A stretch of 64,000 nucleotides of DNA from Fimbriimonadaceae bacterium (GTDB taxonomy: Bacteria > Armatimonadota > Fimbriimonadia > Fimbriimonadales > Fimbriimonadaceae). Shown here one piece after another: positions 1 to 64,000 of the stretch. The DNA lies in NCBI GenBank assembly GCA_022843485.1, contig JALHNM010000007.1, forward strand, positions 1-64,000, given 5' to 3'. Both the position numbers and the translations under genes were made by a program. The stretch's first letter is position 1. Each line of letters starts with the position of its first letter. The notes beneath the pieces are model-generated. The model saw only the letters and a program-made list of their open reading frames with translations, ran no database searches and was not told where the DNA came from.

Positions 1-97
1 CGCGTGAACCCGTGAGGTTGCCAACCATGGCGCGTCAACGCTTGAACGACCCGTCGCACCCCTGGGCTCGCGATCTGGTCTAACGGAGGGACGAACG

Positions 98-454
98 TCA
101 CGAGCCCTTCCCTCCGTCCGGGGCCATCGGCAGGCAGACCTGGTGCGTGACGGGAGGGAGGGGCACGGGTTCCAGGCGGAGGAGTCCCCTCTTCGACCAG
201 CCCAACTCTTTAAGCGCCGAGTGGAGCGGGCCGCACGACCATTTCGAGAACGTGTAGAGGCCTTTAGGCGTGACCTCGAACCCGATCCGCTTGGACTGAC
301 GGTCGATGTACAGGCTGAACTTGTCGCCCGGCTTAGCCCCTAATGCCTTGTAGGCCGCCTCGTTCAGGATCACCTTCTCGGGGTAAGTGCGAACGATCGG
401 GTCTTGGGCCTTAACGCTCCTCGTCCGCCTCGGCATGAAAATCTCAAACCCCAC
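98..454 (-). CDS. Small phage-like hypothetical protein
   Basis: A 118-residue protein with no family I can name. It is basic at the N-terminus (PRRTRSVKAQ), and the central part (KVILNEAAYKALGAKPGDKF) looks like a small beta-rich domain. The GTG at 454 is chosen because an AAGGGGG Shine-Dalgarno-like stretch lies about 5 nt upstream; an ATG at 436 is the alternative. It overlaps the upstream RlpA-like gene by 11 nt and is the last visible gene of a tightly overlapping leftward cluster, which is the style of phage genes. Function unknown. Confidence 0.55.
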   Translation of the reverse strand: MGFEIFMPRRTRSVKAQDPIVRTYPEKVILNEAAYKALGAKPGDKFSLYIDRQSKRIGFEVTPKGLYTFSKWSCGPLHSALKELGWSKRGLLRLEPVPLPPVTHQVCLPMAPDGGKGS

Positions 455-818
455 GGGGAACCCCCTTGGCTCCGACCTTGCGGACGGTGACCCGGCGGAG
501 GCCGGGCGGGGCGTTCGCGGTGAGCTCGCTCCAGAGGCGATGGCTTGCGTCCACCCGAGACCTCGCGCCGCGAGACGGGGAGATGAGGGTCCGGCACATG
601 CGGTCGGTCACGAGGACGCGGCGGGACCGGTCTCCGAGAGCGATCTCCAGCTCGGTGCCGAGCGGCCACTCGTTGGAGGCGACGGTAAGCGCCCCCGCCC
701 GGTACGGCCGGCCGTTGGCCATCGTCCGCCCCTCGTACCGGTCGGCGTAGACGCTCATCGTCCGCCCTAGCGGCAGGGGTTCGAGGGCGAGGGACAAGGC
801 GAGCGCGAGGGTCGTCAC
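444..818 (-). CDS. RlpA-like double-psi beta-barrel protein
   Basis: A 124-residue protein. After a short hydrophobic N-terminus it has the double-psi beta-barrel pattern of RlpA/expansin-like proteins: SVYADRYEGRTMANG, then LTVASNEWPLGTELEI, then VLVTDRM, then VDASHRLW. RlpA family members bind or cleave cell-wall glycan, so in a phage cluster it could act on the host wall; that role is inferred. Its ATG shares ATGA with the stop of the upstream membrane protein, indicating translational coupling. The barrel assignment is fairly sure; enzyme activity is not shown. Confidence 0.7.
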   Translation of the reverse strand: MTTLALALSLALEPLPLGRTMSVYADRYEGRTMANGRPYRAGALTVASNEWPLGTELEIALGDRSRRVLVTDRMCRTLISPSRGARSRVDASHRLWSELTANAPPGLRRVTVRKVGAKGVPRGV

Positions 819-1060
819 TCGTGCACCCCCCGCACGACGTCCGATGTCAGGCTCGGCTCGGAGAGCAGCCCCGCACCGGCCCCTAGCCCGAGGGCTAGGC
901 CCAGCGCGAAGGCGACGCTGAGGGGAGCGAGCCTACGGACAGCGGTCCAGGCTCCCGGGGCGTCACCCCCCCTCACTGTGCCTCCACTGGCGAGGAGCCG
1001 GGCGTCCCTGGCCCTAGCGCTCGCCGCACCCTGCGGGGTCGTGATGTCGCTCAGCTTCAC
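815..1060 (-). CDS. Small single-pass membrane protein
   Basis: An 81-residue protein with an alanine/arginine-rich N-terminal half and one clear hydrophobic segment near residues 44-67 (LAPLSVAFALGLALGLGAGAG). The GTG start at 1060 overlaps the stop of the upstream gene as GTGA, and its own stop overlaps the next gene as ATGA. A small membrane protein next to a cell-wall-domain protein recalls holin or spanin neighbours in phage lysis modules, but no family motif supports that. Longer upstream reading frames are discarded because of the coupled start. Confidence 0.6.
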   Translation of the reverse strand: MKLSDITTPQGAASARARDARLLASGGTVRGGDAPGAWTAVRRLAPLSVAFALGLALGLGAGAGLLSEPSLTSDVVRGVHE

Positions 1061-1281
1061 GCGCCGTCCTCCTCGTCGATCGGCCCGAAGACCACGCGCT
1101 TCACGGTCGAGTACGGCAGAGGCACCCGGATCGGCGGCCCGTTGCGCAGGCGGACGACGGTCACGTCCGACTTCTCGTAGGAGACCCCCGCGACGTCGCT
1201 GGGTCGCACGGCAAACGGGTTGCCGTCGCAGTCCAGTCCTTCGGCCACGCGCAGGCCAGAGGGCGATACGACCTCTCTCAC
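1057..1281 (-). CDS. Small hypothetical phage-like protein
   Basis: A 74-residue acidic protein starting at a GTG that overlaps the stop of the Gam-like gene (GTGA). The sequence (MREVVSPSGLRVAEGLDCDGNPFAVRP...) has alternating hydrophobic residues suggestive of a small beta-sheet protein. No family recognised. The four-base overlaps on both sides make it very likely a real gene within the leftward cluster. Confidence 0.55.
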   Translation of the reverse strand: MREVVSPSGLRVAEGLDCDGNPFAVRPSDVAGVSYEKSDVTVVRLRNGPPIRVPLPYSTVKRVVFGPIDEEDGA

Positions 1282-1643
1282 GCGTCCTGCTCCTCCGGCA
1301 TGCCAGGGAAGCTGACCGAGAATTTCTCGACGCCTGGGCGGTGCTCGATGCCGGGGGCGTCTTCAAAGGCAAGCCCGGCCTTCCAGGCATCGTTCACGGC
1401 GGACTTCTTCGGCTCGACCTTGACGAGGTCGGGGCGATTCTCCAGGGCCCAGGCACAGAAGGCCGGGGCGTCGGTCACTGCGACCGAGTCGGCCTGAGCC
1501 CGGAACGAGAAGCGGCCGCCGAGGAGGTCGATACTCCTGCGCTTGCCGGTCAGGAGCCCCCTGGCCCACTCGGCGATGAGGGGCAGGTACCGACCCTTCA
1601 GCCATTCGTAGGCTTTGCTCGATTGGCCGAGCACCCGGTCGGC
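1278..1643 (-). pseudogene. Truncated Gam-like phage host-nuclease inhibitor
   Basis: About 121 codons remain of a protein resembling the C-terminal part of the Mu Gam / Gp157 host-nuclease-inhibitor type: a helix (SSKAYEWLKGRYLPLIAEW), the basic GKRRSIDLLGGRFSFR strand, then a domain with FCAWALENRPDLVKVEP and a terminal PGVEKFSVSFPG. Gam binds DNA ends and blocks RecBCD-type nucleases. The long N-terminal coiled helix expected in the family is missing: the frame runs straight into the first CRISPR repeat at 1644 and continues only as repeat-encoded nonsense. The stop overlaps the next gene (GTGA). The family call is moderate; the truncation is directly visible. Confidence 0.55.
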
Positions 1644-4600
1644 GTCGCACCCCCCCACCCGGGGGGGTGAGGATTGAAACACGAGCTGGTGGACGTCGCG
1701 AGTCTCCGGGAGCGCCGTCGCACCCCCCCACCCGGGGGGGTGAGGATTGAAACCCGGAGGACTAAGCGGTGCAGCCCTTCGAGAGATAAGGGTCGCACCC
1801 CCCCACCCGGGGGGGTGAGGATTGAAACATGTCTCGTCCACCCAGGCCACCGCCGACGGGGCGTCGCACCCCCCCACCCGGGGGGGTGAGGATTGAAACA
1901 TATATAGGGCCCTTCAGAGACATTCCCGAAATATAACGTCGCACCCCCCCACCCGGGGGGGTGAGGATTGAAACCTGACGGCGAGGGGCGGCTACGTCGC
2001 CGTCCTGCACCGTCGCACCCCCCCACCCGGGGGGGTGAGGATTGAAACGTCCAATCGTTCACCGTCTCCAGGGACGCCGCGAGGGTCGCACCCCCCCACC
2101 CGGGGGGGTGAGGATTGAAACCAAAGGCTAGTCGGGGTCATGGGCGACGGGTCGCCGCGTCGCACCCCCCCACCCGGGGGGGTGAGGATTGAAACAACCT
2201 GAAGCGGCCGTCCGTGGTCGTGATGGAGTCGCACCCCCCCACCCGGGGGGGTGAGGATTGAAACGACACGGTCAACGACATCCGGTCGCCCGGCGACCCG
2301 TCGCACCCCCCCACCCGGGGGGGTGAGGATTGAAACACGCTCTCGAACCGGTTCGACCCGAGCTGGGGGCGGGTCGCACCCCCCCACCCGGGGGGGTGAG
2401 GATTGAAACAGGTGAGGCAGGTCAGGCACACGACCCCCTGGGTAGTCGCACCCCCCCACCCGGGGGGGTGAGGATTGAAACTCTTTGGGTTCTTTCATGT
2501 CCTTACTGGTCGGCCACGTCGCACCCCCCCACCCGGGGGGGTGAGGATTGAAACACCGTCGCTAGGTTCTGGCCCCCCACGCCTTCGTGTCGCACCCCCC
2601 CACCCGGGGGGGTGAGGATTGAAACTACCGCTCGGCTGAGATCCCCATCGGATTCGCCTCGTCGCACCCCCCCACCCGGGGGGGTGAGGATTGAAACCGC
2701 CCGAGGTCGGGGTGGCGGAGGGGCTCGAGCGGCGTCGCACCCCCCCACCCGGGGGGGTGAGGATTGAAACGAACCTGCGTAAGGCTCGCGTTCCGGCTCT
2801 CGGTTGTCGCACCCCCCCACCCGGGGGGGTGAGGATTGAAACACCAGGAACAGCGGGCCGAGTCCCGCCGGTTGCAGGGTCGCACCCCCCCACCCGGGGG
2901 GGTGAGGATTGAAACGCCTCTACGCAAGGTCATACGACGTCTCCGGGCGCGCCTTCTGGGGTCGCACCCCCCCACCCGGGGGGGTGAGGATTGAAACCCT
3001 TGCGGATCGGGCCCGGCGTGTGCCCCAGCGCGAGGTCGCACCCCCCCACCCGGGGGGGTGAGGATTGAAACAAGCGTTTGTGAGGGCCGCTTGACCGGTA
3101 CAGGCCCGTCGCACCCCCCCACCCGGGGGGGTGAGGATTGAAACAACAGCGGGGCCTATAACCTGGTCGCGCTCATCCTGACGTCGCACCCCCCCACCCG
3201 GGGGGGTGAGGATTGAAACAGTAGCGACCCGGCCGCGAGCGGCCACTACTCAGGCGGTCGCACCCCCCCACCCGGGGGGGTGAGGATTGAAACCCTGTCC
3301 CACCTGCTCAAGCAGCCGGTGGGCGACCGTCGCACCCCCCCACCCGGGGGGGTGAGGATTGAAACGTCTCTCCTTGTCGAGGTCGGGGCAACGGAGCCTC
3401 CCGTGTCGCACCCCCCCACCCGGGGGGGTGAGGATTGAAACCCCTACATGCCGCTCGCCGTGGACAGGCTCTTCGCCGTCGCACCCCCCCACCCGGGGGG
3501 GTGAGGATTGAAACATCTTGTGGCTCCGGACGATGCGGTTCGGGAACGGGGGTCGCACCCCCCCACCCGGGGGGGTGAGGATTGAAACCCCATCACCGGG
3601 AACGTCAACAACTACGACTTCACGGTGTCGCACCCCCCCACCCGGGGGGGTGAGGATTGAAACTCAAGGTTGCGGAAGCACACCGCAGGCATCGATCGGG
3701 TCGCACCCCCCCACCCGGGGGGGTGAGGATTGAAACCTGCTGTTCACGCTGATCAAAGCGTGGGAAAAAGACGTCGCACCCCCCCACCCGGGGGGGTGAG
3801 GATTGAAACGATCCGGGTACCTCGGGATGATGGAGCGGCCGATCGAGTCGCACCCCCCCACCCGGGGGGGTGAGGATTGAAACGACCCCGGCGTGGCCTT
3901 AGCCCAAGCGGCGCTCTCGGGTCGCACCCCCCCACCCGGGGGGGTGAGGATTGAAACTCCGAGTCGATCAGGACTACGGCCGGTTCGTCGCCTGTCGCAC
4001 CCCCCCACCCGGGGGGGTGAGGATTGAAACCGGTTCGAGGCGGCCCACCACCTGCCGCACCTCCCGTCGCACCCCCCCACCCGGGGGGGTGAGGATTGAA
4101 ACTCGATGGACAAGACGCGGGCGAAAGCGTTCACTGGCGTCGCACCCCCCCACCCGGGGGGGTGAGGATTGAAACACGTCCAACGTAGAGGACTTGACCT
4201 GGACCCCGGAGGGTCGCACCCCCCCACCCGGGGGGGTGAGGATTGAAACGCGCAGGCCTCGGCCGACTCTTACGGCGTGTCGTCGCACCCCCCCACCCGG
4301 GGGGGTGAGGATTGAAACACGAACAGCCTGAACGCGAACCTGTCGTTGCTGGGCGTGTCGCACCCCCCCACCCGGGGGGGTGAGGATTGAAACCGTCGAT
4401 CACCGACGGTCACCAGGTAAGTGCTTGCCGTCGCACCCCCCCACCCGGGGGGGGTGAGGATTGAAACTACGGCAAGGAGGCCCAGGGCCTGATCGACCAG
4501 GGGTCGCACCCCCCACCCGGGGGGGTGAGGATTGAAACGGGGAGAGCTTGACGCGGGGGCGCTCGGGGCCTGGCGTCGCACCCCCCCACCCGGGGGGGTG

Positions 4601-6379
4601 AGGATTGAAACTCTAAGGGAACCGCAACCCACGACGCGACCCAGGCCGTCGCACCCCCCCACCCGGGGGGGTGAGGATTGAAACTAGACAGGAGCAGTGC
4701 CCCCGCTCCGCTCGTCGTGGTCGCACCCCCCCACCCGGGGGGGTGAGGATTGAAACCCGCCACTGTGCGGGGGGACCTGCCGGTGCTCATCGAGTCGCAC
4801 CCCCCCACCCGGGGGGGTGAGGATTGAAACGGATCGGTCGCATGCCGAATGTCCATCACGTTCGGCCGTCGCACCCCCCCACCCGGGGGGGTGAGGATTG
4901 AAACCAGAGCGCTACGGAGAGCTTGAAGCCTTTCAGCACGTCGCACCCCCCCACCCGGGGGGGTGAGGATTGAAACCAGGGGGTGTCGAGAACGGTTCGA
5001 GAACGGTTCGAGGTCGCACCCCCCCACCCGGGGGGGTGAGGATTGAAACCAGTAATGTCCTTAGGCGGGCAGGATGACGAGCACTCGTCGCACCCCCCCT
5101 CCCGGGGGGGTGAGGATTGAAACGAGATCAAGCGCTCGCCGTTCGAGGACGGGATCCACGTCGCACCCCCCCACCCGGGGGGGTGAGGATTGAAACCTCT
5201 CGACGCTGGACTCGGGTTCGCCGGCGGGGTTCGGGGTCGCACCCCCCCACCCGGGGGGGTGAGGATTGAAACCGTGGCGCAGAGGGCATGGTCGACGTCA
5301 TGCTGATCCCACGTCGCACCCCCCCACCCGGGGGGGTAAGGATTGAAACACGGTCGACCTCTCGACCCAGGCGGGCGCGGCGGAGTCGCACCCCCCCACC
5401 CGGGGGGGTGAGGATTGAAACCGGCCCACCCTGATCGTCGTGGACGAGGCCCACCACGCGTCGCACCCCCCCACCCGGGGGGGTGAGGATTGAAACAGGG
5501 CCCGCTTGACCTCCGATCCCCCGGGATCCTGGTCGCACCCCCCCACCCGGGGGGGTGAGGATTGAAACGAGCCTGCCCAGGTGATCGTCCAGCAGCGGCT
5601 CGCGTCGCACCCCCCCACCCGGGGGGGTGAGGATTGAAACCAGATTCGTGCGACCATCCGTCTTGAAGACCCTAGTCGCCCCCCCCCACCCGGGGGGGTG
5701 AGGATTGAAACACGTGGGACCGCCGCTACGGCAACGGGGCCGGGGGTGCCGCGTCGCACCCCCCCACCCGGGGGGGTGCGGATTGAAACATCGGGCGGGC
5801 GCCCGACCTCGTGGTCATCGACGTCGCACCCCCCCACCCGGGGGGGTGAGGATTGAAACTCGAATCTGGCCCGGGGCGTCTCGCTCCGGTAGGCAGGTCG
5901 CACCCCCCCACCCGGGGGGGTGAGGATTGAAACTGGGGGGTGTCCGTCACGGGATCCTTCGACGTGTCGGTCGCACCCCCCCACCCGGGGGGGTGAGGAT
6001 TGAAACGAGCCGAGGGTGCGCGGGGACGGGTCGCGCATGTCCGAGTCGCACCCCCCCACCCGGGGGGGTGAGGATTGAAACAGCCTCGGCCTGCTCGTCT
6101 CGGTCGAGAGCTGGGTAGAGCCACGTCGCACCCCCCCACCCGGGGGGGTGAGGATTGAAACGCCTCTTCGTAGTCGAGCGTCTCAGTGAGCCGGACTGTC
6201 GCACCCCCCCACCCGGGGGGGTGAGGATTGAAACATCACAGTCGCGGGCAGCGTCCTCTCGCCGCGTACCGTCGCACCCCCCCACCCGGGGGGGTGAGGA
6301 TTGAAACATGCAGCTCTACCTCCGCAAGCGCATCCGCGACTGGTCGCACCCCCCCACCCGGGGGGGTGAGCATTGAAAC
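1644..6379 (+). CRISPR. CRISPR array, 65 repeats and 64 spacers
   Basis: I counted 65 copies of a 37-nt direct repeat separated by unique spacers, mostly 34-39 nt. Each repeat starts GTCGCA, has a perfect 9-bp stem (C-A-C7 pairing with G7-T-G) around an ACCC loop, and ends GAGGATTGAAAC. The ATTGAAAC end is the usual crRNA 5' handle of many type I and III systems and implies rightward transcription. Repeats up to about 4393 are perfect. Variants lie in the right half: 4430 (eight Gs), 4503 (six Cs), 5087, 5313, 5675, 5753 and the last copy at 6343 (GAGCATTG). Distal decay also places the leader end at the left. No cas gene is present, and the left flank is a broken phage gene rather than an AT-rich leader. 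Confidence 0.98.
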
Positions 6380-6437
6380 GTCGCGGCGGGCAGGGCCTTT
6401 CCGGACTCGGGCGCGGGGGTCTCGAGGGTGACCAGCG

Positions 6438-6481
6438 GGGCCCTTAGTCCCACGGGGTTCCGGGGGCACGTGGAAGGGCCC
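6438..6481. repeat. Inverted repeat after the CRISPR array
   Basis: GGGCCCTT at 6438-6445 pairs perfectly with AAGGGCCC at 6474-6481 across a 28-nt loop. It lies between the last CRISPR repeat and the next gene and has no T-tract. It could end array transcription or be chance in GC-rich DNA. Confidence 0.4.
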
Positions 6482-6551
6482 TAGTGGGCCGCCGTCTCTA
6501 GTCCCTCCGGCTCCGGCTCCGGGCTGGGCCAGTGGCCGCAAGGTGAAAGAA

Positions 6552-7265
6552 ATGGCGAAACTCTCATTCAGTGCCGTCGTGGAGCAAGTCCGCGGCAAAG
6601 TCGGCACCGTTGTCTTCTCCGAGGCCCGGAACGGGGCCTCTCTCCGCATCAAGTCTTCGGTGAAGAACCCGAAGACCAATGCCCAGCGTGCGGTGCGCAA
6701 GTACCTCTCGCGGTCGGCGAAGACCTTCGAGGGCCTCTCCCTGGCCCAGGCGGCCTTGTGGAACGCCTACGGCGAGACGCAGCAGCGGACTGACCCGGTG
6801 ACGGGCAAGACCTATACTTTGAGCGGCATCAACGCCTTCGTCGAGCTGGCGATCAAGTTCCTTCAGGTGCAGCCGAACGGGACGATCCCGCTCGGGCCGC
6901 CGAACACGGAGTTCTCGGGCGACACGGTGACGGTCACGGCGACGGCGGGGGTCGGGCAGGTCCTCTTCAGCGGGTCCGGGCCGAACGCCCTCGGGGTGAC
7001 TACGGAGTTCCTTGTCCAGCGGCTGCCGGCCCGGAACCGCAAGCCGGACCCGAACGGCTACGTGAGCGCAGGCTTCAAGGCCCTCGGCACGGGGAACCTG
7101 GACTTCGTGGCGACGGTGACGCCTGGGGTCTACGCGGTGGCCTACCGCTTCGTGCGGGTGGCGACCGGCCAGGCGAGCGAGATCGAGCCGCTGCCGCTGC
7201 AGACGGTGACCTTCTCGGTGGAGGAGGGCGGCTCGGTGCCGGCCTCGAAGAAGCGGGCGGCCTAG
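6552..7265 (+). CDS. Phage-like protein of unknown function
   Basis: A protein of about 237 residues. The N-terminal half carries [17 protein letters not shown], then [14 protein letters not shown], then [16 protein letters not shown] and [14 protein letters not shown]. In my recollection this order (a VRGKVG start, a NP-T-AQ segment, an AW-AYA segment and a G-NAF segment) is common in small prophage proteins. The C-terminal half is beta-rich and Thr/Val-rich, like a structural domain, and ends in a basic KKRAA tail. ATG 6552 is preferred over GTG 6543 because AAGGTGAAAG precedes it. It faces away from the array. Phage origin is inferred. Confidence 0.7.
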
Positions 7266-7370
7266 TGCCTCCCCGGGCGGGCACGTGGCTCACCGTCTCC
7301 GGGCGGGGGCGCCGCGGAGAGTCGCCCTCCGGGGAGAGCTGTCGGGGCCTGTCCCCGGGGGTTGGGATCG

Positions 7371-7420
7371 TGCGGGCTCAGAGCCCGCGGACCGGGGTGC
7401 GGGCTGGAAAGCCCGCGCTC
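7371..7420. repeat. Dispersed two-hairpin (REP-like) repeat, copy 1
   Basis: Two short hairpins in tandem: GCGGGCTC/GAGCCCGC at 7372-7388, and GCGGGCT-GGAA-AGCCCGC at 7399-7416, separated by GACCGGGGT. A closely similar unit lies in inverse orientation at 46741-46790, so this is a dispersed family, like bacterial REP/BIME elements. Confidence 0.7.
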
Positions 7421-7442
7421 CTTGGTCGCTCCGGGGTGGGGG

Positions 7443-7754
7443 TCAGACGGTCTTGATCTCGATATCGACCCCGCTCGGGAGGTCGAGGCGCATGAGGGCG
7501 TCGATCGTCTTGTTGGTCGGCTCGTGGATATCGACCAGCCGGTTGTGGGTGCGCAGCTCGAAGTGCTCCATCGACTCCTTGTCGATGTGCGGGCCGCGGA
7601 TGACGCAGAAGCGGCGGAGCTTGGTCGGGAGCGGGATCGGCCCCGACACCCGGGCGCCGGTGCGGCGGGCGGTGTCGGTGATCTTGGCCGTGCTCTGGTC
7701 GAGGATGCGGTGGTCGTACGCCCGCACGCGGATGCGAATCTTGAGTCCTGCCAT
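7443..7754 (-). CDS. rpsJ: 30S ribosomal protein S10
   Basis: A 103-residue protein, the usual length of S10, colinear with the family: [17 protein letters not shown] at the N-terminus, [14 protein letters not shown] in the loop that in other bacteria contacts NusB and 16S rRNA, and the conserved THNRLVDI near the end. S10 sits in the 30S head and also joins the transcription antitermination complex. It lies downstream of tuf on the same strand, as in the classic str/S10 arrangement, but a 327-nt gap with a terminator-like hairpin and a large palindrome separates them. The next S10-operon genes (rplC and so on) are not in the window; phage-like DNA follows instead. Confidence 0.97.
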
Positions 7755-7888
7755 GGGTGTGTCCTAGCCCCCGTGAATTCCAGGCGAGCGGCAGAGCCCG
7801 CCCCAACCTCTCGGGGACTTGGGAGGATACCCGGCCCCGGGCCGCCGGCCCCCACCGCTTGGGCCCGTCCCCGCCTGTAGCCGCCGGT

Positions 7889-8001
7889 TGTCGCGAAGCG
7901 ACCCCGCGACGACACCCGCACCTTGATCACGGGATGGCCGACCCCATGGGGTGCCAGGACAAGGTGCCGGTCCCGTGCCCGCGCAGGGTCGCTCCGCGAC
8001 A
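7889..8001. repeat. 113-bp nested palindromic element between rpsJ and tuf
   Basis: The arms 7889-7908 and 7980-8001 pair imperfectly (about 17 of 20). Inside them GCACCTTG (7918-7925) pairs with CAAGGTGC (7960-7967), and the centre is the perfect palindrome ACCCCATGGGGT (7941-7952). All three share nearly the same centre, so the whole element can fold into one long hairpin. This is the shape of a MITE or large REP-type element. The 327-bp gap 7755-8081 holds this, the terminator hairpin beside it and no gene. Confidence 0.65.
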
Positions 8002-8029
8002 GCCTGCGGCTAAGGGGGGGGATACGGCA

Positions 8030-8058
8030 AAGGCCCAGCCGTGTTCGGGCTGGGCCTT
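8030..8058 (-). terminator. Terminator-like hairpin after tuf
   Basis: The 11-bp stem AAGGCCCAGCC (8030-8040) pairs perfectly with 8048-8058 across a 7-nt loop, 23 nt past the tuf stop. The U-tract is short, so read-through into rpsJ is possible. Confidence 0.7.
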
Positions 8059-8081
8059 GCCTGGTCGGGGTCGGTGGGCTC

Positions 8082-9290
8082 TTACTCGTAGACCTTCGAG
8101 ATCGTGCCGGCGCCGACGGTGCGGCCGCCTTCGCGGATCGCGAACTTGGAGCCTTGCTCCATGGCGATCGGGGCGATGAGCTCGACCGTCATCTTGATGT
8201 TCTCGCCGGGCATGACCATGGCGACGCCCTCCGGGAGGTGGAGCGTTCCCGTGACGTCGGTCGTGCGGAAGTAGAACTGGGGTCGGTAGCCCGTGGTGAA
8301 CGGGGTGTGCCGGCCGCCCTCTTCCTTCGAGAGCACGTAGACCTCGGAGTCGAACTTGGTGTGCGGCTTGATCGAGCCCGGCTTGCAGATGACCATGCCG
8401 CGCTCGATGTCCTTGCGCTCGACGCCGCGCAGGAGCAGGCCGCAGTTGTCGCCCGCGGTGGCGGAGTCGAGCAGCTTGCGGAACATCTCGATCCCGGTGC
8501 AGACGGTCTTGCGGGTGTCGTGGATCCCGACGATCTCGACGTCCGTGTTGACGTTAAGGGTGCCTCTCTCGACACGGCCGGTGGCAACGGTGCCACGACC
8601 GGTGATCGTGAACACGTCCTCGACGGCCATGAGGAACGGCTTATCGACGTCGCGCTCGGGGGTCGGGATGAAGCTGTCGACGGCGGCCATCAGGTCGAGG
8701 ATGGACTTGACGTGCTTGTCCTCGAAGTCGACGCTGCCGGCCTCGACCTGGTCGAGTGCCTTGCGGGCGCTGCCCATGATGACCGGGGTGTTGTCCCCGT
8801 CGAAGCCGTAGGTGCTGAGCAGCTCACGGATCTCCATCTCGACGAGCTCGAGGAGCTCGGCGTCGTCGACCTGGTCGACCTTGTTGATGTAGACCACGAT
8901 GTACGGCACGCCGACCTGGCGGGCCAGGAGGATGTGCTCGCGGGTCTGCTGCATCGGACCGTCGGTGCCGGCGACCACGAGGATCGCGCCGTCCATCTGG
9001 GCGGCGCCGGTGATCATGTTCTTGATGAAGTCGGCGTGGCCCGGACAGTCGACGTGGGCGTAGTGGCGGGTCTCGGTCTCGTACTCCTGGTGCGAGATGT
9101 TGATGGTGATCCCACGGGCCTTCTCTTCGGGCGCCGAGTCGATCTCGTCGTAGGCCCGCTTCTTGGCGAGGCCCTTCTCGCTGAGGACGCCGGTGATCGC
9201 GGCGGTCAGCGTCGTCTTACCGTGGTCAACGTGCCCGATGGTGCCGATGTTGACGTGCGGCTTGGTTCGTTCGAATTTTGCTCTGGCCAT
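8082..9290 (-). CDS. tuf: Translation elongation factor Tu
   Basis: A 402-residue protein of standard EF-Tu length. The GTPase motifs are complete: G1 GHVDHGKTT at residues 19-27, the effector RGITIN, G3 DCPGH, and G4 NKVD, followed by the two beta-barrel domains ending in [13 protein letters not shown]-Tu-GTP delivers aminoacyl-tRNA to the ribosome. It lies between fusA and rpsJ on the same strand, but two extra genes separate it from fusA, so it probably has its own promoter in the 277-nt gap 9291-9567. Only a weak AGGGAC precedes the ATG. Confidence 0.99.
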
Positions 9291-9567
9291 TTTAGTGTGT
9301 CCCTAGAGTTCTCGCCACCGGTTTTTACCGCTTGCAGCAAAGCCGCTTCCGCAGAGCCACCCTGGCCAGATGCCCAAGGCCGGATTTGAGAGTGCGCCCC
9401 CTCGCGACGCCAAAAACCGGCGCCCACGAGTGGGCGATAGATTCTCGCAGGTCGGCCGACCGAATTTCAACCTGGCCTAGGGCTAGCGACCGCATGTGGG
9501 CCGCGGGAACCCCCGGGAGAGGTCTGAGCATGAGGGGGCCCCGCCCAAGGGAACCGAACAGAGCCTG

Positions 9568-10185
9568 TTAGCGTGGCCAGCACGTGATGACCGAGGGGGT
9601 CCATACGAGCGCGAAGAAAATCGGCAGGAAGGACGAAACGCTTGGGGCCAGTGCAAGGTGAACGGTGAGGAGAAGCCCCCAGAGCCATAGGGCCCCAAGG
9701 CACAAGTAGGCCGAGCGCGGAAGCGGTCGAGAAAGGCGTGCTCTCGCACACTTCCGCACTTCCCTCTGACTCAGTTTCGCCAAGGGTTCGAAGGGGAGGT
9801 CGCACAACTCGCACCTAATGTTTTGCCACGCAAACGCCATGATCAACATCGCGATCCCACAGAGAGAAAGCCCGACCACAAAGAACGGCATAACGACCAT
9901 TCCCATTTGGGACAGCGAAGGTTCTCTAAGTAAGGCTAGCTGCTGGGCTCGCGGGCCTTGGAGTAGTGCGCCTGTGAACGCAACCAGAACCGAAACCAAG
10001 CCGATTAACACGCTCGCTCCGCACATCGAAAACGACGCACGCAAGCCCCGCTGATCAACGACCTCCTCGACCCCTTCGAGCCCCACGTCAGTGACGTCGT
10101 ACCCTGGCGCGCGCGGGCCGAGGGGGAAAAAGCCGAGCCGCCCCGCGTCGTTCTCATGGATCATGCTCCGCAACACGGCTGTCAT
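9568..10185 (-). CDS. Multi-pass membrane protein of unknown function
   Basis: A 205-residue protein with about four transmembrane segments (near residues 52-75, 95-122, 158-180 and 185-202). Between the second and third lies a cytosolic stretch with a CELC pair and a basic EVRKCARARL sequence, possibly a metal or redox site. No family recognised. It sits between fusA and tuf, which are normally adjacent, and is divergent from a zinc-ribbon membrane protein gene, so the pair looks inserted into the str region. A consensus promoter ends 5 nt before the ATG, so the mRNA should be leaderless. Confidence 0.7.
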   Translation of the reverse strand: MTAVLRSMIHENDAGRLGFFPLGPRAPGYDVTDVGLEGVEEVVDQRGLRASFSMCGASVLIGLVSVLVAFTGALLQGPRAQQLALLREPSLSQMGMVVMPFFVVGLSLCGIAMLIMAFAWQNIRCELCDLPFEPLAKLSQREVRKCARARLSRPLPRSAYLCLGALWLWGLLLTVHLALAPSVSSFLPIFFALVWTPSVITCWPR

Positions 10186-10190
10186 GGCTC

Positions 10191-10220
10191 ATTATAACTC
10201 GCGCGGACTATGCGTCTCAA
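10191..10220 (-). promoter_or_regulatory. Strong leaderless promoter
   Basis: On the minus strand TTGAGA (10220-10215), an 18-nt spacer and a perfect TATAAT (10196-10191), then only five bases before the ATG at 10185. Transcription should start at or next to the start codon. Confidence 0.75.
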
Positions 10221-10311
10221 ACTCGAACAGACGACGAGGCCCCTGGGGTTTCGATCGATCTGCCCGGCCCGACGAAAACACCGACCGTCGAAAACCGTCC
10301 ACCAAATGGCA

Positions 10312-10323
10312 CATAATGTCAGG
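10312..10323 (+). promoter_or_regulatory. -10 box of a leaderless gene
   Basis: CATAAT at 10312-10317 is followed by six bases and the GTG at 10324. No clear -35 is seen. It faces away from the promoter at 10191-10220. Confidence 0.5.
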
Positions 10324-10887
10324 GTGAAGACACGGCGGACCGGCGATATCAGTGCGGAGAGGCAGGTCCTCTACTACTCCGGGATGATCCTGTCCGCCTT
10401 CGGCGGCCTCTTGCTCGTGGTGTCGATGCTAAACGCGTTCAGCCCGCCCCGCGCTCCTGTGCCTGTCCCCCTCGAAGTCCGCTTGATAGAGCAAGCCGTG
10501 TCGGAACGGGACTCCGGGCAAGGCGTCATCCCCGGGTCGTTCTCAAGTGGTGGGGGAGACGGGTGGGTTCAAGAGAACGCGCCGGATCCGTTCGACGACG
10601 CGTTGGGCAGTATCCGTATGATGCTTCTGGGCGGCGGTCTCGTCGGCCTCGGTGCGTTTATCATGCGGGTGGGACGGTTCGGTTGGGCAGGTTCGGGCGT
10701 CGTCCTCGACCCCGCCCAGGCTCGCGAAGACTTCAAGCCTTTTTCGGCCGCCGCGGGCGGGGTTCTTTCGGACGTGATGGAATCGGCCGGGATCGATACG
10801 GAGGCGGCAGGCTTTTGCACCGAGTGCGGGCAAGCGTTCGAGACGGGGGACAAATTTTGCTCGCGATGTGGGCACGCTCTCGGCTAA
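10324..10887 (+). CDS. Membrane protein with C-terminal zinc ribbon
   Basis: A protein of about 187 residues with two transmembrane helices (VLYYSGMILSAFGGLLLVVSML and MMLLGGGLVGLGAFIMRVG) and a C-terminal double-CxxC zinc ribbon (FCTECGQAF...KFCSRCGHAL). Such ribbons usually mediate protein contacts. The GTG at 10324 is chosen because a CATAAT box lies 6 nt upstream (leaderless); ATG 10306 would lie upstream of that box. Zinc-ribbon plus membrane-helix architecture recurs at 21144-21866. Function unknown; convergent with fusA. Confidence 0.65.
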   Translation: MKTRRTGDISAERQVLYYSGMILSAFGGLLLVVSMLNAFSPPRAPVPVPLEVRLIEQAVSERDSGQGVIPGSFSSGGGDGWVQENAPDPFDDALGSIRMMLLGGGLVGLGAFIMRVGRFGWAGSGVVLDPAQAREDFKPFSAAAGGVLSDVMESAGIDTEAAGFCTECGQAFETGDKFCSRCGHALG

Positions 10888-10980
10888 GTCGGTCGGTCGA
10901 TGGGGGGCCGCACCGGACGCGCAGCCGAGACGCGTGAACCTTTAGCCAACGTTTTCAGGCGCTCGCTCAAAGCAACTGGC

Positions 10981-11007
10981 CCCCTCTCCCTCGGCGAGGG
11001 AGAGGGG
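10981..11007. terminator. Bidirectional terminator hairpin
   Basis: A perfect 12-bp stem (CCCCTCTCCCTC at 10981-10992 with its complement at 10996-11007) with a GGC loop, between the convergent zinc-ribbon gene and fusA. There is no long T-run on either side. Confidence 0.6.
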
Positions 11008-11014
11008 ATAAAGA

Positions 11015-13144
<2,130 letters not shown>

Positions 13145-13309
13145 AGTGTCTCGTCCTCGGATCGGAGGTCCAGACGCAGGGCGCAGCGCCCCAGTCCGGC
13201 GAGCTTGAAGTATGTCCCTCGGGAGGGGACCGCCCTCAGGACTGGCCCGGGGGAGCCCCCGGCCAAAGGCCCACGTCCCGGGACTCGGGGCCTGTTCGGA
13301 GCCGTTCCC

Positions 13310-13339
13310 TTGCCTTTAAGCCCCTGGTCCGCGCATAAT
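13310..13339 (+). promoter_or_regulatory. Predicted rpsD promoter
   Basis: TTGCCT (13310-13315), an 18-nt spacer and CATAAT (13334-13339). Predicted initiation is near 13346, giving a leader of about 85 nt. This leader could hold an S4 autoregulatory site, as in other bacteria, but I see no specific fold. Confidence 0.5.
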
Positions 13340-13430
13340 GCCCGGTTGCGCCCGCCCGTGCCAGGCCGAGTCGGCCCGAGCGATTCGGCACGAGGCGCGA
13401 AGCGAAACCAACGGAAAGGCTCTATACAGC

Positions 13431-14039
13431 ATGGCGACATACCGAGGACGACGATCAGACATCTGCCGCAAGGTCGGCTTTAACCTGTGGGGCCAGGCCA
13501 AGTGCCCGAGCTCCAAGCGCCCCTACCCCCCGGGCCAACACGGCCCCAACATGCGCGAGCGGCGCATGTCCGAGTACGGCGAGCAGCTGCTGGCCAAGCA
13601 GGTCATCCGGCGCTACTACGGCATGCTCGAGAAGCAGTTCCGGAACACGTTCGAGAAGGCCTCGAACATGCACGGCAACTCGGGCCTCAACTTCCTGCGG
13701 CTGCTCGAGATGCGGCTCCAGACCCAGGTCTACCGGCTCGGTTGGGCCCGCACGATGGAACAGGCCCGCCAGATGGTGAGCCACTGCCACGTCCTTGTGA
13801 ACGGCAAGATGGTCAACATCCCGAGCTACACCTGCCGGGTCGGCGACGTCATCGAGGTCCGCGACCGGGACGCCAGCAAGGGGATCGCCCGGCGCAACGG
13901 CTACGAGGGCGCCGCGGTGCCGCCGTACCTGGACGTCGATGTGGCCCAGATGCGGGGCAAGGTCGTCTCGCTGCCCGAGCGCGAAGACTTCCCGAAGTTC
14001 TTCCAAGAGCAGCAGGTCATCGAGTTCTACGCTCGCTAA
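13431..14039 (+). CDS. rpsD: 30S ribosomal protein S4
   Basis: A 202-residue protein of normal S4 length. Family features: the N-terminal segment with CRKVGFNLWGQAKC and PPGQHG, the central helices KQVIRRYYGMLEKQF, and the S4 RNA-binding domain (RLGWARTMEQARQMVSHCHVLVNGK...). S4 nucleates 30S assembly and binds the 5' domain of 16S rRNA. The ATG at 13431 has GGAAAGG upstream and gives the usual MATYRG start. Here rpsD stands alone, divergent from fusA, rather than with rpsM-rpsK-rpoA. Confidence 0.98.
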   Translation: MATYRGRRSDICRKVGFNLWGQAKCPSSKRPYPPGQHGPNMRERRMSEYGEQLLAKQVIRRYYGMLEKQFRNTFEKASNMHGNSGLNFLRLLEMRLQTQVYRLGWARTMEQARQMVSHCHVLVNGKMVNIPSYTCRVGDVIEVRDRDASKGIARRNGYEGAAVPPYLDVDVAQMRGKVVSLPEREDFPKFFQEQQVIEFYAR

Positions 14040-14071
14040 GTCTGCGACCGGCCCGTCTAGGGCCGGGCCGA

Positions 14072-14104
14072 ACGAGCCCCGACGGATTCGCCGTCGGGGC
14101 TCGT
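14072..14104. terminator. Bidirectional terminator
   Basis: A perfect 14-bp stem (14072-14085 with 14091-14104) around ATTCG, followed by TGCGTT. It lies between the convergent ends of rpsD and the thioredoxin-fusion gene. Confidence 0.8.
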
Positions 14105-14117
14105 TGCGTTCAGGGCC

Positions 14118-15113
14118 TCAGGAGCCCTTGGCGACGAGGGCTTGGCGCATGTCGCCGAGGACCTGCTCGACCCCGCCGTAGCCCACGAACTCGTGGACGA
14201 CCTTGCCGTCCTTGTCGATGAACTTGACGGTCGGGTAGCTGTCGACCCCGTAGCGCTGGGCGAGCGGCACCTGCTTCTCGGCGTCGATCATCACGAGCAC
14301 GAAGTCCTTGGCCATCTTCTTGAAGTTCCCGTCCTGGAAGGCCTCCGCCTTCATCTGCTTGCAGGGAACGCACCAGACGGCGTAAAAGTCGACGAGCATG
14401 AGCTTGCCGGTGGCCTTCGCGACCTTGCGGGCCTCCTCGAAGTCGGTGAACCACTTCCCGACCTGCATGGCGGCCCAATCGACCTCCTTCGCCCCGGCCG
14501 GGGCCTTGAACGCGAACAGGTCGGCGCCGGCCTCGGGGCGGATGTCGGTCACGTTCATGATCGTCCGCGTCTCGCGGCCAAGCCCCTTGACGACGATCTC
14601 ACCCTGGCGGATGAGGCTGTCGCTCGAGTCGAAGTAGAGCGTCATCGTGACGTCGCCCTTGGTGTCCGCCTGCGCCCGGACAACGCCGAGCCGCCGGCCG
14701 CCGCGCTCGCGGGTGCCCTGGTCCTGGCTCACCGCGAAGCCCGGCGCAGGGCCGAAGAAGCCGCGGAACAGGCTGAGGTCGTGGGACGAGAAGTGCTGGG
14801 CCAGCGACTCCGCCGTCTGGGGCTGCTTATAGAAGCTGTTGGCGCCCTTGTCGAACACGGTCACCGTCGTCCCATCGGCGACGATGACCTGAGTCGCCGT
14901 CTCGATCCGAGCCTTGTTGGGCTTAGCGAGGGCGAGCGAGACCGAGCTCGCACTGCCACCGAGGGGCTGAACCGTGTAGGTCGCCGAGAGGGACTGGGCC
15001 GAGGTTAGGGCGTCGCCGAACGCACGGAGGCGGGGCGACACGTCGCTCGATGCGGCGAAGGCCAGCACGGCCGTCGCCAGCCCGAGGGTCGAAAGGAGGA
15101 TCGTTTTGTTCAT
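14118..15113 (-). CDS. Exported LolA-like / thioredoxin fusion
   Basis: A 331-residue protein with a signal peptide (residues 1-21, LGLATAVLAFAAS). Residues 27-205 resemble the LolA/LolB/DUF2092 beta-half-barrel that binds lipids or lipoprotein acyl chains (SLSATYTV, ALAKPNKARIET, DRSDSLIRQ-like pattern, LFAFKAPAGA). Residues 215-331 are a thioredoxin-fold domain with WCVPCKQM (C248, C251) and the cis-proline region SYPTVKF. I infer a periplasmic oxidoreductase that also carries a lipoprotein-carrier fold; the fusion is uncommon as far as I know. A TACAAT box at 15148-15153 (minus) and a GGAG precede the ATG. Confidence 0.8.
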   Translation of the reverse strand: MNKTILLSTLGLATAVLAFAASSDVSPRLRAFGDALTSAQSLSATYTVQPLGGSASSVSLALAKPNKARIETATQVIVADGTTVTVFDKGANSFYKQPQTAESLAQHFSSHDLSLFRGFFGPAPGFAVSQDQGTRERGGRRLGVVRAQADTKGDVTMTLYFDSSDSLIRQGEIVVKGLGRETRTIMNVTDIRPEAGADLFAFKAPAGAKEVDWAAMQVGKWFTDFEEARKVAKATGKLMLVDFYAVWCVPCKQMKAEAFQDGNFKKMAKDFVLVMIDAEKQVPLAQRYGVDSYPTVKFIDKDGKVVHEFVGYGGVEQVLGDMRQALVAKGS

Positions 15114-15203
15114 GGGGGCACTCCACTCCGGAGATCGTCCGTCTGCTATTGTATCCTAGCCCCGCCCGCCGCAACGGCGCAAGGGCGAAGACCCCGAGAC
15201 CCC

Positions 15204-16550
15204 GTGCGCACCTGGTTCCCCCTGCTCGCCGTCGCCGCCGCCTTCGTGGCCCTGTGCCTCGCGTTCGCCGAGGCCACGCCGTACCGCAAGCCGGGCGTGC
15301 TGCTGAACCAACGCGACGCCAACCGCCAGCCGATCGCCGTCCCCGACGTCGGGGCCCCGGACGAGCGCCAACACGCGAACTACGTCGCGACGCTGCTCAG
15401 GGGCGAGGGCTTCCCCGTCCTCAAGCCGGGCGACCCGAACCTGTACGAGACCTACCAGGCCCACCAGCCGCCGCTCTACTACATCGTGGCCGCCGGGTGG
15501 TGCCGGGCCCTCGGGCTCGACCCGACCCTTCCGGCCGACGGGGTCCGGTTGCGCTGGTTGAACACGTTGATCGGCTTCGCGACCTTGGCGGCGCTGTTCT
15601 GCGGCGGCCTGTGGGCCACTGGGCGTCCGGAGGTCGGGGCGGCGGCGGCGGCCTTCGGGCTCATGCCGATGTCCATCGCCCTCAACAGCGCCGTGAGCAA
15701 CGACCCGCTCTTGTTCGCCTTGATGACATGGGTGGCGGCGCTGACTCTCAAGGGCGTGCAGCAGGGGTGGACGACGGCCCTGGGGCTGGGGGTGGGGGTC
15801 CTCACTGGGCTCGCGTTGGTGACCAAGACCACGGCCCTCGCCCTCCTTCCGCTCGTTGTGGTCGCCGTAGTTCTCCGGCCCGCCAAGGGAAAGAGGCTCG
15901 ACGTTCGCGGGATGGCGGCGGCGCTCGCCCTCCCGCTGCTCATCGCGGCGCCGTGGTGGTGGCGCAACGTGGGTCTCTACGGCGACCCGTTCGCCCTGAA
16001 GGCGTTCAACGCGGCGTTCGTCGGGTCGCCCCAGGCGAGCACCTTCATCGACGGCCTGGGGGCGAACGTCTACTGGGGCAACATGGTCGCCTGGTGGACG
16101 GGCCGGAGCCTGGTCGGGGTCTTCGGCTACATGGACGTGTTCCTGTTCGACTCTCTCCGGCGGGACCAGGCGGCGGCGCTCTACTCAGCTTTACTCGTGG
16201 TGCTCGGGGCCCTGGCCGTCGTGGGGCTCGTGAACTGGTGCCTCCCCGGCGACGCCCGGGGCGAGGCCAAGGGCGAACCGGCCTGGCGCCCTGCGCTGCT
16301 CTCTGCCGTCCTCCTGGGGGTGGTGCTCTTGCTGTTCGTCCGGTTCAACGCCCAGTACTTCCAGGGCCAGGCTCGGTACCTCTATCCGGCGGTCGGGCCG
16401 ATGGCTTGGCTCGTGGGGGCGGGGGCGTGCCGGGCGGCGGGGCGGGCGCGGGAGTGGGCTTGGCTCGGGCTCGGCGCCGGGTTGGCGCTCCTGTCCTGGT
16501 ACGCTCTGGGGGTTGTCCAGGCCGGTTTCGCCGCCCGGACAGGGCCCTAG
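15204..16550 (+). CDS. Membrane glycosyltransferase-like protein (PMT/GT39 type)
   Basis: A 448-residue integral membrane protein with roughly ten hydrophobic helices. The first periplasmic loop contains the acidic APDERQHANYVATLL stretch, matching the DE-H motif of PMT/ArnT-type (GT-C) lipid-linked-sugar transferases and DUF2142 proteins. Later, APWWWRNVGLYGDPF and a conserved ARYLYPAVGPMAWL near the C-terminus fit the same group. Likely substrate: a polyprenyl-linked sugar moved to a periplasmic acceptor (inferred). GTG start at 15204; divergent from the thioredoxin-fusion gene, sharing a 90-nt control region. Confidence 0.75.
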   Translation: MRTWFPLLAVAAAFVALCLAFAEATPYRKPGVLLNQRDANRQPIAVPDVGAPDERQHANYVATLLRGEGFPVLKPGDPNLYETYQAHQPPLYYIVAAGWCRALGLDPTLPADGVRLRWLNTLIGFATLAALFCGGLWATGRPEVGAAAAAFGLMPMSIALNSAVSNDPLLFALMTWVAALTLKGVQQGWTTALGLGVGVLTGLALVTKTTALALLPLVVVAVVLRPAKGKRLDVRGMAAALALPLLIAAPWWWRNVGLYGDPFALKAFNAAFVGSPQASTFIDGLGANVYWGNMVAWWTGRSLVGVFGYMDVFLFDSLRRDQAAALYSALLVVLGALAVVGLVNWCLPGDARGEAKGEPAWRPALLSAVLLGVVLLLFVRFNAQYFQGQARYLYPAVGPMAWLVGAGACRAAGRAREWAWLGLGAGLALLSWYALGVVQAGFAARTGP

Positions 16551-16598
16551 AACCCCGCCCGACCTCTCGACGTATCTTGGACGAGACGGCCAGCCCCC

Positions 16599-18782
16599 AT
16601 GACGATCATTCCCCTCCTTGCCGTGTTGCTCTGCCCCGGCCCTCAAGAGACGGCCCTGGACGCTCGGGTCACCATGAGCCTCCCGGCGAAGCCACTCCCC
16701 GCTCTGGCAGTGGAGCTCGGCCAGAAGACCGGCATGAAAGTCGAGGCCGAAGGGGCCTTGGCCCGGCGTGCCGTCCTCGTCCACGTGACGGACCGACCGG
16801 TGCGGGACGTGTTCGAGATGGTGGCCCTCGCCGCCGACGCCCGGGTGGAGTACGACGCTGACAAAGTGCGGTTCGTAGCCGACCCCGACCGACGCCGCGC
16901 CTCGAGTGAGGCCGCTTTGGCCCTCAAGGTGGAGGAGGGACGGGAGTACCTCGAGCGTCTCCTAACGGCCTCGCGCGATGAGTACACGGCCGCAAACTTG
17001 GCGAGCGCCCTCCAAGCAGAGACGGCAAGACAGGAACTCGCCCCCGAGTCGGTTTTCAACCCGTTCACCAGCGCGACCGCTCTCCAAAGCCTGACGCCGG
17101 TAGGTCGGGCCATGCACCGGACCTTGCGAGCCATCGGTCCGGCAGCGACCGCTTCGATCCGACCGGGGACTCGCGTCGTCTACTCCACTCGAAAGACGCC
17201 CACGCAGCGCCTCTTCCCCATTCCGCTCGACCGATTCGTGGCCGACCTTGAGGCCGACCAAGGCGTCTACGATGCGGCCGTAAAGCTCATGCGGTCCGAG
17301 GAGCAGGCCCGGCACGCCAACCCCATGGAGCAGGCCGACCTCAGCGCGGTCGTCGCTGCCCGATTCGTCGTATCGAACCCAACGATGGTCGGGATAGAAG
17401 CGGTGACGGCCCAGCTCGACTTGCTAGACGCTCAGGGTCGGGTCATGCTGAGCGGCCAAGCCCTCGTCAGGGCGGGGTCGATCCTGTCGATGATGACCAT
17501 GCTCAGCGGCCAGCGCAAGTCGGATATGGAGATCACGTGGAGCCCAGAGGCAAAGCAACAGATCAAGCTCTTCATGCAGTCCGGCGGGAGTTCGGCCGAT
17601 GAGGGGACCACCTCCGCCGAATCGTCGTCGTCAGCTCCAGAATCGCCAGGGACCGCGCCCGCCGAGCCGCCTAACCCAACCGGGTCGACGCAGAAGCAAG
17701 AGCGAAAGCTGCCCCCGATCGAGGAGTGGGTGCACCTGTTCCCGGAGCGGTGGGAGCCGCTGAGCCTGGCGCCGTCGGAGGTAGTCCAGGCGTACGCGAG
17801 GACAAAGGGGTTAGACGTCGTGGCATGGTTACCCGAGTCGGCGGTGGTCCTCGCCGCACTCCAAGAGGTCGGCGGGCTCGACACCTCCTTTATCGACGAG
17901 GTCCTCCTGAAGGGGATCGGGCGGGTCGTCGCCAAGACCCCGACGTCGATCGTCATCGGCCCGAGCGACCCAGACGAAGCCGAGTCCACGTTCATCGATC
18001 GGGCTCGTCTTGGGCAGTTCTTGCGAGCGCTCCGAGAGGGACCCGTCTCCGTGATCGAGACCCAGGCGGACTACTTGGCCACCCGTGGCTCGAGCACGAC
18101 CGGGCTGCTCGAGACGCTCTACGTCGGTGCCGTGGAAGGGGGCGATGCGGTCGGGTTCTTTGCACCCGACGGTCGCGAGGAGGCATTGACCTTTCTCGGC
18201 ACGCTCTCCGCGGCCCAGCGGCAGAGCTTTGGCAGAGGAGCGAGGGTGTCGATCAGCGCGCTTACGGAGGCGCAGCGCGCAGTGCTCTCGCGGCTCCTGT
18301 ACGGCACAGCGGGCCCGACCCTGCTCAACCGACTTAGCCCCCCGGGGCGGGGTGAGTCCCTGGAACCCACCGAACTCGCTCCGAATGGTCTCCCTCTGAA
18401 AGGTTGGGTCGCTTTGGAATCGAAGGTCGAGCCCCGAATTGGCATCAAGTCCGGCCGGGGGGTGAACTGGCAGACCCTCTGGGACCTCGCCGTCCAGCGA
18501 GCTCAGGTGATCCGAGCAACCGAGGGCAAGCCGGTTCCGCCCGACTCGTTGCTCTACCTGAGCGGGCGGCATGCGGACTACACTTTCGTGCTCGCGATCG
18601 ATGGTTCGTACACGCTGAGAGTGCCCTTCTCGGAGACGAGGGTGGACCGCTCGGTGCCCCAGTTCACGCTCGACCAGATGCCCAGTGGACTGCGCCAAGA
18701 GTTCGAGACCCTAGTCAGGAAGGCCCTGGCGGCGCCAGCGGACTCTGAGCCCAGCGAACAACCTTTGGACCCCGGGCAGTAA
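16599..18782 (+). CDS. Exported STN-domain protein of unknown function
   Basis: A 727-residue protein with a short signal-like N-terminus (MTIIPLLAVLLCPGP). Residues about 20-85 (VTMSLPAKPLPALAVELGQ...DVFEMVALAADARVEYDADKVRFV) fit the secretin/TonB short N-terminal (STN) domain. The remainder is unfamiliar: a helix-rich middle, a low-complexity Ser/Glu/Pro linker near residues 335-370 and a C-terminal region with another ASKVEPRIGIKSGRGV-like segment. It is followed after 15 nt by an ECF sigma factor and an STN-bearing anti-sigma candidate, so it may be part of, or a target of, that signalling unit. Confidence 0.7.
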   Translation: MTIIPLLAVLLCPGPQETALDARVTMSLPAKPLPALAVELGQKTGMKVEAEGALARRAVLVHVTDRPVRDVFEMVALAADARVEYDADKVRFVADPDRRRASSEAALALKVEEGREYLERLLTASRDEYTAANLASALQAETARQELAPESVFNPFTSATALQSLTPVGRAMHRTLRAIGPAATASIRPGTRVVYSTRKTPTQRLFPIPLDRFVADLEADQGVYDAAVKLMRSEEQARHANPMEQADLSAVVAARFVVSNPTMVGIEAVTAQLDLLDAQGRVMLSGQALVRAGSILSMMTMLSGQRKSDMEITWSPEAKQQIKLFMQSGGSSADEGTTSAESSSSAPESPGTAPAEPPNPTGSTQKQERKLPPIEEWVHLFPERWEPLSLAPSEVVQAYARTKGLDVVAWLPESAVVLAALQEVGGLDTSFIDEVLLKGIGRVVAKTPTSIVIGPSDPDEAESTFIDRARLGQFLRALREGPVSVIETQADYLATRGSSTTGLLETLYVGAVEGGDAVGFFAPDGREEALTFLGTLSAAQRQSFGRGARVSISALTEAQRAVLSRLLYGTAGPTLLNRLSPPGRGESLEPTELAPNGLPLKGWVALESKVEPRIGIKSGRGVNWQTLWDLAVQRAQVIRATEGKPVPPDSLLYLSGRHADYTFVLAIDGSYTLRVPFSETRVDRSVPQFTLDQMPSGLRQEFETLVRKALAAPADSEPSEQPLDPGQ

Positions 18783-18797
18783 CCTTGAGGAGTCTCG

Positions 18798-19385
18798 ATG
18801 CATCAGAATGAGCCGATGGTCACGGCCCTCATGGATCAGTCCAAGTGCGAGCCGTTCGACGAGGATGGGATCCTCGTGGAACGGAGCGTCGCTGGGGACT
18901 CGGCCGCGTTCCAGAAGCTTTACGAGAAGTACCATCCGCGGGTCTCGGCGATCGCCCGTGGGATCCTCTTGGATCGCGAGGAGGCCCGCGACGCCGTGCA
19001 GGAGGTCTTCACCCTCGTGTACCGCAACCTGAGCCGCTTCGACGGGCGGTCTCGGTTCAGCACATGGCTCCACCGGGTCGCGGTGAACCGTTGTGTCCAA
19101 GAGGCCCGTCGCCACCGAGTCCGCCGGCTGTTCGTCCCGCTCGGGCCGGACACCGACGTCGCCGCCCCAGCCGAGCCCACGGATTCGCAAGACCCCCGCG
19201 TCGGCCAAGCTATGGGACGACTCAGCCCGTCCGACCGGGCCGTTCTGACCCTTTTCTATTGGGACGACCTCTCTTTGGACGAGATCGGCTCCGCCCTCGA
19301 TTGCGGGGCGAACGCCGCTAAGACCCGACTCTTCCGAGCCCGGGAGAGGTTCAAGAAGCACTTCGAGGAGGCAGACAGACCGTGA
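18798..19385 (+). CDS. ECF-family RNA polymerase sigma factor
   Basis: A 195-residue sigma-70 of the extracytoplasmic-function type. Region 2: AFQKLYEKYHPRVSAIARGIL, then REEARDAVQEVFTLVYRNL and FDGRSRFSTWLHRVAVNRC. Region 4: LSPSDRAVLTLFYWDDLSLDEIGSAL with the helix-turn-helix ending AAKTRLFRARERF. It directs RNA polymerase to a set of stress or envelope promoters. AGGAG precedes the ATG by 7 nt. Its stop overlaps the GTG of the next gene (GTGA), the usual coupling of sigma and anti-sigma genes. Confidence 0.95.
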   Translation: MHQNEPMVTALMDQSKCEPFDEDGILVERSVAGDSAAFQKLYEKYHPRVSAIARGILLDREEARDAVQEVFTLVYRNLSRFDGRSRFSTWLHRVAVNRCVQEARRHRVRRLFVPLGPDTDVAAPAEPTDSQDPRVGQAMGRLSPSDRAVLTLFYWDDLSLDEIGSALDCGANAAKTRLFRARERFKKHFEEADRP

Positions 19386-20143
19386 AACTCCCCCGAGAGA
19401 TCGACGAGTTGATGTGGGCACTTGCCGAGTCGCAGGACGAGGCGGCCCTCGACGACTTCGCCCGTAGGTACCCGACTTACAAAGCGGAGATGGCCCGACG
19501 GTTGCGGGCCCTCCGTGCCCTTCGCTCCGCCCGTCCCACTGTGCCGGCTGGACTCTTCGTCCCTAGCCGGGGTGGATCTCCCCAAACGGGCGGACGGCGT
19601 TGGGTCCCGCTCCTGGCCGCGACGGTGATCGCCGGTACGGCCCTCGCCGGCGGGGCGTTCGTCGCGCTCAACTTCGTGCAGCCCGAGGTCAAGATCGACC
19701 CGGGCCCCGAAGCGTCCGGGAAGCCCCTCAAGATCGGTTCTCAAGTGCTCGCCGAGTCCGGAATCACGACGCCGCTCCCGGACACCGACAGTGCGGAGTG
19801 CGAGACCGATAAAGTGGCCCCGCCCAAGCCCGAGGAACCCGCATTGCCGACGATCGTCAGCGTCCGCGTCACGAAAATCCGGTTGACGGCGGTCATTGGG
19901 GAGATCGCCCGCCAGGGTGGCTACACCTTCGAGATCGCGCCCGGCCTTGAGGACCCGCTTATCGACGCCGAGTACACCGGGGTGAGCGCGATCGAAGCCC
20001 TGACCGATCTCGGCCAGAACTTCGGGTTCACGCCCTTCGCCCAGACCGACCGGAGCGTCCTGATCATCCCGGCCCTCGACCAGAACGCCCGTCCCGTTGA
20101 GGTCAAGGGCCACGGGTTCTCTCGCCCGACGACCCACCGCTGA
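19382..20143 (+). CDS. Putative membrane anti-sigma factor with periplasmic STN-like domain
   Basis: A 253-residue protein. Residues 1-60 form a charged cytosolic helical region (REIDELMWALAESQ...AEMARRLRALRALRSARP) that could hold the sigma factor. A single membrane helix follows (residues 72-97, WVPLLAATVIAGTALAGGAFVALNFV). The exported part has a Pro-rich linker and an STN/secretin-N-like domain (residues 158-240: VSVRVTKIRLTAVIGEIARQGGYTFEI...). The topology matches FecR-type anti-sigmas, but with STN instead of FecR as sensor. GTG start coupled to the sigma gene. The role is inferred from position and topology. Confidence 0.7.
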   Translation: MKLPREIDELMWALAESQDEAALDDFARRYPTYKAEMARRLRALRALRSARPTVPAGLFVPSRGGSPQTGGRRWVPLLAATVIAGTALAGGAFVALNFVQPEVKIDPGPEASGKPLKIGSQVLAESGITTPLPDTDSAECETDKVAPPKPEEPALPTIVSVRVTKIRLTAVIGEIARQGGYTFEIAPGLEDPLIDAEYTGVSAIEALTDLGQNFGFTPFAQTDRSVLIIPALDQNARPVEVKGHGFSRPTTHR

Positions 20144-20267
20144 CTCGGCCTTCCCCCTCATTTTCCGAGTTCTAGGGCGTTTCGTCCCGGCGGCCTCGAA
20201 CTGGGCTGTACCATGCATACGTCCATTAAGAACGCCCTGATGAGGCGTGCTGTCGGAGCCCAAGCCC

Positions 20268-21074
20268 ATGCGCCGTGCCTTTACCTTGATCGAGCTTCTG
20301 GTCGTCATCGCCATCATCGCGATCCTTGCGGCGATCCTCTTCCCCGTCTTCGCCCAGGCGAAGGAGTCCGCGAAGCTGACGCAGCAGTTGTCGCAGATGC
20401 GCCAGCTCAGCCTCGCGGTGATGATGTACTCCGGTGACGCGGACGACAACTTCGTCCCCGCTTCGAACCGGTCGCCTGAGAACCCGACGCCGATCATCTG
20501 GACGGAGGGGCTCCTGGGGTACGTCAAGAACAAGGACATCTTCATCGCGGTCGGGAGCGGCGGGGCGTTCGCCCCGAACTGGGACGGCCGCCGCCAGCAG
20601 ACGGTCGGCTATAGCGACGCGACGGGGATCGACCGGACGAGCACGGGCTGCACCCCCGGCGCCGCGGTCGCCGGGTGCGAGGGGTTCAGCTCGGCGGCGA
20701 ACTTCGCCCAGGCCGAAGAGGTCTCGCGCACGGCCCTGTTCGCCGTCACGCCCGGCGCCCCGATCGGCAACAACTCTACCAAGCACCGAGGCTACGTCTT
20801 CAACCCCTACAACGGCTTGAACGACCCGGGCGGCGTCTACGCGAACGGGCTCCCGATGATCGCCGACCGCGACCTCGTCACGACGCGAGGCGACCGGAAC
20901 TACCCGAACTCACCGGACCTCTCGCCCGGCCGGCTCAAGCCGATCTTCGCCCGGTTCCGGGCCGATCAGAAAGGTGGGGGGCAAACCCCGATCATTTTCG
21001 CTGACGGGAGCGCAAAGGTGTTCGCCGCCAACGCCCTGAACTCGTTCGGCCGCATCATTTGGCGGTTCCGCTAA
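20268..21074 (+). CDS. Type IV prepilin-like protein (DUF1559 style)
   Basis: A 268-residue protein starting MRRAFTLIELLVVIAIIAILAAILFPVFAQAKE: a class III prepilin signal where peptidase cuts before the Phe (F5) and the E5-equivalent Glu is present, followed by the long hydrophobic helix. The rest is a globular head with many Asn/Gly and an ADGSAKVF motif near the C-terminus, as in the H-X9-DG/DUF1559 pseudopilins of Planctomycetota and Armatimonadota. These are exported through type II/IV pilus machinery. The ATG at 20268 has GGAG 11 nt upstream; GTG 20247 would add seven non-typical residues. Confidence 0.9.
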   Translation: MRRAFTLIELLVVIAIIAILAAILFPVFAQAKESAKLTQQLSQMRQLSLAVMMYSGDADDNFVPASNRSPENPTPIIWTEGLLGYVKNKDIFIAVGSGGAFAPNWDGRRQQTVGYSDATGIDRTSTGCTPGAAVAGCEGFSSAANFAQAEEVSRTALFAVTPGAPIGNNSTKHRGYVFNPYNGLNDPGGVYANGLPMIADRDLVTTRGDRNYPNSPDLSPGRLKPIFARFRADQKGGGQTPIIFADGSAKVFAANALNSFGRIIWRFR

Positions 21075-21082
21075 AGCGCACC

Positions 21083-21124
21083 TTGTCAAAGCCGTTGACC
21101 GTCGCTATACTGAGGGTAGCCTCA
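21083..21124 (+). promoter_or_regulatory. Strong promoter with 5'-end hairpin
   Basis: TTGTCA (21083-21088), a 17-nt spacer and TATACT (21106-21111). The hairpin TGAGG-GTAG-CCTCA at 21111-21124 overlaps the predicted transcript start. Confidence 0.75.
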
Positions 21125-21143
21125 TAGCGGCGGTCATAAAGCC

Positions 21144-21866
21144 ATGGCAGCGACGATAGAACGCAGTTCGAACATCCGCGAAGAGATCCTTCAGCGGTCG
21201 ATCCTCTCGATAGTCCCCGGCCTTGTGCTCATCGTGCTCGGGGCCGTGATGGCCTCCTATCCCGGTCTGTGGACGCCCCTCGGCTGGGTCTTGCTCGCGA
21301 TCGGTGTCGCGGCGGGTGGCTATGGGGCCGCTCAGCTCGTCCAACTCCGCAAGGTTCGGAGCTTCCCGGTGCTCTGCCCCTTCTGCAGCCACAAGAACGA
21401 GTTCGTGGCGGCCGTCGAGTCCGACGTGCGTTGCGAAGAGTGCAACCGGATGGTACCGATCCAGAATGGGCAGGTCATGGAGGTCTTCCAGGTGCGGTGC
21501 GGGTTCTGCAACGCCTTGAACCACTACACGAGCAAGAGCACCGGCCTGCTCTGCGAGGACTGTAACCGGGTGATCCCGATCGCGGTCGAGGAAGGGAGGC
21601 AAGCCAGCGCGGCCTTCAGCGCCTACGCCACGGTGGACGACGAGCAGACGTACGAGCTCGTGCTCACCGGGGGTGGGGCCAAGAGCGAGGACCTGGTGTC
21701 GTGCCTCCAGCACATGCTCGCCTTGAACCGGAACCAGGTCAAGCAGATCCTCGAAGAGGCGCCGGTCGTGCTGCTCACCGGGATCCCGAAGAAGAAGGCC
21801 GAGCTCCTGCGGGCCCAGATTTGCCTTCACCACGGGGAGGCCGAGTTCAAACCGGTGGGGCGGTGA
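21144..21866 (+). CDS. Membrane zinc-ribbon protein with L7/L12-C-terminal-like domain
   Basis: A 240-residue protein. Two membrane helices (residues 20-40 and 43-62) are followed by two zinc ribbons (CPFCSHKNEF...CEECNRMV and CGFCNALNHY...CEDCNRVI). The C-terminal residues 165-238 (YELVLTGGGAKSEDLVSCLQHML...KQILEEAPVVLLTGIPKKKAELLRAQI) follow the alternating beta-alpha pattern of the ribosomal L7/L12 C-terminal domain, which recruits translation GTPases. The domain call rests on pattern, not on a search. The function is unknown; it could tether translation factors at the membrane. Start ATG with no SD; the next gene overlaps by GTGA. Confidence 0.65.
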   Translation: MAATIERSSNIREEILQRSILSIVPGLVLIVLGAVMASYPGLWTPLGWVLLAIGVAAGGYGAAQLVQLRKVRSFPVLCPFCSHKNEFVAAVESDVRCEECNRMVPIQNGQVMEVFQVRCGFCNALNHYTSKSTGLLCEDCNRVIPIAVEEGRQASAAFSAYATVDDEQTYELVLTGGGAKSEDLVSCLQHMLALNRNQVKQILEEAPVVLLTGIPKKKAELLRAQICLHHGEAEFKPVGR

Positions 21867-22435
21867 GCGCCCTCCCGCAGGCCCGGCGCCTGCGCCCCCG
21901 TGAGTATCTGATGATCGAACGGGCGGCCGAGGACAAGAGCGAGTGCTACCGCGGCATCGTGTACGCGATGTCCGGGGGGAGCCCGATGAACAGCCTTGTG
22001 GCGGCGAACTTAACGATCGCTCTCGGGAGACGCCTGCAAGGGGGACGGTGCCGGGTCTTCGACTCGAACCTCATGGTCGGCGTCACGAGTTGGGGCTCGT
22101 TCTTCTACCCCGACCTCACCGTCGTCTGCGGTCCGCTCGAGACGTACGACGACTCGAACGACGTCGTCACGAACCCCACGGTGGTGATCGAGATCCTCTC
22201 CCCTTCGACCCAGACCTATGACCAGGGCCTCAAGTTCGAAGAGTACAAGGCGATCCCCTCGCTGCAAGCGGTGCTGTTCCTCTCGGTCGAAGAGCGGTTC
22301 GCCGTGGTCTGGCACCGGGGGCCCGAGGGAGCCTGGACCGAGGGGCCTCGCCAGACCGAGGAAGGCGTACTCTCCATACCGTCGCTCGAGGTCGAAGTCC
22401 CCCTCAGCGAAGCTTTCGCGGGCGTCGGAGACTGA
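21863..22435 (+). CDS. Uma2 family putative restriction-endonuclease-fold protein
   Basis: A 190-residue protein with the Uma2/DUF820 pattern: LRPREYLMIERAAEDKSECYRGIVYAMSGGSPMNSLVAANL, then the PD-(D/E)xK core FFYPDLTVVCG and NPTVVIEILSPSTQTYDQGLKFEEYKAIPSLQAV. The family is expanded in cyanobacteria and thermophiles; its biological role is unresolved. The GTG start overlaps the preceding stop (GTGA). Downstream 22436-22564 looks non-coding. Confidence 0.9.
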   Translation: MSALPQARRLRPREYLMIERAAEDKSECYRGIVYAMSGGSPMNSLVAANLTIALGRRLQGGRCRVFDSNLMVGVTSWGSFFYPDLTVVCGPLETYDDSNDVVTNPTVVIEILSPSTQTYDQGLKFEEYKAIPSLQAVLFLSVEERFAVVWHRGPEGAWTEGPRQTEEGVLSIPSLEVEVPLSEAFAGVGD

Positions 22436-22565
22436 CCGTCGAGGGCTAGGGAGCACGGACAAGGATCGGGCCCCGTCGCCCCGGCTCCGGTGCCTAAGCC
22501 TGGGTTCTGGGCTCACCTCTGGGAGGCGATAGACCCGGCCGCCCGATCCTGTGGCTCCCCCGCCC

Positions 22566-22593
22566 TTGTGCCAGGGCCGTGACGGCCGACAAT
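22566..22593 (+). promoter_or_regulatory. Possible flhA promoter
   Basis: TTGTGC (22566-22571), a 16-nt spacer and GACAAT (22588-22593). Initiation near 22600 would leave out the upstream GTG at 22579 and supports the ATG at 22621. Confidence 0.4.
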
Positions 22594-22620
22594 GACGATG
22601 GGCCCCGCCCCTGCCCGTCG

Positions 22621-24699
22621 ATGCTCGCCCTCCAGAAGATCCTCAAGCACACGGACCTCCTCATCGGGGCCGGCATGCTGGTCATCGTCTCGATGCTCAT
22701 CCTGCCGTTGCCCCACTGGGTGCTCGACGTGGGCCTGGTCGTCGCGATCACGATGTCGGTGATCATCCTTCTCACGGCCGTCAACGTCAAGGACCCGCTT
22801 CAATTCAGCATCTTCCCTTCCCTGCTGCTGGTCACGACCTTGTTCCGGCTCTCGCTCAGCATCGCGGCGACCAAGCTGATCCTCAGCACGGGCGACGCCG
22901 GGCACGTGATCCGCACGTTCGGCGAGTTCGTTCTGGGCGGCGACTTCATCGTCGGGTTCATCACCTTCGTCATCCTGATGATCGTCCAGTACATCGTCAT
23001 CACCCAAGGCGCGACCCGGGTCTCAGAGGTCGTGGCCCGGTTCACCTTGGACGCGATGCCCGGCAAGCAGATGGCGATCGACGCCGACCTCGCGGCCGGG
23101 CTGATCGACGAGGGCCAGGCCCGATCCCGGCGCAAGGCGGTCGAGAACGAGGCCGACTTCTATGGGTCGATGGACGGTGCCAGTAAGTTTGTCAAGGGCG
23201 ACGCCATTGCGAGCATCCTCATCATCCTCGTCAACATCATCGGCGGCTTCGCAGTCGGGTTCTCGAGAGGCGAGGGCGACATCACGACCATCCTCTCGAC
23301 CTACGCGATGCTCTCGGTGGGCGAGGGCCTGGTCTCGAACATCCCGGCCCTGCTGATCTCGACCTCGAGCGCCCTCCTCGTCACCCGGAGCGGGCAGGAC
23401 AGCGCGATGGGGGGCGTGGTCATCGGCCAGGTCTTCGGCCAACCTCGCGTCCTGCTCTCGACGGCCGGTGCGCTCACTCTGTTCGCCTTCATCCCTGGGT
23501 TCCCGACCCTCATCTTCCTCGGCGTGGCCGGGGTGCTCGCGGTCGTAGCACGGATCGGACAGGACAACCCGGGCATGATGCAGGACGTGGGCAAGGAGGA
23601 GGAGGCCCCGGTAGCGGCCCCGCCCGTGCCTCAGTCTACAGGCCCCGAGACGGTCATGCCGCTGGTGGGGGTCGACGCCTTGGAGATCGAGGTGGGCTAC
23701 AGCCTGACGAAGCTCGCAGACTCCCGGGTGGGGGGCGATCTCCCCGAGCGGGTCGCTGCCACGCGACGCCAAATCGCCACCGAACTGGGGTTCGTCATGC
23801 CGACCGTACGGATAAGGGACAGTGCCCTCCTGGCCCCGAACGAGTACGCGATCCGGGTCCGGGGGGAGGAGGTGGCCCGTGGTTCGGCCGACCCCGACGC
23901 CCTGATGGCGATCTCGAGCGGGGCCGTCGTCGGGCCAGTCATGGGGGCGCCGGCGAAGGAACCGGTCTTCGGGCTGGACGCCTTCTGGATCGACCCAGGC
24001 CTTCGAGGGACGGCCGAGGCGAACGGCTATACGGTGGTCGAACCCGCCGCGATGGTGGCGACCCACCTGGCGGAGACGGTCAAGGCGATGGCGGCCGAGC
24101 TGCTGAGTCGCCAGGACGTGGCCGCGCTCGTCGAGAACGCAAAGCAGGTCAACGAGACGGTCGTGACCGAGCTGATCCCAGGGGTCGTCCAACTCGGCGA
24201 CGTCCAGAAGGTGCTCCAGCACCTCCTTCGCGAGCGGGTGCCGGTGCGGGACATGGTGACGATCCTCGAGACGATGGCCGACTATGCGGGGCGGGTCAAG
24301 GACAACGAGCAGCTTGGTGAGATGGTCCGCTCGGCCCTGACGCGGACGATCACGCGGCAGTACGCCGACGACTTCGACCGACTGCACTGCCTCACGCTCG
24401 AGCCCGGATTGGAGCGCACCCTCCAGGAAGGTGTACAACAGACGGCAGGAGGGCTCATGCTCGCCCTCGAGCCATCGGTGCAACAGCGCCTGCTCGAGGG
24501 GGTCCAGGCCCAGTTCGAGTCGGCGGTGGCGGAGGGGCACTCGCCGGTCCTCTTGTGTTCGGCCCATGTTCGGCTCGCACTCCGCAAGCTCCTCGAGAGG
24601 CACGTGCCCCAGCTCCCGGTGATGGCCTACAACGAGGTGGCGGCCAAGGCGGACGTCGAGTTCGTGGGCCAGGTCTCGGGCGTGGCCATGGCGGCATGA
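22621..24699 (+). CDS. flhA: Flagellar type III export apparatus protein FlhA
   Basis: A 692-residue protein. The N-terminal half has about eight membrane helices and the family signature (LLLVTTLFRLSLSIAATKLIL, then VSEVVARFTLDAMPGKQMAIDADLAAGLIDEGQARSRR). The C-terminal cytosolic domain (from about residue 330) forms the docking ring (LEIEVGYSL...HLAETVKAMAAELLSRQDV...LQHLLRERVPVRDMVTILETM). FlhA is the central gate of flagellar protein export. No other flagellar gene lies in the window. GTG 22579 would add 14 atypical residues. Confidence 0.95.
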   Translation: MLALQKILKHTDLLIGAGMLVIVSMLILPLPHWVLDVGLVVAITMSVIILLTAVNVKDPLQFSIFPSLLLVTTLFRLSLSIAATKLILSTGDAGHVIRTFGEFVLGGDFIVGFITFVILMIVQYIVITQGATRVSEVVARFTLDAMPGKQMAIDADLAAGLIDEGQARSRRKAVENEADFYGSMDGASKFVKGDAIASILIILVNIIGGFAVGFSRGEGDITTILSTYAMLSVGEGLVSNIPALLISTSSALLVTRSGQDSAMGGVVIGQVFGQPRVLLSTAGALTLFAFIPGFPTLIFLGVAGVLAVVARIGQDNPGMMQDVGKEEEAPVAAPPVPQSTGPETVMPLVGVDALEIEVGYSLTKLADSRVGGDLPERVAATRRQIATELGFVMPTVRIRDSALLAPNEYAIRVRGEEVARGSADPDALMAISSGAVVGPVMGAPAKEPVFGLDAFWIDPGLRGTAEANGYTVVEPAAMVATHLAETVKAMAAELLSRQDVAALVENAKQVNETVVTELIPGVVQLGDVQKVLQHLLRERVPVRDMVTILETMADYAGRVKDNEQLGEMVRSALTRTITRQYADDFDRLHCLTLEPGLERTLQEGVQQTAGGLMLALEPSVQQRLLEGVQAQFESAVAEGHSPVLLCSAHVRLALRKLLERHVPQLPVMAYNEVAAKADVEFVGQVSGVAMAA

Positions 24700-24750
24700 G
24701 GGCCTCCTGCGACCAAGCGGCGGCGGTTCGGGTCACAATAGCGGGCACTC

Positions 24751-25473
24751 GTGCCTGACCCCCACTATCCCCGTGTCCTCCTCAAGATCAGCGGCGAAGC
24801 GCTGGCCGGTCCGGCAGGCTTCGGTCTGGACGCCGCGACGCTCAGCTACATCGCCGACGAGGTTCGCGCCGTCCGCGACCTCGGCTCCCAGGTCGCGATC
24901 GTGGTCGGTGGAGGCAACTTCCTCCGGGGCGAGGTCTTCAGCGAGACGGGGCGTATCGACCGGACCGTCGCCGACCAGATGGGGATGATGGGCACGATCA
25001 TGAACGGCCTCGCCCTCCAAGGGGCGATCGAGCGGGCGGGGGTGCCCACCCGGGTGCAGAGCGCGATCACCGTCGCCGAGGTCTGCGAGCCGTTTATCCA
25101 GCGCCGGGCGGTGCGGCACCTCGAGAAGGGGCGTGTCGTCATCTTCGCCGCTGGTACCGGGAACCCCTACTTCACGACCGACACGGCCGCGGTGCTCCGT
25201 GCCCTCGAGATCAAGGCTGGGTGCCTGCTCAAGGCGACAAAGGTCGACGGGGTCTACGACAAGGACCCCAAGAAGCACGACGACGCGGTCAAGTACCGGA
25301 CTCTCGGCTACAGCGAGGCGATCGCCAAGCGACTGGCCGTCATGGACATCACCGCGTTCACGATGTGCCGGGAACATAACCTGCCCGTGATCGTGTTAGA
25401 CTTGCACGAGGCGGGGGGGATGGTGCGGGCCGTGCGCGGGGAGCCCGTCGGTACGCTCGTCGAAGGAGAATAA
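24751..25473 (+). CDS. pyrH: Uridylate kinase
   Basis: A 240-residue protein of the amino-acid-kinase fold. PRVLLKISGEALAG opens the family, VVGGGNFLRGE binds phosphate, DQMGMMGTIMNGLALQ and AGTGNPYFTTDTAAVLRA are the UMP-kinase signatures, and DKDPKK is the nucleotide loop. It converts UMP to UDP with ATP. The GTG start follows a CACAAT box by 11 nt, so the leader is very short. It heads pyrH-frr-uppS, a widely conserved order, although tsf and rpsB are missing upstream. Confidence 0.97.
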   Translation: MPDPHYPRVLLKISGEALAGPAGFGLDAATLSYIADEVRAVRDLGSQVAIVVGGGNFLRGEVFSETGRIDRTVADQMGMMGTIMNGLALQGAIERAGVPTRVQSAITVAEVCEPFIQRRAVRHLEKGRVVIFAAGTGNPYFTTDTAAVLRALEIKAGCLLKATKVDGVYDKDPKKHDDAVKYRTLGYSEAIAKRLAVMDITAFTMCREHNLPVIVLDLHEAGGMVRAVRGEPVGTLVEGE

Positions 25474-25474
25474 C

Positions 25475-26035
25475 ATGGACGTCAACGGAATCATGAAGGA
25501 CGCCGAACACCGGATGAAGCAGGCCATCGAGGCCGCTCTCCACGACTTCCAACGGATCCGCACCGGTCGGGCGAACCCGATGGTGCTCGAACGTGTCCAC
25601 GTGGACTACTACGGGGCCGAGTCGCCGGTCAACCAGGTCGCCACGATCAGCGTGCCCGAGGCCCGGCAGCTCATGATCACCCCGTTCGACAAGAGCATGC
25701 TCGGGGTCATCGAGAGAGCGATCCTTAAGAGCGACCTTGGGGTCACCCCGAACAACGACGGCGTGAACATCCGGCTCAACTTCCCGGCCATGAACGAAGA
25801 GCGCCGTAAGGAACTCACGAAGCAGGTCCACCATCGGACCGAGGAAGGGTGCGTGGCCGTCCGCAACGTCCGCCGCGACGCGCTGCACCACCTCCAGGCG
25901 CTCCAGAAGAACAAAGAGATCAGTGAGGACGACCTCAAGGGGCTCGAGAAGAAGATCCAAGAGATGACGGACAAGCACGTCGACGAGATGCACGCCCTTC
26001 AGAAGAAGAAGGACGCAGAGTTGATGGAGGTCTGA
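25475..26035 (+). CDS. frr: Ribosome recycling factor
   Basis: A 186-residue protein of normal length, colinear with RRF: FQRIRTGRANPMVLERVHVDYYGA at the N-terminus, VNQVATISVPEARQLMITPFDK, the hinge GVNIRLNFPAMNEERRKEL and a long C-terminal helix ending in KKDAELMEV. With EF-G it splits post-termination ribosomes. GGAG lies 7-8 nt before the ATG, and only 1 nt separates it from pyrH. Confidence 0.98.
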   Translation: MDVNGIMKDAEHRMKQAIEAALHDFQRIRTGRANPMVLERVHVDYYGAESPVNQVATISVPEARQLMITPFDKSMLGVIERAILKSDLGVTPNNDGVNIRLNFPAMNEERRKELTKQVHHRTEEGCVAVRNVRRDALHHLQALQKNKEISEDDLKGLEKKIQEMTDKHVDEMHALQKKKDAELMEV

Positions 26036-26046
26036 GAGAGGCCGGG

Positions 26047-26808
26047 GTGAGCCAGACGCCGGGCCTTAGGGATCGGGCGAGCGCGGCCGGGGTCGACCTC
26101 GCCCGGCTCCCTCGCCACATCGCCGTCATCATGGACGGGAACGGAAGGTGGGCCCAGGGGCACGGCTTCCAACGCCTTCAGGGGCACTACGAGGGGTACC
26201 GCACCCTCAAGGAGGTCCTCCTCGGTGCCAGCGATCTCGGGATCGAGTACCTGACCGTCTACGGGTTCTCGGTCGAGAACTGGCGCCGGCCTGAGGACGA
26301 GGTCGGCGGGCTCTGGAAGCTCATCGAGCAGGCGGCGCGGACCGAACTCCGGGGGCTCGTCGAGAACAACGTTCGGGCCCGAGTGGCGGGACGGATCGAC
26401 GAGGTGCCCGAGCCGACCCGGGGCGCGTTGCTCGAGCTTATCGACTCGACTCGGGGCAACACGGGGATCGTCTTCACGCTCGCGATCAACTACGGCGGCC
26501 GGGCGGAGATCGTGGACGCCGTGCGCCGCCTCATCCACGAGGGCACTCCCGCCGAGGACGTCACCGAAGAGGCGATCGCCGCCCGGCTCTACTGCCCCGA
26601 CATCCCCGAGCCCGACCTCATGGTCCGGACGGCGGGCGAGATGCGTTGGAGCAACTTCTTGCTCTGGCAGGCCGCCTATTGCGAGCTTTACGTCACCGAG
26701 GCGACCTGGCCGCAGTTCGGCGAGGACGAGCTCATCCGGGCCGTGCTCGCCTACCAACGGCGCGACCGGAAGTTCGGCATGACTCTGGAGCAGACGAAGG
26801 CGGTCTAG
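26047..26808 (+). CDS. uppS: Isoprenyl transferase (undecaprenyl diphosphate synthase)
   Basis: A 253-residue cis-prenyltransferase. [14 protein letters not shown] carries the catalytic Asp (D30), followed by [28 protein letters not shown], and the diphosphate-binding [20 protein letters not shown] (the family more often reads RTSGE-R-SNF). It makes the C55 lipid carrier for peptidoglycan and glycan assembly. GTG start 11 nt after frr. Its TAG stop shares a CTAG with the stop of convergent mscL. Confidence 0.97.
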
Positions 26809-27224
26809 CGGGACTTGAGCAGGTCGCGGATCTCGCCGAGGAGCACGACGTCCTCCGCCGGAGCCGCGGCCGTAGCTTCGGCGGGTTTTCGCATCCGGTT
26901 GACGGCCTTGACGACGATGAAGATCGCGAAGGCGACGATCAGGAACTGTACGACCGTGTTCACGAACGACCCATAGGCCAGCACGTTCGCGCCCGCGTCT
27001 TGGGCCGCCTTCAGGCTAGCGTACGGCCCGGGGGTCGCGCCGTCCTTCAGCACGGCGAAGGCGTTCGCGAAATCAACCCCGCCCAGCAAGAGCCCGATCG
27101 GCGGCATGATGAGATCCTTGACGAGCGAATCGACGATCTTGCCGAAAGCGGCTCCGATCACGACGCCGACGGCGAGGTCGATCGCGTTGCCTTGAGCGAT
27201 GAAGTCCCTGAACTCCTTGAGCAT
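26805..27224 (-). CDS. mscL: Large-conductance mechanosensitive channel
   Basis: A 139-residue protein of typical MscL length. [44 protein letters not shown] is the pore-lining first helix; the periplasmic loop and the second helix ([21 protein letters not shown]) follow, then a cytosolic helix ending [12 protein letters not shown]. It opens under membrane tension in hypo-osmotic shock. The ATG at 27224 gives the canonical start; a longer upstream frame has no homology. It converges on uppS with a 4-bp overlap of stop codons. Confidence 0.97.
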
Positions 27225-27355
27225 GGGTTCCTCTCGGGCGGCACTGCCTGGATCTCGGCAACACCATCCTAAGTGACGCCGTCCGCTCCGCAAAGGGTGC
27301 GCGACCGTACTCAGCGACCCTGGACCGGCCATACTAGGTTCGAAAGGAGACGATC

Positions 27356-27934
27356 ATGACGCTCACAACACTCGTGCTCACCTTCGTCCTCGCCTCGCCA
27401 ACCGACGACGGCGCCCTCAAGTGCATCGTCATGGGCGAGCCGGTCCCCGCCAAGGCCAGGGCGGTGGAATTCGCCGGGCTCTACCTCCCGTTCTGTTGCC
27501 CGGGCTGTGACCGCACCTTCGCCAAAGAGCCGGGCAAGTTCATGAAGCGAGCCCTCGAAGGCAGCTCGACGGTCGCCATGTCGCTGTTCGACCCGGTCTC
27601 CGGCGAGCGCATCACCGAGAAGGCGGCCAAGGCTAAGGTCGACTACAAGGGCGTCCGTTACGTGTTCCAGAGCGAGGCGAACAGGAAGGCGTTCGACGCC
27701 AACCCCGCCAAGTTCGCCAAGGCCCCCGAGAAGGAAAGTCTGACCTGCCCTGTGATGGGCGAGAAGATCGACGCCTATTCCCATGCGGTGGCGTACTTCG
27801 ACGTCGAGGGCACCCGCTACTACATCTGTTGCCCGGGGTGCCTGGGCACGATGAAGGCCGACCCGAAAGGCACGGTCGCGAAGTCGAAGCCCCCGGTGGG
27901 CGCCCCCAAGGCGATCCCTGCGCCCAAGGGCTGA
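27356..27934 (+). CDS. Secreted YHS/TRASH-type metal-binding repeat protein
   Basis: A 192-residue protein with a signal-like N-terminus (MTLTTLVLTFVLASP) and three related modules: CIVMGEPV...YLPFCCPGCDRTFAKEPGKF (residues 22-63), a YHS-like unit lacking cysteines (DPVSGERITEKAAK...YVFQSEANRKAFDANPAKF, 77-120) and CPVMGEKIDAYSHA...YYICCPGCLGTMKADP (127-172). CCPGC with an upstream C-x-MG is typical of TRASH/YHS modules that bind heavy metals such as copper. It is preceded by AAAGGAG and a CATACT box. Likely periplasmic metal binding; partner unknown. Confidence 0.8.
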   Translation: MTLTTLVLTFVLASPTDDGALKCIVMGEPVPAKARAVEFAGLYLPFCCPGCDRTFAKEPGKFMKRALEGSSTVAMSLFDPVSGERITEKAAKAKVDYKGVRYVFQSEANRKAFDANPAKFAKAPEKESLTCPVMGEKIDAYSHAVAYFDVEGTRYYICCPGCLGTMKADPKGTVAKSKPPVGAPKAIPAPKG

Positions 27935-27989
27935 CCTGATCCGTGGATCCAGCCGCGGCCTGGGGGTTACCTGCCCCCGGGCCGCTTCG

Positions 27990-28895
27990 TTACGCGAGTC
28001 CGCCGGTCGCGGGCGGCACCGCGGAGAGCCGGGCGACGAACTCGTCGAGCGACTCGTCGACCGGGCGCATGGGAGCGACGCCGAGGGCCCCGAGCTTCGT
28101 GGAGACGAGGGCACTGTCCCGTGGGCGCCGAGCCGGGGTCGGCCAGTCGGCGGTCGTGATCGGCTCGACGGACGGTTCGTCCGTGAGTCCCTGAGCCCGG
28201 CGATCCGCCCGGATCGCCCGTACTGCGAGGGCGTGCCAGGTCATAGGCTCTGGGCCGGCTGTGTGATAGACACCCCCCGGGGCCGAGGCCGCGACGAGGT
28301 CGGCCAGGGTACGAGCGAGGTCGACGGTGGACGTCGGGGTCCCGGTCTGGTCGGCGACGACGCGGAGCGCCTTCCCTGCCCGGGCCGCCTCGACCAGCGT
28401 ACGGGGGAAGCTCTTGCCGTGAGCCCCATAGAGCCAGGAGGTCCGGGCGACGACGGCGTCGGGACAGAACTGGAAGGCATGGTCCTCGCCCATCAGCTTC
28501 GTCCGCCCATAGGCTTGGACCGGGTTCGGCAAGGCCCCTTCTTCGTAGGGGCCCGCCTCGCCGTCGAACACGAAGTCGGTGCCCACGTGGAGGAACCTCC
28601 AGCCGTTCTGGTGGCAGGCGAAGCCAAGCGACCCGGGGGCGACGCCGTTGAGGAGCGTCGCGGCCATGAACTCCTCTTCGGCCCGGTCGACCGCGGTGTA
28701 GGCGGCGCAGTTCACGACCCAGTCGTACTGGCCGTAGCCCCCTTGGGCCAGAGCTTCGAGGTGGGGCCGGAAGACCACGTCGAGGTCGGTGTGGCCCGGT
28801 GAGGCGACTGTCCACCCGCGGCGGGCGAACTCGGTCACGACGTCACGGCCGAGCATGCCGCTCCCCCCTGTCACCAGCACCCTGAGCCCCGCCAC
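27990..28895 (-). CDS. rfbD: dTDP-4-dehydrorhamnose reductase-like SDR protein (RmlD family)
   Basis: A 301-residue extended short-chain dehydrogenase. The N-terminal LVTGGSGMLGRDV binds NAD(P)H; DWVVNCAAYTAVDRAEEE, HVGTDFVFDGEAGPYEE and YGRTKLMGED (catalytic Tyr/Lys) match RmlD; ARTSWLYGAHGKSFP and QTGTPTSTVDLA complete it. RmlD makes dTDP-L-rhamnose, but the other rml genes are not adjacent, so it could act on another sugar. GTG start at 28895, with GGAGG touching it. Confidence 0.88.
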   Translation of the reverse strand: MAGLRVLVTGGSGMLGRDVVTEFARRGWTVASPGHTDLDVVFRPHLEALAQGGYGQYDWVVNCAAYTAVDRAEEEFMAATLLNGVAPGSLGFACHQNGWRFLHVGTDFVFDGEAGPYEEGALPNPVQAYGRTKLMGEDHAFQFCPDAVVARTSWLYGAHGKSFPRTLVEAARAGKALRVVADQTGTPTSTVDLARTLADLVAASAPGGVYHTAGPEPMTWHALAVRAIRADRRAQGLTDEPSVEPITTADWPTPARRPRDSALVSTKLGALGVAPMRPVDESLDEFVARLSAVPPATGGLA

Positions 28896-28958
28896 CCTCC
28901 GATCTTGGCACAGCGAAACGAAGGCCCCTCTGGTACGTTAAGAAGGCAGAGAACAGCG

Positions 28959-29951
28959 ATGGTACGCTCCTTCCTCCTTTGCGCCGCACTCGCCTTGCTC
29001 GGAACGTCCGGGTTCGCCCAGGAGGGCGTCCTCGGGAAGAAAGGCGGCGGGGGGGGTGCGCCCAAGGGCACCTCTGACGCCCCCGGGAGTCGGCCGCGAC
29101 CAGAAGCGGGCCCCCGGCGAGGCGCGCCTCAAGAAGGTCGGCCCTCCCGGGTCAACGATGGGCGTCTGGGCCAGGAGCGACCCGTCCCGAACTCGGGCTC
29201 AGTCACGAGTAAGGGCCGGTCTCGGAGCGGCACCGTCCGGTACGGGTCCTCGAACAACCAGGCTCCCGGACGCGAGCCCGTCGTCATCACGAACGCCCCG
29301 GCGGTCGGCTCGAACGGGCGGATCGTGCGCGAGGTCGGCCGAGAGGACCGCGTCCGGGCCGGGCATAGCACCGGGTACCGGAGCGGGTATTGGCACTACG
29401 ACCGGGGCTGGCGCGACGACCGGTTCTGGTACCCGTACTACGGGTTCGCGGTCGGAGACGGGTGCCTGACGTCGCCGTTCTACTACTACGGCCACGTCCC
29501 CGGGTACCTGCAGTACGACCGGGTCCGGTTCGGCTCGTTCGGGTGGTCAGCGTGCACGACTTCGTACGGGTGGGACTCGTCGCGGAGTCGCTTGGGCGAG
29601 GCGGTGGACGAGATCCGGGCAGGTTTCCTGCGGGGCGACGCCGACTACTTCGACGCCCTCTTGCCCAGGGGGTCTTGGGTGACGGTCGAGATCGACTGCG
29701 AAAGCCGGTACCAGGTGAACGGCGACGACTTCTACGACATGCTCCGCGACGTGGTCGAGAGCACTCGGACGGTCGACTACCGAGTGCTGAACGTCTGGCG
29801 CGACCGGAACGAGGCCACCGTCGAAGCCCGGCACACCTTCCGAGACGCCTGGGGGCGCTCGGTCTCCCAACGCCACGTGTTCGGATTGCGGGAGCGACGC
29901 CGCGGGTACGAGATCGTGTACTTCCGCAGCACCCAGGACCGCTGGCGCTAG
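28959..29951 (+). CDS. Secreted protein of unknown function
   Basis: A 330-residue protein with a signal peptide (MVRSFLLCAALALLGTSGFAQ). Residues 25-150 are low-complexity, Gly/Pro/Arg-rich and probably disordered. A Tyr/Trp-rich stretch (YRSGYWHYDRGWRDDRFWYPYYGFAV) follows. The C-terminal 120 residues form a compact domain (ADYFDALLPRGSWVTVEIDCESRYQVNGDDFYDML...VEARHTFRDAWGR), reminiscent of SnoaL/NTF2-like folds, but I cannot assign a family. ATG 28959 is chosen for the signal peptide. Confidence 0.7.
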   Translation: MVRSFLLCAALALLGTSGFAQEGVLGKKGGGGGAPKGTSDAPGSRPRPEAGPRRGAPQEGRPSRVNDGRLGQERPVPNSGSVTSKGRSRSGTVRYGSSNNQAPGREPVVITNAPAVGSNGRIVREVGREDRVRAGHSTGYRSGYWHYDRGWRDDRFWYPYYGFAVGDGCLTSPFYYYGHVPGYLQYDRVRFGSFGWSACTTSYGWDSSRSRLGEAVDEIRAGFLRGDADYFDALLPRGSWVTVEIDCESRYQVNGDDFYDMLRDVVESTRTVDYRVLNVWRDRNEATVEARHTFRDAWGRSVSQRHVFGLRERRRGYEIVYFRSTQDRWR

Positions 29952-29989
29952 GCCCCGGGACGGAGGGGCCCGCGTTTTTGCGGCGCTGG

Positions 29990-30001
29990 TAGCATCTTTC
30001 T
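29990..30001 (+). promoter_or_regulatory. -10 box of a leaderless gene
   Basis: TAGCAT at 29990-29995, then six bases, then the GTG at 30002. No Shine-Dalgarno sequence is present. Confidence 0.45.
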
Positions 30002-30361
30002 GTGCTGTACCGCGCCACCGTTCTCGTGTACGGAGTCATCAACATCCTTGGCGGGGTCATCGGGATGGTCATGGCCAAGAGCCCGATGTCGCTCATCGTC
30101 GGCGGCTTGACGGGGTTGACCCTGATCGGCCTGGGCGTCCTTGCGAAGACGAAGCCGGGGCCCGCCTTCCGGGTCGCAGGGCTCGTGACCCTCGGCCTCG
30201 CGGGGTTCTGGGTGTTCCGGTTCACCGAAGTGACCGCCGCGGGAAAATCGCCGATGATGCCGGTCATGAACCTCGCTTTGGCGGTGATCGTGATGGCTAT
30301 CCTTGCCGCCGGGCACCTGTCGAAAACCCGCACACAAGCCTCCGACGCCAGCGTCGGCTAG
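30002..30361 (+). CDS. TMEM14-like small membrane protein
   Basis: A 119-residue protein with four hydrophobic helices. YGVINILGGVIGMVMAKSPMSLIVGGLTGLTLIGLGVLAKTKP follows the TMEM14/UPF0136 pattern (GG-GY-KA-S-SL-AG), and the later KSPMMPVMNLALAV fits the family's fourth helix. Bacterial members are uncharacterised. GTG start directly after a -10 box, so probably leaderless. The short C-terminal tail is polar. Confidence 0.75.
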   Translation: MLYRATVLVYGVINILGGVIGMVMAKSPMSLIVGGLTGLTLIGLGVLAKTKPGPAFRVAGLVTLGLAGFWVFRFTEVTAAGKSPMMPVMNLALAVIVMAILAAGHLSKTRTQASDASVG

Positions 30362-30405
30362 GTCTGAGCGGCGGGTAATCGGGGGAGAAAAGTTCGCCCG
30401 AAAGG

Positions 30406-30465
30406 TTGCAAACGGGCGTGTCTTTGGTTACAATGGCGAGACCCAGTAGGCCTTCCGACTGGGTC
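30406..30465 (+). promoter_or_regulatory. Subtilase promoter with 5'-end hairpin
   Basis: TTGCAA (30406-30411), a 17-nt spacer and TACAAT (30429-30434). The 8-bp hairpin GACCCAGT (30440-30447) / ACTGGGTC (30458-30465) begins at the predicted first transcribed base and ends 8 nt before the ATG. It could protect the mRNA 5' end or affect translation. Confidence 0.75.
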
Positions 30466-30473
30466 TTCTTGCC

Positions 30474-32087
30474 ATGAAACGCTTCATCCTCCCCCTTCTG
30501 GCCGCGGTCGCGGTCGGAGCGACGGCGGCTCCTCTGGCCGAACACGTGCCGGGCGAAGTCCTCGTCAAGTTCGCGTCGTCGAGCGGCCCTTCGAGTTCGG
30601 CCGCCCACGCCCGCCTCGGCGCTTGGTCGAGGGAAACCCTTCGCCGCCTAGACGTCCAGCGTGTGGCCCTCCCGGGTTGGGTCTCCGTGACGGACGCGGT
30701 GTCCTACTACCGGAGCCTGCCCAACGTTGAGTTCGCCGAGCCGAACTACATCGGCCGGACGTTCCAGGTCACGCCGAACGACCCGAGCTACTCGAGCCAG
30801 TACGGCCTCCAGCGCATCAGCGCTCCGACGGGCTGGACGGTCACGACGGGGAGCACGGGCGTGGTCATCGCGATCATCGACACGGGCGTCGACACCGGGC
30901 ACTCGGACCTCGCGGCCAAGCTCGTCCCGGGCTACGACTTCGTGAACAACGACTCTAACCCGAACGACGACAACGGCCACGGCACGCACTGCGCCGGGAT
31001 CGCCGCGGCGCTCACGAACAACGCGGTGGGCATCGCCGGCGTGGACTGGAACGCCCGGATCATGGGCGTCAAGGTGCTTGGGGCCAGCGGGTCGGGCAGC
31101 TTCAGCGCGATCGCGAACGGGATCACATGGGCCGCCGATAACGGGGCGGACGTCATCTCGCTCTCGCTGGGCGGCTCCTCGGGGTCCTCGACCCTCGAGA
31201 ACGCAGTCAACTACGCTGCGGGCCGTAACGTCGTCATCGTCGCGGCGGCGGGAAACAGCAACACGAGCGCCCTGAGCTACCCAGCGGCATATGCGGCCAC
31301 GATCGCGGTCGGCTCCACTGACCAGAACGACGCCCGCTCCAGCTTCAGCAACTTCGGTGCGAGCTGGGTCGACGTCGCGGCGCCGGGGACGAGCATCCTC
31401 TCGACCTACCCCTCGAACCGCTACGCCACTCTGAGCGGCACCTCGATGGCCACCCCGGCCGTCGCGGGCCTGGCCGGCCTGCTCTGGGCGAAGAACGGTC
31501 TCTCGACTTCCGCCTCGACCATCCGCAGCCAGATCGAGACGACCTGCGACAACGTCGGCACCTGGGTCGCCTACGGCAGGATCAACGCCGCCCGCGCCCT
31601 CGGGTCCGGCGGTGGTGGCGGCGGTGGCGGCTCGACGACGAGCTACTCGCCCTCCGGCGTGCAGGTCTTCCGCGGGTCGGTCGTCGGAGGCTCGTCGGCG
31701 AGCCTCGCCACGAGCGATAACGTCCGCTTCGACCTGCGCAGCACGACGACGGGCTCGACCCGGTACGTCGACTACGACGCGATACTGACCGGCGTCAACC
31801 GGGGCTCGGGCGTGACCCGGATCGACCTCACGGTCGAGAACCAGATGACGATCAGCGGCACGCTGAACGTGTACCTCTACAACTACTCGACCAGTCAGTA
31901 CGTACTGGTCGCCGGGCAGTCGGTGGGGACGGGGGACACGTCGAACACCTACACGGTGACGACGGGCGCCGCGAACTACGTCTCGACTGGCGGAGAGCTG
32001 CGAGTCGGGTTCTACCGAGCCCGGTCCGGTTCGACGAGCTACAACCTGCGTTCGGACTTCGTCCGCGCCACGGTCACGACGAACTGA
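30474..32087 (+). CDS. Secreted subtilisin-family serine protease
   Basis: A 537-residue S8 peptidase. Signal peptide residues 1-22, an inhibitor-I9-like propeptide (EVLVKF...VEFAEPNYIGR, about 25-97), then the catalytic domain with D136 (AIIDTGVD), H169 (NGHGTHCAG), the oxyanion region (AAAGNSN) and Ser near 324 (SGTSMATPAVAG). A run of eight glycines near 380 links to a beta-rich C-terminal domain (about 390-537) that may act in substrate or surface binding. Promoter and 5' hairpin upstream, inverted repeats downstream. Extracellular protease with high confidence; substrate unknown. Confidence 0.96.
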   Translation: MKRFILPLLAAVAVGATAAPLAEHVPGEVLVKFASSSGPSSSAAHARLGAWSRETLRRLDVQRVALPGWVSVTDAVSYYRSLPNVEFAEPNYIGRTFQVTPNDPSYSSQYGLQRISAPTGWTVTTGSTGVVIAIIDTGVDTGHSDLAAKLVPGYDFVNNDSNPNDDNGHGTHCAGIAAALTNNAVGIAGVDWNARIMGVKVLGASGSGSFSAIANGITWAADNGADVISLSLGGSSGSSTLENAVNYAAGRNVVIVAAAGNSNTSALSYPAAYAATIAVGSTDQNDARSSFSNFGASWVDVAAPGTSILSTYPSNRYATLSGTSMATPAVAGLAGLLWAKNGLSTSASTIRSQIETTCDNVGTWVAYGRINAARALGSGGGGGGGGSTTSYSPSGVQVFRGSVVGGSSASLATSDNVRFDLRSTTTGSTRYVDYDAILTGVNRGSGVTRIDLTVENQMTISGTLNVYLYNYSTSQYVLVAGQSVGTGDTSNTYTVTTGAANYVSTGGELRVGFYRARSGSTSYNLRSDFVRATVTTN

Positions 32088-32088
32088 G

Positions 32089-32150
32089 TCTGGGCTGACT
32101 CATCAGGGCCGACCTTCGAGTCCGAGGGTCGACCCTTGAGTTAGCCCAGG
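32089..32150. repeat. Large imperfect hairpin after the subtilase gene
   Basis: TCTGGGCTGACTCA (32089-32102) pairs with 32137-32150 with two mismatches, and an inner imperfect stem (32106-32118 with about 32123-32135) continues it. It overlaps the subtilase 3' end closely. It may serve as a first, T-less terminator or an mRNA 3' stabiliser. Confidence 0.5.
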
Positions 32151-32256
32151 CCGAGTGGTCGGCATTGGGTTTTCAACTCGACTAGACTAGCGAGGCGCCG
32201 GCACCGGCATGGCGTCCTCGGGCAGGGCATGACCGACCCGAAGCACCTCCCTGAGC

Positions 32257-32287
32257 CGCCCGCCCCATTCTCTGGGGCGGGCGTTTT
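32257..32287 (+). terminator. Rho-independent terminator
   Basis: A perfect 10-bp GC stem (CGCCCGCCCC at 32257-32266 with 32274-32283), a 7-nt loop and TTTT at 32284-32287. It ends the subtilase transcript and rules out a start at 32229 for the next gene. Confidence 0.85.
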
Positions 32288-32318
32288 AGGTTATGATCTT
32301 GAGACGGAGGTCTTAACG

Positions 32319-33314
32319 ATGAGTTGGCGAGAAGGTCGAAGCCTCGGCGAGCAGTACGTGAAGGAGGCCCACGACCTCCTGCGCGTCGACGACCACTACA
32401 CCGTCTGCGACGCGAACGGGTTCACCTGGTGGTCGGCGGACTTCGCGACTCGGGTGAGTACGGACCAGGGCGTCTTCCGGCAGTCGCAGTGCCTGTTCCG
32501 GGTCACAGCCGAGACCGACATGCTCAAGGGTCGTGGGCACATGGGCGAGCTCGCGGAGGCGCTGGAGCACGAGATGGACGAGTGCACGTTCAGCGGGCCG
32601 GTCTACGACGCCGGGAGCGACACGATCCGGCTCTACTGCTGCGTCTACGCGAACCTGGAGGAGGCGGTTTGGCTCCGCAAGGCGTTCGCAGCGGCGGTGG
32701 CCCTCCAGGTCGCCGAGGCCTACGACATGTCCCGGCGGCTCGGGCAACGGTTCCGGGCCATCCCGGCGGCCAGCGAGCACCCGACCAACGGCCTGCGAGC
32801 GTCGCACGACCCAGTGATCGACCAGGCCGCCCACTTCTTCCACCCCTCGGGGGACCGGCCTTCCCGGTGGCTCGACGACCCGAATTGGGAGCGGGCCGGC
32901 TGGATCATGGAGCGCGAGGCCCGGACCTTCCAGACCGACCGCCGCTCCGGCCTCTCCGCCTCGTTCGACTGGGGCTGCTCGGAGGGGGCGATCGCGCTCG
33001 AGGTGCGGACGGACGAGCCGCACAAGGCCCTCGGGAACGGGCTCCACGCCACGTTGACCGTACCGATGGCGCTCTCCGCCGCCGCGATCGGGCACCTCGT
33101 GCTCGACCTCAACACCTACGAGAAGGCCGAGTACAAGCGCTGCCACATGCTGGGCTCGTGGTGCGAGCACGGGGGCAAGCTCGCCTACCGGACGTTCTTC
33201 CCCAACGCCCTCTACCACCCCGACACGCTCGAGGACGTGTGCGTGAACATGGCGACCCGGGCGATCTGGGTCGACGAGTGGTTCCAGGAGAAGAAGGCCG
33301 CCGCCGGAAGGTAG
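32319..33314 (+). CDS. Hypothetical protein
   Basis: A 331-residue soluble protein with no signal peptide and no family I recognise. It is acidic and rich in Trp, Cys and His. Residues 60-160 (VFRQSQCLFRVTAETDML...VYDAGSDTIRLYCCVYANLEEAVWLRKAFAAAVALQVAEAYDM) look like an alpha/beta sensory or chaperone-like domain; the second half (SASFDWGCSEGAIALEVRTDEPH...YKRCHMLGSWCEHGG) may repeat the fold. The ATG at 32319 is preferred because GGAGG lies 9 nt upstream and a TATGAT box at 32292-32297 follows a terminator. Confidence 0.7.
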   Translation: MSWREGRSLGEQYVKEAHDLLRVDDHYTVCDANGFTWWSADFATRVSTDQGVFRQSQCLFRVTAETDMLKGRGHMGELAEALEHEMDECTFSGPVYDAGSDTIRLYCCVYANLEEAVWLRKAFAAAVALQVAEAYDMSRRLGQRFRAIPAASEHPTNGLRASHDPVIDQAAHFFHPSGDRPSRWLDDPNWERAGWIMEREARTFQTDRRSGLSASFDWGCSEGAIALEVRTDEPHKALGNGLHATLTVPMALSAAAIGHLVLDLNTYEKAEYKRCHMLGSWCEHGGKLAYRTFFPNALYHPDTLEDVCVNMATRAIWVDEWFQEKKAAAGR

Positions 33315-33321
33315 GGGTCCG

Positions 33322-33705
33322 CTAAATGTCCTCGGACCTAACCGAGCGCTCGCTGATCTTGCTCCAAACGAAGAGGACGATGGCCCCGATCACCGGCGTG
33401 GCGATCGGCAGGGTGTGAAGCACCCTCATAAACCCGCCCCCGCCGAACATATCGACGTACAGCGGGTCGGTGTAGAACTTGCGGGCGGGGTCGAGCCCGA
33501 GCATCGCGCCGATGACGAGGGGGATGAGCGCCGCCCACTTGACCCCTTTGCCGAGCCCGAAGCTCTCGCGCTTGAGACAGATCGCGAAGACGATCAGCGC
33601 CAGGATGAAGGGCACCATGGCGTAGAGGAAGAGCTGGGGGTTCTCGTATCGGCCCGATTCGGACTGGGCGAGGAGCGGCGAGAAGTCTGTGATCCGGATG
33701 TCCAT
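33322..33705 (-). CDS. Small membrane protein of unknown function
   Basis: A 127-residue protein with three hydrophobic segments (residues 28-43, 55-68 and 96-113) and polar ends. No family recognised. It lies 15 nt after the response-regulator gene on the same strand, so the two are probably co-transcribed. It converges with the hypothetical protein at 32319-33314. Confidence 0.65.
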   Translation of the reverse strand: MDIRITDFSPLLAQSESGRYENPQLFLYAMVPFILALIVFAICLKRESFGLGKGVKWAALIPLVIGAMLGLDPARKFYTDPLYVDMFGGGGFMRVLHTLPIATPVIGAIVLFVWSKISERSVRSEDI

Positions 33706-33720
33706 GGGTCGGGAGAGGCT

Positions 33721-34131
33721 CTAGAGGTCGTACCGTTTGGGGCCGTCGGCCCCGCCCGGCCCGCCGCCGAGGATCCGCTTGACGAAGCTGACGAGCTCCA
33801 TCGGGTTGAACGGCTTGGTCAGGTACATGTCGGCACCGTAGTGGTAGCCCTCGAACACGTCCTTGTCCTGCGCCTTCGCGGTGAGCATGATGACGGGGAG
33901 GTCCATCGTTTCGGGCTCCCGGCGGAGCGACTTGAGCACTTCGAAGCCGTCCATGTAGGGCATCATGACGTCGAGGACGCACATGTCCGGCTTCTCGGCC
34001 TTGATCTTCTCGAGGCCCTCCTTGCCGTCGTAGGCCGTGACGACTTGGTAGCCCTGCTTCTCCAGGTTGACCTGGATGAGTCGGACGATATGCCTTTCGT
34101 CGTCGCAGACGAGGATCTTCAAGGGCGGCAT
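33721..34131 (-). CDS. CheY-like single-domain response regulator
   Basis: A 136-residue receiver domain: ILVCDDERHI (acidic pocket), phospho-acceptor Asp in MCVLDVMMPYMDGFEVL, Thr in VIMLTAKAQ, and Lys in MYLTKPFNPMEL. A short Gly-rich tail follows; there is no output domain. The ATG at 34131 has AGGTGAAAG upstream, so the longer frame is discarded. No histidine kinase is adjacent. It could be a diffusible CheY/PleD-type signal carrier. Confidence 0.92.
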   Translation of the reverse strand: MPPLKILVCDDERHIVRLIQVNLEKQGYQVVTAYDGKEGLEKIKAEKPDMCVLDVMMPYMDGFEVLKSLRREPETMDLPVIMLTAKAQDKDVFEGYHYGADMYLTKPFNPMELVSFVKRILGGGPGGADGPKRYDL

Positions 34132-34339
34132 CGAGCTTTCACCTAGGGCCGCTCTGCGCGGCGGGCTGAATGCTACCCGAACCGCCGGGCGGATGGGGAC
34201 TGTAAGGGCCGTCGCCGCTCTGGGGTGCGCGGAACGGCCGCTCCCTGCCCCGGCCGTCCGTCCGCCGGAGACCGCTATGCCAGCTCCCTTGAGGCTTTCG
34301 CCCCCTACGTCGCTGGGAACGCTCACAATACTTGACGAT

Positions 34340-35500
34340 ATGGTGGATATGTCTCGCGCGAGGGTGGTCTTCTTCGTCGGGCTCGCCGGACTTACGGTCG
34401 CTGTCGCCGTCCAGACGAAGGCTCAGGCTGTCCCTCCGCCCCTCCGGATCCTGGTTCACACAGGCGACGTCCAAGCCCGGGGGATGCTGGCGCCTGCGAG
34501 CGAACAGGCCACCAAGGCCCGGGCGGAGAGGCTCGGCTACGACGTGTTCACCGGCGAGGGGGTCACGGTCTTCGTCCCGAAGCCGGCGTGGTCGTCAGAC
34601 CTGGGGGCCATGCTGCTGAACTTCCTCGAGTTGCCCGAACCGGGTCGGCGAAGCGACAGCGAGATCGACGCCGCCCGTCTTGACGTCGCGACCAGACGGC
34701 ACTTCGAGAGGTTCCTTCGTACGACCGGCGTCGGGGGGCAGCTTGGGGCCGACATGCAGGCCGCTCGCTTGACTCGAGTCTCTACGAGCTGGGATACGGT
34801 TCTTGAGTTGCGCCAGGGCTCTAAGGTCGTCCGCCTCCCGGTCGCGGCCCCCACCCTTGCCGCCGCGCTTCGGGGCGAGAAGGTCGCTGTATTGAATCCC
34901 ACTGACCCACAGGAGCTGCTGTCCGAGATTCGGAGGGACGCAGCTGAGACAGCTCCCGAGAAACAGCAGACAGACGGAGACAAAGAGGACGAGAGCACTG
35001 AAAGGGAGTCGCCGGTTGCCCGTCCCGAGCTCTACGGTCTCATGACGGAGGCCTTCGCGGTCTCGACCTCTCGCCGGCTCACCCCTGAGGAGTTCGAGCG
35101 GTACGTCGATTTCGTCAAGGAGCGGCTCCGGCAACGGCGCCTGGACCAGGAGAAGGCACTTCTCGACCGGATCGCCAAGGGTTTCGATGCCCTCTTCGAA
35201 CACCCGCAAGCTCAGACCATCACCGGTGCCACTGGTACTGCGTTCGAGACCCTGCCCCCGGAGCTGCAAGACCTTCTCCTCCAGAACTCATCGTTCCTTG
35301 CCCGAGAGCTCGGACTCGACATTCGGGCGCTCGGGACGGCGGGCCTGCGGGACGCCCTTGCCGGCGTGACGGTCTCGCTCGCTCCCGGCGATCGACGGGT
35401 CTTCATCGGTTTCGAGCTCACCCCAGTGAACACTCCCGATGGTCCTGTCGGCCGTTGGGTCGGATTTACGGCCGACGACGTCTTCGGCAGCAGCCCCTAG
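34340..35500 (+). CDS. Exported protein of unknown function
   Basis: A 386-residue protein with an N-terminal signal or anchor (RARVVFFVGLAGLTVAVAVQTKAQA). Residues 35-85 (RILVHTGDVQARGMLAPASEQATKARAERLGYDVF) are followed by helical, charged regions, and the rest has no recognised motif. Residues 195-225 are Glu/Lys/Gln-rich and probably disordered. A CACAAT box lies 10 nt before the ATG at 34340; ATG 34349 is possible. It diverges from the response regulator. Confidence 0.6.
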   Translation: MVDMSRARVVFFVGLAGLTVAVAVQTKAQAVPPPLRILVHTGDVQARGMLAPASEQATKARAERLGYDVFTGEGVTVFVPKPAWSSDLGAMLLNFLELPEPGRRSDSEIDAARLDVATRRHFERFLRTTGVGGQLGADMQAARLTRVSTSWDTVLELRQGSKVVRLPVAAPTLAAALRGEKVAVLNPTDPQELLSEIRRDAAETAPEKQQTDGDKEDESTERESPVARPELYGLMTEAFAVSTSRRLTPEEFERYVDFVKERLRQRRLDQEKALLDRIAKGFDALFEHPQAQTITGATGTAFETLPPELQDLLLQNSSFLARELGLDIRALGTAGLRDALAGVTVSLAPGDRRVFIGFELTPVNTPDGPVGRWVGFTADDVFGSSP

Positions 35501-35815
35501 GCCTCCGTTCCATCCCCCCTCCGCTGGGGCCCCTGGTCCAACCAGGGGCCCTCATGATTGTGGGGCTCCGGAACATATCTGTGGAACAGGAACTTCAAGG
35601 CCCTGTGCAGAGTCAAGTTGACGTCCCCCACGGGACGAGACCGGACAGTGCGGGTCGAGACAGGGACTATCAGCGGGCCAGGGGCACCTGGGAGGCCTTG
35701 TCCTCGTCTAGCAAGATGGAAGGTAACCGCCTTTCCCGGCCGAGCGGGAGCCCGGTCGGGTACGACAGAGAGAACGAGCCCTTAGGGGCAGGCAAGACCG
35801 AGGAGAACTGAGCAC
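35501..35815. other. Intergenic region upstream of clpC
   Basis: 315 nt with no credible gene. It holds a terminator-like hairpin near its left end and a possible TTGACG at 35612. I see no CtsR or CIRCE operator, so the control of clpC is not evident. Short open frames here lack homology and ribosome sites. Confidence 0.5.
35527..35551 (+). terminator. Terminator-like hairpin
   Basis: A perfect 11-bp stem (GGGCCCCTGGT at 35527-35537 with 35541-35551) and a CCA loop, 27 nt past the stop. The T-tract is weak (TCATGATTG). Confidence 0.65.
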
Positions 35816-38323
<2,508 letters not shown>

Positions 38324-38347
38324 CGGACACGGCCGAGCGAGAATGAG

Positions 38348-38376
38348 CCGGGCGGGGGGAGAGTCCTCCCGCCCGG
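38348..38376. terminator. clpC terminator
   Basis: A GC-rich stem CCGGGCGGG (38348-38356) pairing with 38368-38376, extended inward, then TTCGTCGTT. It lies between convergent genes and can serve both. Confidence 0.75.
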
Positions 38377-38404
38377 TTCGTCGTTCGCGGTGATCGGTCG
38401 GCGC

Positions 38405-40153
38405 TTACTGTGGGTCGCCGAGGATCCATTGGGCGTAGTCGAACTCTTGGCAGAGTTCGGAGTTGAGCGCGGGGCCGGTGCGGGTGAGGGTCGCGCGGGC
38501 GCGGAGTAGGCCGGCGGACGAGATGTAGCGGGTCACGTCGCCGGTCGCCTCGACTACGATGGTCCGCGCGTCCTCCCCGAGCGGTACGATCCGAACGTCC
38601 ACCGGGTCGAAGCGGCCCGCGAAGAAGTCGAACAGTTCGACGCGGCCGTCGAACTGCCCCTGGACAGTCGTCCGCGACCGGACTTCCAGCCGCAGGCTCC
38701 TCGGGTTGAGCACGGGCGCTTGGCCGTAGAACTCGACCTGGACCGGCGGCGCCGGTTGGGCCTGGATGAAGCGGCACACCCGGAGCACGTCGAGATCGAA
38801 CTCGCGCAGGGAGGCGAGGTTGCCCGACTGAACCCGGCCCTGGAGCACCGCGAACCGGTCGACCCGGGCCACCTGGGCGCGGCCGAGGACATGGAGTTGG
38901 GCAAGCCAGAGCTGCGACGGTCCGGGCGGGATCGGCTCCGCAAGGAAGCTGGCACCGACGCCTTGTCCCGACCCGTCGCTCAGAAGGGCGTCCAGCGGAG
39001 GGAACCCGGGGGTGAAGGGCGTCCTGTGAACGGTGAGGCCGGCGGTTGCCCCAAGCGGGAGGCCCTGCAGCTGCACCGCCCAGAACACCCGCTCGTCCGT
39101 CGGCAGGTCGAGGGACGGGACGTCGGCCGTGAGGGCGAATGCACCGGGGATCCGAAGGACGGGGTCGCCGACTCGAACGGGGAGGGCCAGAGGACCGCTC
39201 GACCACAACACCCTCAGCGCCCCGGACCCGAGCACGTTGCTCGCATAGAGCCGAAGGAACCCAACGGGCGTTCCTGAGCCTGCGTCGTACGCTGCGAGCA
39301 GTGGGACTCGGAGCCGACGGACAGTTCGATCCGGACCCTCGATGTTGAGCGGCACCACGATCTCGTCCAGCCCGGAACCCACACCCAGCGGGAACAACTC
39401 GAGATCCTTTGCCTTCCGGCCGTCGAGCGTCTCCGAGTCGTAGGGTACGGCGATCCGCTCGACGGGGCCGCTCCAGAACGAGGCGGTCGTAGTGAACACG
39501 GGGTAGGAGAACGTCCCCGGGCGCTCCTGCCCCCCCCATGCGCTCGGCCCGCTGCCCGTGAAGACCCGGCGCCAGAGCACCCCGGTTGGCCCTTGGGGCT
39601 GGCCGATGGTGACGTTCCCTGCGATCCGCGCACCGGCCAGATTTTGGGTTAGGGGGTCGTTCGGGTCGAACGGTGGGATGCTGAGCAACCCCCCTTGGAA
39701 GGAGAGGGTGTAGGTGAAGTCGGCGGGTACGGAGACGGAAGGGAGCGGGAGGCGTACCACCTCGTCCTCGAGTTGGACGCGGATCGGGCTGGTTTCGTAA
39801 AGCAGAGTCCCGGGAGCGCGCAGAGACGTGCCGTTGCTCCCGGTCACCATCGCCCCGTCGTTGGCGTAGATGCGGAAGACGACGTTCTCGGTCCCCTGGG
39901 GCGGTTCGGCGAAGTTGGCGAGGTAGGAGAACGAGACCTCGGTGAGGACGCGCGGGCCTGCCATGCGGACGCCCGAGCCCCGTTCCGGCCACCGGGTCCA
40001 CTGCGTCGCGGGCGGCTGCCCGAGGAAGTTGCCGGTCGGGCCGGCCGGGCCAAATGAGTTGGTCTGGGCATCGGCCGTCCGCCAAACCGCGGTCTGGGCG
40101 AACGCCGCCGACCCCAGCGCGATGGTGGCGAGGATAAGTGCAGTGCGGGTCAT
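38405..40153 (-). CDS. Secreted protein of unknown function
   Basis: A 582-residue protein with a signal peptide (MTRTALILATIALGSAAFAQ). The mature protein is beta-rich, Pro/Gly-rich and low in Lys, typical of extracellular domains; segments such as VVFRIYANDGAMVTGSNGTSL and YTLSFQGGLLSIPPFDP resemble choice-of-anchor or jelly-roll domains. No enzyme motif is seen. The ATG at 40153 has AGGAG 2-7 nt upstream and gives the signal peptide. No C-terminal anchor is visible. Confidence 0.75.
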   Translation of the reverse strand: MTRTALILATIALGSAAFAQTAVWRTADAQTNSFGPAGPTGNFLGQPPATQWTRWPERGSGVRMAGPRVLTEVSFSYLANFAEPPQGTENVVFRIYANDGAMVTGSNGTSLRAPGTLLYETSPIRVQLEDEVVRLPLPSVSVPADFTYTLSFQGGLLSIPPFDPNDPLTQNLAGARIAGNVTIGQPQGPTGVLWRRVFTGSGPSAWGGQERPGTFSYPVFTTTASFWSGPVERIAVPYDSETLDGRKAKDLELFPLGVGSGLDEIVVPLNIEGPDRTVRRLRVPLLAAYDAGSGTPVGFLRLYASNVLGSGALRVLWSSGPLALPVRVGDPVLRIPGAFALTADVPSLDLPTDERVFWAVQLQGLPLGATAGLTVHRTPFTPGFPPLDALLSDGSGQGVGASFLAEPIPPGPSQLWLAQLHVLGRAQVARVDRFAVLQGRVQSGNLASLREFDLDVLRVCRFIQAQPAPPVQVEFYGQAPVLNPRSLRLEVRSRTTVQGQFDGRVELFDFFAGRFDPVDVRIVPLGEDARTIVVEATGDVTRYISSAGLLRARATLTRTGPALNSELCQEFDYAQWILGDPQ

Positions 40154-40166
40154 AGCTCCTAATCCA

Positions 40167-40222
40167 GAGTCGTTATGGTCACGACTCGGAATTAGTCTAT
40201 CACAGCGCCCAAAGGATTCCAA
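40167..40222 (-). promoter_or_regulatory. Strong promoter with 5'-end hairpin
   Basis: On the minus strand TTGGAA (40222-40217), a 17-nt spacer and TAGACT (40199-40194). The 7-bp hairpin GAGTCGT/ACGACTC (40187-40167) starts at about the first transcribed base. Confidence 0.75.
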
Positions 40223-40240
40223 GCGGGAATCGGGGGGATT

Positions 40241-41347
40241 TCACTTCCTACGGAGCGTGGAGGTGATGCGCTGGTCCATGGTCATGCCCATGAAGCCGCT
40301 CATCCCGACGTTCCCGCCCATCGTGAGCTCGCGGATCATGCCGGTGCCGATCTCGACGACGGCGGTGCCCTTCTGATCGACGTTGAACGCAGCGTTCATC
40401 TCGCGGGGGACGTTCGTGGCCCTGGTCTCGCCGGGCGGCGGGTCCGGCATCTTGACCTTCATCGCCGGCTTCCCTGCGATCTGGATCTCGATGGTCGCCG
40501 TCCCCGCCCAGCGGTCGAGCCGGGCGAGGCGGAAGTTCACGGGCAGGTTCTGGTTCGTGAACGTCGCGTTCGGGAGCGGCATGACGCGGGACATGACTTT
40601 GGCGAAGTCGAGCGTCGTGGTCCACTTCGCGCCCTCGTCGACCGGGCCCTCAGGGAACCGGACCCCCATAAACCCGATGTCAGAGGCGATCCCAGCGGCG
40701 GTGGCCTCTTGGATCGAGCCTTTGGTGACGTTGCTCTCGATGGGTCGGCCGAGCGAGTCGAACGTGGCCGCCATGGTCACGCCCTCCATTGCCTCACTCG
40801 CCTGCTTGACGGCGGCGGCCGCTTGCTTCTCGTCGGCGTTCATCGCTGCCTTCTCGATGCCGATCTCGACCTTGGTCCGCTCCCCTTCGACCGCGAGGAC
40901 ACGGACCTTGATGTCGGCCTCGAGGCTGCTCGTCACGGGCCGGGGTGCCTCGGTGCCTTGGCGGCCGCGCATCTGCTGGGTGGTCTGGGTGGTCGACGCG
41001 AACCGCAGTTCGGACCCGGGCTGGAAGCGGAACCTTAGCGTGACCGGGCCGGATGCGGGGGCAGCCGGGGCAGCGGCGGCGGCGCTGGCCGTGACCGGGG
41101 CGGTCGTCGGAGTGGCCGTTTCGCCGGTCACCGGGGCCGGGGTGGCCGTGCTCTCCGTCGGGGCGGGGGTCGCCGACTCCGAGGCGCTCGGGCTTGCGGG
41201 CGCGTCGGTGCTGGCCGGGAAGGCGTCGCTCGCCCGTCGCGCGGTGACCGGCTCGAGCTTCGTCGACCCACCCTGCTGGCCGCAGCCGACGAGTGAGGCG
41301 ACGGACGCCGAAACGAGCAAGACGACGGCCAGGAGGGAACGCGACAT
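40241..41347 (-). CDS. Putative lipoprotein (DUF6263-like)
   Basis: A 368-residue protein with a lipoprotein signal (VASLVGC, Cys near residue 22). Residues 27-98 are a Ser/Thr/Ala/Pro-rich linker. The C-terminal domain (VTLRFRFQPGSELRFASTTQTTQQM... to the end) has the beta-rich pattern of DUF6263-type lipoproteins, with FDSLGRPIESN and WTTTLDF near the middle. Function unknown. It is 7 nt from the lipoate ligase gene on the same strand, so it is probably in that operon. Confidence 0.75.
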   Translation of the reverse strand: MSRSLLAVVLLVSASVASLVGCGQQGGSTKLEPVTARRASDAFPASTDAPASPSASESATPAPTESTATPAPVTGETATPTTAPVTASAAAAAPAAPASGPVTLRFRFQPGSELRFASTTQTTQQMRGRQGTEAPRPVTSSLEADIKVRVLAVEGERTKVEIGIEKAAMNADEKQAAAAVKQASEAMEGVTMAATFDSLGRPIESNVTKGSIQEATAAGIASDIGFMGVRFPEGPVDEGAKWTTTLDFAKVMSRVMPLPNATFTNQNLPVNFRLARLDRWAGTATIEIQIAGKPAMKVKMPDPPPGETRATNVPREMNAAFNVDQKGTAVVEIGTGMIRELTMGGNVGMSGFMGMTMDQRITSTLRRK

Positions 41348-41354
41348 GGTGCGC

Positions 41355-42056
41355 CTATTGTACGTCTTCGGCGGCCATGTCCGATCCGACCGAGGCCAGG
41401 ACGCGCGCCAGGGCCGTCGCGAACTGGGGCCGCGAGACAGAGGCCCATCCGTTCGGCCCGGGCGAGGCGAACACCTGGGCCGGATCGACGAGCGGCGGCC
41501 CAGCCGGGACGCTGGCTTGGACGAGGACGGCCCCCTCCGTCAGTCGCAGGGCGCACCCGCACACCTTGATCCCGGTAGCCGTGTCGACCACGTCGTTCGG
41601 TGAGACGTGGGCGAAGCAGTCCGCCGTCGGGCGGTCGGTCCCGACAAAGCGGGTGTCCTCACCCAGCGCGGCATCGACCCCGCACTCGCGGAGGGCGGCG
41701 ATGAGCCAGGGCACGATGCGGCGATAGACCATCACGACGGACCGGTGCTGGGCGCTGGCGAGGCCGAGACGTTCGAGCGGGGCGGCGAGGCCGATGGTGA
41801 CGTCGTGCCCGTGTAGGACGGCCTTGCCGCCGGTGGTCCGGCGCACCGAGGGCACGCCTACGCCGTGTAGGAGCACCCGCTCCGGCCGCTGGCTCGCCCC
41901 AAGGCTCACCCAGGGCCCGTCCCAGCCGTAGACCCTCGCCACGACCCGCCCGGCCCCAAGGAGGGCAAGGTCACGGGCCATGTTCGTCGGGCCATCGTGG
42001 AGACCGTCGTCCAGCCGTTCGCCCACCTTGGAGAGCCCCCCGCCTCCGGCCGTCAC
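41355..42056 (-). CDS. Lipoate-protein ligase A family protein
   Basis: A 233-residue BPL/LPL-fold protein. The N-terminal GLHDGPTNMARDLALLGAG matches the family's D-G-NMA-D-ALL signature; VSLGASQRPERVL, RRTTGGKAVLHGHDVTIGLAAP (the R-TGGGA-H lipoyl-adenylate loop in variant form) and the KVCGCALRLTEGAVLVQASV segment follow. It should attach lipoate or octanoate to acyl-carrier domains such as GcvH. gcvPB at 45172 supports glycine cleavage in this organism. The GTG start overlaps the upstream stop (GTGA). Confidence 0.85.
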   Translation of the reverse strand: MTAGGGGLSKVGERLDDGLHDGPTNMARDLALLGAGRVVARVYGWDGPWVSLGASQRPERVLLHGVGVPSVRRTTGGKAVLHGHDVTIGLAAPLERLGLASAQHRSVVMVYRRIVPWLIAALRECGVDAALGEDTRFVGTDRPTADCFAHVSPNDVVDTATGIKVCGCALRLTEGAVLVQASVPAGPPLVDPAQVFASPGPNGWASVSRPQFATALARVLASVGSDMAAEDVQ

Positions 42057-42625
42057 AGCACCCGCTGGAAGAGGTCCACGTCGTACATCGGTTGCTTGGG
42101 GAGGCTCTTCTCGTAGCTGTGTCGCGAGTCCCAGAAGACGAAGCCGACCACCTCTTGCGGGACTTCGACGTGTTGGCCGACCATCGAGCCGCGACAGCCG
42201 GAGATCACCTTGAGCTCCTCGAAGATGCGGACCATCTCCTCGATCATCGACTCCTCGTAGCCGAGGTCCGCGATGCGCACGCTGCTCGAGAGGAACGTGC
42301 CGGGAGGGGTGGACTCGAGGCGGAGGCCATCGACCGAGCGGACCCGAAACCGAAGAAGGTCGGGCGGGGTCGAGAGGAGCTTGGAGATGACCTCGAAGAC
42401 GTCCGCCCGGATGAGCGTGTTCCAGGCGTACACCGCGTCCGCCTCGGTCGCGTAGTGCGAGAGGGTGCAGAACGAGAAGGGGTCTGCAGTCTCCTCCCAA
42501 AGGCTCACCGAGACGAAGCCGGGCACGGTCTGCATGAGCTCCATCACCTGGCTTTGGATGTCCCTCATGAGGTCGTATTCGACCTGGGTGAACCGCGCCC
42601 GACCGAACACGACGACGTCGTCCAT
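42053..42625 (-). CDS. Tandem ABM (dimeric alpha/beta barrel) domain protein
   Basis: A 190-residue protein with two ferredoxin-like halves: residues 1-85 (VVVFGRARFTQVEYDLMRDIQSQVMELMQTVPGFVSVSLWEE...) and 107-185 (SSVRIADLGYEESMIEEMVRIFEELKVISGCRGSMVGQHV...). The pattern is that of antibiotic-biosynthesis-monooxygenase/heme-degradation domains, but no catalytic residues are certain. A TATAAA box ends 7 nt before the ATG (leaderless). It heads the operon with the lipoate ligase and the lipoprotein. Confidence 0.7.
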   Translation of the reverse strand: MDDVVVFGRARFTQVEYDLMRDIQSQVMELMQTVPGFVSVSLWEETADPFSFCTLSHYATEADAVYAWNTLIRADVFEVISKLLSTPPDLLRFRVRSVDGLRLESTPPGTFLSSSVRIADLGYEESMIEEMVRIFEELKVISGCRGSMVGQHVEVPQEVVGFVFWDSRHSYEKSLPKQPMYDVDLFQRVL

Positions 42626-42668
42626 CCCCCGGTTTATACCGTTCTGAGGGCAATCTTGACAGCCATGC

Positions 42669-42697
42669 TTGGAGACTGACGAAAGTGCGTGTAGACT
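42669..42697 (+). promoter_or_regulatory. Promoter of the pectate-lyase-like gene
   Basis: TTGGAG (42669-42674), a 17-nt spacer and TAGACT (42692-42697). Initiation near 42704 gives a leader of about 23 nt with CGGAGA before the ATG at 42727. Confidence 0.65.
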
Positions 42698-42726
42698 ATT
42701 TCTCGCTGGTGATCGGAGACACCGCT

Positions 42727-45129
42727 ATGACCCGCTACTTGAGTTCCTTCCGTTCCTTTACCTTCACCCTTGCCGCCGCCATGTGCGCGGCGGCACTCGC
42801 CCAGACCCGCGTCCCGGTCGCGGACGTCCAAGCGACGTCGTCCTTCTTCGCCGGGTTCCAGACGATCGTCGCCACCGACCAAGGGCTGGTCGAAGACCCT
42901 CCCGGCAGCGGTCGGTACCGCTTCCTGACGAGTGCGCTCGACTGGACGGCGAACTACGGGACGCCCAACGACGAAGCCCCCCTGATCCACTTCGAGTTCG
43001 ACCAGCCCCGGACGATCGACCGGTTCTGGGTGTGGAACAACAACGGCTGGACCTTCCGCGGCTTCCGCGAGGTCGCGGTCCAGTACAGCGACGACGGCGT
43101 CCGGTGGAAGACGTTCCCCCGGCGGTACGTGTTCGACGAGGCCCGCGGGGGCGACTTCTACTTCGGGCAAGGCTTCACCCTCCCCTTCCCCGTCCGTACG
43201 AAGTTCATCCGCTTCAACTGCCACGGCACCTGGCGCCAGGGGGGCAACCCGGACGTCGCTGGCCTCGGCCGGGTGTGGTTCTTCGAAGGCGGGACGCCGG
43301 GTGACCCGGGCCCCGAGACCGGGCCCTTCCCTCGCGTTTCGGGGTACGTGAACGTCAAGGACGCCCCCTATAACGCGGTCGGCGACGGCGTTACCGACGA
43401 CCAGCCGGCGATCCAGCGGGCGATCCTCGATTGGCAAGGCAGCGGCCGGATCGTCTACATCCCGGAGGGCACGTACCTCTTGGGCTCCCCGCTGCGGTAC
43501 CGGACGAACTCGACGAACGACCGCAACTCGTTCTTCGGGTTCAGTAACCTCTTCGGGGCGGGGTCAAGCCGCACCACGCTCCGCCTTCGAGACGGGGTCC
43601 TGACCGACGTCAACAACCCGCAGCCCGTCCTCTTCAACGGGTACCTCTCGTTCTTCAACGGATCGTTCGAGGAGACGACGGCCGACTGGTTCAACAACAA
43701 CATCCGCGGGTTCACGATCGATACGGGGTCGAACAACCCGGGCGCGAAGGGGATCGAGTTCTTCTCGAACAACACGGGGAGCCTGCGCGACGTCGTGATC
43801 CGTTCGGGCGACGGGGCGGGCCGGGTCGGCCTCGAGCTGGGCCACGTCGACAAGAACGGTCCGCTGCTCGTGCAAGGCCTTCGGGTCGAGGGCTTCGACA
43901 TCGGGGTCCGCACCGCCACGACCGTCAACAGCCTCGTGTTCGACGACATCACGCTAAACGACCAGCGCCAGGTCGCGTTCCTCAATGAGGGCCAGTGCGT
44001 CTCGATCCGGAAGCTCGTCACGAACGGGACGGTCGAGGCCCTGCGGAGCAACTTCGGACACGTGGCGATCGTCGACTCACGCCTGACGGGGTCGGGCGCG
44101 GCGGGCTCGCTCCCCGCGATGCTCAACGGCGAGTACTTCTATGCTCGCAACGTCGAGGTCGAGGGGTTCGGCCTGGGCTTGCGCAACGAGTTCGGGAACG
44201 CGCCCAACGCCCCGGAATCGATCGTCGGGGACTACGTCTCGAACCGACCCGTGCTCTCGCTGTTCGGCGGCCCGGCTCGGTCGTTGAACCTGGACGTCCC
44301 GGTGTCCCCGGTCTTCCCGACCGACCCGGCCGGGAACTGGGCCAACGTCCGGGACTTCCGGTTGACGACCGAGCGGGACGAGGCCCTCGCCTTCCAGCGC
44401 GCGGTCGACTCGGGCGCGGAGACGGTCTACTTCCCTTCCGGGGTCACGGTGGACCTGTTCTCCGACGTCGAGCTTCGCGGGTCGGTCCGGCGCGTCGTGG
44501 GGTTCTTCAGCGTCTATCGGACGTTCAACAACGCCAAGGTGACGCTCGGCGCGGGCGTCCACCCGGCGGTGCTGTTCGAGCAGTTCCGCGGGCTGAACGT
44601 CGGGAACGCAGGGTCTCGAACCTTGGCGGTCTCGGACTCTGAGTCCTCGGTGGTCAGCACGGGTACCGGGCCGGTGTTCGTCGAGAACGTGGTCGGCGAC
44701 CGCTTCGTCCTGACCCCCGGCCAACGCCTGACTGCCCGGCAGCTCAACACCGAGACTGAGGGGACGAAGATCACGAACGACGGCGGGACGCTTTGGATCC
44801 TCGGGCTCAAGACGGAGCGCGGCGGAACCCTGGTCGAGTCCCTCAACGGCGCGAGGTCCGAGATCGTCGGGGGTCTGTGCTACACGACGACCGCCGGTCG
44901 GCTCGGGCCGATGTTCACGGTGGTGGACAGCGACCTCTCGGTCTCGATCGGGGAGGTCTGCTACACGTTCGACCCGTACACGGTCCTCGTTCGCGAACGT
45001 CAGGGCCGGACGACCCGACAGCTCGACCGGGGCCAAGCCCCGTTCCGGTTCTCGTTCATGCAGGGCAGCGACCTGCCGCTCTTCCGGGCGGCCCGGACGC
45101 TCAAGCGGACGACCACGGTCCGCGACTAG
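42727..45129 (+). CDS. Secreted pectate-lyase-superfamily beta-helix protein
   Basis: An 800-residue protein with a signal peptide (SFTFTLAAAMCAAALAQ). Residues 30-190 resemble a discoidin/F5-8C-like domain (RTIDRFWVWNNNGWTFRGFREVAVQYSDDGVRWK). From about 205, YVNVKDAPYNAVGDGVTDDQPAIQRAI is the hallmark start of the pectate-lyase-3/GH55-type right-handed beta-helix, which continues with repeated short strands to about 700. Such proteins cleave or bind polysaccharide; the substrate cannot be told. The ATG at 42727 is chosen over 42685 for the signal peptide. Confidence 0.88.
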   Translation: MTRYLSSFRSFTFTLAAAMCAAALAQTRVPVADVQATSSFFAGFQTIVATDQGLVEDPPGSGRYRFLTSALDWTANYGTPNDEAPLIHFEFDQPRTIDRFWVWNNNGWTFRGFREVAVQYSDDGVRWKTFPRRYVFDEARGGDFYFGQGFTLPFPVRTKFIRFNCHGTWRQGGNPDVAGLGRVWFFEGGTPGDPGPETGPFPRVSGYVNVKDAPYNAVGDGVTDDQPAIQRAILDWQGSGRIVYIPEGTYLLGSPLRYRTNSTNDRNSFFGFSNLFGAGSSRTTLRLRDGVLTDVNNPQPVLFNGYLSFFNGSFEETTADWFNNNIRGFTIDTGSNNPGAKGIEFFSNNTGSLRDVVIRSGDGAGRVGLELGHVDKNGPLLVQGLRVEGFDIGVRTATTVNSLVFDDITLNDQRQVAFLNEGQCVSIRKLVTNGTVEALRSNFGHVAIVDSRLTGSGAAGSLPAMLNGEYFYARNVEVEGFGLGLRNEFGNAPNAPESIVGDYVSNRPVLSLFGGPARSLNLDVPVSPVFPTDPAGNWANVRDFRLTTERDEALAFQRAVDSGAETVYFPSGVTVDLFSDVELRGSVRRVVGFFSVYRTFNNAKVTLGAGVHPAVLFEQFRGLNVGNAGSRTLAVSDSESSVVSTGTGPVFVENVVGDRFVLTPGQRLTARQLNTETEGTKITNDGGTLWILGLKTERGGTLVESLNGARSEIVGGLCYTTTAGRLGPMFTVVDSDLSVSIGEVCYTFDPYTVLVRERQGRTTRQLDRGQAPFRFSFMQGSDLPLFRAARTLKRTTTVRD

Positions 45130-45137
45130 CGCCAGGC

Positions 45138-45160
45138 GGGGGGCTCGGTCAGGGCCCCCC
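45138..45160. terminator. Bidirectional terminator hairpin
   Basis: GGGGGGC (45138-45144) pairs with GCCCCCC (45154-45160) across 9 nt, between the convergent beta-helix gene and gcvPB. Confidence 0.65.
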
Positions 45161-45171
45161 CTCAGGCTCCC

Positions 45172-46662
45172 CTAGGCTGTGACGCCGGCCCTTTCGGGAT
45201 ACCAGCGGACATCCAGGGTCTTGACCGCGGCCGCCTCGTCGAGGCGGCCCACGATTTGGGTCGTGGGCGCGGCGTGGAGGGCGTCTGGGTTGACCTTCGC
45301 CTCTTCGCAGATCGCGATCAGGGCGTCGCAGAAGGCGTCCAGGGTCTCCTTGCACTCGCTCTCCGTCGGCTCGATCATGAGGGCCTCCGGCACGATCAGC
45401 GGGAAGTAGTTGGTCGGCGGGTGGAACCCGTAGTCGATCAGCCGCTTGCTGATGTCGAGCGCACGGACGCCGAGCTTCTTGTAGGGGGTGGCGGTCAGGA
45501 CGCACTCGTGCATGCACGGCCGGTCGTGGGCGGCGGGCAGGTGGTCGCGCAGGCGGGCCTTCACGTAGTTCGCGTTCAGGACGGCGTACCGGCTGATCTG
45601 CGGGAGCCGCTCCTTGCCGTAGGCGAGCAGGTAGGTGAGGGCCCGCACGGCCATGAGGAACTGGCCGAAGAACGTACTGACCCGGCCGATGCTCAGGGGT
45701 CGCTCGCGGTCGAAGAACGGTGTGCCATCGGGCCGCCTCTTGAGCGCGGGGGCGGGAAGGAACGGTTCGAGCTGGGCCTTGAGCCCGATCGCGCCGCAGC
45801 CGGGGCCGCCTCCGCCGTGGGGGGTGCTGAACGTCTTGTGGAGGTTCAGGTGCATGCAGTCGAACCCATGGTCGCCAGGCCGGGTGGTGCCCACCATCGC
45901 GTTCATGTTGGCCCCGTCGCAGAACACCTGGCCCCCGACGGCGTGGACCATCTCGCAGATCCGGGCGATGTTCGGCTCGAAGAGGCCGAGGGTCGAGGGG
46001 TTCGTGACCATGAACGCGGCCACGGTCTCGTCCAGGTTCCGGGCGAGGGCGTCGAGGTCGGTGTTCCCGTCGGCGTCCGTGGGGATCGTCTTGACGTCGT
46101 AGCCGCACCGGGCCGCGCTGGCCGGGTTTGTGCCGTGGGCCGAGTCGGGGACGAGTACCACCGTCCGCGTGCTGCCCTGTCCACGGCTCTCATGGTACGC
46201 CTTGATCAGCATGAGGCACGTGAGCTCGCCGTGGGCGCCGGCGACCGGCTGCATGGTGATCTCGTCGAAGCCGGTGATCTCGCGGAGGAAGTCGTAGACC
46301 CCGGCGAGGACCTCGAGGGCGCCGGGCGCGGTGGACTCGGGTTGGAGCGGGTGGAGCATGGCGAAGCCGCTCAGGCCCGCCGTCCGCTCGTTGATCTTGG
46401 GGTTGTACTTCATGGTACAGGACCCCAGCGGGTAGAAGCCGGTGTCGATGCCGTAGTTGATGTGGCTGAGGTTCGTGAAGTGCCGGACGACCTCGAGTTC
46501 GCTGACCTCCGGCCACGCCAGGCCCTCGCGGACGGCTCCCACGGCAGCCGGGATATCGACCTGGGGCGTGTTCGCCTCCGGCAGATTGCACCCGATCCGG
46601 CCCTTGCGGGACTTCTCGAAGATGAGCTTGGGCTGGGGAACGGTCTTCGTGACGTTTGGCAT
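45172..46662 (-). CDS. gcvPB: Glycine dehydrogenase (decarboxylating) subunit 2
   Basis: A 496-residue PLP enzyme, the length of the split P-protein beta subunit. HFTNLSHINYGIDTGFYPLGSCTMKYNPKINE opens the family; the PLP lysine lies in HLNLHKTFSTPHGGGGPG (about residue 276). P-protein decarboxylates glycine and passes methylamine to lipoyl-GcvH. The gcvPA partner is not in the window, nor are gcvT and gcvH. The lipoate ligase at 41355 may load GcvH. Confidence 0.96.
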   Translation of the reverse strand: MPNVTKTVPQPKLIFEKSRKGRIGCNLPEANTPQVDIPAAVGAVREGLAWPEVSELEVVRHFTNLSHINYGIDTGFYPLGSCTMKYNPKINERTAGLSGFAMLHPLQPESTAPGALEVLAGVYDFLREITGFDEITMQPVAGAHGELTCLMLIKAYHESRGQGSTRTVVLVPDSAHGTNPASAARCGYDVKTIPTDADGNTDLDALARNLDETVAAFMVTNPSTLGLFEPNIARICEMVHAVGGQVFCDGANMNAMVGTTRPGDHGFDCMHLNLHKTFSTPHGGGGPGCGAIGLKAQLEPFLPAPALKRRPDGTPFFDRERPLSIGRVSTFFGQFLMAVRALTYLLAYGKERLPQISRYAVLNANYVKARLRDHLPAAHDRPCMHECVLTATPYKKLGVRALDISKRLIDYGFHPPTNYFPLIVPEALMIEPTESECKETLDAFCDALIAICEEAKVNPDALHAAPTTQIVGRLDEAAAVKTLDVRWYPERAGVTA

Positions 46663-46740
46663 CTCTCTTCCCTCAGTCTACCGACCGGTGTCCGGCCCCG
46701 TCTCGCGGGCTAGCCCTCAAGGCCCCTCGGCGGTCGCCCG

Positions 46741-46790
46741 GAGCGCGGGCTTTCCAGCCCACACCCCGGTCCGCGGGCTTTCCAGCCCGC
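46741..46790. repeat. Dispersed two-hairpin (REP-like) repeat, copy 2
   Basis: An inverse-orientation match to 7371-7420: GCGGGCT-TTCC-AGCCC at 46745-46760, then ACACCCCGGTCC, then the perfect hairpin GCGGGCT-TTCC-AGCCCGC at 46773-46790. The spacer and both stems are conserved. Confidence 0.7.
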
Positions 46791-46967
46791 AGGCCCACCT
46801 CGAGTTCCTGAACTCACCGTTCGACCACGCCGGGTCTAGACCTTGGGGTCGGGCAGGTCATGCACGGGATCCCCTTGAACCCTGCCCTCGGGCGGGACGC
46901 CCAGGGGACCACGTCCGGGACGGACGTGCCACGGGTGGGTGGGAAGCGGCAGAGGGAGCGCGTGTGA

Positions 46968-46979
46968 GACAATCGGCGC
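46968..46979 (+). promoter_or_regulatory. -10 box of a leaderless gene
   Basis: GACAAT at 46968-46973, then six bases, then the ATG at 46980. No Shine-Dalgarno sequence. Confidence 0.45.
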
Positions 46980-49900
46980 ATGGTCGCGTCCGTCGCGCTC
47001 GCCCTTGCCCTTGCCCGAGTCGAAGCTCCAACCTTGGGGGCACTGCACCGAGCTCAGGCCGCGGCGGCCGTCAGCCCGGTCGACGACGGGGTCGTTCGCT
47101 CGCCGATCGCGGTCGGGGGGCCGAAACGACCGCGCGACGTTTGGGTGTTCCGGAGCGTGCTCGACAAGCACGCCCGGATGCTGACCGCAGCGCTTAGCGA
47201 TGAGCTGTGGGTGGCTTACGACGCCACCACGGCCAGCCTCTACAAGGCCTGGAAGGGGGGCGTCGAGTTCAACGGTGCGGTCTATACGACCGTCCACGGC
47301 CCCCAACCCACGAGCCAAGGCCGACCGGACGCGGAGTGGGCCCCGGGCAAGCCCTCCTGGGGCTGGGTCGAGGGGGGCAAGGGCCACTCGGCGTCCGTCC
47401 GGTACCGGGGCTACCGGTTCGACCGGGGCCGACTCGTGATCGAGTCCGACCTCGACCTCGGCCCTAGGCGCCTCGTCCGCGTGAGCGAGTCCCCCGAGTA
47501 CGTCTCCGGCCCCGGGGGCCGGGCGGGGCTCGAGAGACGGGTCAGGCTCCAGGGTGTCCCCCAGGGTGTGCGAGTCACGCTCGCACTCGCTGGTGCCAAG
47601 AAGACGACCACGACGATCACGGGAGGGAGGCTGGAGGACGAGGATGGCCTCGTCGCCGAGTTCCCGGGAGACGGGGAGTCCACGGTCACCACTTGGTTCG
47701 ACCGATCCCCCGCGTCCCTCCAGAACCCACCCGCTGCTCAGCAAGCCGCCCCCCGCGAGCCCGGGGCGACCTACCACCTTTGGGAGATCGAGAAGGCAAT
47801 GACCCGGTTGCCGCGCCTCGTCCCGAACCAGACGCCGAACGTGTCGCGCGTCGTGCCGCGGGTCGACTTCTGGACGACGAAGTCCTTCGGCGGCCCTGAG
47901 GACCAGTTCTACGTCGAGGTCACCGGGTTCTTCAACGCCCCCGAGCGCGGTCGGTACGAGTTCCGCCTCACGAGCGACGACGGGTCCGAACTCACGGTCA
48001 AAGGCAAGGTCGTGGTCTTGAACGATGGGTTGCACGGCCCCGAGCCGGTCGTCGGCTCGGCCGAGCTCGCTGCCGGGGAGAACCCGTTCCGCGTCCGCTA
48101 CTTCGAGAACGCGGGGACCAGTGCGCTACGGCTCGAGTGGAGGCGGGAGGGCTCCGCCACGTGGCGGGTGGCCGGGCCCGACGTCCTGACGACCCAGAAG
48201 GGCGAGGTCCAGGTCACGTCGCCGGGCAAGAAGCTCGTGCTCGACGAGATCGATTGGGGCCGCCCCGGCGACGGTCGGCCGCTCGACGGGGTCCACCCCT
48301 CGTTCACCCTCACCCAACTCCGGCCGGATGGCTGGAAGCCGCGCGTCGGCGGCATCGGGACGATGGCCGACGGCCGCGTCGTGGTCTGCTGTTGGGAGCC
48401 CGACGGCGGCGTCTACACGGTGGAGGACCCCGGCAAGGGCGACCCGAAGGCGGTCAAGGTCCGCCGGATCGCGGCCGGCCTCGCCGAGCCGCTCGGCCTG
48501 GTCGTGGTCGACGGCGACGTCTACGTCCTGCAAAAGCAGGAACTGACTCGTCTCGTCGACCGCGACAAGGACGGCACGGTCGACGAGTACCAGTGCGTGA
48601 GCGCGGGGTGGGGTGTGACGGACAACTTCCACGAGTTCGCGTTCGGGCTGGTCTACCGGGGCGGTCGGTTCTACGGGGCGCTGGCCACGGCGATCGACCC
48701 GGGCGGTCGGAGCACGCAGCCGCAGAACCCTGACCGTGGTCGCGTCGTGCGGATCGACCCGAAGACCGGGGCTTACGAGTTCGTGGCCGCAGGGCTGCGG
48801 ACGCCGAACGGCATCGGGTTCGGCGCGGGCGGGGACGTTTACGTCACCGACAACCAAGGCGACTGGCTGCCCTCGTCGAAGCTCGTGGTCGTCAAGGGCG
48901 GCGACTTTTTCGGGAACCGGTCGGTCGAGCCCGTCGCGAAGGCCAAGACCCCCGAGACGCCCCCGGTGGTCTGGCTTCCGCAAGGCGAGATCGGCAACTC
49001 GCCGAGCGAGCCCGCCCCCCTCGATGTGGGGCAGTGGAAGGGGCAAATGATCCACGGCGACGTCACGCACGGCGGGCTCAAGCGCGTGTTCGTCGAAGAG
49101 GTCGACGGGGTTGCGCAGGGCTGCGTGTTCCGGTTCACCCAGGGCCTCGAGGCGGGCGTCAACCGGATCCACTGGACCCCGGACGGCTCGCTCGTCGTCG
49201 GCGGGATCGGCTCGGCGGGCAACTGGGGGCAAGAAGGCAAGCTCCTTCATGGGCTCCAGCGGCTCCGGTTCGAAGCGAAGCCCGCATTCGAGATGCTCGA
49301 GGTTCGGGCGCGGTCGAACGGCCTTGAGATTGTCTTTACGGAGCCGCTCGGGGAGGGCGGCCTGAACCCGGAGGACGTGTCGGTCAGGCAATGGCGGTAC
49401 GTACCGACGATCGAGTACGGCGGGCCGAAGGTAGACGAGGAGAATCTGGCCATAAAGGGCGTCACGGTCTCGGCCGACCGACGCCGGGCCGAGCTGGCAG
49501 TGGACGGCATCAAGCCCGGGCACGTGGTCTACGTGCGCCTCTCGTCGTCACTCCGAAGTGCGGGCGGCCGTTACCTATGGTCGACCGAGGGGTGGTACAC
49601 GATGAACCGCGTCCCGCGCGGGCGGCCGGTGGCGGCGACCTTGCGACGCGACCAACGCCCGGGGCCGAACACGCTCTCGGCCGAGGAGCGGGCGGGGGGG
49701 TTCCGGCTTCTGTTTGACGGCGAGACGACTCGCGGCTGGAAGGGCTTCCGGCGCGATGAGGTCCCGAGCGGGTGGTCGGTGATCGACGGGGCGCTGGCCT
49801 TCACCCCGGGCGCGGGCGGTGGCGACATCTCCACCGTCGAGGAGTTCGGGGATTTCGAGCTCCGACTGGACTGGCGGGTGGCCCCGGGCGGGAACAGCGG

Positions 49901-50294
49901 CATCATGACGCGGGTGTCCGAAGACCGAGGGTCACCTTGGGAGACCGGGCCGGAGATGCAGGTGCTCGACGACGCGAAGCACCCCGACGGGCGCGACGCC
50001 AAGTCGAGTGCGGGTTCGCTCTACGGGCTCATCGCACGGTCGGCGCCGGTGGTCGAACAGGCCAAGGTCTGGAACCGGGTGAGGATCGTGGCTCGGGGGA
50101 CGAAGGTCGAGTACTGGCTCAACGGCGTCAAGGTCGTCGAGTACGACGCGGCCTCGGCCGAGTTCCAGCGGCTCGTAGCCGCGAGCAAGTTCGCCTCGAT
50201 GCCTGGGTTCGCGAAGAACACCCGGGGGCGGATCGTGCTCCAAGACCACGGCGACCCCGTGCAGTACCGCAACGTCCGCATCCGGCCGCTCTGA
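46980..50294 (+). CDS. Large secreted PA14 / beta-propeller / DUF1080 protein
   Basis: A 1104-residue protein with a short signal-like N-terminus. Residues 45-270 are a beta-rich domain of unknown type. Residues about 295-405 are a PA14-like carbohydrate-binding domain (VEVTGFFNAPERGRYEFRLTSDDGSELTVKGKVVV...RVRYFENAGTSALRLEW). Residues 440-790 form a propeller like soluble sugar-dehydrogenase or heme-binding types (GGIGTMADGRVVVCCWEPDGGVY, AGLRTPNGIGFGAGGDVYVTDNQGDW). Residues 905-1104 are a 3-keto-disaccharide hydrolase (DUF1080) domain (LLFDGETTRGWKGF... to YRNVRIRPL). A Planctomycetes-like glycan-processing role is inferred. No CxxCH heme site is seen. Confidence 0.85.
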   Translation: MVASVALALALARVEAPTLGALHRAQAAAAVSPVDDGVVRSPIAVGGPKRPRDVWVFRSVLDKHARMLTAALSDELWVAYDATTASLYKAWKGGVEFNGAVYTTVHGPQPTSQGRPDAEWAPGKPSWGWVEGGKGHSASVRYRGYRFDRGRLVIESDLDLGPRRLVRVSESPEYVSGPGGRAGLERRVRLQGVPQGVRVTLALAGAKKTTTTITGGRLEDEDGLVAEFPGDGESTVTTWFDRSPASLQNPPAAQQAAPREPGATYHLWEIEKAMTRLPRLVPNQTPNVSRVVPRVDFWTTKSFGGPEDQFYVEVTGFFNAPERGRYEFRLTSDDGSELTVKGKVVVLNDGLHGPEPVVGSAELAAGENPFRVRYFENAGTSALRLEWRREGSATWRVAGPDVLTTQKGEVQVTSPGKKLVLDEIDWGRPGDGRPLDGVHPSFTLTQLRPDGWKPRVGGIGTMADGRVVVCCWEPDGGVYTVEDPGKGDPKAVKVRRIAAGLAEPLGLVVVDGDVYVLQKQELTRLVDRDKDGTVDEYQCVSAGWGVTDNFHEFAFGLVYRGGRFYGALATAIDPGGRSTQPQNPDRGRVVRIDPKTGAYEFVAAGLRTPNGIGFGAGGDVYVTDNQGDWLPSSKLVVVKGGDFFGNRSVEPVAKAKTPETPPVVWLPQGEIGNSPSEPAPLDVGQWKGQMIHGDVTHGGLKRVFVEEVDGVAQGCVFRFTQGLEAGVNRIHWTPDGSLVVGGIGSAGNWGQEGKLLHGLQRLRFEAKPAFEMLEVRARSNGLEIVFTEPLGEGGLNPEDVSVRQWRYVPTIEYGGPKVDEENLAIKGVTVSADRRRAELAVDGIKPGHVVYVRLSSSLRSAGGRYLWSTEGWYTMNRVPRGRPVAATLRRDQRPGPNTLSAEERAGGFRLLFDGETTRGWKGFRRDEVPSGWSVIDGALAFTPGAGGGDISTVEEFGDFELRLDWRVAPGGNSGIMTRVSEDRGSPWETGPEMQVLDDAKHPDGRDAKSSAGSLYGLIARSAPVVEQAKVWNRVRIVARGTKVEYWLNGVKVVEYDAASAEFQRLVAASKFASMPGFAKNTRGRIVLQDHGDPVQYRNVRIRPL

Positions 50295-50300
50295 CCGGGG

Positions 50301-51047
50301 CTACCGGAGGCGGGCGAGGGTGGCGTGGTCGGTCCAATCGAGGGTGATCGGGGTGACGGCGACGTGGCCGCAGGAGACCGCCCACACGTCGGTGTCCGGG
50401 ATGTCCGGCCGCATGACGACCACCCCACCCTGCCAGTAGTACGGCCGACCCCAGGGATCCTCGCGCCGCTCGACGCGGTCCTTGTAGACCCGCTGGCCCA
50501 TCGGGACGACCCGGTGTCCCTCGAGTTCGGGGTAGGCGATCGCGGGGACGTTCACGTTGAAGAACGTCAGCGGCGGGAGGTCGACGGTGCTCAGCCAGGT
50601 CAGGTTCTCGCGGAGCCAGGTCGCTCCTGTCTCGAAGTGGTAGGGCGCCCCGTCGGCGAACACAGCCATCGAGACAGCCACAGAGCGGACGCCGTTGATC
50701 GTGCCCTCCATGGCCCCCGCCACGGTGCCGCTGTAGGTCGCGTCGAAACCGAGGTTGGGGCCGTTGTTGATCCCGCTCAGCACCAGGTCGCACCCGTCCG
50801 GCCAGGCCAGCGTCAGGCCGACGTTCACACAATCGACCGGGAGGCCGCTGACGGCGTACGCCTCGACCCCCTCGATACGGGAGGCGGTCACCCGAAGGGG
50901 GTCGCGCATGGTCATGGCATGGCCGCACGCGCTCCGTTCGCGGTCCGGCGCCACCGCCTTCACCTCGCCGAACTCGCGGGCCACGGTGACGAGGGCCCGG
51001 ATCCCTTCGGCATGGACGCCGTCGTCGTTCGTCACCAGGATGCGCAC
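50301..51047 (-). CDS. surE: 5'/3'-nucleotidase SurE
   Basis: A 248-residue SurE. MRILVTNDDG provides the metal-binding Asp pair (D8, D9), followed by VVAPDRERSACGHAMT and LVLSGINNGPNLG (Asn ligand) and ATYSGTVAGAMEG. It dephosphorylates nucleoside monophosphates. The GTG start lies 6 nt after a TAACCT box, so the mRNA is probably leaderless. It ends 6 nt from the end of the convergent large secreted protein. Confidence 0.95.
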   Translation of the reverse strand: MRILVTNDDGVHAEGIRALVTVAREFGEVKAVAPDRERSACGHAMTMRDPLRVTASRIEGVEAYAVSGLPVDCVNVGLTLAWPDGCDLVLSGINNGPNLGFDATYSGTVAGAMEGTINGVRSVAVSMAVFADGAPYHFETGATWLRENLTWLSTVDLPPLTFFNVNVPAIAYPELEGHRVVPMGQRVYKDRVERREDPWGRPYYWQGGVVVMRPDIPDTDVWAVSCGHVAVTPITLDWTDHATLARLR

Positions 51048-51053
51048 GCGACC

Positions 51054-51059
51054 AGGTTA
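51054..51059 (-). promoter_or_regulatory. -10 box of leaderless surE
   Basis: TAACCT on the minus strand, then GGTCGC and the GTG start. The same TAnCCTGGTCG arrangement precedes the gene at 53531-53776. Confidence 0.5.
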
Positions 51060-51104
51060 CCGCCGCTGTCCCTTGCCGCATACTAGGGCCCGGAGCCGCC
51101 GCCG

Positions 51105-51857
51105 ATGAAAGACGTCTTATGGCTCATCCCCCTGGTCGCGGCGGCACCCGTCTTCCTGCTGCTGTCGCGACGGGAACGCGGATCGGTGTTCCTCCCCGCG
51201 CTGCTGGCGTTTTGGGTCGGGTTCTTGAGCCTGCACCGGCTCGCTGGTCAGACCCCGCCGGACCCCGCACTGTGGCTCAAGCTCCTCGCGGGCATGGCGG
51301 TCGTGGCGGGCGCACTCTGGTTAGGCGGCGCACCGGGGAGGTGGTTCTCCGGGGCGGCGGCGATCGGGCTGAGCCTCTCGACGGTGAGCGGCGCGGTCGG
51401 GGGCCCGGGCCGGTTCCTGCGTTTCCTGATCGAGACGGTCGGGATGGACCCCGAGCTTGCCCAGGCCGTCACCTTCCTCGGTCGCAAGGGGCTCCACTTC
51501 GTGGGCTACGGGGTGCTGGCCTGGTTGACTTGCCGGGCGGCGCGGGCGGCGGGTTGGAGCCCGCGCGTGGCGGTCGGGGTCGGGCTGCTTTGGGCCGTGC
51601 CGCTGGCCGCGTTCGACGAGCTCACCCAACTCTCGAGCGCCGGTCGGACCGGCACGGTTCAGGACTTCCTGCTCGACCTATTCGGGATGGCGGTCTTTCT
51701 CGGCGTCCAGGGGTTCGCGTGGCACCGCCGGGCGCAAGTCGAGATCGAGCCTGAGGTCCCCGCCCTCGCTGGTCTGGACGACGGGGAGTCCGCTCGCCCG
51801 CAGCACGCCGAGCATGGCCGAGTTCCCCGGCAGGACGTAGGCGACGAGACGCCATAG
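51105..51857 (+). CDS. VanZ-like membrane protein
   Basis: A 250-residue protein. Six or so hydrophobic segments occupy residues 1-205. GRKGLHFVGYGVLAWLTCRA and AVPLAAFDELTQLSSAGRTGTVQDFLLDLFGMAVF match the VanZ-like pattern (K-H-YGLL...DE-Q-F-R-D---N--G). The polar tail from about residue 212 runs antisense through the coding region of the convergent gene for 180 bp. VanZ-like proteins are membrane proteins of uncertain function. A CATACT box and CGGAG precede the ATG. Confidence 0.8.
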   Translation: MKDVLWLIPLVAAAPVFLLLSRRERGSVFLPALLAFWVGFLSLHRLAGQTPPDPALWLKLLAGMAVVAGALWLGGAPGRWFSGAAAIGLSLSTVSGAVGGPGRFLRFLIETVGMDPELAQAVTFLGRKGLHFVGYGVLAWLTCRAARAAGWSPRVAVGVGLLWAVPLAAFDELTQLSSAGRTGTVQDFLLDLFGMAVFLGVQGFAWHRRAQVEIEPEVPALAGLDDGESARPQHAEHGRVPRQDVGDETP

Positions 51858-53534
51858 CTTGAGCTCGCGAGCGGCCGCGATCAGCGCCCGAAGGAGCGCA
51901 CCACCCAGGCCGAGCCCCTGCCACTCGTCCAGGATCGCCATCGCCATCTCCGCCTCGTTCCGGGACCTATCGGCGTAGAACCGCGCCGTCCCGATCACGG
52001 CTTCCCCGTCGCACGCCACAAACCCGACGTGCGTGCGATGGTCGAGGTTGACGAGCTCCGACACGGACTTGTTCGACAGCGCAGGGATGACATGGTGGAA
52101 CCGCTGGTAGACGGCCTCGGGGCTCAGGCCGTAGAAGTGGCGCTTAAGGGCGTCCTCGTCGCTCGGGAGGATGGCCCGGACGCGGAGCGTGCGGCCGTCC
52201 TTGAGCGTGGCGTCGTGCGACCACCGGACGGGATAGTCGTGACGGACGCTGGGCTGGTGGCGGGGGACGAGCCCCCGATCCTTGGCCTCTTCGAGCAGGC
52301 GGTCGCGGTGCTCGGGGGCGGCGATGCCGATGAGGTCGAGGGCCCGTTCCCGCAGACAGCGACCACGGAGGTAGGCGACCCCGTACTCGGTGGCGACGTA
52401 GTGAACGTCACCGCGCGAGGTCACCACCCCGGCGTACGGCTGGATCCCGGCCACGATCCGGCTGACCGAGCCCCCTAGGGCGGTGGCCGGCAAGGCGATG
52501 ACCGGGCGACCACCCCGCGACCGAGCGGCCCCGCGGACGAAGTCGACCTGCCCTCCGATGCCGCTGTAGAGCCGTGCCCCGATCGAATCGGCCACGACTT
52601 GGCCGGTGAGGTCGACCTCGACGGCGCTGTTGATCGCGACCACGTCGTCGATCTGACCGACGACGAACGGGTCGTTGACCTGCTCCGTGGGACGGAACTC
52701 GTAGACGGGATTGTCGTCGACCGCCTCGTAGAGCCGCCGGGTGCCGATGGCGAAGGTCGTGACGACCTTGCCGGGATGGACGGACTTGCGCCGGTTGGTC
52801 ACGTTGCCCTTGTTGACGAGCGTGACGAGGGCGTCGCTGAACATCTCGGTGTGGACCCCGAGGTCGTTCTTGTCGGCGAGGCCCTCTAGAATCGCGCTCG
52901 GGAGGCGGCCGAAGCCGGTCTGGACGCAGGCCCCGTCCCGCACGAGGCCGGCAACGTGGCGGGCGATGGCCCGGCTCGTCTCGTCCGGCGGTTCGGGCGC
53001 ACGCTCGAGCATGGGGTGCCGGGCCTCACAGACGGCGGCGAACTCGCTCACGTGGACGAGCGAGTCGCCGTGGGTGCGGGGCATGCCGGGCTGGACTTCG
53101 GCGATCACCGCCCGGGCGTGGCGGCAGGCGGCCCGTCCGATATCGACGCTCACGCCGAGCGAGCAGTAGCCGTGCCGGTCGGGCGGGCTGACGGCCACGA
53201 GGGCGACGTCGACCGGCAGCTGCCCGCTTGCGAAGAGGCCGGGGACCTCGCTCAGGAAGACGGGGAGGTAGTCGGCGCGGCACTCGGACACGGCCTGCCT
53301 TGTGTTCCCGGCGATGAAGAACGCGTTGTGGCGGAACGACTCTTCGAGGCCAGGGTCGCAATAGGGGGCGGGGCCGAACGTGAGGAGGTGGACGATCTCG
53401 ACCGCGTGGAGGTCTGCGGCCCGTGCCACGAGGGCCTCACAGAGGGTCACCGGTTGGGCGCAGTTCGAACCGACGTAGACGCGGTCGCCGCTCCGAACCA
53501 GCCGGACAGCCTCCTCGGGTGAGACGAGCCTCAA
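51678..53534 (-). CDS. Acetyl-CoA hydrolase/transferase fused to a GNAT domain
   Basis: A 618-residue protein. Residues 1-430 match the 4-hydroxybutyrate CoA-transferase/acetyl-CoA hydrolase family (GDRVYVGSNCAQPVTLCEAL, LFASGQLPVDVALVAVSPPDRHGYCSLGVSVD, GIGGQVDFVRGA, YVATEYGVAYLRG). Residues 455-600 are an N-acetyltransferase (EAEMAMAILDEWQGLGLGGALLRALI as the acetyl-CoA loop). Fusion suggests acetylation linked to acyl-CoA metabolism. The TTG start at 53534 overlaps the upstream stop as TTGA, supporting it. The last ~60 codons overlap the VanZ-like gene. Confidence 0.9.
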   Translation of the reverse strand: MRLVSPEEAVRLVRSGDRVYVGSNCAQPVTLCEALVARAADLHAVEIVHLLTFGPAPYCDPGLEESFRHNAFFIAGNTRQAVSECRADYLPVFLSEVPGLFASGQLPVDVALVAVSPPDRHGYCSLGVSVDIGRAACRHARAVIAEVQPGMPRTHGDSLVHVSEFAAVCEARHPMLERAPEPPDETSRAIARHVAGLVRDGACVQTGFGRLPSAILEGLADKNDLGVHTEMFSDALVTLVNKGNVTNRRKSVHPGKVVTTFAIGTRRLYEAVDDNPVYEFRPTEQVNDPFVVGQIDDVVAINSAVEVDLTGQVVADSIGARLYSGIGGQVDFVRGAARSRGGRPVIALPATALGGSVSRIVAGIQPYAGVVTSRGDVHYVATEYGVAYLRGRCLRERALDLIGIAAPEHRDRLLEEAKDRGLVPRHQPSVRHDYPVRWSHDATLKDGRTLRVRAILPSDEDALKRHFYGLSPEAVYQRFHHVIPALSNKSVSELVNLDHRTHVGFVACDGEAVIGTARFYADRSRNEAEMAMAILDEWQGLGLGGALLRALIAAARELKLWRLVAYVLPGNSAMLGVLRASGLPVVQTSEGGDLRLDLDLRPAVPREPLDAEKDRHPE

Positions 53535-53776
53535 CCCCGGAAGCTACAGTCGATGACGACGTCTTTGACGAGGCCCTTCTCTCGCAGGGTTCGGGCCACG
53601 ATGTTGAGCGCCTGCTTGACGTCCGGTTGGTCGCCTCCCGGCACCGCCTTGACGACCCCGCGGATGTAGGCCACGCCGTGCATGACGCGGACGTCGGCCT
53701 GGGACACGTCGATGAACTTCTTCCCGAGTTCGCTCCTGAGCCGCTTCGTCGCGGCGACATCGTTGGCGTCGGCCAT
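53531..53776 (-). CDS. Small BON-like hypothetical protein
   Basis: An 81-residue protein. The pattern FIDVSQADVRVMHGVAYIRGVVKAVPGG...DVKQALNIVARTLREKGLVKDVVIDC is alpha-beta and recalls a BON or BON-like domain, without certainty. A TATCCT box ends 6 nt before the ATG at 53776 (leaderless). The stop overlaps the TTG of the CoA-transferase fusion gene, so the two are one operon. Confidence 0.65.
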   Translation of the reverse strand: MADANDVAATKRLRSELGKKFIDVSQADVRVMHGVAYIRGVVKAVPGGDQPDVKQALNIVARTLREKGLVKDVVIDCSFRG

Positions 53777-53782
53777 TCGACC

Positions 53783-53788
53783 AGGATA
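53783..53788 (-). promoter_or_regulatory. -10 box of a leaderless operon
   Basis: TATCCT on the minus strand, then GGTCGA and the ATG at 53776. Confidence 0.5.
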
Positions 53789-53865
53789 CCGGAGCCCGAC
53801 CTTCCGGCGGTGGTGGCCCGGCCGGTCCTGAGCCCGACCGTCCAATTGGGCCAGGCTACGGGGCC

Positions 53866-54360
53866 ATGGCAAGCACCGAGTTCAGCTTCGACGTCGTCTC
53901 CAAGGTGGACCTCAACGAGGTCAAGAACGCCTTCAACCAGGCCGACAAGGAGCTCGCCAACCGCTACGACCTTAAGGGCACGGCCGCCAAGATCGAGTTC
54001 GACGAAAAGGAGCTCACCTTGACCGCCGACGACGAGTTCCGCCTGGAGCAGGTCCGGGACATCCTCTTCTCGAAGCTCGTGAAGCGCGGGATCGACGCCA
54101 GGAGCGTTGAGTACGGCAAGGTCGAGCCCGGGGCGGGCATCACTGTCCGGCAGAAGGTCACATTCAAGCAGGGGATCCCGCAGGACCAGGCTAAGGCGTT
54201 GACCAAGCAGGTCCGCGACTCGGGGGTCAAGGTCAACGCCCAGATCCAGGGCGACGCGGTGCGCGTTTCGGGGAAGTCCAAGGACGACCTGCAGAAGGCG
54301 ATCACGTTCCTCAAGGGGCTGGACCTGCCGTTCCCAGTCGAGTTCACCAACTACCGTTGA
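53866..54360 (+). CDS. YajQ family nucleotide-binding protein
   Basis: A 164-residue protein of standard YajQ length: FSFDVVSKVDLNEVKNAFNQADKELANRYDLKG at the N-terminus, RQKVTFKQGIPQDQAKALTKQVRDSGVKVNAQIQGDAVRVSGKSKDDLQKAI in the middle and VEFTNYR at the end. Homologues bind cyclic di-GMP or RNA, and some affect transcription. It diverges from the BON-like/CoA-transferase operon. Confidence 0.95.
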   Translation: MASTEFSFDVVSKVDLNEVKNAFNQADKELANRYDLKGTAAKIEFDEKELTLTADDEFRLEQVRDILFSKLVKRGIDARSVEYGKVEPGAGITVRQKVTFKQGIPQDQAKALTKQVRDSGVKVNAQIQGDAVRVSGKSKDDLQKAITFLKGLDLPFPVEFTNYR

Positions 54361-54391
54361 ACCTCGTAAAATTACGTGTTGTTTAGCTTTT

Positions 54392-54461
54392 CTGGGCCAT
54401 AGTGGTCCAGTTCGCTAAAACGCCTCTATACTAGTGGGTGTCTAGCGTCTTTGCTGGACGC
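54392..54461 (+). promoter_or_regulatory. Control region of the PEP-CTERM gene
   Basis: A dyad CTGGGCCA-TAG-TGGTCCAG (54392-54410, one mismatch) lies where a -35 box would be. TATACT follows at 54427-54432 and the hairpin GCGTC/GACGC at 54445-54461. There is no good -35, so activation by a protein bound to the dyad is plausible. Confidence 0.55.
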
Positions 54462-54481
54462 CGTCTCACGGAGAGCAAGAC

Positions 54482-55105
54482 ATGTCTCAGTTCAAACTCG
54501 GTCTCACGACCTTCGCGGTCGCGGCCCTCGCGGTCGTTGCCACTGCGCAGGGCTTCACGAACTTCGACTTCTCGACCGGCTCCCTCGCGGGCTGGTCGGT
54601 CGTCCCGACCTCCAACGGTCAAACCATCGGCCAGGGCGTTGTACCGTTCGACGTCACCGGGTCGGGCGCGTCCAACGCGGCGAGATTCGGTGTCGGCCAG
54701 GTGACTTTCGTCTCGGGCCAGCAGGCGGGCATCGACTTGGTGCAAACCTTCAGCCTGGCGGCGGGCACTTACACTTTCCGGTTCGACTGGGCCGTCCAGA
54801 ACACCCGTGCGGCGCGGAACTCCGAGGGTGGCGTGTTCTCGATGGTCATCAACGGCAGCGCGTTCGGGACTCAGGCGGCGGGCGGCATTGACCCGGGCCA
54901 GACCATCCGCGGGAGCGTCACGCACACCTTCAACTGGGGGGGCGGCAGCCTTACGGCCGGCGCCCGGATCACGCGGCCCTTCCTCGCCCTCGGCGACCTG
55001 AACCAGTACGTCGATAACTTCGCCCCGGTGCCGGAGCCCGCGACCATGCTCGCACTCGGTGCAGGTCTCGCCGCCATCGCGGCGCGACGCCGCAAGTCGG
55101 CCTGA
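54482..55105 (+). CDS. PEP-CTERM sorting-domain protein
   Basis: A 207-residue exported protein. Signal peptide LTTFAVAALAVVATAQ; a jelly-roll-like mature domain (FDFSTGSLAGWSVVP...TYTFRFDWAVQNTRAARNSEGGVFSM); and the C-terminal PEP-CTERM signal: VPEPATMLALGAGLAAIAARRRKSA (PEP motif, hydrophobic helix, Arg cluster). Such proteins are recognised by exosortase and often end in the exopolysaccharide matrix. The exosortase lies outside the window. GGAGAGCAAG precedes the ATG. Confidence 0.93.
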   Translation: MSQFKLGLTTFAVAALAVVATAQGFTNFDFSTGSLAGWSVVPTSNGQTIGQGVVPFDVTGSGASNAARFGVGQVTFVSGQQAGIDLVQTFSLAAGTYTFRFDWAVQNTRAARNSEGGVFSMVINGSAFGTQAAGGIDPGQTIRGSVTHTFNWGGGSLTAGARITRPFLALGDLNQYVDNFAPVPEPATMLALGAGLAAIAARRRKSA

Positions 55106-55122
55106 CTCCGCCCATCTGCGGA

Positions 55123-55164
55123 CCGAGAGGCCCGGCGCCCGCAACCCGGGCCCGGGCCTTTCGG
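55123..55164 (+). terminator. Terminator-like hairpin
   Basis: An arm at 55123-55135 (CCGAGAGGCCCGG) pairs with 55152-55164 with one mismatch. It follows the PEP-CTERM gene and ends next to the start of the next. Confidence 0.6.
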
Positions 55165-55177
55165 TAGAACTGCCACT

Positions 55178-55867
55178 ATGAAGCCTGGCCGCCTGCTCGC
55201 TCTTCTCGCGATGGTCGGAGTGCTCGTGGCGATCGTCGCGGTCCCGTTCATGTGCATCGCGGCGCTTCGGAACGAAGCGGATCCGTTCATGGCCGAAGTC
55301 AAGACGGCGATCAAGGACGCGGTCGGCCACTCGGCGAGCGAGGGCGAGATCGTGATCAGCGGCCCGGTCGAGGTCGTGTGGTCTCCTGGCGACTCGAACA
55401 AGGTCGAGTTCACGGGCCCCAGTGAGATGGTCGCTCGGGCCCGGCAGAACCTCGAGGGCGGGGGGGTCGCGCTGTGGTTCGAGGACGGAACCCCGGGTTC
55501 GGGCGTGGTCACCGCCAAGGTCAGCGGGCCCCAACCTCAGCGCCTGAGGATCATGGGCTCGGGCAAGATGAGCCTGTCCGGCCTCGACACGGGCCCCCTT
55601 GACGTTGAGATCGAGGGCTCGGGCGACGTCAAGTTGGTGGGCAAGGCCAAGGAACTCGACGTGACCATTGAGGGTTCGGGCGGGGTAGACGCGACCGGCC
55701 TCTCCACCCAGGACGCGAAGATCCGTACCGCGGGTTCGGGCGACACCAAGCTCGGGAAGCTTGACTCGCTCAAGGTCGAGATCGACGGTTCAGGCAACGT
55801 GTCTTATGCGAGTGCAACGTCCGTCGAGTCGAACGTGAACGGGTCAGGCCGAGTCGCTCAGCGCTAG
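55178..55867 (+). CDS. Membrane-anchored DUF2807 (GIN) domain protein
   Basis: A 229-residue protein with an N-terminal hydrophobic anchor (LLALLAMVGVLVAIVAVPFMCIAAL). The rest is built of repeated short strands with the motif GSG (IMGSGKMSL, IEGSGDVKL, IEGSGGVDA, TAGSGDTKL, IDGSGNVSY, VNGSGRVAQ), the right-handed beta-helix of DUF2807/GIN domains. Probable surface or envelope protein of unknown role. TAGAAC lies 7 nt before the ATG. It overlaps convergent rdgB by 24 bp. Confidence 0.88.
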   Translation: MKPGRLLALLAMVGVLVAIVAVPFMCIAALRNEADPFMAEVKTAIKDAVGHSASEGEIVISGPVEVVWSPGDSNKVEFTGPSEMVARARQNLEGGGVALWFEDGTPGSGVVTAKVSGPQPQRLRIMGSGKMSLSGLDTGPLDVEIEGSGDVKLVGKAKELDVTIEGSGGVDATGLSTQDAKIRTAGSGDTKLGKLDSLKVEIDGSGNVSYASATSVESNVNGSGRVAQR

Positions 55868-56488
55868 CCCCGAGGTCTCCAGCCAGTCCCCGACAGCGGC
55901 AAGGACCTTCCCGCGGTGGCTGACGGCGTGCTTTTCGTCCGGGGTCAGCTCGGCCAGGGTCCGGCCGAGGGCAGGGACGAAGAACACGGGGTCGTAGCCG
56001 AACCCTCCTGTCCCCCGGGGTTCCCGGGCGATGACCCCCTCGAGGTCGGCGGAGAAGAGTCGCGGCCAGGGCCCCAGAGCCTCGGACCCCTCCATCCCTG
56101 GCGGGGCCACCGCGACGAAACACCGGAACCGAGCCCCACGGCCAGAGTCCGGCACCCCGTCGAGCGCCTCCAACACCCGCCGGATCTTCTCGTCGAACGG
56201 AGTATCGGCCCCGGCGAACCGCTTGCTCTGGACGCCGAGCTCCCCGGGGAGGGCGTCGATCTCGAGCCCGGCGTCGTCGGCCACGCACCATTCGCCCGTG
56301 AACCGGGCTGCCGACTCCGCCTTGATCGCCGCGTTCCCGGCGTAATCGGCGGCGGTCTCGTCGGGCTCAGGGGCCCCGGCGAAGTCGGCCAGGCACATCA
56401 CCTCGAGCCCCGGGAACCGACGGCCCAGGATCGTCGTCATCTCCCCCGCCTTCTTCCGGTTGTGGCTGGCGACGACGAGCCGGCGCAT
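55844..56488 (-). CDS. rdgB: RdgB/HAM1 family non-canonical purine NTP pyrophosphatase
   Basis: A 214-residue protein. VVASHNRKKAGEMTTIL is the family's N-terminal phosphate-binding signature (SHN-KK-E), with DDAGLEIDALPGELGVQSKRFAG and GTGGFGYDPVFFVP, FAELTPDEKHAVSHRGK in the substrate pocket. It removes dITP/XTP from nucleotide pools. The ATG overlaps the rph stop (TGATG), a common rph-rdgB arrangement. Confidence 0.96.
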   Translation of the reverse strand: MRRLVVASHNRKKAGEMTTILGRRFPGLEVMCLADFAGAPEPDETAADYAGNAAIKAESAARFTGEWCVADDAGLEIDALPGELGVQSKRFAGADTPFDEKIRRVLEALDGVPDSGRGARFRCFVAVAPPGMEGSEALGPWPRLFSADLEGVIAREPRGTGGFGYDPVFFVPALGRTLAELTPDEKHAVSHRGKVLAAVGDWLETSGLALSDSA

Positions 56489-57201
56489 CACGAACGGAGG
56501 GCTTCGGCCTGGAGGGCCAGGAGGTCGTTCACGCCCTTCTTGGCCAGGGCGAGCATCTTGCCGAGCGACTCGGCCGTGAACGGGGAGTGCTCCGCAGTGC
56601 CCTGCACCTCGACGAACCTCCCGGAGGCGGTCATGACGACGTTCATGTCGGTGTTCGCCTTCGAGTCCTCGGCGTAATCGAGGTCGAGCACCTCGTGGCC
56701 GCCGACGATCCCGACGCTGACCGCCGCGAGGGGTTCGTTGATGACCAGCTTCTTGATCATGCGGCGGCCCACCATGTGCGTCATGGCGTCGTGGAGGGCG
56801 ACGTAGGCGCCGGTGATGCTGGCGCAGCGCGTGCCGCCGTCGGCCTGGATCGCGTCGCAGTCGATCAGGACCGACTTCTCGCCCATGGCCTCGAGGTCGA
56901 CTACCGCCCGGAGGCACCGCCCGATGAGCCGCTGGATCTCCATCGACCGACCGTTCGGGCCGCGGTTGCTGTCGCGTTGGTTCCGGTCGCGGCCGGAGCG
57001 CGGGAGCATCGCGTACTCCGCCGTCACCCACCCTTGGCCTGTGCCCTTGAGGAACGGCGGCACCCGATCCTCCACGGTGGCCGTCACCAGGACGTGGGTG
57101 TCGCCCATCTTGATGAGGCAGGAGCCTTCGGCGAACTTAGCCACCCCCCTCTCGATGGTTACGTGTCGCAGTTGGTCGGGGGCTCGTCCGTCGGGTCGCA
57201 T
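56488..57201 (-). CDS. rph: Ribonuclease PH
   Basis: A 237-residue RNase [21 protein letters not shown], then [49 protein letters not shown] and [26 protein letters not shown] are family signatures. It phosphorolytically trims tRNA 3' ends. TACACT ends 9 nt before the ATG, so the leader is only a few nt. It is coupled to rdgB. Confidence 0.97.
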
Positions 57202-57264
57202 CGGGCGCGTAGTGTACCAAGCGATCCACGGCGAGAGTCTGCACCCGCCTGACCGGGTCCGGTC

Positions 57265-57277
57265 TAGACTGGGGGCG
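57265..57277 (+). promoter_or_regulatory. -10 box of a leaderless gene
   Basis: TAGACT at 57265-57270, then seven bases, then the ATG at 57278. Confidence 0.45.
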
Positions 57278-57892
57278 ATGACGGTGGTGACGCTGGAGGG
57301 GCGCTTCGTCGAGGGGGTCGTGGGCTTGCAGCGAGCCTGCTACCCCGAGCCGTTCCCGGAAGAGTTGCTCTGGCGGACCGAGCACCTCGTCCGGCATCTG
57401 GCCGTGTTCCCGGAAGGCCAGTTCGTCGCGTTGGTCGGGGACGAAGTTGTGGGGAGCGCAAGCGCCCTGCTCATCGGAGACGCCCAGTGGGACGCCCACA
57501 CCGACTGGGAGACGACGACTGGGGGGCACTCTTTCGCCGCCCACGACCCGGAGGGCAAGACGCTCTACGGCGCCGACGTGAGCGTACGGCCGGACTTGCG
57601 GGGTCGGGGGGTCGGGCGGGCGCTGTACGAGGCTCGGTTCGACCTTGTCCGTCAGCGGGGTCTGGCCCGGTATGGGACCGCGTGTCGCCTGCCCGATTGG
57701 CGAGAGTGGGCGTTGGCCCGAAGGGACTCGACGAAGGCCCTCTATGCCCTCGCGGTCGTTCGCGGTGAAGCGCGGGACCGGACGCTCACCCCGCTCCTTC
57801 GGTATGGGCTCCGGTACCGGGGGGTCATCGAGGGGTACATGGACGACGAGGAGTCGGGGGATGCGGCTGCCCTGTTGGAGTGGACGCCGTGA
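57278..57892 (+). CDS. GNAT family N-acetyltransferase
   Basis: A 204-residue protein. [31 protein letters not shown] is the acetyl-CoA-binding motif A, and [20 protein letters not shown] forms the preceding sheet. Its stop overlaps the GTG of a nitrilase-family gene. In other bacteria a GNAT domain is fused to the N-terminus of a related carbon-nitrogen hydrolase; here the two are separate coupled genes. Substrate unknown. Confidence 0.9.
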
Positions 57893-58749
57893 CCGTAGCA
57901 GCGGTCAACTTCGAAGTCGGCCCGATCCACAGCGAGGGCGACCACCTGGATCACCTTCGCCGGGCACTCGACGCGACGGACGGGGCGGACCTGGTCGTCT
58001 TCCCGGAGTGCGTGTGCCTGGAGCTGCTCGGTGCCCCGGGGTTCTTGGGGGTGACCCCCCGAGAGGCCCCGGCGAGACTCGGCGCATGGTTCGTCGAGCA
58101 CAGCGAATGGTTCCGGCTCGAGGCGTCGGGCCGGGGGCAGGACGTCCTCTTTGGAACCCAGTTCGTGCCGGTCGGGACGGGGGTGCAGAACTGTGCCGTG
58201 TGGGCAACGGCGGGCGGGCGGCTCATCGTCGACATCCCGAAGGTCGTGATGACCCAGTTCGAGCTTCACGAGTGGGGGGTCGAGGCGGGTCGTGGGCTGC
58301 GGCGCCTCCCTGACCCGCGGGTGGGCGTGACGGTCTGCTACGACTCCGAGTTTCCGGCGTCCGGCCGAGCCCTCGCTGAGGCGGGCGTGCTGGTCCAAGC
58401 GGTGCCCGCCTACACCGAGACCCGGCGGGGCTTCCAGCGGGTGCGTTGGTGCGCTTTGGCCCGGGCAGTCGAGAACCAGGTCTTCGTGGTCCACGCCTCG
58501 CTCGTCGGGGGCCTGGGGCGGGAACCGTTGCCCCAAGGCTACGGCACCAGCGCCGTCATCGCGCCGAGCGTCGAGCCGTTCCCCGAAGAGGCGGTGCTGG
58601 CAGAGACCGGGTACGGAGAGGGGGTGGCCCGGGCCGAGCTCGACTTCGACGCCCTCGCCAAGGCGCGGTCTTCTGGGGACGTTCGGAACTGGGACGATCG
58701 CGACCGGGGTGACTGGACGCTCCGCGACCCGGCTACTTTCGAACGCTGA
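57889..58749 (+). CDS. Carbon-nitrogen hydrolase (nitrilase superfamily)
   Basis: A 286-residue protein with the full Glu-Lys-Cys triad: E40 in VVFPECVCLE, K118 in DIPKVVMTQFE and C150 in VTVCYDSEFP. The superfamily hydrolyses amides or nitriles. The GTG at 57889 is chosen for its GTGA overlap with the GNAT gene; a frame from 57880 is longer by three residues. Its 3' end overlaps the convergent lipoprotein gene by 17 bp. Confidence 0.93.
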   Translation: MTVAAVNFEVGPIHSEGDHLDHLRRALDATDGADLVVFPECVCLELLGAPGFLGVTPREAPARLGAWFVEHSEWFRLEASGRGQDVLFGTQFVPVGTGVQNCAVWATAGGRLIVDIPKVVMTQFELHEWGVEAGRGLRRLPDPRVGVTVCYDSEFPASGRALAEAGVLVQAVPAYTETRRGFQRVRWCALARAVENQVFVVHASLVGGLGREPLPQGYGTSAVIAPSVEPFPEEAVLAETGYGEGVARAELDFDALAKARSSGDVRNWDDRDRGDWTLRDPATFER

Positions 58750-59194
58750 CGAAGGCAAGGACGAGGGTCTTCTTCGGGTCGGCGGCGGGGGCGAGACGGA
58801 TCTCGATCGCGTCTCCGAACTGGTTGGCGCCTTGGATGTGGAGCGTGTCGCCCGTGCCGCTGAGGTTCTTCGACCTTTGGAGCGACCGCAGGTAGAAGGG
58901 CCCGACTTCGCTAAGATCCCCGGGCGCGTAGAGGCGGACGGTGTAGACGCGAACCTGGCCACGGTCGGACACGGCGTTGAGCTCGTCGTCCGCCCTGATT
59001 TCGGAGCCCGGCACGTATGGAACAGACATCGCCTCGAGGTCGGTGAGAGCCTTGGGGACGGGAAAGACGGGACGGTTGCTGACCCGCGAGACGTCGGCGA
59101 GCTCCTGTTGGGTCTCGACGGTGGGGCCCCGTTCACAGCCGGAAGCCATGGTGAGGCAGAGAGCGGTCAGGCCCAGGGCGAGCGTCCGGCGCAC
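58733..59194 (-). CDS. Putative lipoprotein
   Basis: A 153-residue protein with a lipoprotein signal (LGLTALCLTMASGC, Cys at residue 20) followed by a small alpha-beta domain (VYTVRLYAPGDLSEVGPFYLRSLQ...IEIRLAPAADPKKTLVLAFV). No family recognised. The GTG at 59194 is chosen because CATAAT at 59202-59207 (minus) lies 7 nt upstream, making it leaderless. Confidence 0.7.
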   Translation of the reverse strand: MRRTLALGLTALCLTMASGCERGPTVETQQELADVSRVSNRPVFPVPKALTDLEAMSVPYVPGSEIRADDELNAVSDRGQVRVYTVRLYAPGDLSEVGPFYLRSLQRSKNLSGTGDTLHIQGANQFGDAIEIRLAPAADPKKTLVLAFVSVRK

Positions 59195-59201
59195 GCCCAG
59201 G

Positions 59202-59207
59202 ATTATG
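59202..59207 (-). promoter_or_regulatory. -10 box of a leaderless gene
   Basis: CATAAT on the minus strand, then CCTGGGC and the GTG at 59194. Confidence 0.5.
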
Positions 59208-59357
59208 GCTACCGCGTGCCTGTGATGTGGGCACCTTCGCGTCGGCCGGGCCTCAGCGGGGGCAGGGCCGTCGGGGCCAACATAGGAGAGTCGCCATGTG
59301 GCCCCTGACCCTTCACCCCTTTGACTGTCTCTTCGGCCGGACTCTCGCGGGGTCCCG

Positions 59358-60554
59358 ATGACGAATGGGCCCCGATTGACGCGAGAGAAGCTAGACCAGG
59401 CCGTCGGACTGGTGCAAAGGGCCGGGGTGGACGTGTGGCTGACGTTCGTCCGCGAGACCGCGGGCGGCGGCGACCCCGTGCTCCCGTTCCTGATGGAGGG
59501 CGGGCTGACGTGGCAGAGCGCGCTGATGGTGGCGGCGACCGGTGAGCGCGTCGCGGTGGTGGGCAACTACGACGCCGATCCCCTGCTCGCGAGCGGGGAT
59601 TGGACGAAAGTCGTGCCGTACGTCCAGTCGATTCGGGAGCCACTGCTCGCCGAGCTCGATCGACTGGCGGGGCCAGCAGGGCGGGTCGCGGTCAACTACT
59701 CGACGAACGACGATAAGGCCGACGGTCTCTCGCACGGGATGTGGCTCGTGCTGCAGGGGATCGTGAAGGGCACGCGTTTCGAGGGCCGGATCGAGTCCGC
59801 CGAAGCGATCGTGAAGCCTTTGCGGGGACGGAAGACGCCGACCGAACTGGCGCGCATCGTGGGGGCCATCGAAGCGGGCGACCGGATGTTCGGCGAGATC
59901 GAGCGCTTCGCCCGAGTCGGGGTAAGCGAGCGGGCCATCTACGACCACGTCCATGCCCTGGCGTCGGAGTGGGGGGTCACGTTCTCATGGGACCCGGCGG
60001 GCGACCCGATCGTCAACACGGGGCCAGACTCGATGATCGGCCACGGGGTGCCGAGCTCGACCATCACCGTCCAGCCGGGTCACGTCCTGCACGTGGACCT
60101 CGGCCTCACCATGGACGGCTATAGCTCGGACGTGCAGCGGTGCTGGTTCGTAGGGGACTCGGTACCGGAGGACGTGCGGCTGGGGCTCGAGGCGGTGAAC
60201 GGGGCGATCTCGGCGGCGGCGGCGGTCCTACGCCCGGGCGTCCAGGGTTGGGAGGTGGACGCAGCGGCGCGGGCGTCGGTCGTCGCGGCCGGATACCCGG
60301 AGTACCTCCACGCGGTCGGCCACCAGGTAGGACGGGTCGCGCACGACGGCGGCGCGATCCTTGGCCCTCGGTGGGAGCGGTACGGCAACACCCCGGTCAC
60401 GCCGGTGGAGGAGGGTGAGGTCTACACCCTCGAGCTCGGGGTCACGCCGGCTGGCCGGGGGTACATCGGCATCGAAGAGATGGTCGTCGTGACCGCTGAC
60501 GGGTGCCGGTTCTTGACCGAGCGTCAGACGTCGATGCCGTCGCTGCAGGTTTAG
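59358..60554 (+). CDS. M24 family metallopeptidase (Xaa-Pro peptidase-like)
   Basis: A 398-residue protein with an N-terminal creatinase-like domain (to about residue 165) and a pita-bread catalytic domain. Metal ligands fit: Asp in LHVDLG, Asp in SSDVQRCW, His in HAVGHQVG, Glu in LELGVTP and Glu in GIEEMVV. It likely removes N-terminal residues before proline or acts on related peptides. The ATG has no Shine-Dalgarno sequence and no nearby -10 box. Confidence 0.9.
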   Translation: MTNGPRLTREKLDQAVGLVQRAGVDVWLTFVRETAGGGDPVLPFLMEGGLTWQSALMVAATGERVAVVGNYDADPLLASGDWTKVVPYVQSIREPLLAELDRLAGPAGRVAVNYSTNDDKADGLSHGMWLVLQGIVKGTRFEGRIESAEAIVKPLRGRKTPTELARIVGAIEAGDRMFGEIERFARVGVSERAIYDHVHALASEWGVTFSWDPAGDPIVNTGPDSMIGHGVPSSTITVQPGHVLHVDLGLTMDGYSSDVQRCWFVGDSVPEDVRLGLEAVNGAISAAAAVLRPGVQGWEVDAAARASVVAAGYPEYLHAVGHQVGRVAHDGGAILGPRWERYGNTPVTPVEEGEVYTLELGVTPAGRGYIGIEEMVVVTADGCRFLTERQTSMPSLQV

Positions 60555-60571
60555 GGCGGGACGGACGGGGA

Positions 60572-60611
60572 CCAGGCTTGAAGCCTGGGGCACCATCGGC
60601 TGGAAGCCGAT
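60572..60611. repeat. Two-hairpin intergenic repeat abutting the dapL stop
   Basis: CCAGGCTT-G-AAGCCTGG at 60572-60588, then GGGCACC, then ATCGGCT-GGA-AGCCGAT at 60595-60611. The architecture matches the REP-like repeats at 7371 and 46741, but the bases differ. It fills the gap between convergent genes, and the dapL stop codon lies immediately beside it. Confidence 0.6.
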
Positions 60612-60612
60612 G

Positions 60613-61797
60613 CTACGTTGGCACGAGGCCGGAGGCGGCGATACGGCGGACGGCCTCGGCGAAGCGCTCCCCATCTCGGTCGCCGAGGAGGGTGAGAGAC
60701 ATGCGCACGTACCCTTCCCCGCCCGGCCCGTAGCCGACCCCAGGGATCGTGAGCACGTGGGCCCGCTGCAGCAGCGCGGCCGCGAACTCGGTGCTGGACA
60801 TCCCCTCCTGCGGCACCCGCGCCCAAACGTAGAACGCGGCCTTGGGCTTCTCGACGGGCCAGCCGATCGATCGGAGCCCATCGACCAGGCTATCCCGGCG
60901 CTTTTGGTAGAGCGCCACGGTCTCGGCGTTCGAAACGTGGTCGAGGGCGTGGGCCCCCGCTTCGGCGATGGCTGGGAACGCTTTGCTGTCGATGTTCGAC
61001 TTGAGCCGCTGGAGCGTCGCGACGGCGTCCGGGTTGCCGCAGGCGAACCCCAGCCGCCAGCCGGTCATGTTGTACATCTTGCTTAGCGAGTGGAACTCGA
61101 TCGCGACGTCCTTGCCGCCCTCGACCTGCAGGATCGTCGGGTTCTTGAACCCGTCGTAGCACACCGTCCCGTAGGCCATGTCGTTAACGGCGAGGACGTC
61201 GTGGTCGCGACAGAACGCCACCAGGTCGCGATAGAACTCGGGCGTGGCGACGGCCCCGGTCGGGTTGTTCGGATAGCAAACGTAGAACAGCTTGGCGCGG
61301 CGAGCGACGTCCGTGGGGATGTCCTCGAGCCGGGGGAGGAAGCCGTCCTCCTCTCGAAGGCGCACCTCGTGGACGTCGGCCCCGGCCATGAGCGAGTTGA
61401 CCTTGTAGACCGGGTAGCCGGGGTCGGGCACGATGACGACGTCCCCGGGGTCGGCATAGGCCCAGGCGAGGTGGGCGAGGCCCTCCTTGCTGCCGATGAC
61501 CTGCACGAGGTCGGTCGCGGGGTCGAGGGCAGGGCCGAACTCGCGGCCGTAGAACCGGGCGGCCGCATCGAGGAACGGGAGCCAGCCGCGGGCGGTCTCG
61601 TCGTACCGGTGCGTTTCGGGGTTCTCGACGGCTCGGGTCAGGGCCTGGCGGACGGCGGGCGGGGTCGGGAGGTCGGGGTCCCCGATGCCGAGGTCGATCA
61701 CGTCGGCTCCGGCCGCGATCGCCTCGCGCTTGACGCGGGCGATCTCGGCGAACAGGTAGGGCGGGATCTTCTCGAGCCGACGGGAAGGCTGGGGCAT
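60613..61797 (-). CDS. dapL: LL-diaminopimelate aminotransferase-like class I aminotransferase
   Basis: A 394-residue PLP aminotransferase. FAEIARVKREAIAAGADVIDLGIGDPDLPTP, IGSKEGLAHLAWAYADPGDVVIVPDPGYPVYK and FHSLSKMYNMTGWRLGFACGN (PLP Lys) match the DapL group, which makes LL-diaminopimelate directly from tetrahydrodipicolinate. Closely related aspartate or alanine aminotransferases cannot be fully excluded. TAACGT ends 7 nt before the ATG (leaderless). Confidence 0.88.
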   Translation of the reverse strand: MPQPSRRLEKIPPYLFAEIARVKREAIAAGADVIDLGIGDPDLPTPPAVRQALTRAVENPETHRYDETARGWLPFLDAAARFYGREFGPALDPATDLVQVIGSKEGLAHLAWAYADPGDVVIVPDPGYPVYKVNSLMAGADVHEVRLREEDGFLPRLEDIPTDVARRAKLFYVCYPNNPTGAVATPEFYRDLVAFCRDHDVLAVNDMAYGTVCYDGFKNPTILQVEGGKDVAIEFHSLSKMYNMTGWRLGFACGNPDAVATLQRLKSNIDSKAFPAIAEAGAHALDHVSNAETVALYQKRRDSLVDGLRSIGWPVEKPKAAFYVWARVPQEGMSSTEFAAALLQRAHVLTIPGVGYGPGGEGYVRMSLTLLGDRDGERFAEAVRRIAASGLVPT

Positions 61798-61804
61798 GGC
61801 GCTT

Positions 61805-61810
61805 ACGTTA
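61805..61810 (-). promoter_or_regulatory. -10 box of leaderless dapL
   Basis: TAACGT on the minus strand, then seven bases and the ATG at 61797. Confidence 0.45.
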
Positions 61811-61885
61811 CCCGTGGCCGCTCCGGGAAGGCTGGAACCGGGGTGACGCGTCCAGGGGCGGGACGTCTAGACCTACGGAGACCCT

Positions 61886-62560
61886 ATGGATCGATCTCTT
61901 GTTTGCCTACTCGCCGTGACCGGTGTCGTCGTCGGTGGCGCCTCCCTGCTCGCCCCGCTGCCCGTCGAGGCCCAGAGTGCCCCGAGACGTGCAGCCCTGC
62001 CACCGGAACAGGCCGCGGTCGCCGACCTCGACCTCTCGTTCCAGAGCATCTTTTCCGACGTCTCGAAGACCAAGCCTCGGAAGATGAAGGTGCGCAATCC
62101 GGACGGGACGTACCGGGAGGTCGCCCTCAAGCCCGAGTTCGGAGTGACGAGGGTGGAATCGGCGCTGAAGGGCCACGGGCTGCTCGGTGCCCATGCGAGC
62201 GACCGGCCGGCGCGGGAGCGTCTGGCCCGAGTCCGGAGCGGATGGCATGTCATGGTCTCGTGTCTCCACAACGGCGGCAAGGCCCTGAACCCGGCGGCGA
62301 TGTCGAAGGACGTGCTGACTTGGGAGGAGGGGCTCCCGAGGGACTGGGACACGGGGATTGCGAAGGGGTCGTTCGCCGAGATCACGCGTTTGGGCCGGAG
62401 CAGCCGGAAAGTGAACGGCTGGTACGTCGAGGCCCGCGCGGTTCGAATGAGCAAGCGGGACTGCCTCTCGTGCCACACCTGGGGCAAGCTGGGCGACCCA
62501 GTGGGGATCATGGTCTACGCGGTCCGACCTAAGAACAGTCCGTCCAAGGCGTCTCGCTGA
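61886..62560 (+). CDS. Exported protein with a single CxxCH heme motif
   Basis: A 224-residue protein. Signal peptide (VCLLAVTGVVVGGASLLAPLPVEAQ), an all-new middle region, and a C-terminal heme-binding signature CLSCH followed by TWGKLGDPVGIMVYAVRP. Heme motif plus GD-G-(A/I)-S/Y-V resembles the Tll0287-like/DUF3365 group of periplasmic heme proteins. ACGGAG precedes the ATG. A redox or sensing role is inferred. Confidence 0.75.
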   Translation: MDRSLVCLLAVTGVVVGGASLLAPLPVEAQSAPRRAALPPEQAAVADLDLSFQSIFSDVSKTKPRKMKVRNPDGTYREVALKPEFGVTRVESALKGHGLLGAHASDRPARERLARVRSGWHVMVSCLHNGGKALNPAAMSKDVLTWEEGLPRDWDTGIAKGSFAEITRLGRSSRKVNGWYVEARAVRMSKRDCLSCHTWGKLGDPVGIMVYAVRPKNSPSKASR

Positions 62561-62568
62561 GGTCGCCG

Positions 62569-63276
62569 ATGGTCGGGGGTGCGGACGGGTGTCCGGGCGG
62601 TTGGGTGGCGGTCTGGCTCGACTCGGAAGGCGGCCTCTGCGCCCGGGTTTACGGGTCGGCGGGCGCGTTGATGGCGGAGCCCTGGACGGTGCTCGGGATC
62701 GACGTGCCAATCGGGCTGCGGTCCGTGGGGGACCCGTTGGCCACGGAGCCCCGGGAGGTTGACCGGCTCGCGCGGCGGGTGCTCGGCGGCGGGCGGGCGA
62801 GTTCTGTCTTCCCTGCCCCGTTGCGGGAGACCGCCGGCCTCGGGCGGGCGGCGGCGAGCGAGCTGACGCGGGCGGCGACCGGGCGGGGGGTGGGCGCCCA
62901 GCACTTCGCGATCTATGCCAAGGCTCACGAGGTCGATGGGCTTTTGCGGGCCGACCCCGGGCTCGCAGAGCGGGTCTTCGAGGTGCACCCTGAAGTCTCG
63001 TTCGCCGTGCTCAGTGAGGGCCGGGGGCTGGTGGAGTCGAAGCGGTCAGAGGCGGGGCGTGCGGTCCGGCAGGGGTTGGTCGAGCAGGTGTTCGGGCCGG
63101 GGGCGTTCGGCGCGGTGCGTGGCCAGGTCGGCCGAAGAGAGGCGGGGGACGACGACGTGTTGGACGCGTTGGCGGTGCTTTGGTCGGCGGGGCGGGTGGC
63201 GGCGGGCTCGGCGCGTAGCCTGCCCGATCCGCCGGAGATCGATTCGGCGGGGTTGCGGATGGCGATCTTTGCGTAG
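62569..63276 (+). CDS. DUF429 family protein
   Basis: A 235-residue protein. GADGCPGGWVAVWL at the N-terminus, LGIDVPIGLRS, SSVFPAPLRET, YAKAHEVDGLLR, VFEVHPEVSFAVL and DDDVLDALAVLWSAGRVA follow the RNase-H-like DUF429 pattern with conserved acidic residues. Activity is not established. It starts 8 nt after the heme-motif gene and may be co-transcribed. Confidence 0.88.
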   Translation: MVGGADGCPGGWVAVWLDSEGGLCARVYGSAGALMAEPWTVLGIDVPIGLRSVGDPLATEPREVDRLARRVLGGGRASSVFPAPLRETAGLGRAAASELTRAATGRGVGAQHFAIYAKAHEVDGLLRADPGLAERVFEVHPEVSFAVLSEGRGLVESKRSEAGRAVRQGLVEQVFGPGAFGAVRGQVGRREAGDDDVLDALAVLWSAGRVAAGSARSLPDPPEIDSAGLRMAIFA

Positions 63277-63374
63277 GGGATCCCCTGGTGCGACTTTGTA
63301 GCCCTGGCCCTCTTGAGCATGATGGGGCTCACGCCGGGGCCGACCTAACCGACGGGCGGGTACTCTAGGCGCTT

Positions 63375-63451
63375 CGAGGCGTAGCTCAGCTTGGTAGAGC
63401 GCGTGCTTTGGGAGCACGAAGTCGCAGGTTCGAATCCTGTCGCCTCGACCA
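63375..63451 (+). tRNA. tRNA-Pro (anticodon TGG)
   Basis: A 77-nt cloverleaf including encoded CCA. The acceptor stem CGAGGCG pairs with CGCCTCG. The D-arm is AGCTCAGCTTGGTAGAGC. The anticodon arm is CGTGC-TTTGGGA-GCACG, giving TGG. The T-arm is GGTTCGAATCC. A TACTCT box at 63361-63366 lies just upstream. Confidence 0.98.
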
Positions 63452-63556
63452 ACCTCTCTTGCTCCGCTCGTCGCGCCTCGCGCCCCCTTCGGCGCACAAT
63501 TTCGACGAGACCGTCAACTTTGCTCCAAAGTGGACAATACCTAGGGCGTGACTCCA

Positions 63557-63585
63557 TTGACTCCTACTGATGCGAGCCGCATAAT
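63557..63585 (+). promoter_or_regulatory. Consensus promoter of a candidate small RNA
   Basis: TTGACT (63557-63562), a 17-nt spacer and CATAAT (63580-63585); predicted start near 63592. No coding gene follows before a strong terminator. Confidence 0.75.
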
Positions 63586-63591
63586 CTCCCG

Positions 63592-63694
63592 TAACGCCGA
63601 AAGGCGACTCCAGAGGAGTGACCGGACACCGGTCCTCGAGAAGACGACAAGCACAAGACGATCGGTCGGCATCTTGGATGCCGGCCTTTTTTTT
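63592..63694 (+). ncRNA. Candidate small RNA with three abutting hairpins
   Basis: About 100 nt from a consensus promoter to an intrinsic terminator. Three perfect hairpins follow each other without a gap: CGCC-GAAA-GGCG (63595-63606, GNRA-type loop), ACTCC-AGA-GGAGT (63607-63619) and GACCGG-ACA-CCGGTC (63620-63634). A 29-nt purine-rich, probably single-stranded stretch (63635-63663) then leads to the terminator. It lacks the SRP RNA loop and is too small for 6S or tmRNA. I do not recognise the family. The linker could pair with target mRNAs. Confidence 0.65.
63664..63694 (+). terminator. Rho-independent terminator of the small RNA
   Basis: GGTCGGCATC (63664-63673) pairs with GATGCCGGCC (63677-63686, one G-U pair), loop TTG, followed by eight Ts (63687-63694). 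Confidence 0.92.
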
Positions 63695-63720
63695 CGCGTG
63701 CGAAGCTGGTCGGAACAAGA

Positions 63721-63756
63721 GGGCGGCGGGCACCCATGGTGCCCGCCGCCCGTTTT
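63721..63756. terminator. Bidirectional terminator hairpin
   Basis: A perfect 14-bp stem (63721-63734 with 63738-63751), loop CAT, then GTTTT on the plus side. It lies 16-21 nt past the rplI stop on the minus strand and terminates that operon. Confidence 0.8.
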
Positions 63757-63771
63757 CGTCCCTGCTTGGGG

Positions 63772-64000
63772 TTACTCCTCGTCGGAAGTCTCTTCCGCAC
63801 CGTCGGCGGCGGCTTCGGCGACCGGCTCTTCGGCCACCGGCTCTTCGGGTTGAGCCAGCTCGAGCCCGACTTCGGCGTTGTAGACGTGGACGGTGAGCCG
63901 GATATCGACGAGCCGGTGGGCGTCGATCTCGACGGCGTGGTTACCGAGCTGCTTGATCGGCTGGGCGAGCAGGACGACCTTCTTCTCGAGCTCGACCCCG
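63772..64000 (-). CDS. rplI: 50S ribosomal protein L9, C-terminal part (runs off the window)
   Basis: Only the last 75 codons are present. The frame reads VELEKKVVLLAQPIKQLGNHAVEIDAHRLVDIRLTVHVYNAEV, which is the L9 C-terminal domain (compare its I-LP-PIK-LG---V-V-LH---- pattern). A 30-residue Glu/Ala-rich tail (EEPVAEEPVAEAAADGAEETSDEE) follows, longer than in most L9 proteins. The tail's role is unknown. The N-terminal domain lies beyond the right edge. Confidence 0.85.
   Translation of the reverse strand, partial: GVELEKKVVLLAQPIKQLGNHAVEIDAHRLVDIRLTVHVYNAEVGLELAQPEEPVAEEPVAEAAADGAEETSDEE

Follow-up and report, generated by a model that had tools for sequence, protein, structure and literature searches.

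A type I-C CRISPR array of a Fimbriimonadaceae genome probably joined to phage DNA by assembly through a shared spacer, and the paired genes that bracket its cassette

The array on contig C7 and its flanks

The window, i.e. the whole stretch of DNA analysed here, covers the first 64 kb of contig C7 (102,195 nt; window position 1 is C7:1) of a Fimbriimonadaceae genome (G000) assembled into 20 contigs (2.96 Mb, 98.8% complete). It contains a type I-C CRISPR array on the plus strand (positions 1644..6379) that consists of 65 repeats of 37 nt (GTCGCACCCCCCCACCCGGGGGGGTGAGGATTGAAAC) and 64 spacers, all of them unique; inverted copies were not detected in the array. The spacers are mostly 34-39 nt long, with a modal length of 36 nt (20 of 64). 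Seven repeats are variants (two one-base length changes and five substitutions), and all seven are located within the last (right) 27 of the 65 repeats (P = 0.0013 under random placement), which places the leader side on the left; the ATTGAAAC end of the repeat agrees with the repeat decay, and both bear out the orientation proposed in an earlier note on this stretch.

Left of the array, positions 1..1607 form a segment judged to be phage-derived and misjoined, the leftward small genes of which are colinear with the early region of a prophage in the complete genome of a congener (G001): Gam-like, KTSC-position and DPBB-like genes follow each other in the same order. The segment is present in a single copy in the assembly, and its composition is indistinguishable from that of the host. 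The DPBB-like gene (444..818, minus strand) shares 68.7% nucleotide identity over 227 nt with G001 L042 9380-9603; its match to the Pfam family DPBB_1 remained below the cut-off. Adjacent to the array, a minus-strand frame (1278..1643) is open up to the first repeat and represents the C-terminal half of a Gam-like gene, with 44% identity to an intact Gam-like protein of G001 (residues 130-240 of 244 aa); other full-length relatives occur in the family. The fragment scored 12.1 bits against Phage_Mu_Gam (PF07352; cut-off 28.3 bits), i.e. below the cut-off, and the intact G001 relative scored 34.9 bits, above it. The N-terminal half was found nowhere in the assembly, so that the description of a Gam-like gene interrupted at the first repeat and lacking its N-terminal half was upheld. 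The intact Gam gene of G001 belongs to a prophage that also carries genes for integrase, repressor, an AAA-domain protein, helicase, large terminase, portal, head and tail; some 77 kb separate it from the G001 CRISPR locus.

To the right, the array is followed by a gene on the plus strand (6543..7265; hereafter bracket gene A) and by two chromosomal anchors on the minus strand, rpsJ (ribosomal protein S10, PF00338; 7443..7754) and tuf (EF-Tu, PF00009; 8082..9290). Bracket gene A had been regarded as phage-like; no phage, plasmid or viral-contig relative was present in the collections searched, and no family was assigned to it in Pfam, NCBIfam or the PDB. Its score against DUF6266 (PF19781) of 14 bits is below the cut-off of 23.4, and one of 26 A members matches this family (E 0.004). 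The single-sequence structure prediction was poor (pLDDT 38).

Leader, cas genes and chromosomal neighbourhood

In a search of the whole assembly, the repeat was located outside C7 at a single other place, the minus strand at the end of contig C2 (C2:45-154), and no third repeat-bearing contig was found. Toward this end, C2 carries in succession bracket gene B, cas3, cas5c, cas8c, cas7, cas4, cas1c, cas2, a leader of ~123 nt between cas2 and the first repeat, and the start of an array, in which a repeat, a 36-nt spacer, a repeat and a 37-nt spacer are followed at the contig terminus by GTCGCAC, with which a third repeat breaks off after 7 nt. The cas genes (C2:310-7791) constitute a full type I-C set: cas5c, cas8c, cas7, cas4, cas1c and cas2 scored above the NCBIfam cut-offs, and Cas3c was recognized by PADLOC. 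The leader precedes the first repeat, as in a type I-C locus, and is homologous to the G001 leader. C2 holds an entire type I-C locus that breaks off within the array, and C7 holds an array cut at the leader side, the leader-proximal units of which are situated on C2. With type I-C CRISPR-Cas systems the locus shares the full gene set (Cas3, Cas5c, Cas8c/Csd1, Cas7/Csd2, Cas4, Cas1c, Cas2), the TTC PAM, the ATTGAAAC repeat end and spacers of mostly 34-39 nt; it differs in its 37-nt repeat and is otherwise ordinary.

These results alter the picture of a leaderless array. No leader lies beside the C7 array, as had been observed, but it is intact at the end of C2 together with the cas genes; in view of the same finding, its supposed displacement by phage DNA is not supported. 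There is also no support for the view that normal spacer acquisition was impossible for this array. Indeed, the search of the rest of the genome for the 37-nt repeat, a leader and cas genes, as suggested in the earlier note, led for all three to this contig end, and the leader was found, at contig level, to be joined differently, an outcome that the note had listed among those that would refute its reading.

The relative position of both contigs was examined by comparison with G001. Just outside the I-C locus, C2:10532-14673 corresponds to G001:1695852-1700000 (79% identity over 4.2 kb), and rpsJ and tuf of C7 correspond with 89% identity to G001:1694546-1694240 and 1693700-1692492, respectively (tuf 88.7%). 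The C2-flank homologue adjoins the rpsJ homologue in G001, at a distance of 1.3 kb from rpsJ-tuf and in compatible orientation; 1.8 kb of the C2 flank and 0.17 kb of the C7 flank are without a G001 match. This adjacency of the flanks points to C2 and C7 being consecutive on the chromosome. A further argument for the C2-C7 join is provided by the bracket genes, as B on C2 (C2:7938-8735, L031), beyond cas3, and A on C7, beyond the array, form the outward A/B pair expected from other loci (see below). Judged from these sequence comparisons, C2 and C7 are chromosomal neighbours with the I-C cassette between their flanks.

In G001, the site between the C2-flank and rpsJ-tuf homologues is empty, and the I-C cassette of this genome is located at another site (716.7-729.2 kb), where cas4-cas1-cas2, leader and array are contiguous and 70% identical to C2. 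In the G001 locus (L060:6549-15302), cas3 is truncated (313 aa), and behind it lies another, divergent set of cas5-cas8c-cas7-cas3, beside which cas4-cas1-cas2-leader is still about 70% identical to that of the genome under study; this looks like a swap of the effector module.

The junction and its possible origins

At the junction, a TTC trinucleotide (1605..1607, plus strand) is followed by 36 nt (1608..1643, plus strand) that extend to the first repeat; this stretch, here designated spacer C, is presumed to be identical to a protospacer in the Gam gene and to constitute the join point. TTC is the established type I-C PAM (PMC8406640). Among the five best full-length spacer matches to the G001 prophage, TTC precedes three (S52 32/38, S34 29/36, S54 26/35), compared with a background of 1.3%, so that this PAM was found at three of the five best matches as well as at the junction. 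Shuffled spacers (20 sets) yielded at most one match each, and no spacer match at the level of the prophage matches was obtained in an equal length of host DNA. The chance of a TTC at exactly the modal distance is ~1 in 64, or ~1 in 13 when all common spacer lengths are admitted. In complete G001, the two flanks of the junction are placed elsewhere, the Gam relative being part of the prophage, as would be seen for a chimeric contig.

Very probably, as far as can be judged from sequence, the array represents the distal portion of a single, ordinary I-C locus, to which a phage piece was joined by the assembler via a shared spacer. A misjoin of the contig at the array was among the possibilities raised in the earlier note and is strongly supported by the leader and cas genes on C2 and by the gene order of G001. 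The true order would be C2 flank, bracket gene B, cas3-5-8c-7-4-1-2, leader, repeat, first spacer, repeat, second spacer, repeat (with further units possible), spacer C, repeat, the 64 C7 spacers, bracket gene A, rpsJ and tuf. Spacer C would be identical to the protospacer that a phage in the same sample carries in its Gam-like gene, and the assembler would have passed from phage DNA through the shared 36 nt into the array, by which C7 became capped with 1607 nt of phage DNA. The shared stretch would amount to 37 nt including the preceding C, since the repeat also ends in C, which would suffice at small k-mer sizes. In this account, the shared spacer would have caused the join, and the Gam gene would continue past 1643. 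Short-read assemblies are known to produce chimeric contigs and broken arrays at CRISPR arrays (PMC6617893); in contrast to such chimeras, the join proposed here passes through a spacer that equals a phage protospacer and not through the repeat.

The phage itself was sought in several collections. No intact phage was detected among viral contigs by means of the exact 36-mer, the Gam fragment, a Gam alignment, the DPBB-like gene, the G001 Gam or the terminase; the Gam continuation was not found in the genome contig collections, the phage DNA was not found in phage and plasmid collections by DNA search, and no independent copy of a phage carrying the spacer C target was encountered. Comparison of the whole array with phages gave matches at chance level only.

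Three other explanations of the junction were considered. A circular phage may really have recombined with spacer C by a single crossover, so that the phage truly lies inside the array and splits the leader from the distal side. Spacer and protospacer would supply 36 nt of homology for such an event, and C2 stops just where the array would be split; however, C2 ends 7 nt into a repeat without any junction to phage DNA, a stretch of 36 nt offers little for homologous recombination, the other half of Gam is missing from the assembly, and the array would be faced with a perfectly matching, TTC-flanked target in its own cell. An origin by crossover is, in consequence, regarded as very improbable. 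A comparably low probability is given to the presence of two arrays, i.e. a cas-linked array on C2 that was assembled in part, and on C7 another, leaderless array next to a genuine prophage remnant: Orphan arrays that share the repeat of a cas-linked array are common, but no third contig contains the repeat, the flanks of C2 and C7 adjoin each other in G001, bracket genes B and A are distributed over C2 and C7, and the junction resembles a protospacer in its PAM and its spacer length. A third reading, in which the left flank comes from a phage or another mobile element that carries the array, would agree with the phage-like character of this flank; it deserves next to no credence, as the right flank consists of a bracket gene followed by rpsJ-tuf, which are chromosomal in G001, and the cas genes on C2 are in chromosomal context. 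No copy of this repeat array was found in phage contigs of the collections searched. The related suggestion that the array had travelled on a mobile element is retained in one respect, as the chromosomal site of the cas-array cassette differs between the two congeners, and receives no support in another, as there is no sign that a phage brought it.

The assembly join through spacer C, if correct, means that one apparent example of a leaderless array displaced by phage DNA is not real. It would further define a pattern for which other assemblies can be screened: Phage DNA that breaks off at a repeat, with a PAM located exactly one spacer length before the break, would mark a spacer-protospacer chimera and, in addition, name a phage present in the sample. 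A host-phage link would be obtained here as a by-product of the join; its position would be close to the leader end, which holds the most recent spacers.

Bracket genes A and B and their cargo

The family of the bracket genes was detected in 14 of 41 related genomes (the survey covered mostly one family and its order), with about 20 copies in the genome under study. Close copies (<20 kb apart, gap >1.5 kb) are arranged outward in 25 of 28 pairs and inward in one. In the family tree, clade A is supported by 0.99 and the remainder is referred to as B; an A is combined with a B in 24 of the 25 typed pairs. Such pairs enclose the I-C loci of both G000 and G001, the I-E locus of G000 and, in G014, a cas1-array locus, and further pairs were observed in L060, L069 and L080-L104. 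Elsewhere, A/B cassettes contain restriction-modification genes (type I, IIG) and other defence genes. With gene frames called by a simple coding heuristic, 116 cargo frames matched 386 PADLOC families and 116 flanking/host frames matched 11, a large contrast, in which the family counts do not equal independent systems because the PADLOC models overlap.

The two bracket genes also differ in their adjoining sequence: 11-nt direct repeats are present just inside B and not A, the unit sequence being different between pairs. The best 24-nt self-match at a lag of 9-14 averaged 18.3 inside B, 13.8 inside A and 13.4 at random places (95th percentile 16), and the lag inside B was 11 in most cases. The count of inverted repeats at B was only weakly above the control, so that the direct periodicity of 11 nt is the firm result here, and none of the k-mers shared at cassette edges was clearly beyond chance. 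At the site of the I-E cassette, the aspS side alone was matched in G001.

On balance, we are inclined to interpret A, B and the 11-nt tract as a dedicated immunity cassette system, in which the paired genes each time enclose a single defence system, and which may represent machinery for movement or exchange, or recombination handles. The location of the I-C cassette at different sites in the two congeners suggests that A, B and the repeat tract may move or swap the defence cassette. Defence islands and hotspots contain variable defence cargo between fixed flanking genes; the cassettes resemble these in their variable cargo between conserved flanks and differ in that the flanks are two outward-facing paralogues, which occur as many pairs per genome, with 11-nt repeats within one of them. 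No published description of defence cassettes bracketed by A/B was found in a short search of open papers, and the bracketed defence cassette looks new, possibly as a class. If A/B pairs bracket and move immune systems, they would offer a direct handle on the shuffling of defence between chromosomal sites and might serve as bait for new defence systems, as the same cassettes hold unknown cargo.

Several additional features of these loci were observed. The I-E locus of G000 (C5, L069:4966-17000) is a second CRISPR-Cas system with its own array, the repeat of which ends in GGGGATGAACCG, and lies within an A/B pair beside aspS. One whole contig (L081; G000 C18, 11,966 nt) corresponds to a single A/B cassette that is broken at the end of gene B; the repeated bracket genes may themselves break up the G000 assembly. 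An intergenic stretch of ~50 nt right of gene A (window 7369-7421) belongs to a repeat family with many genomic copies of 84-96% identity.
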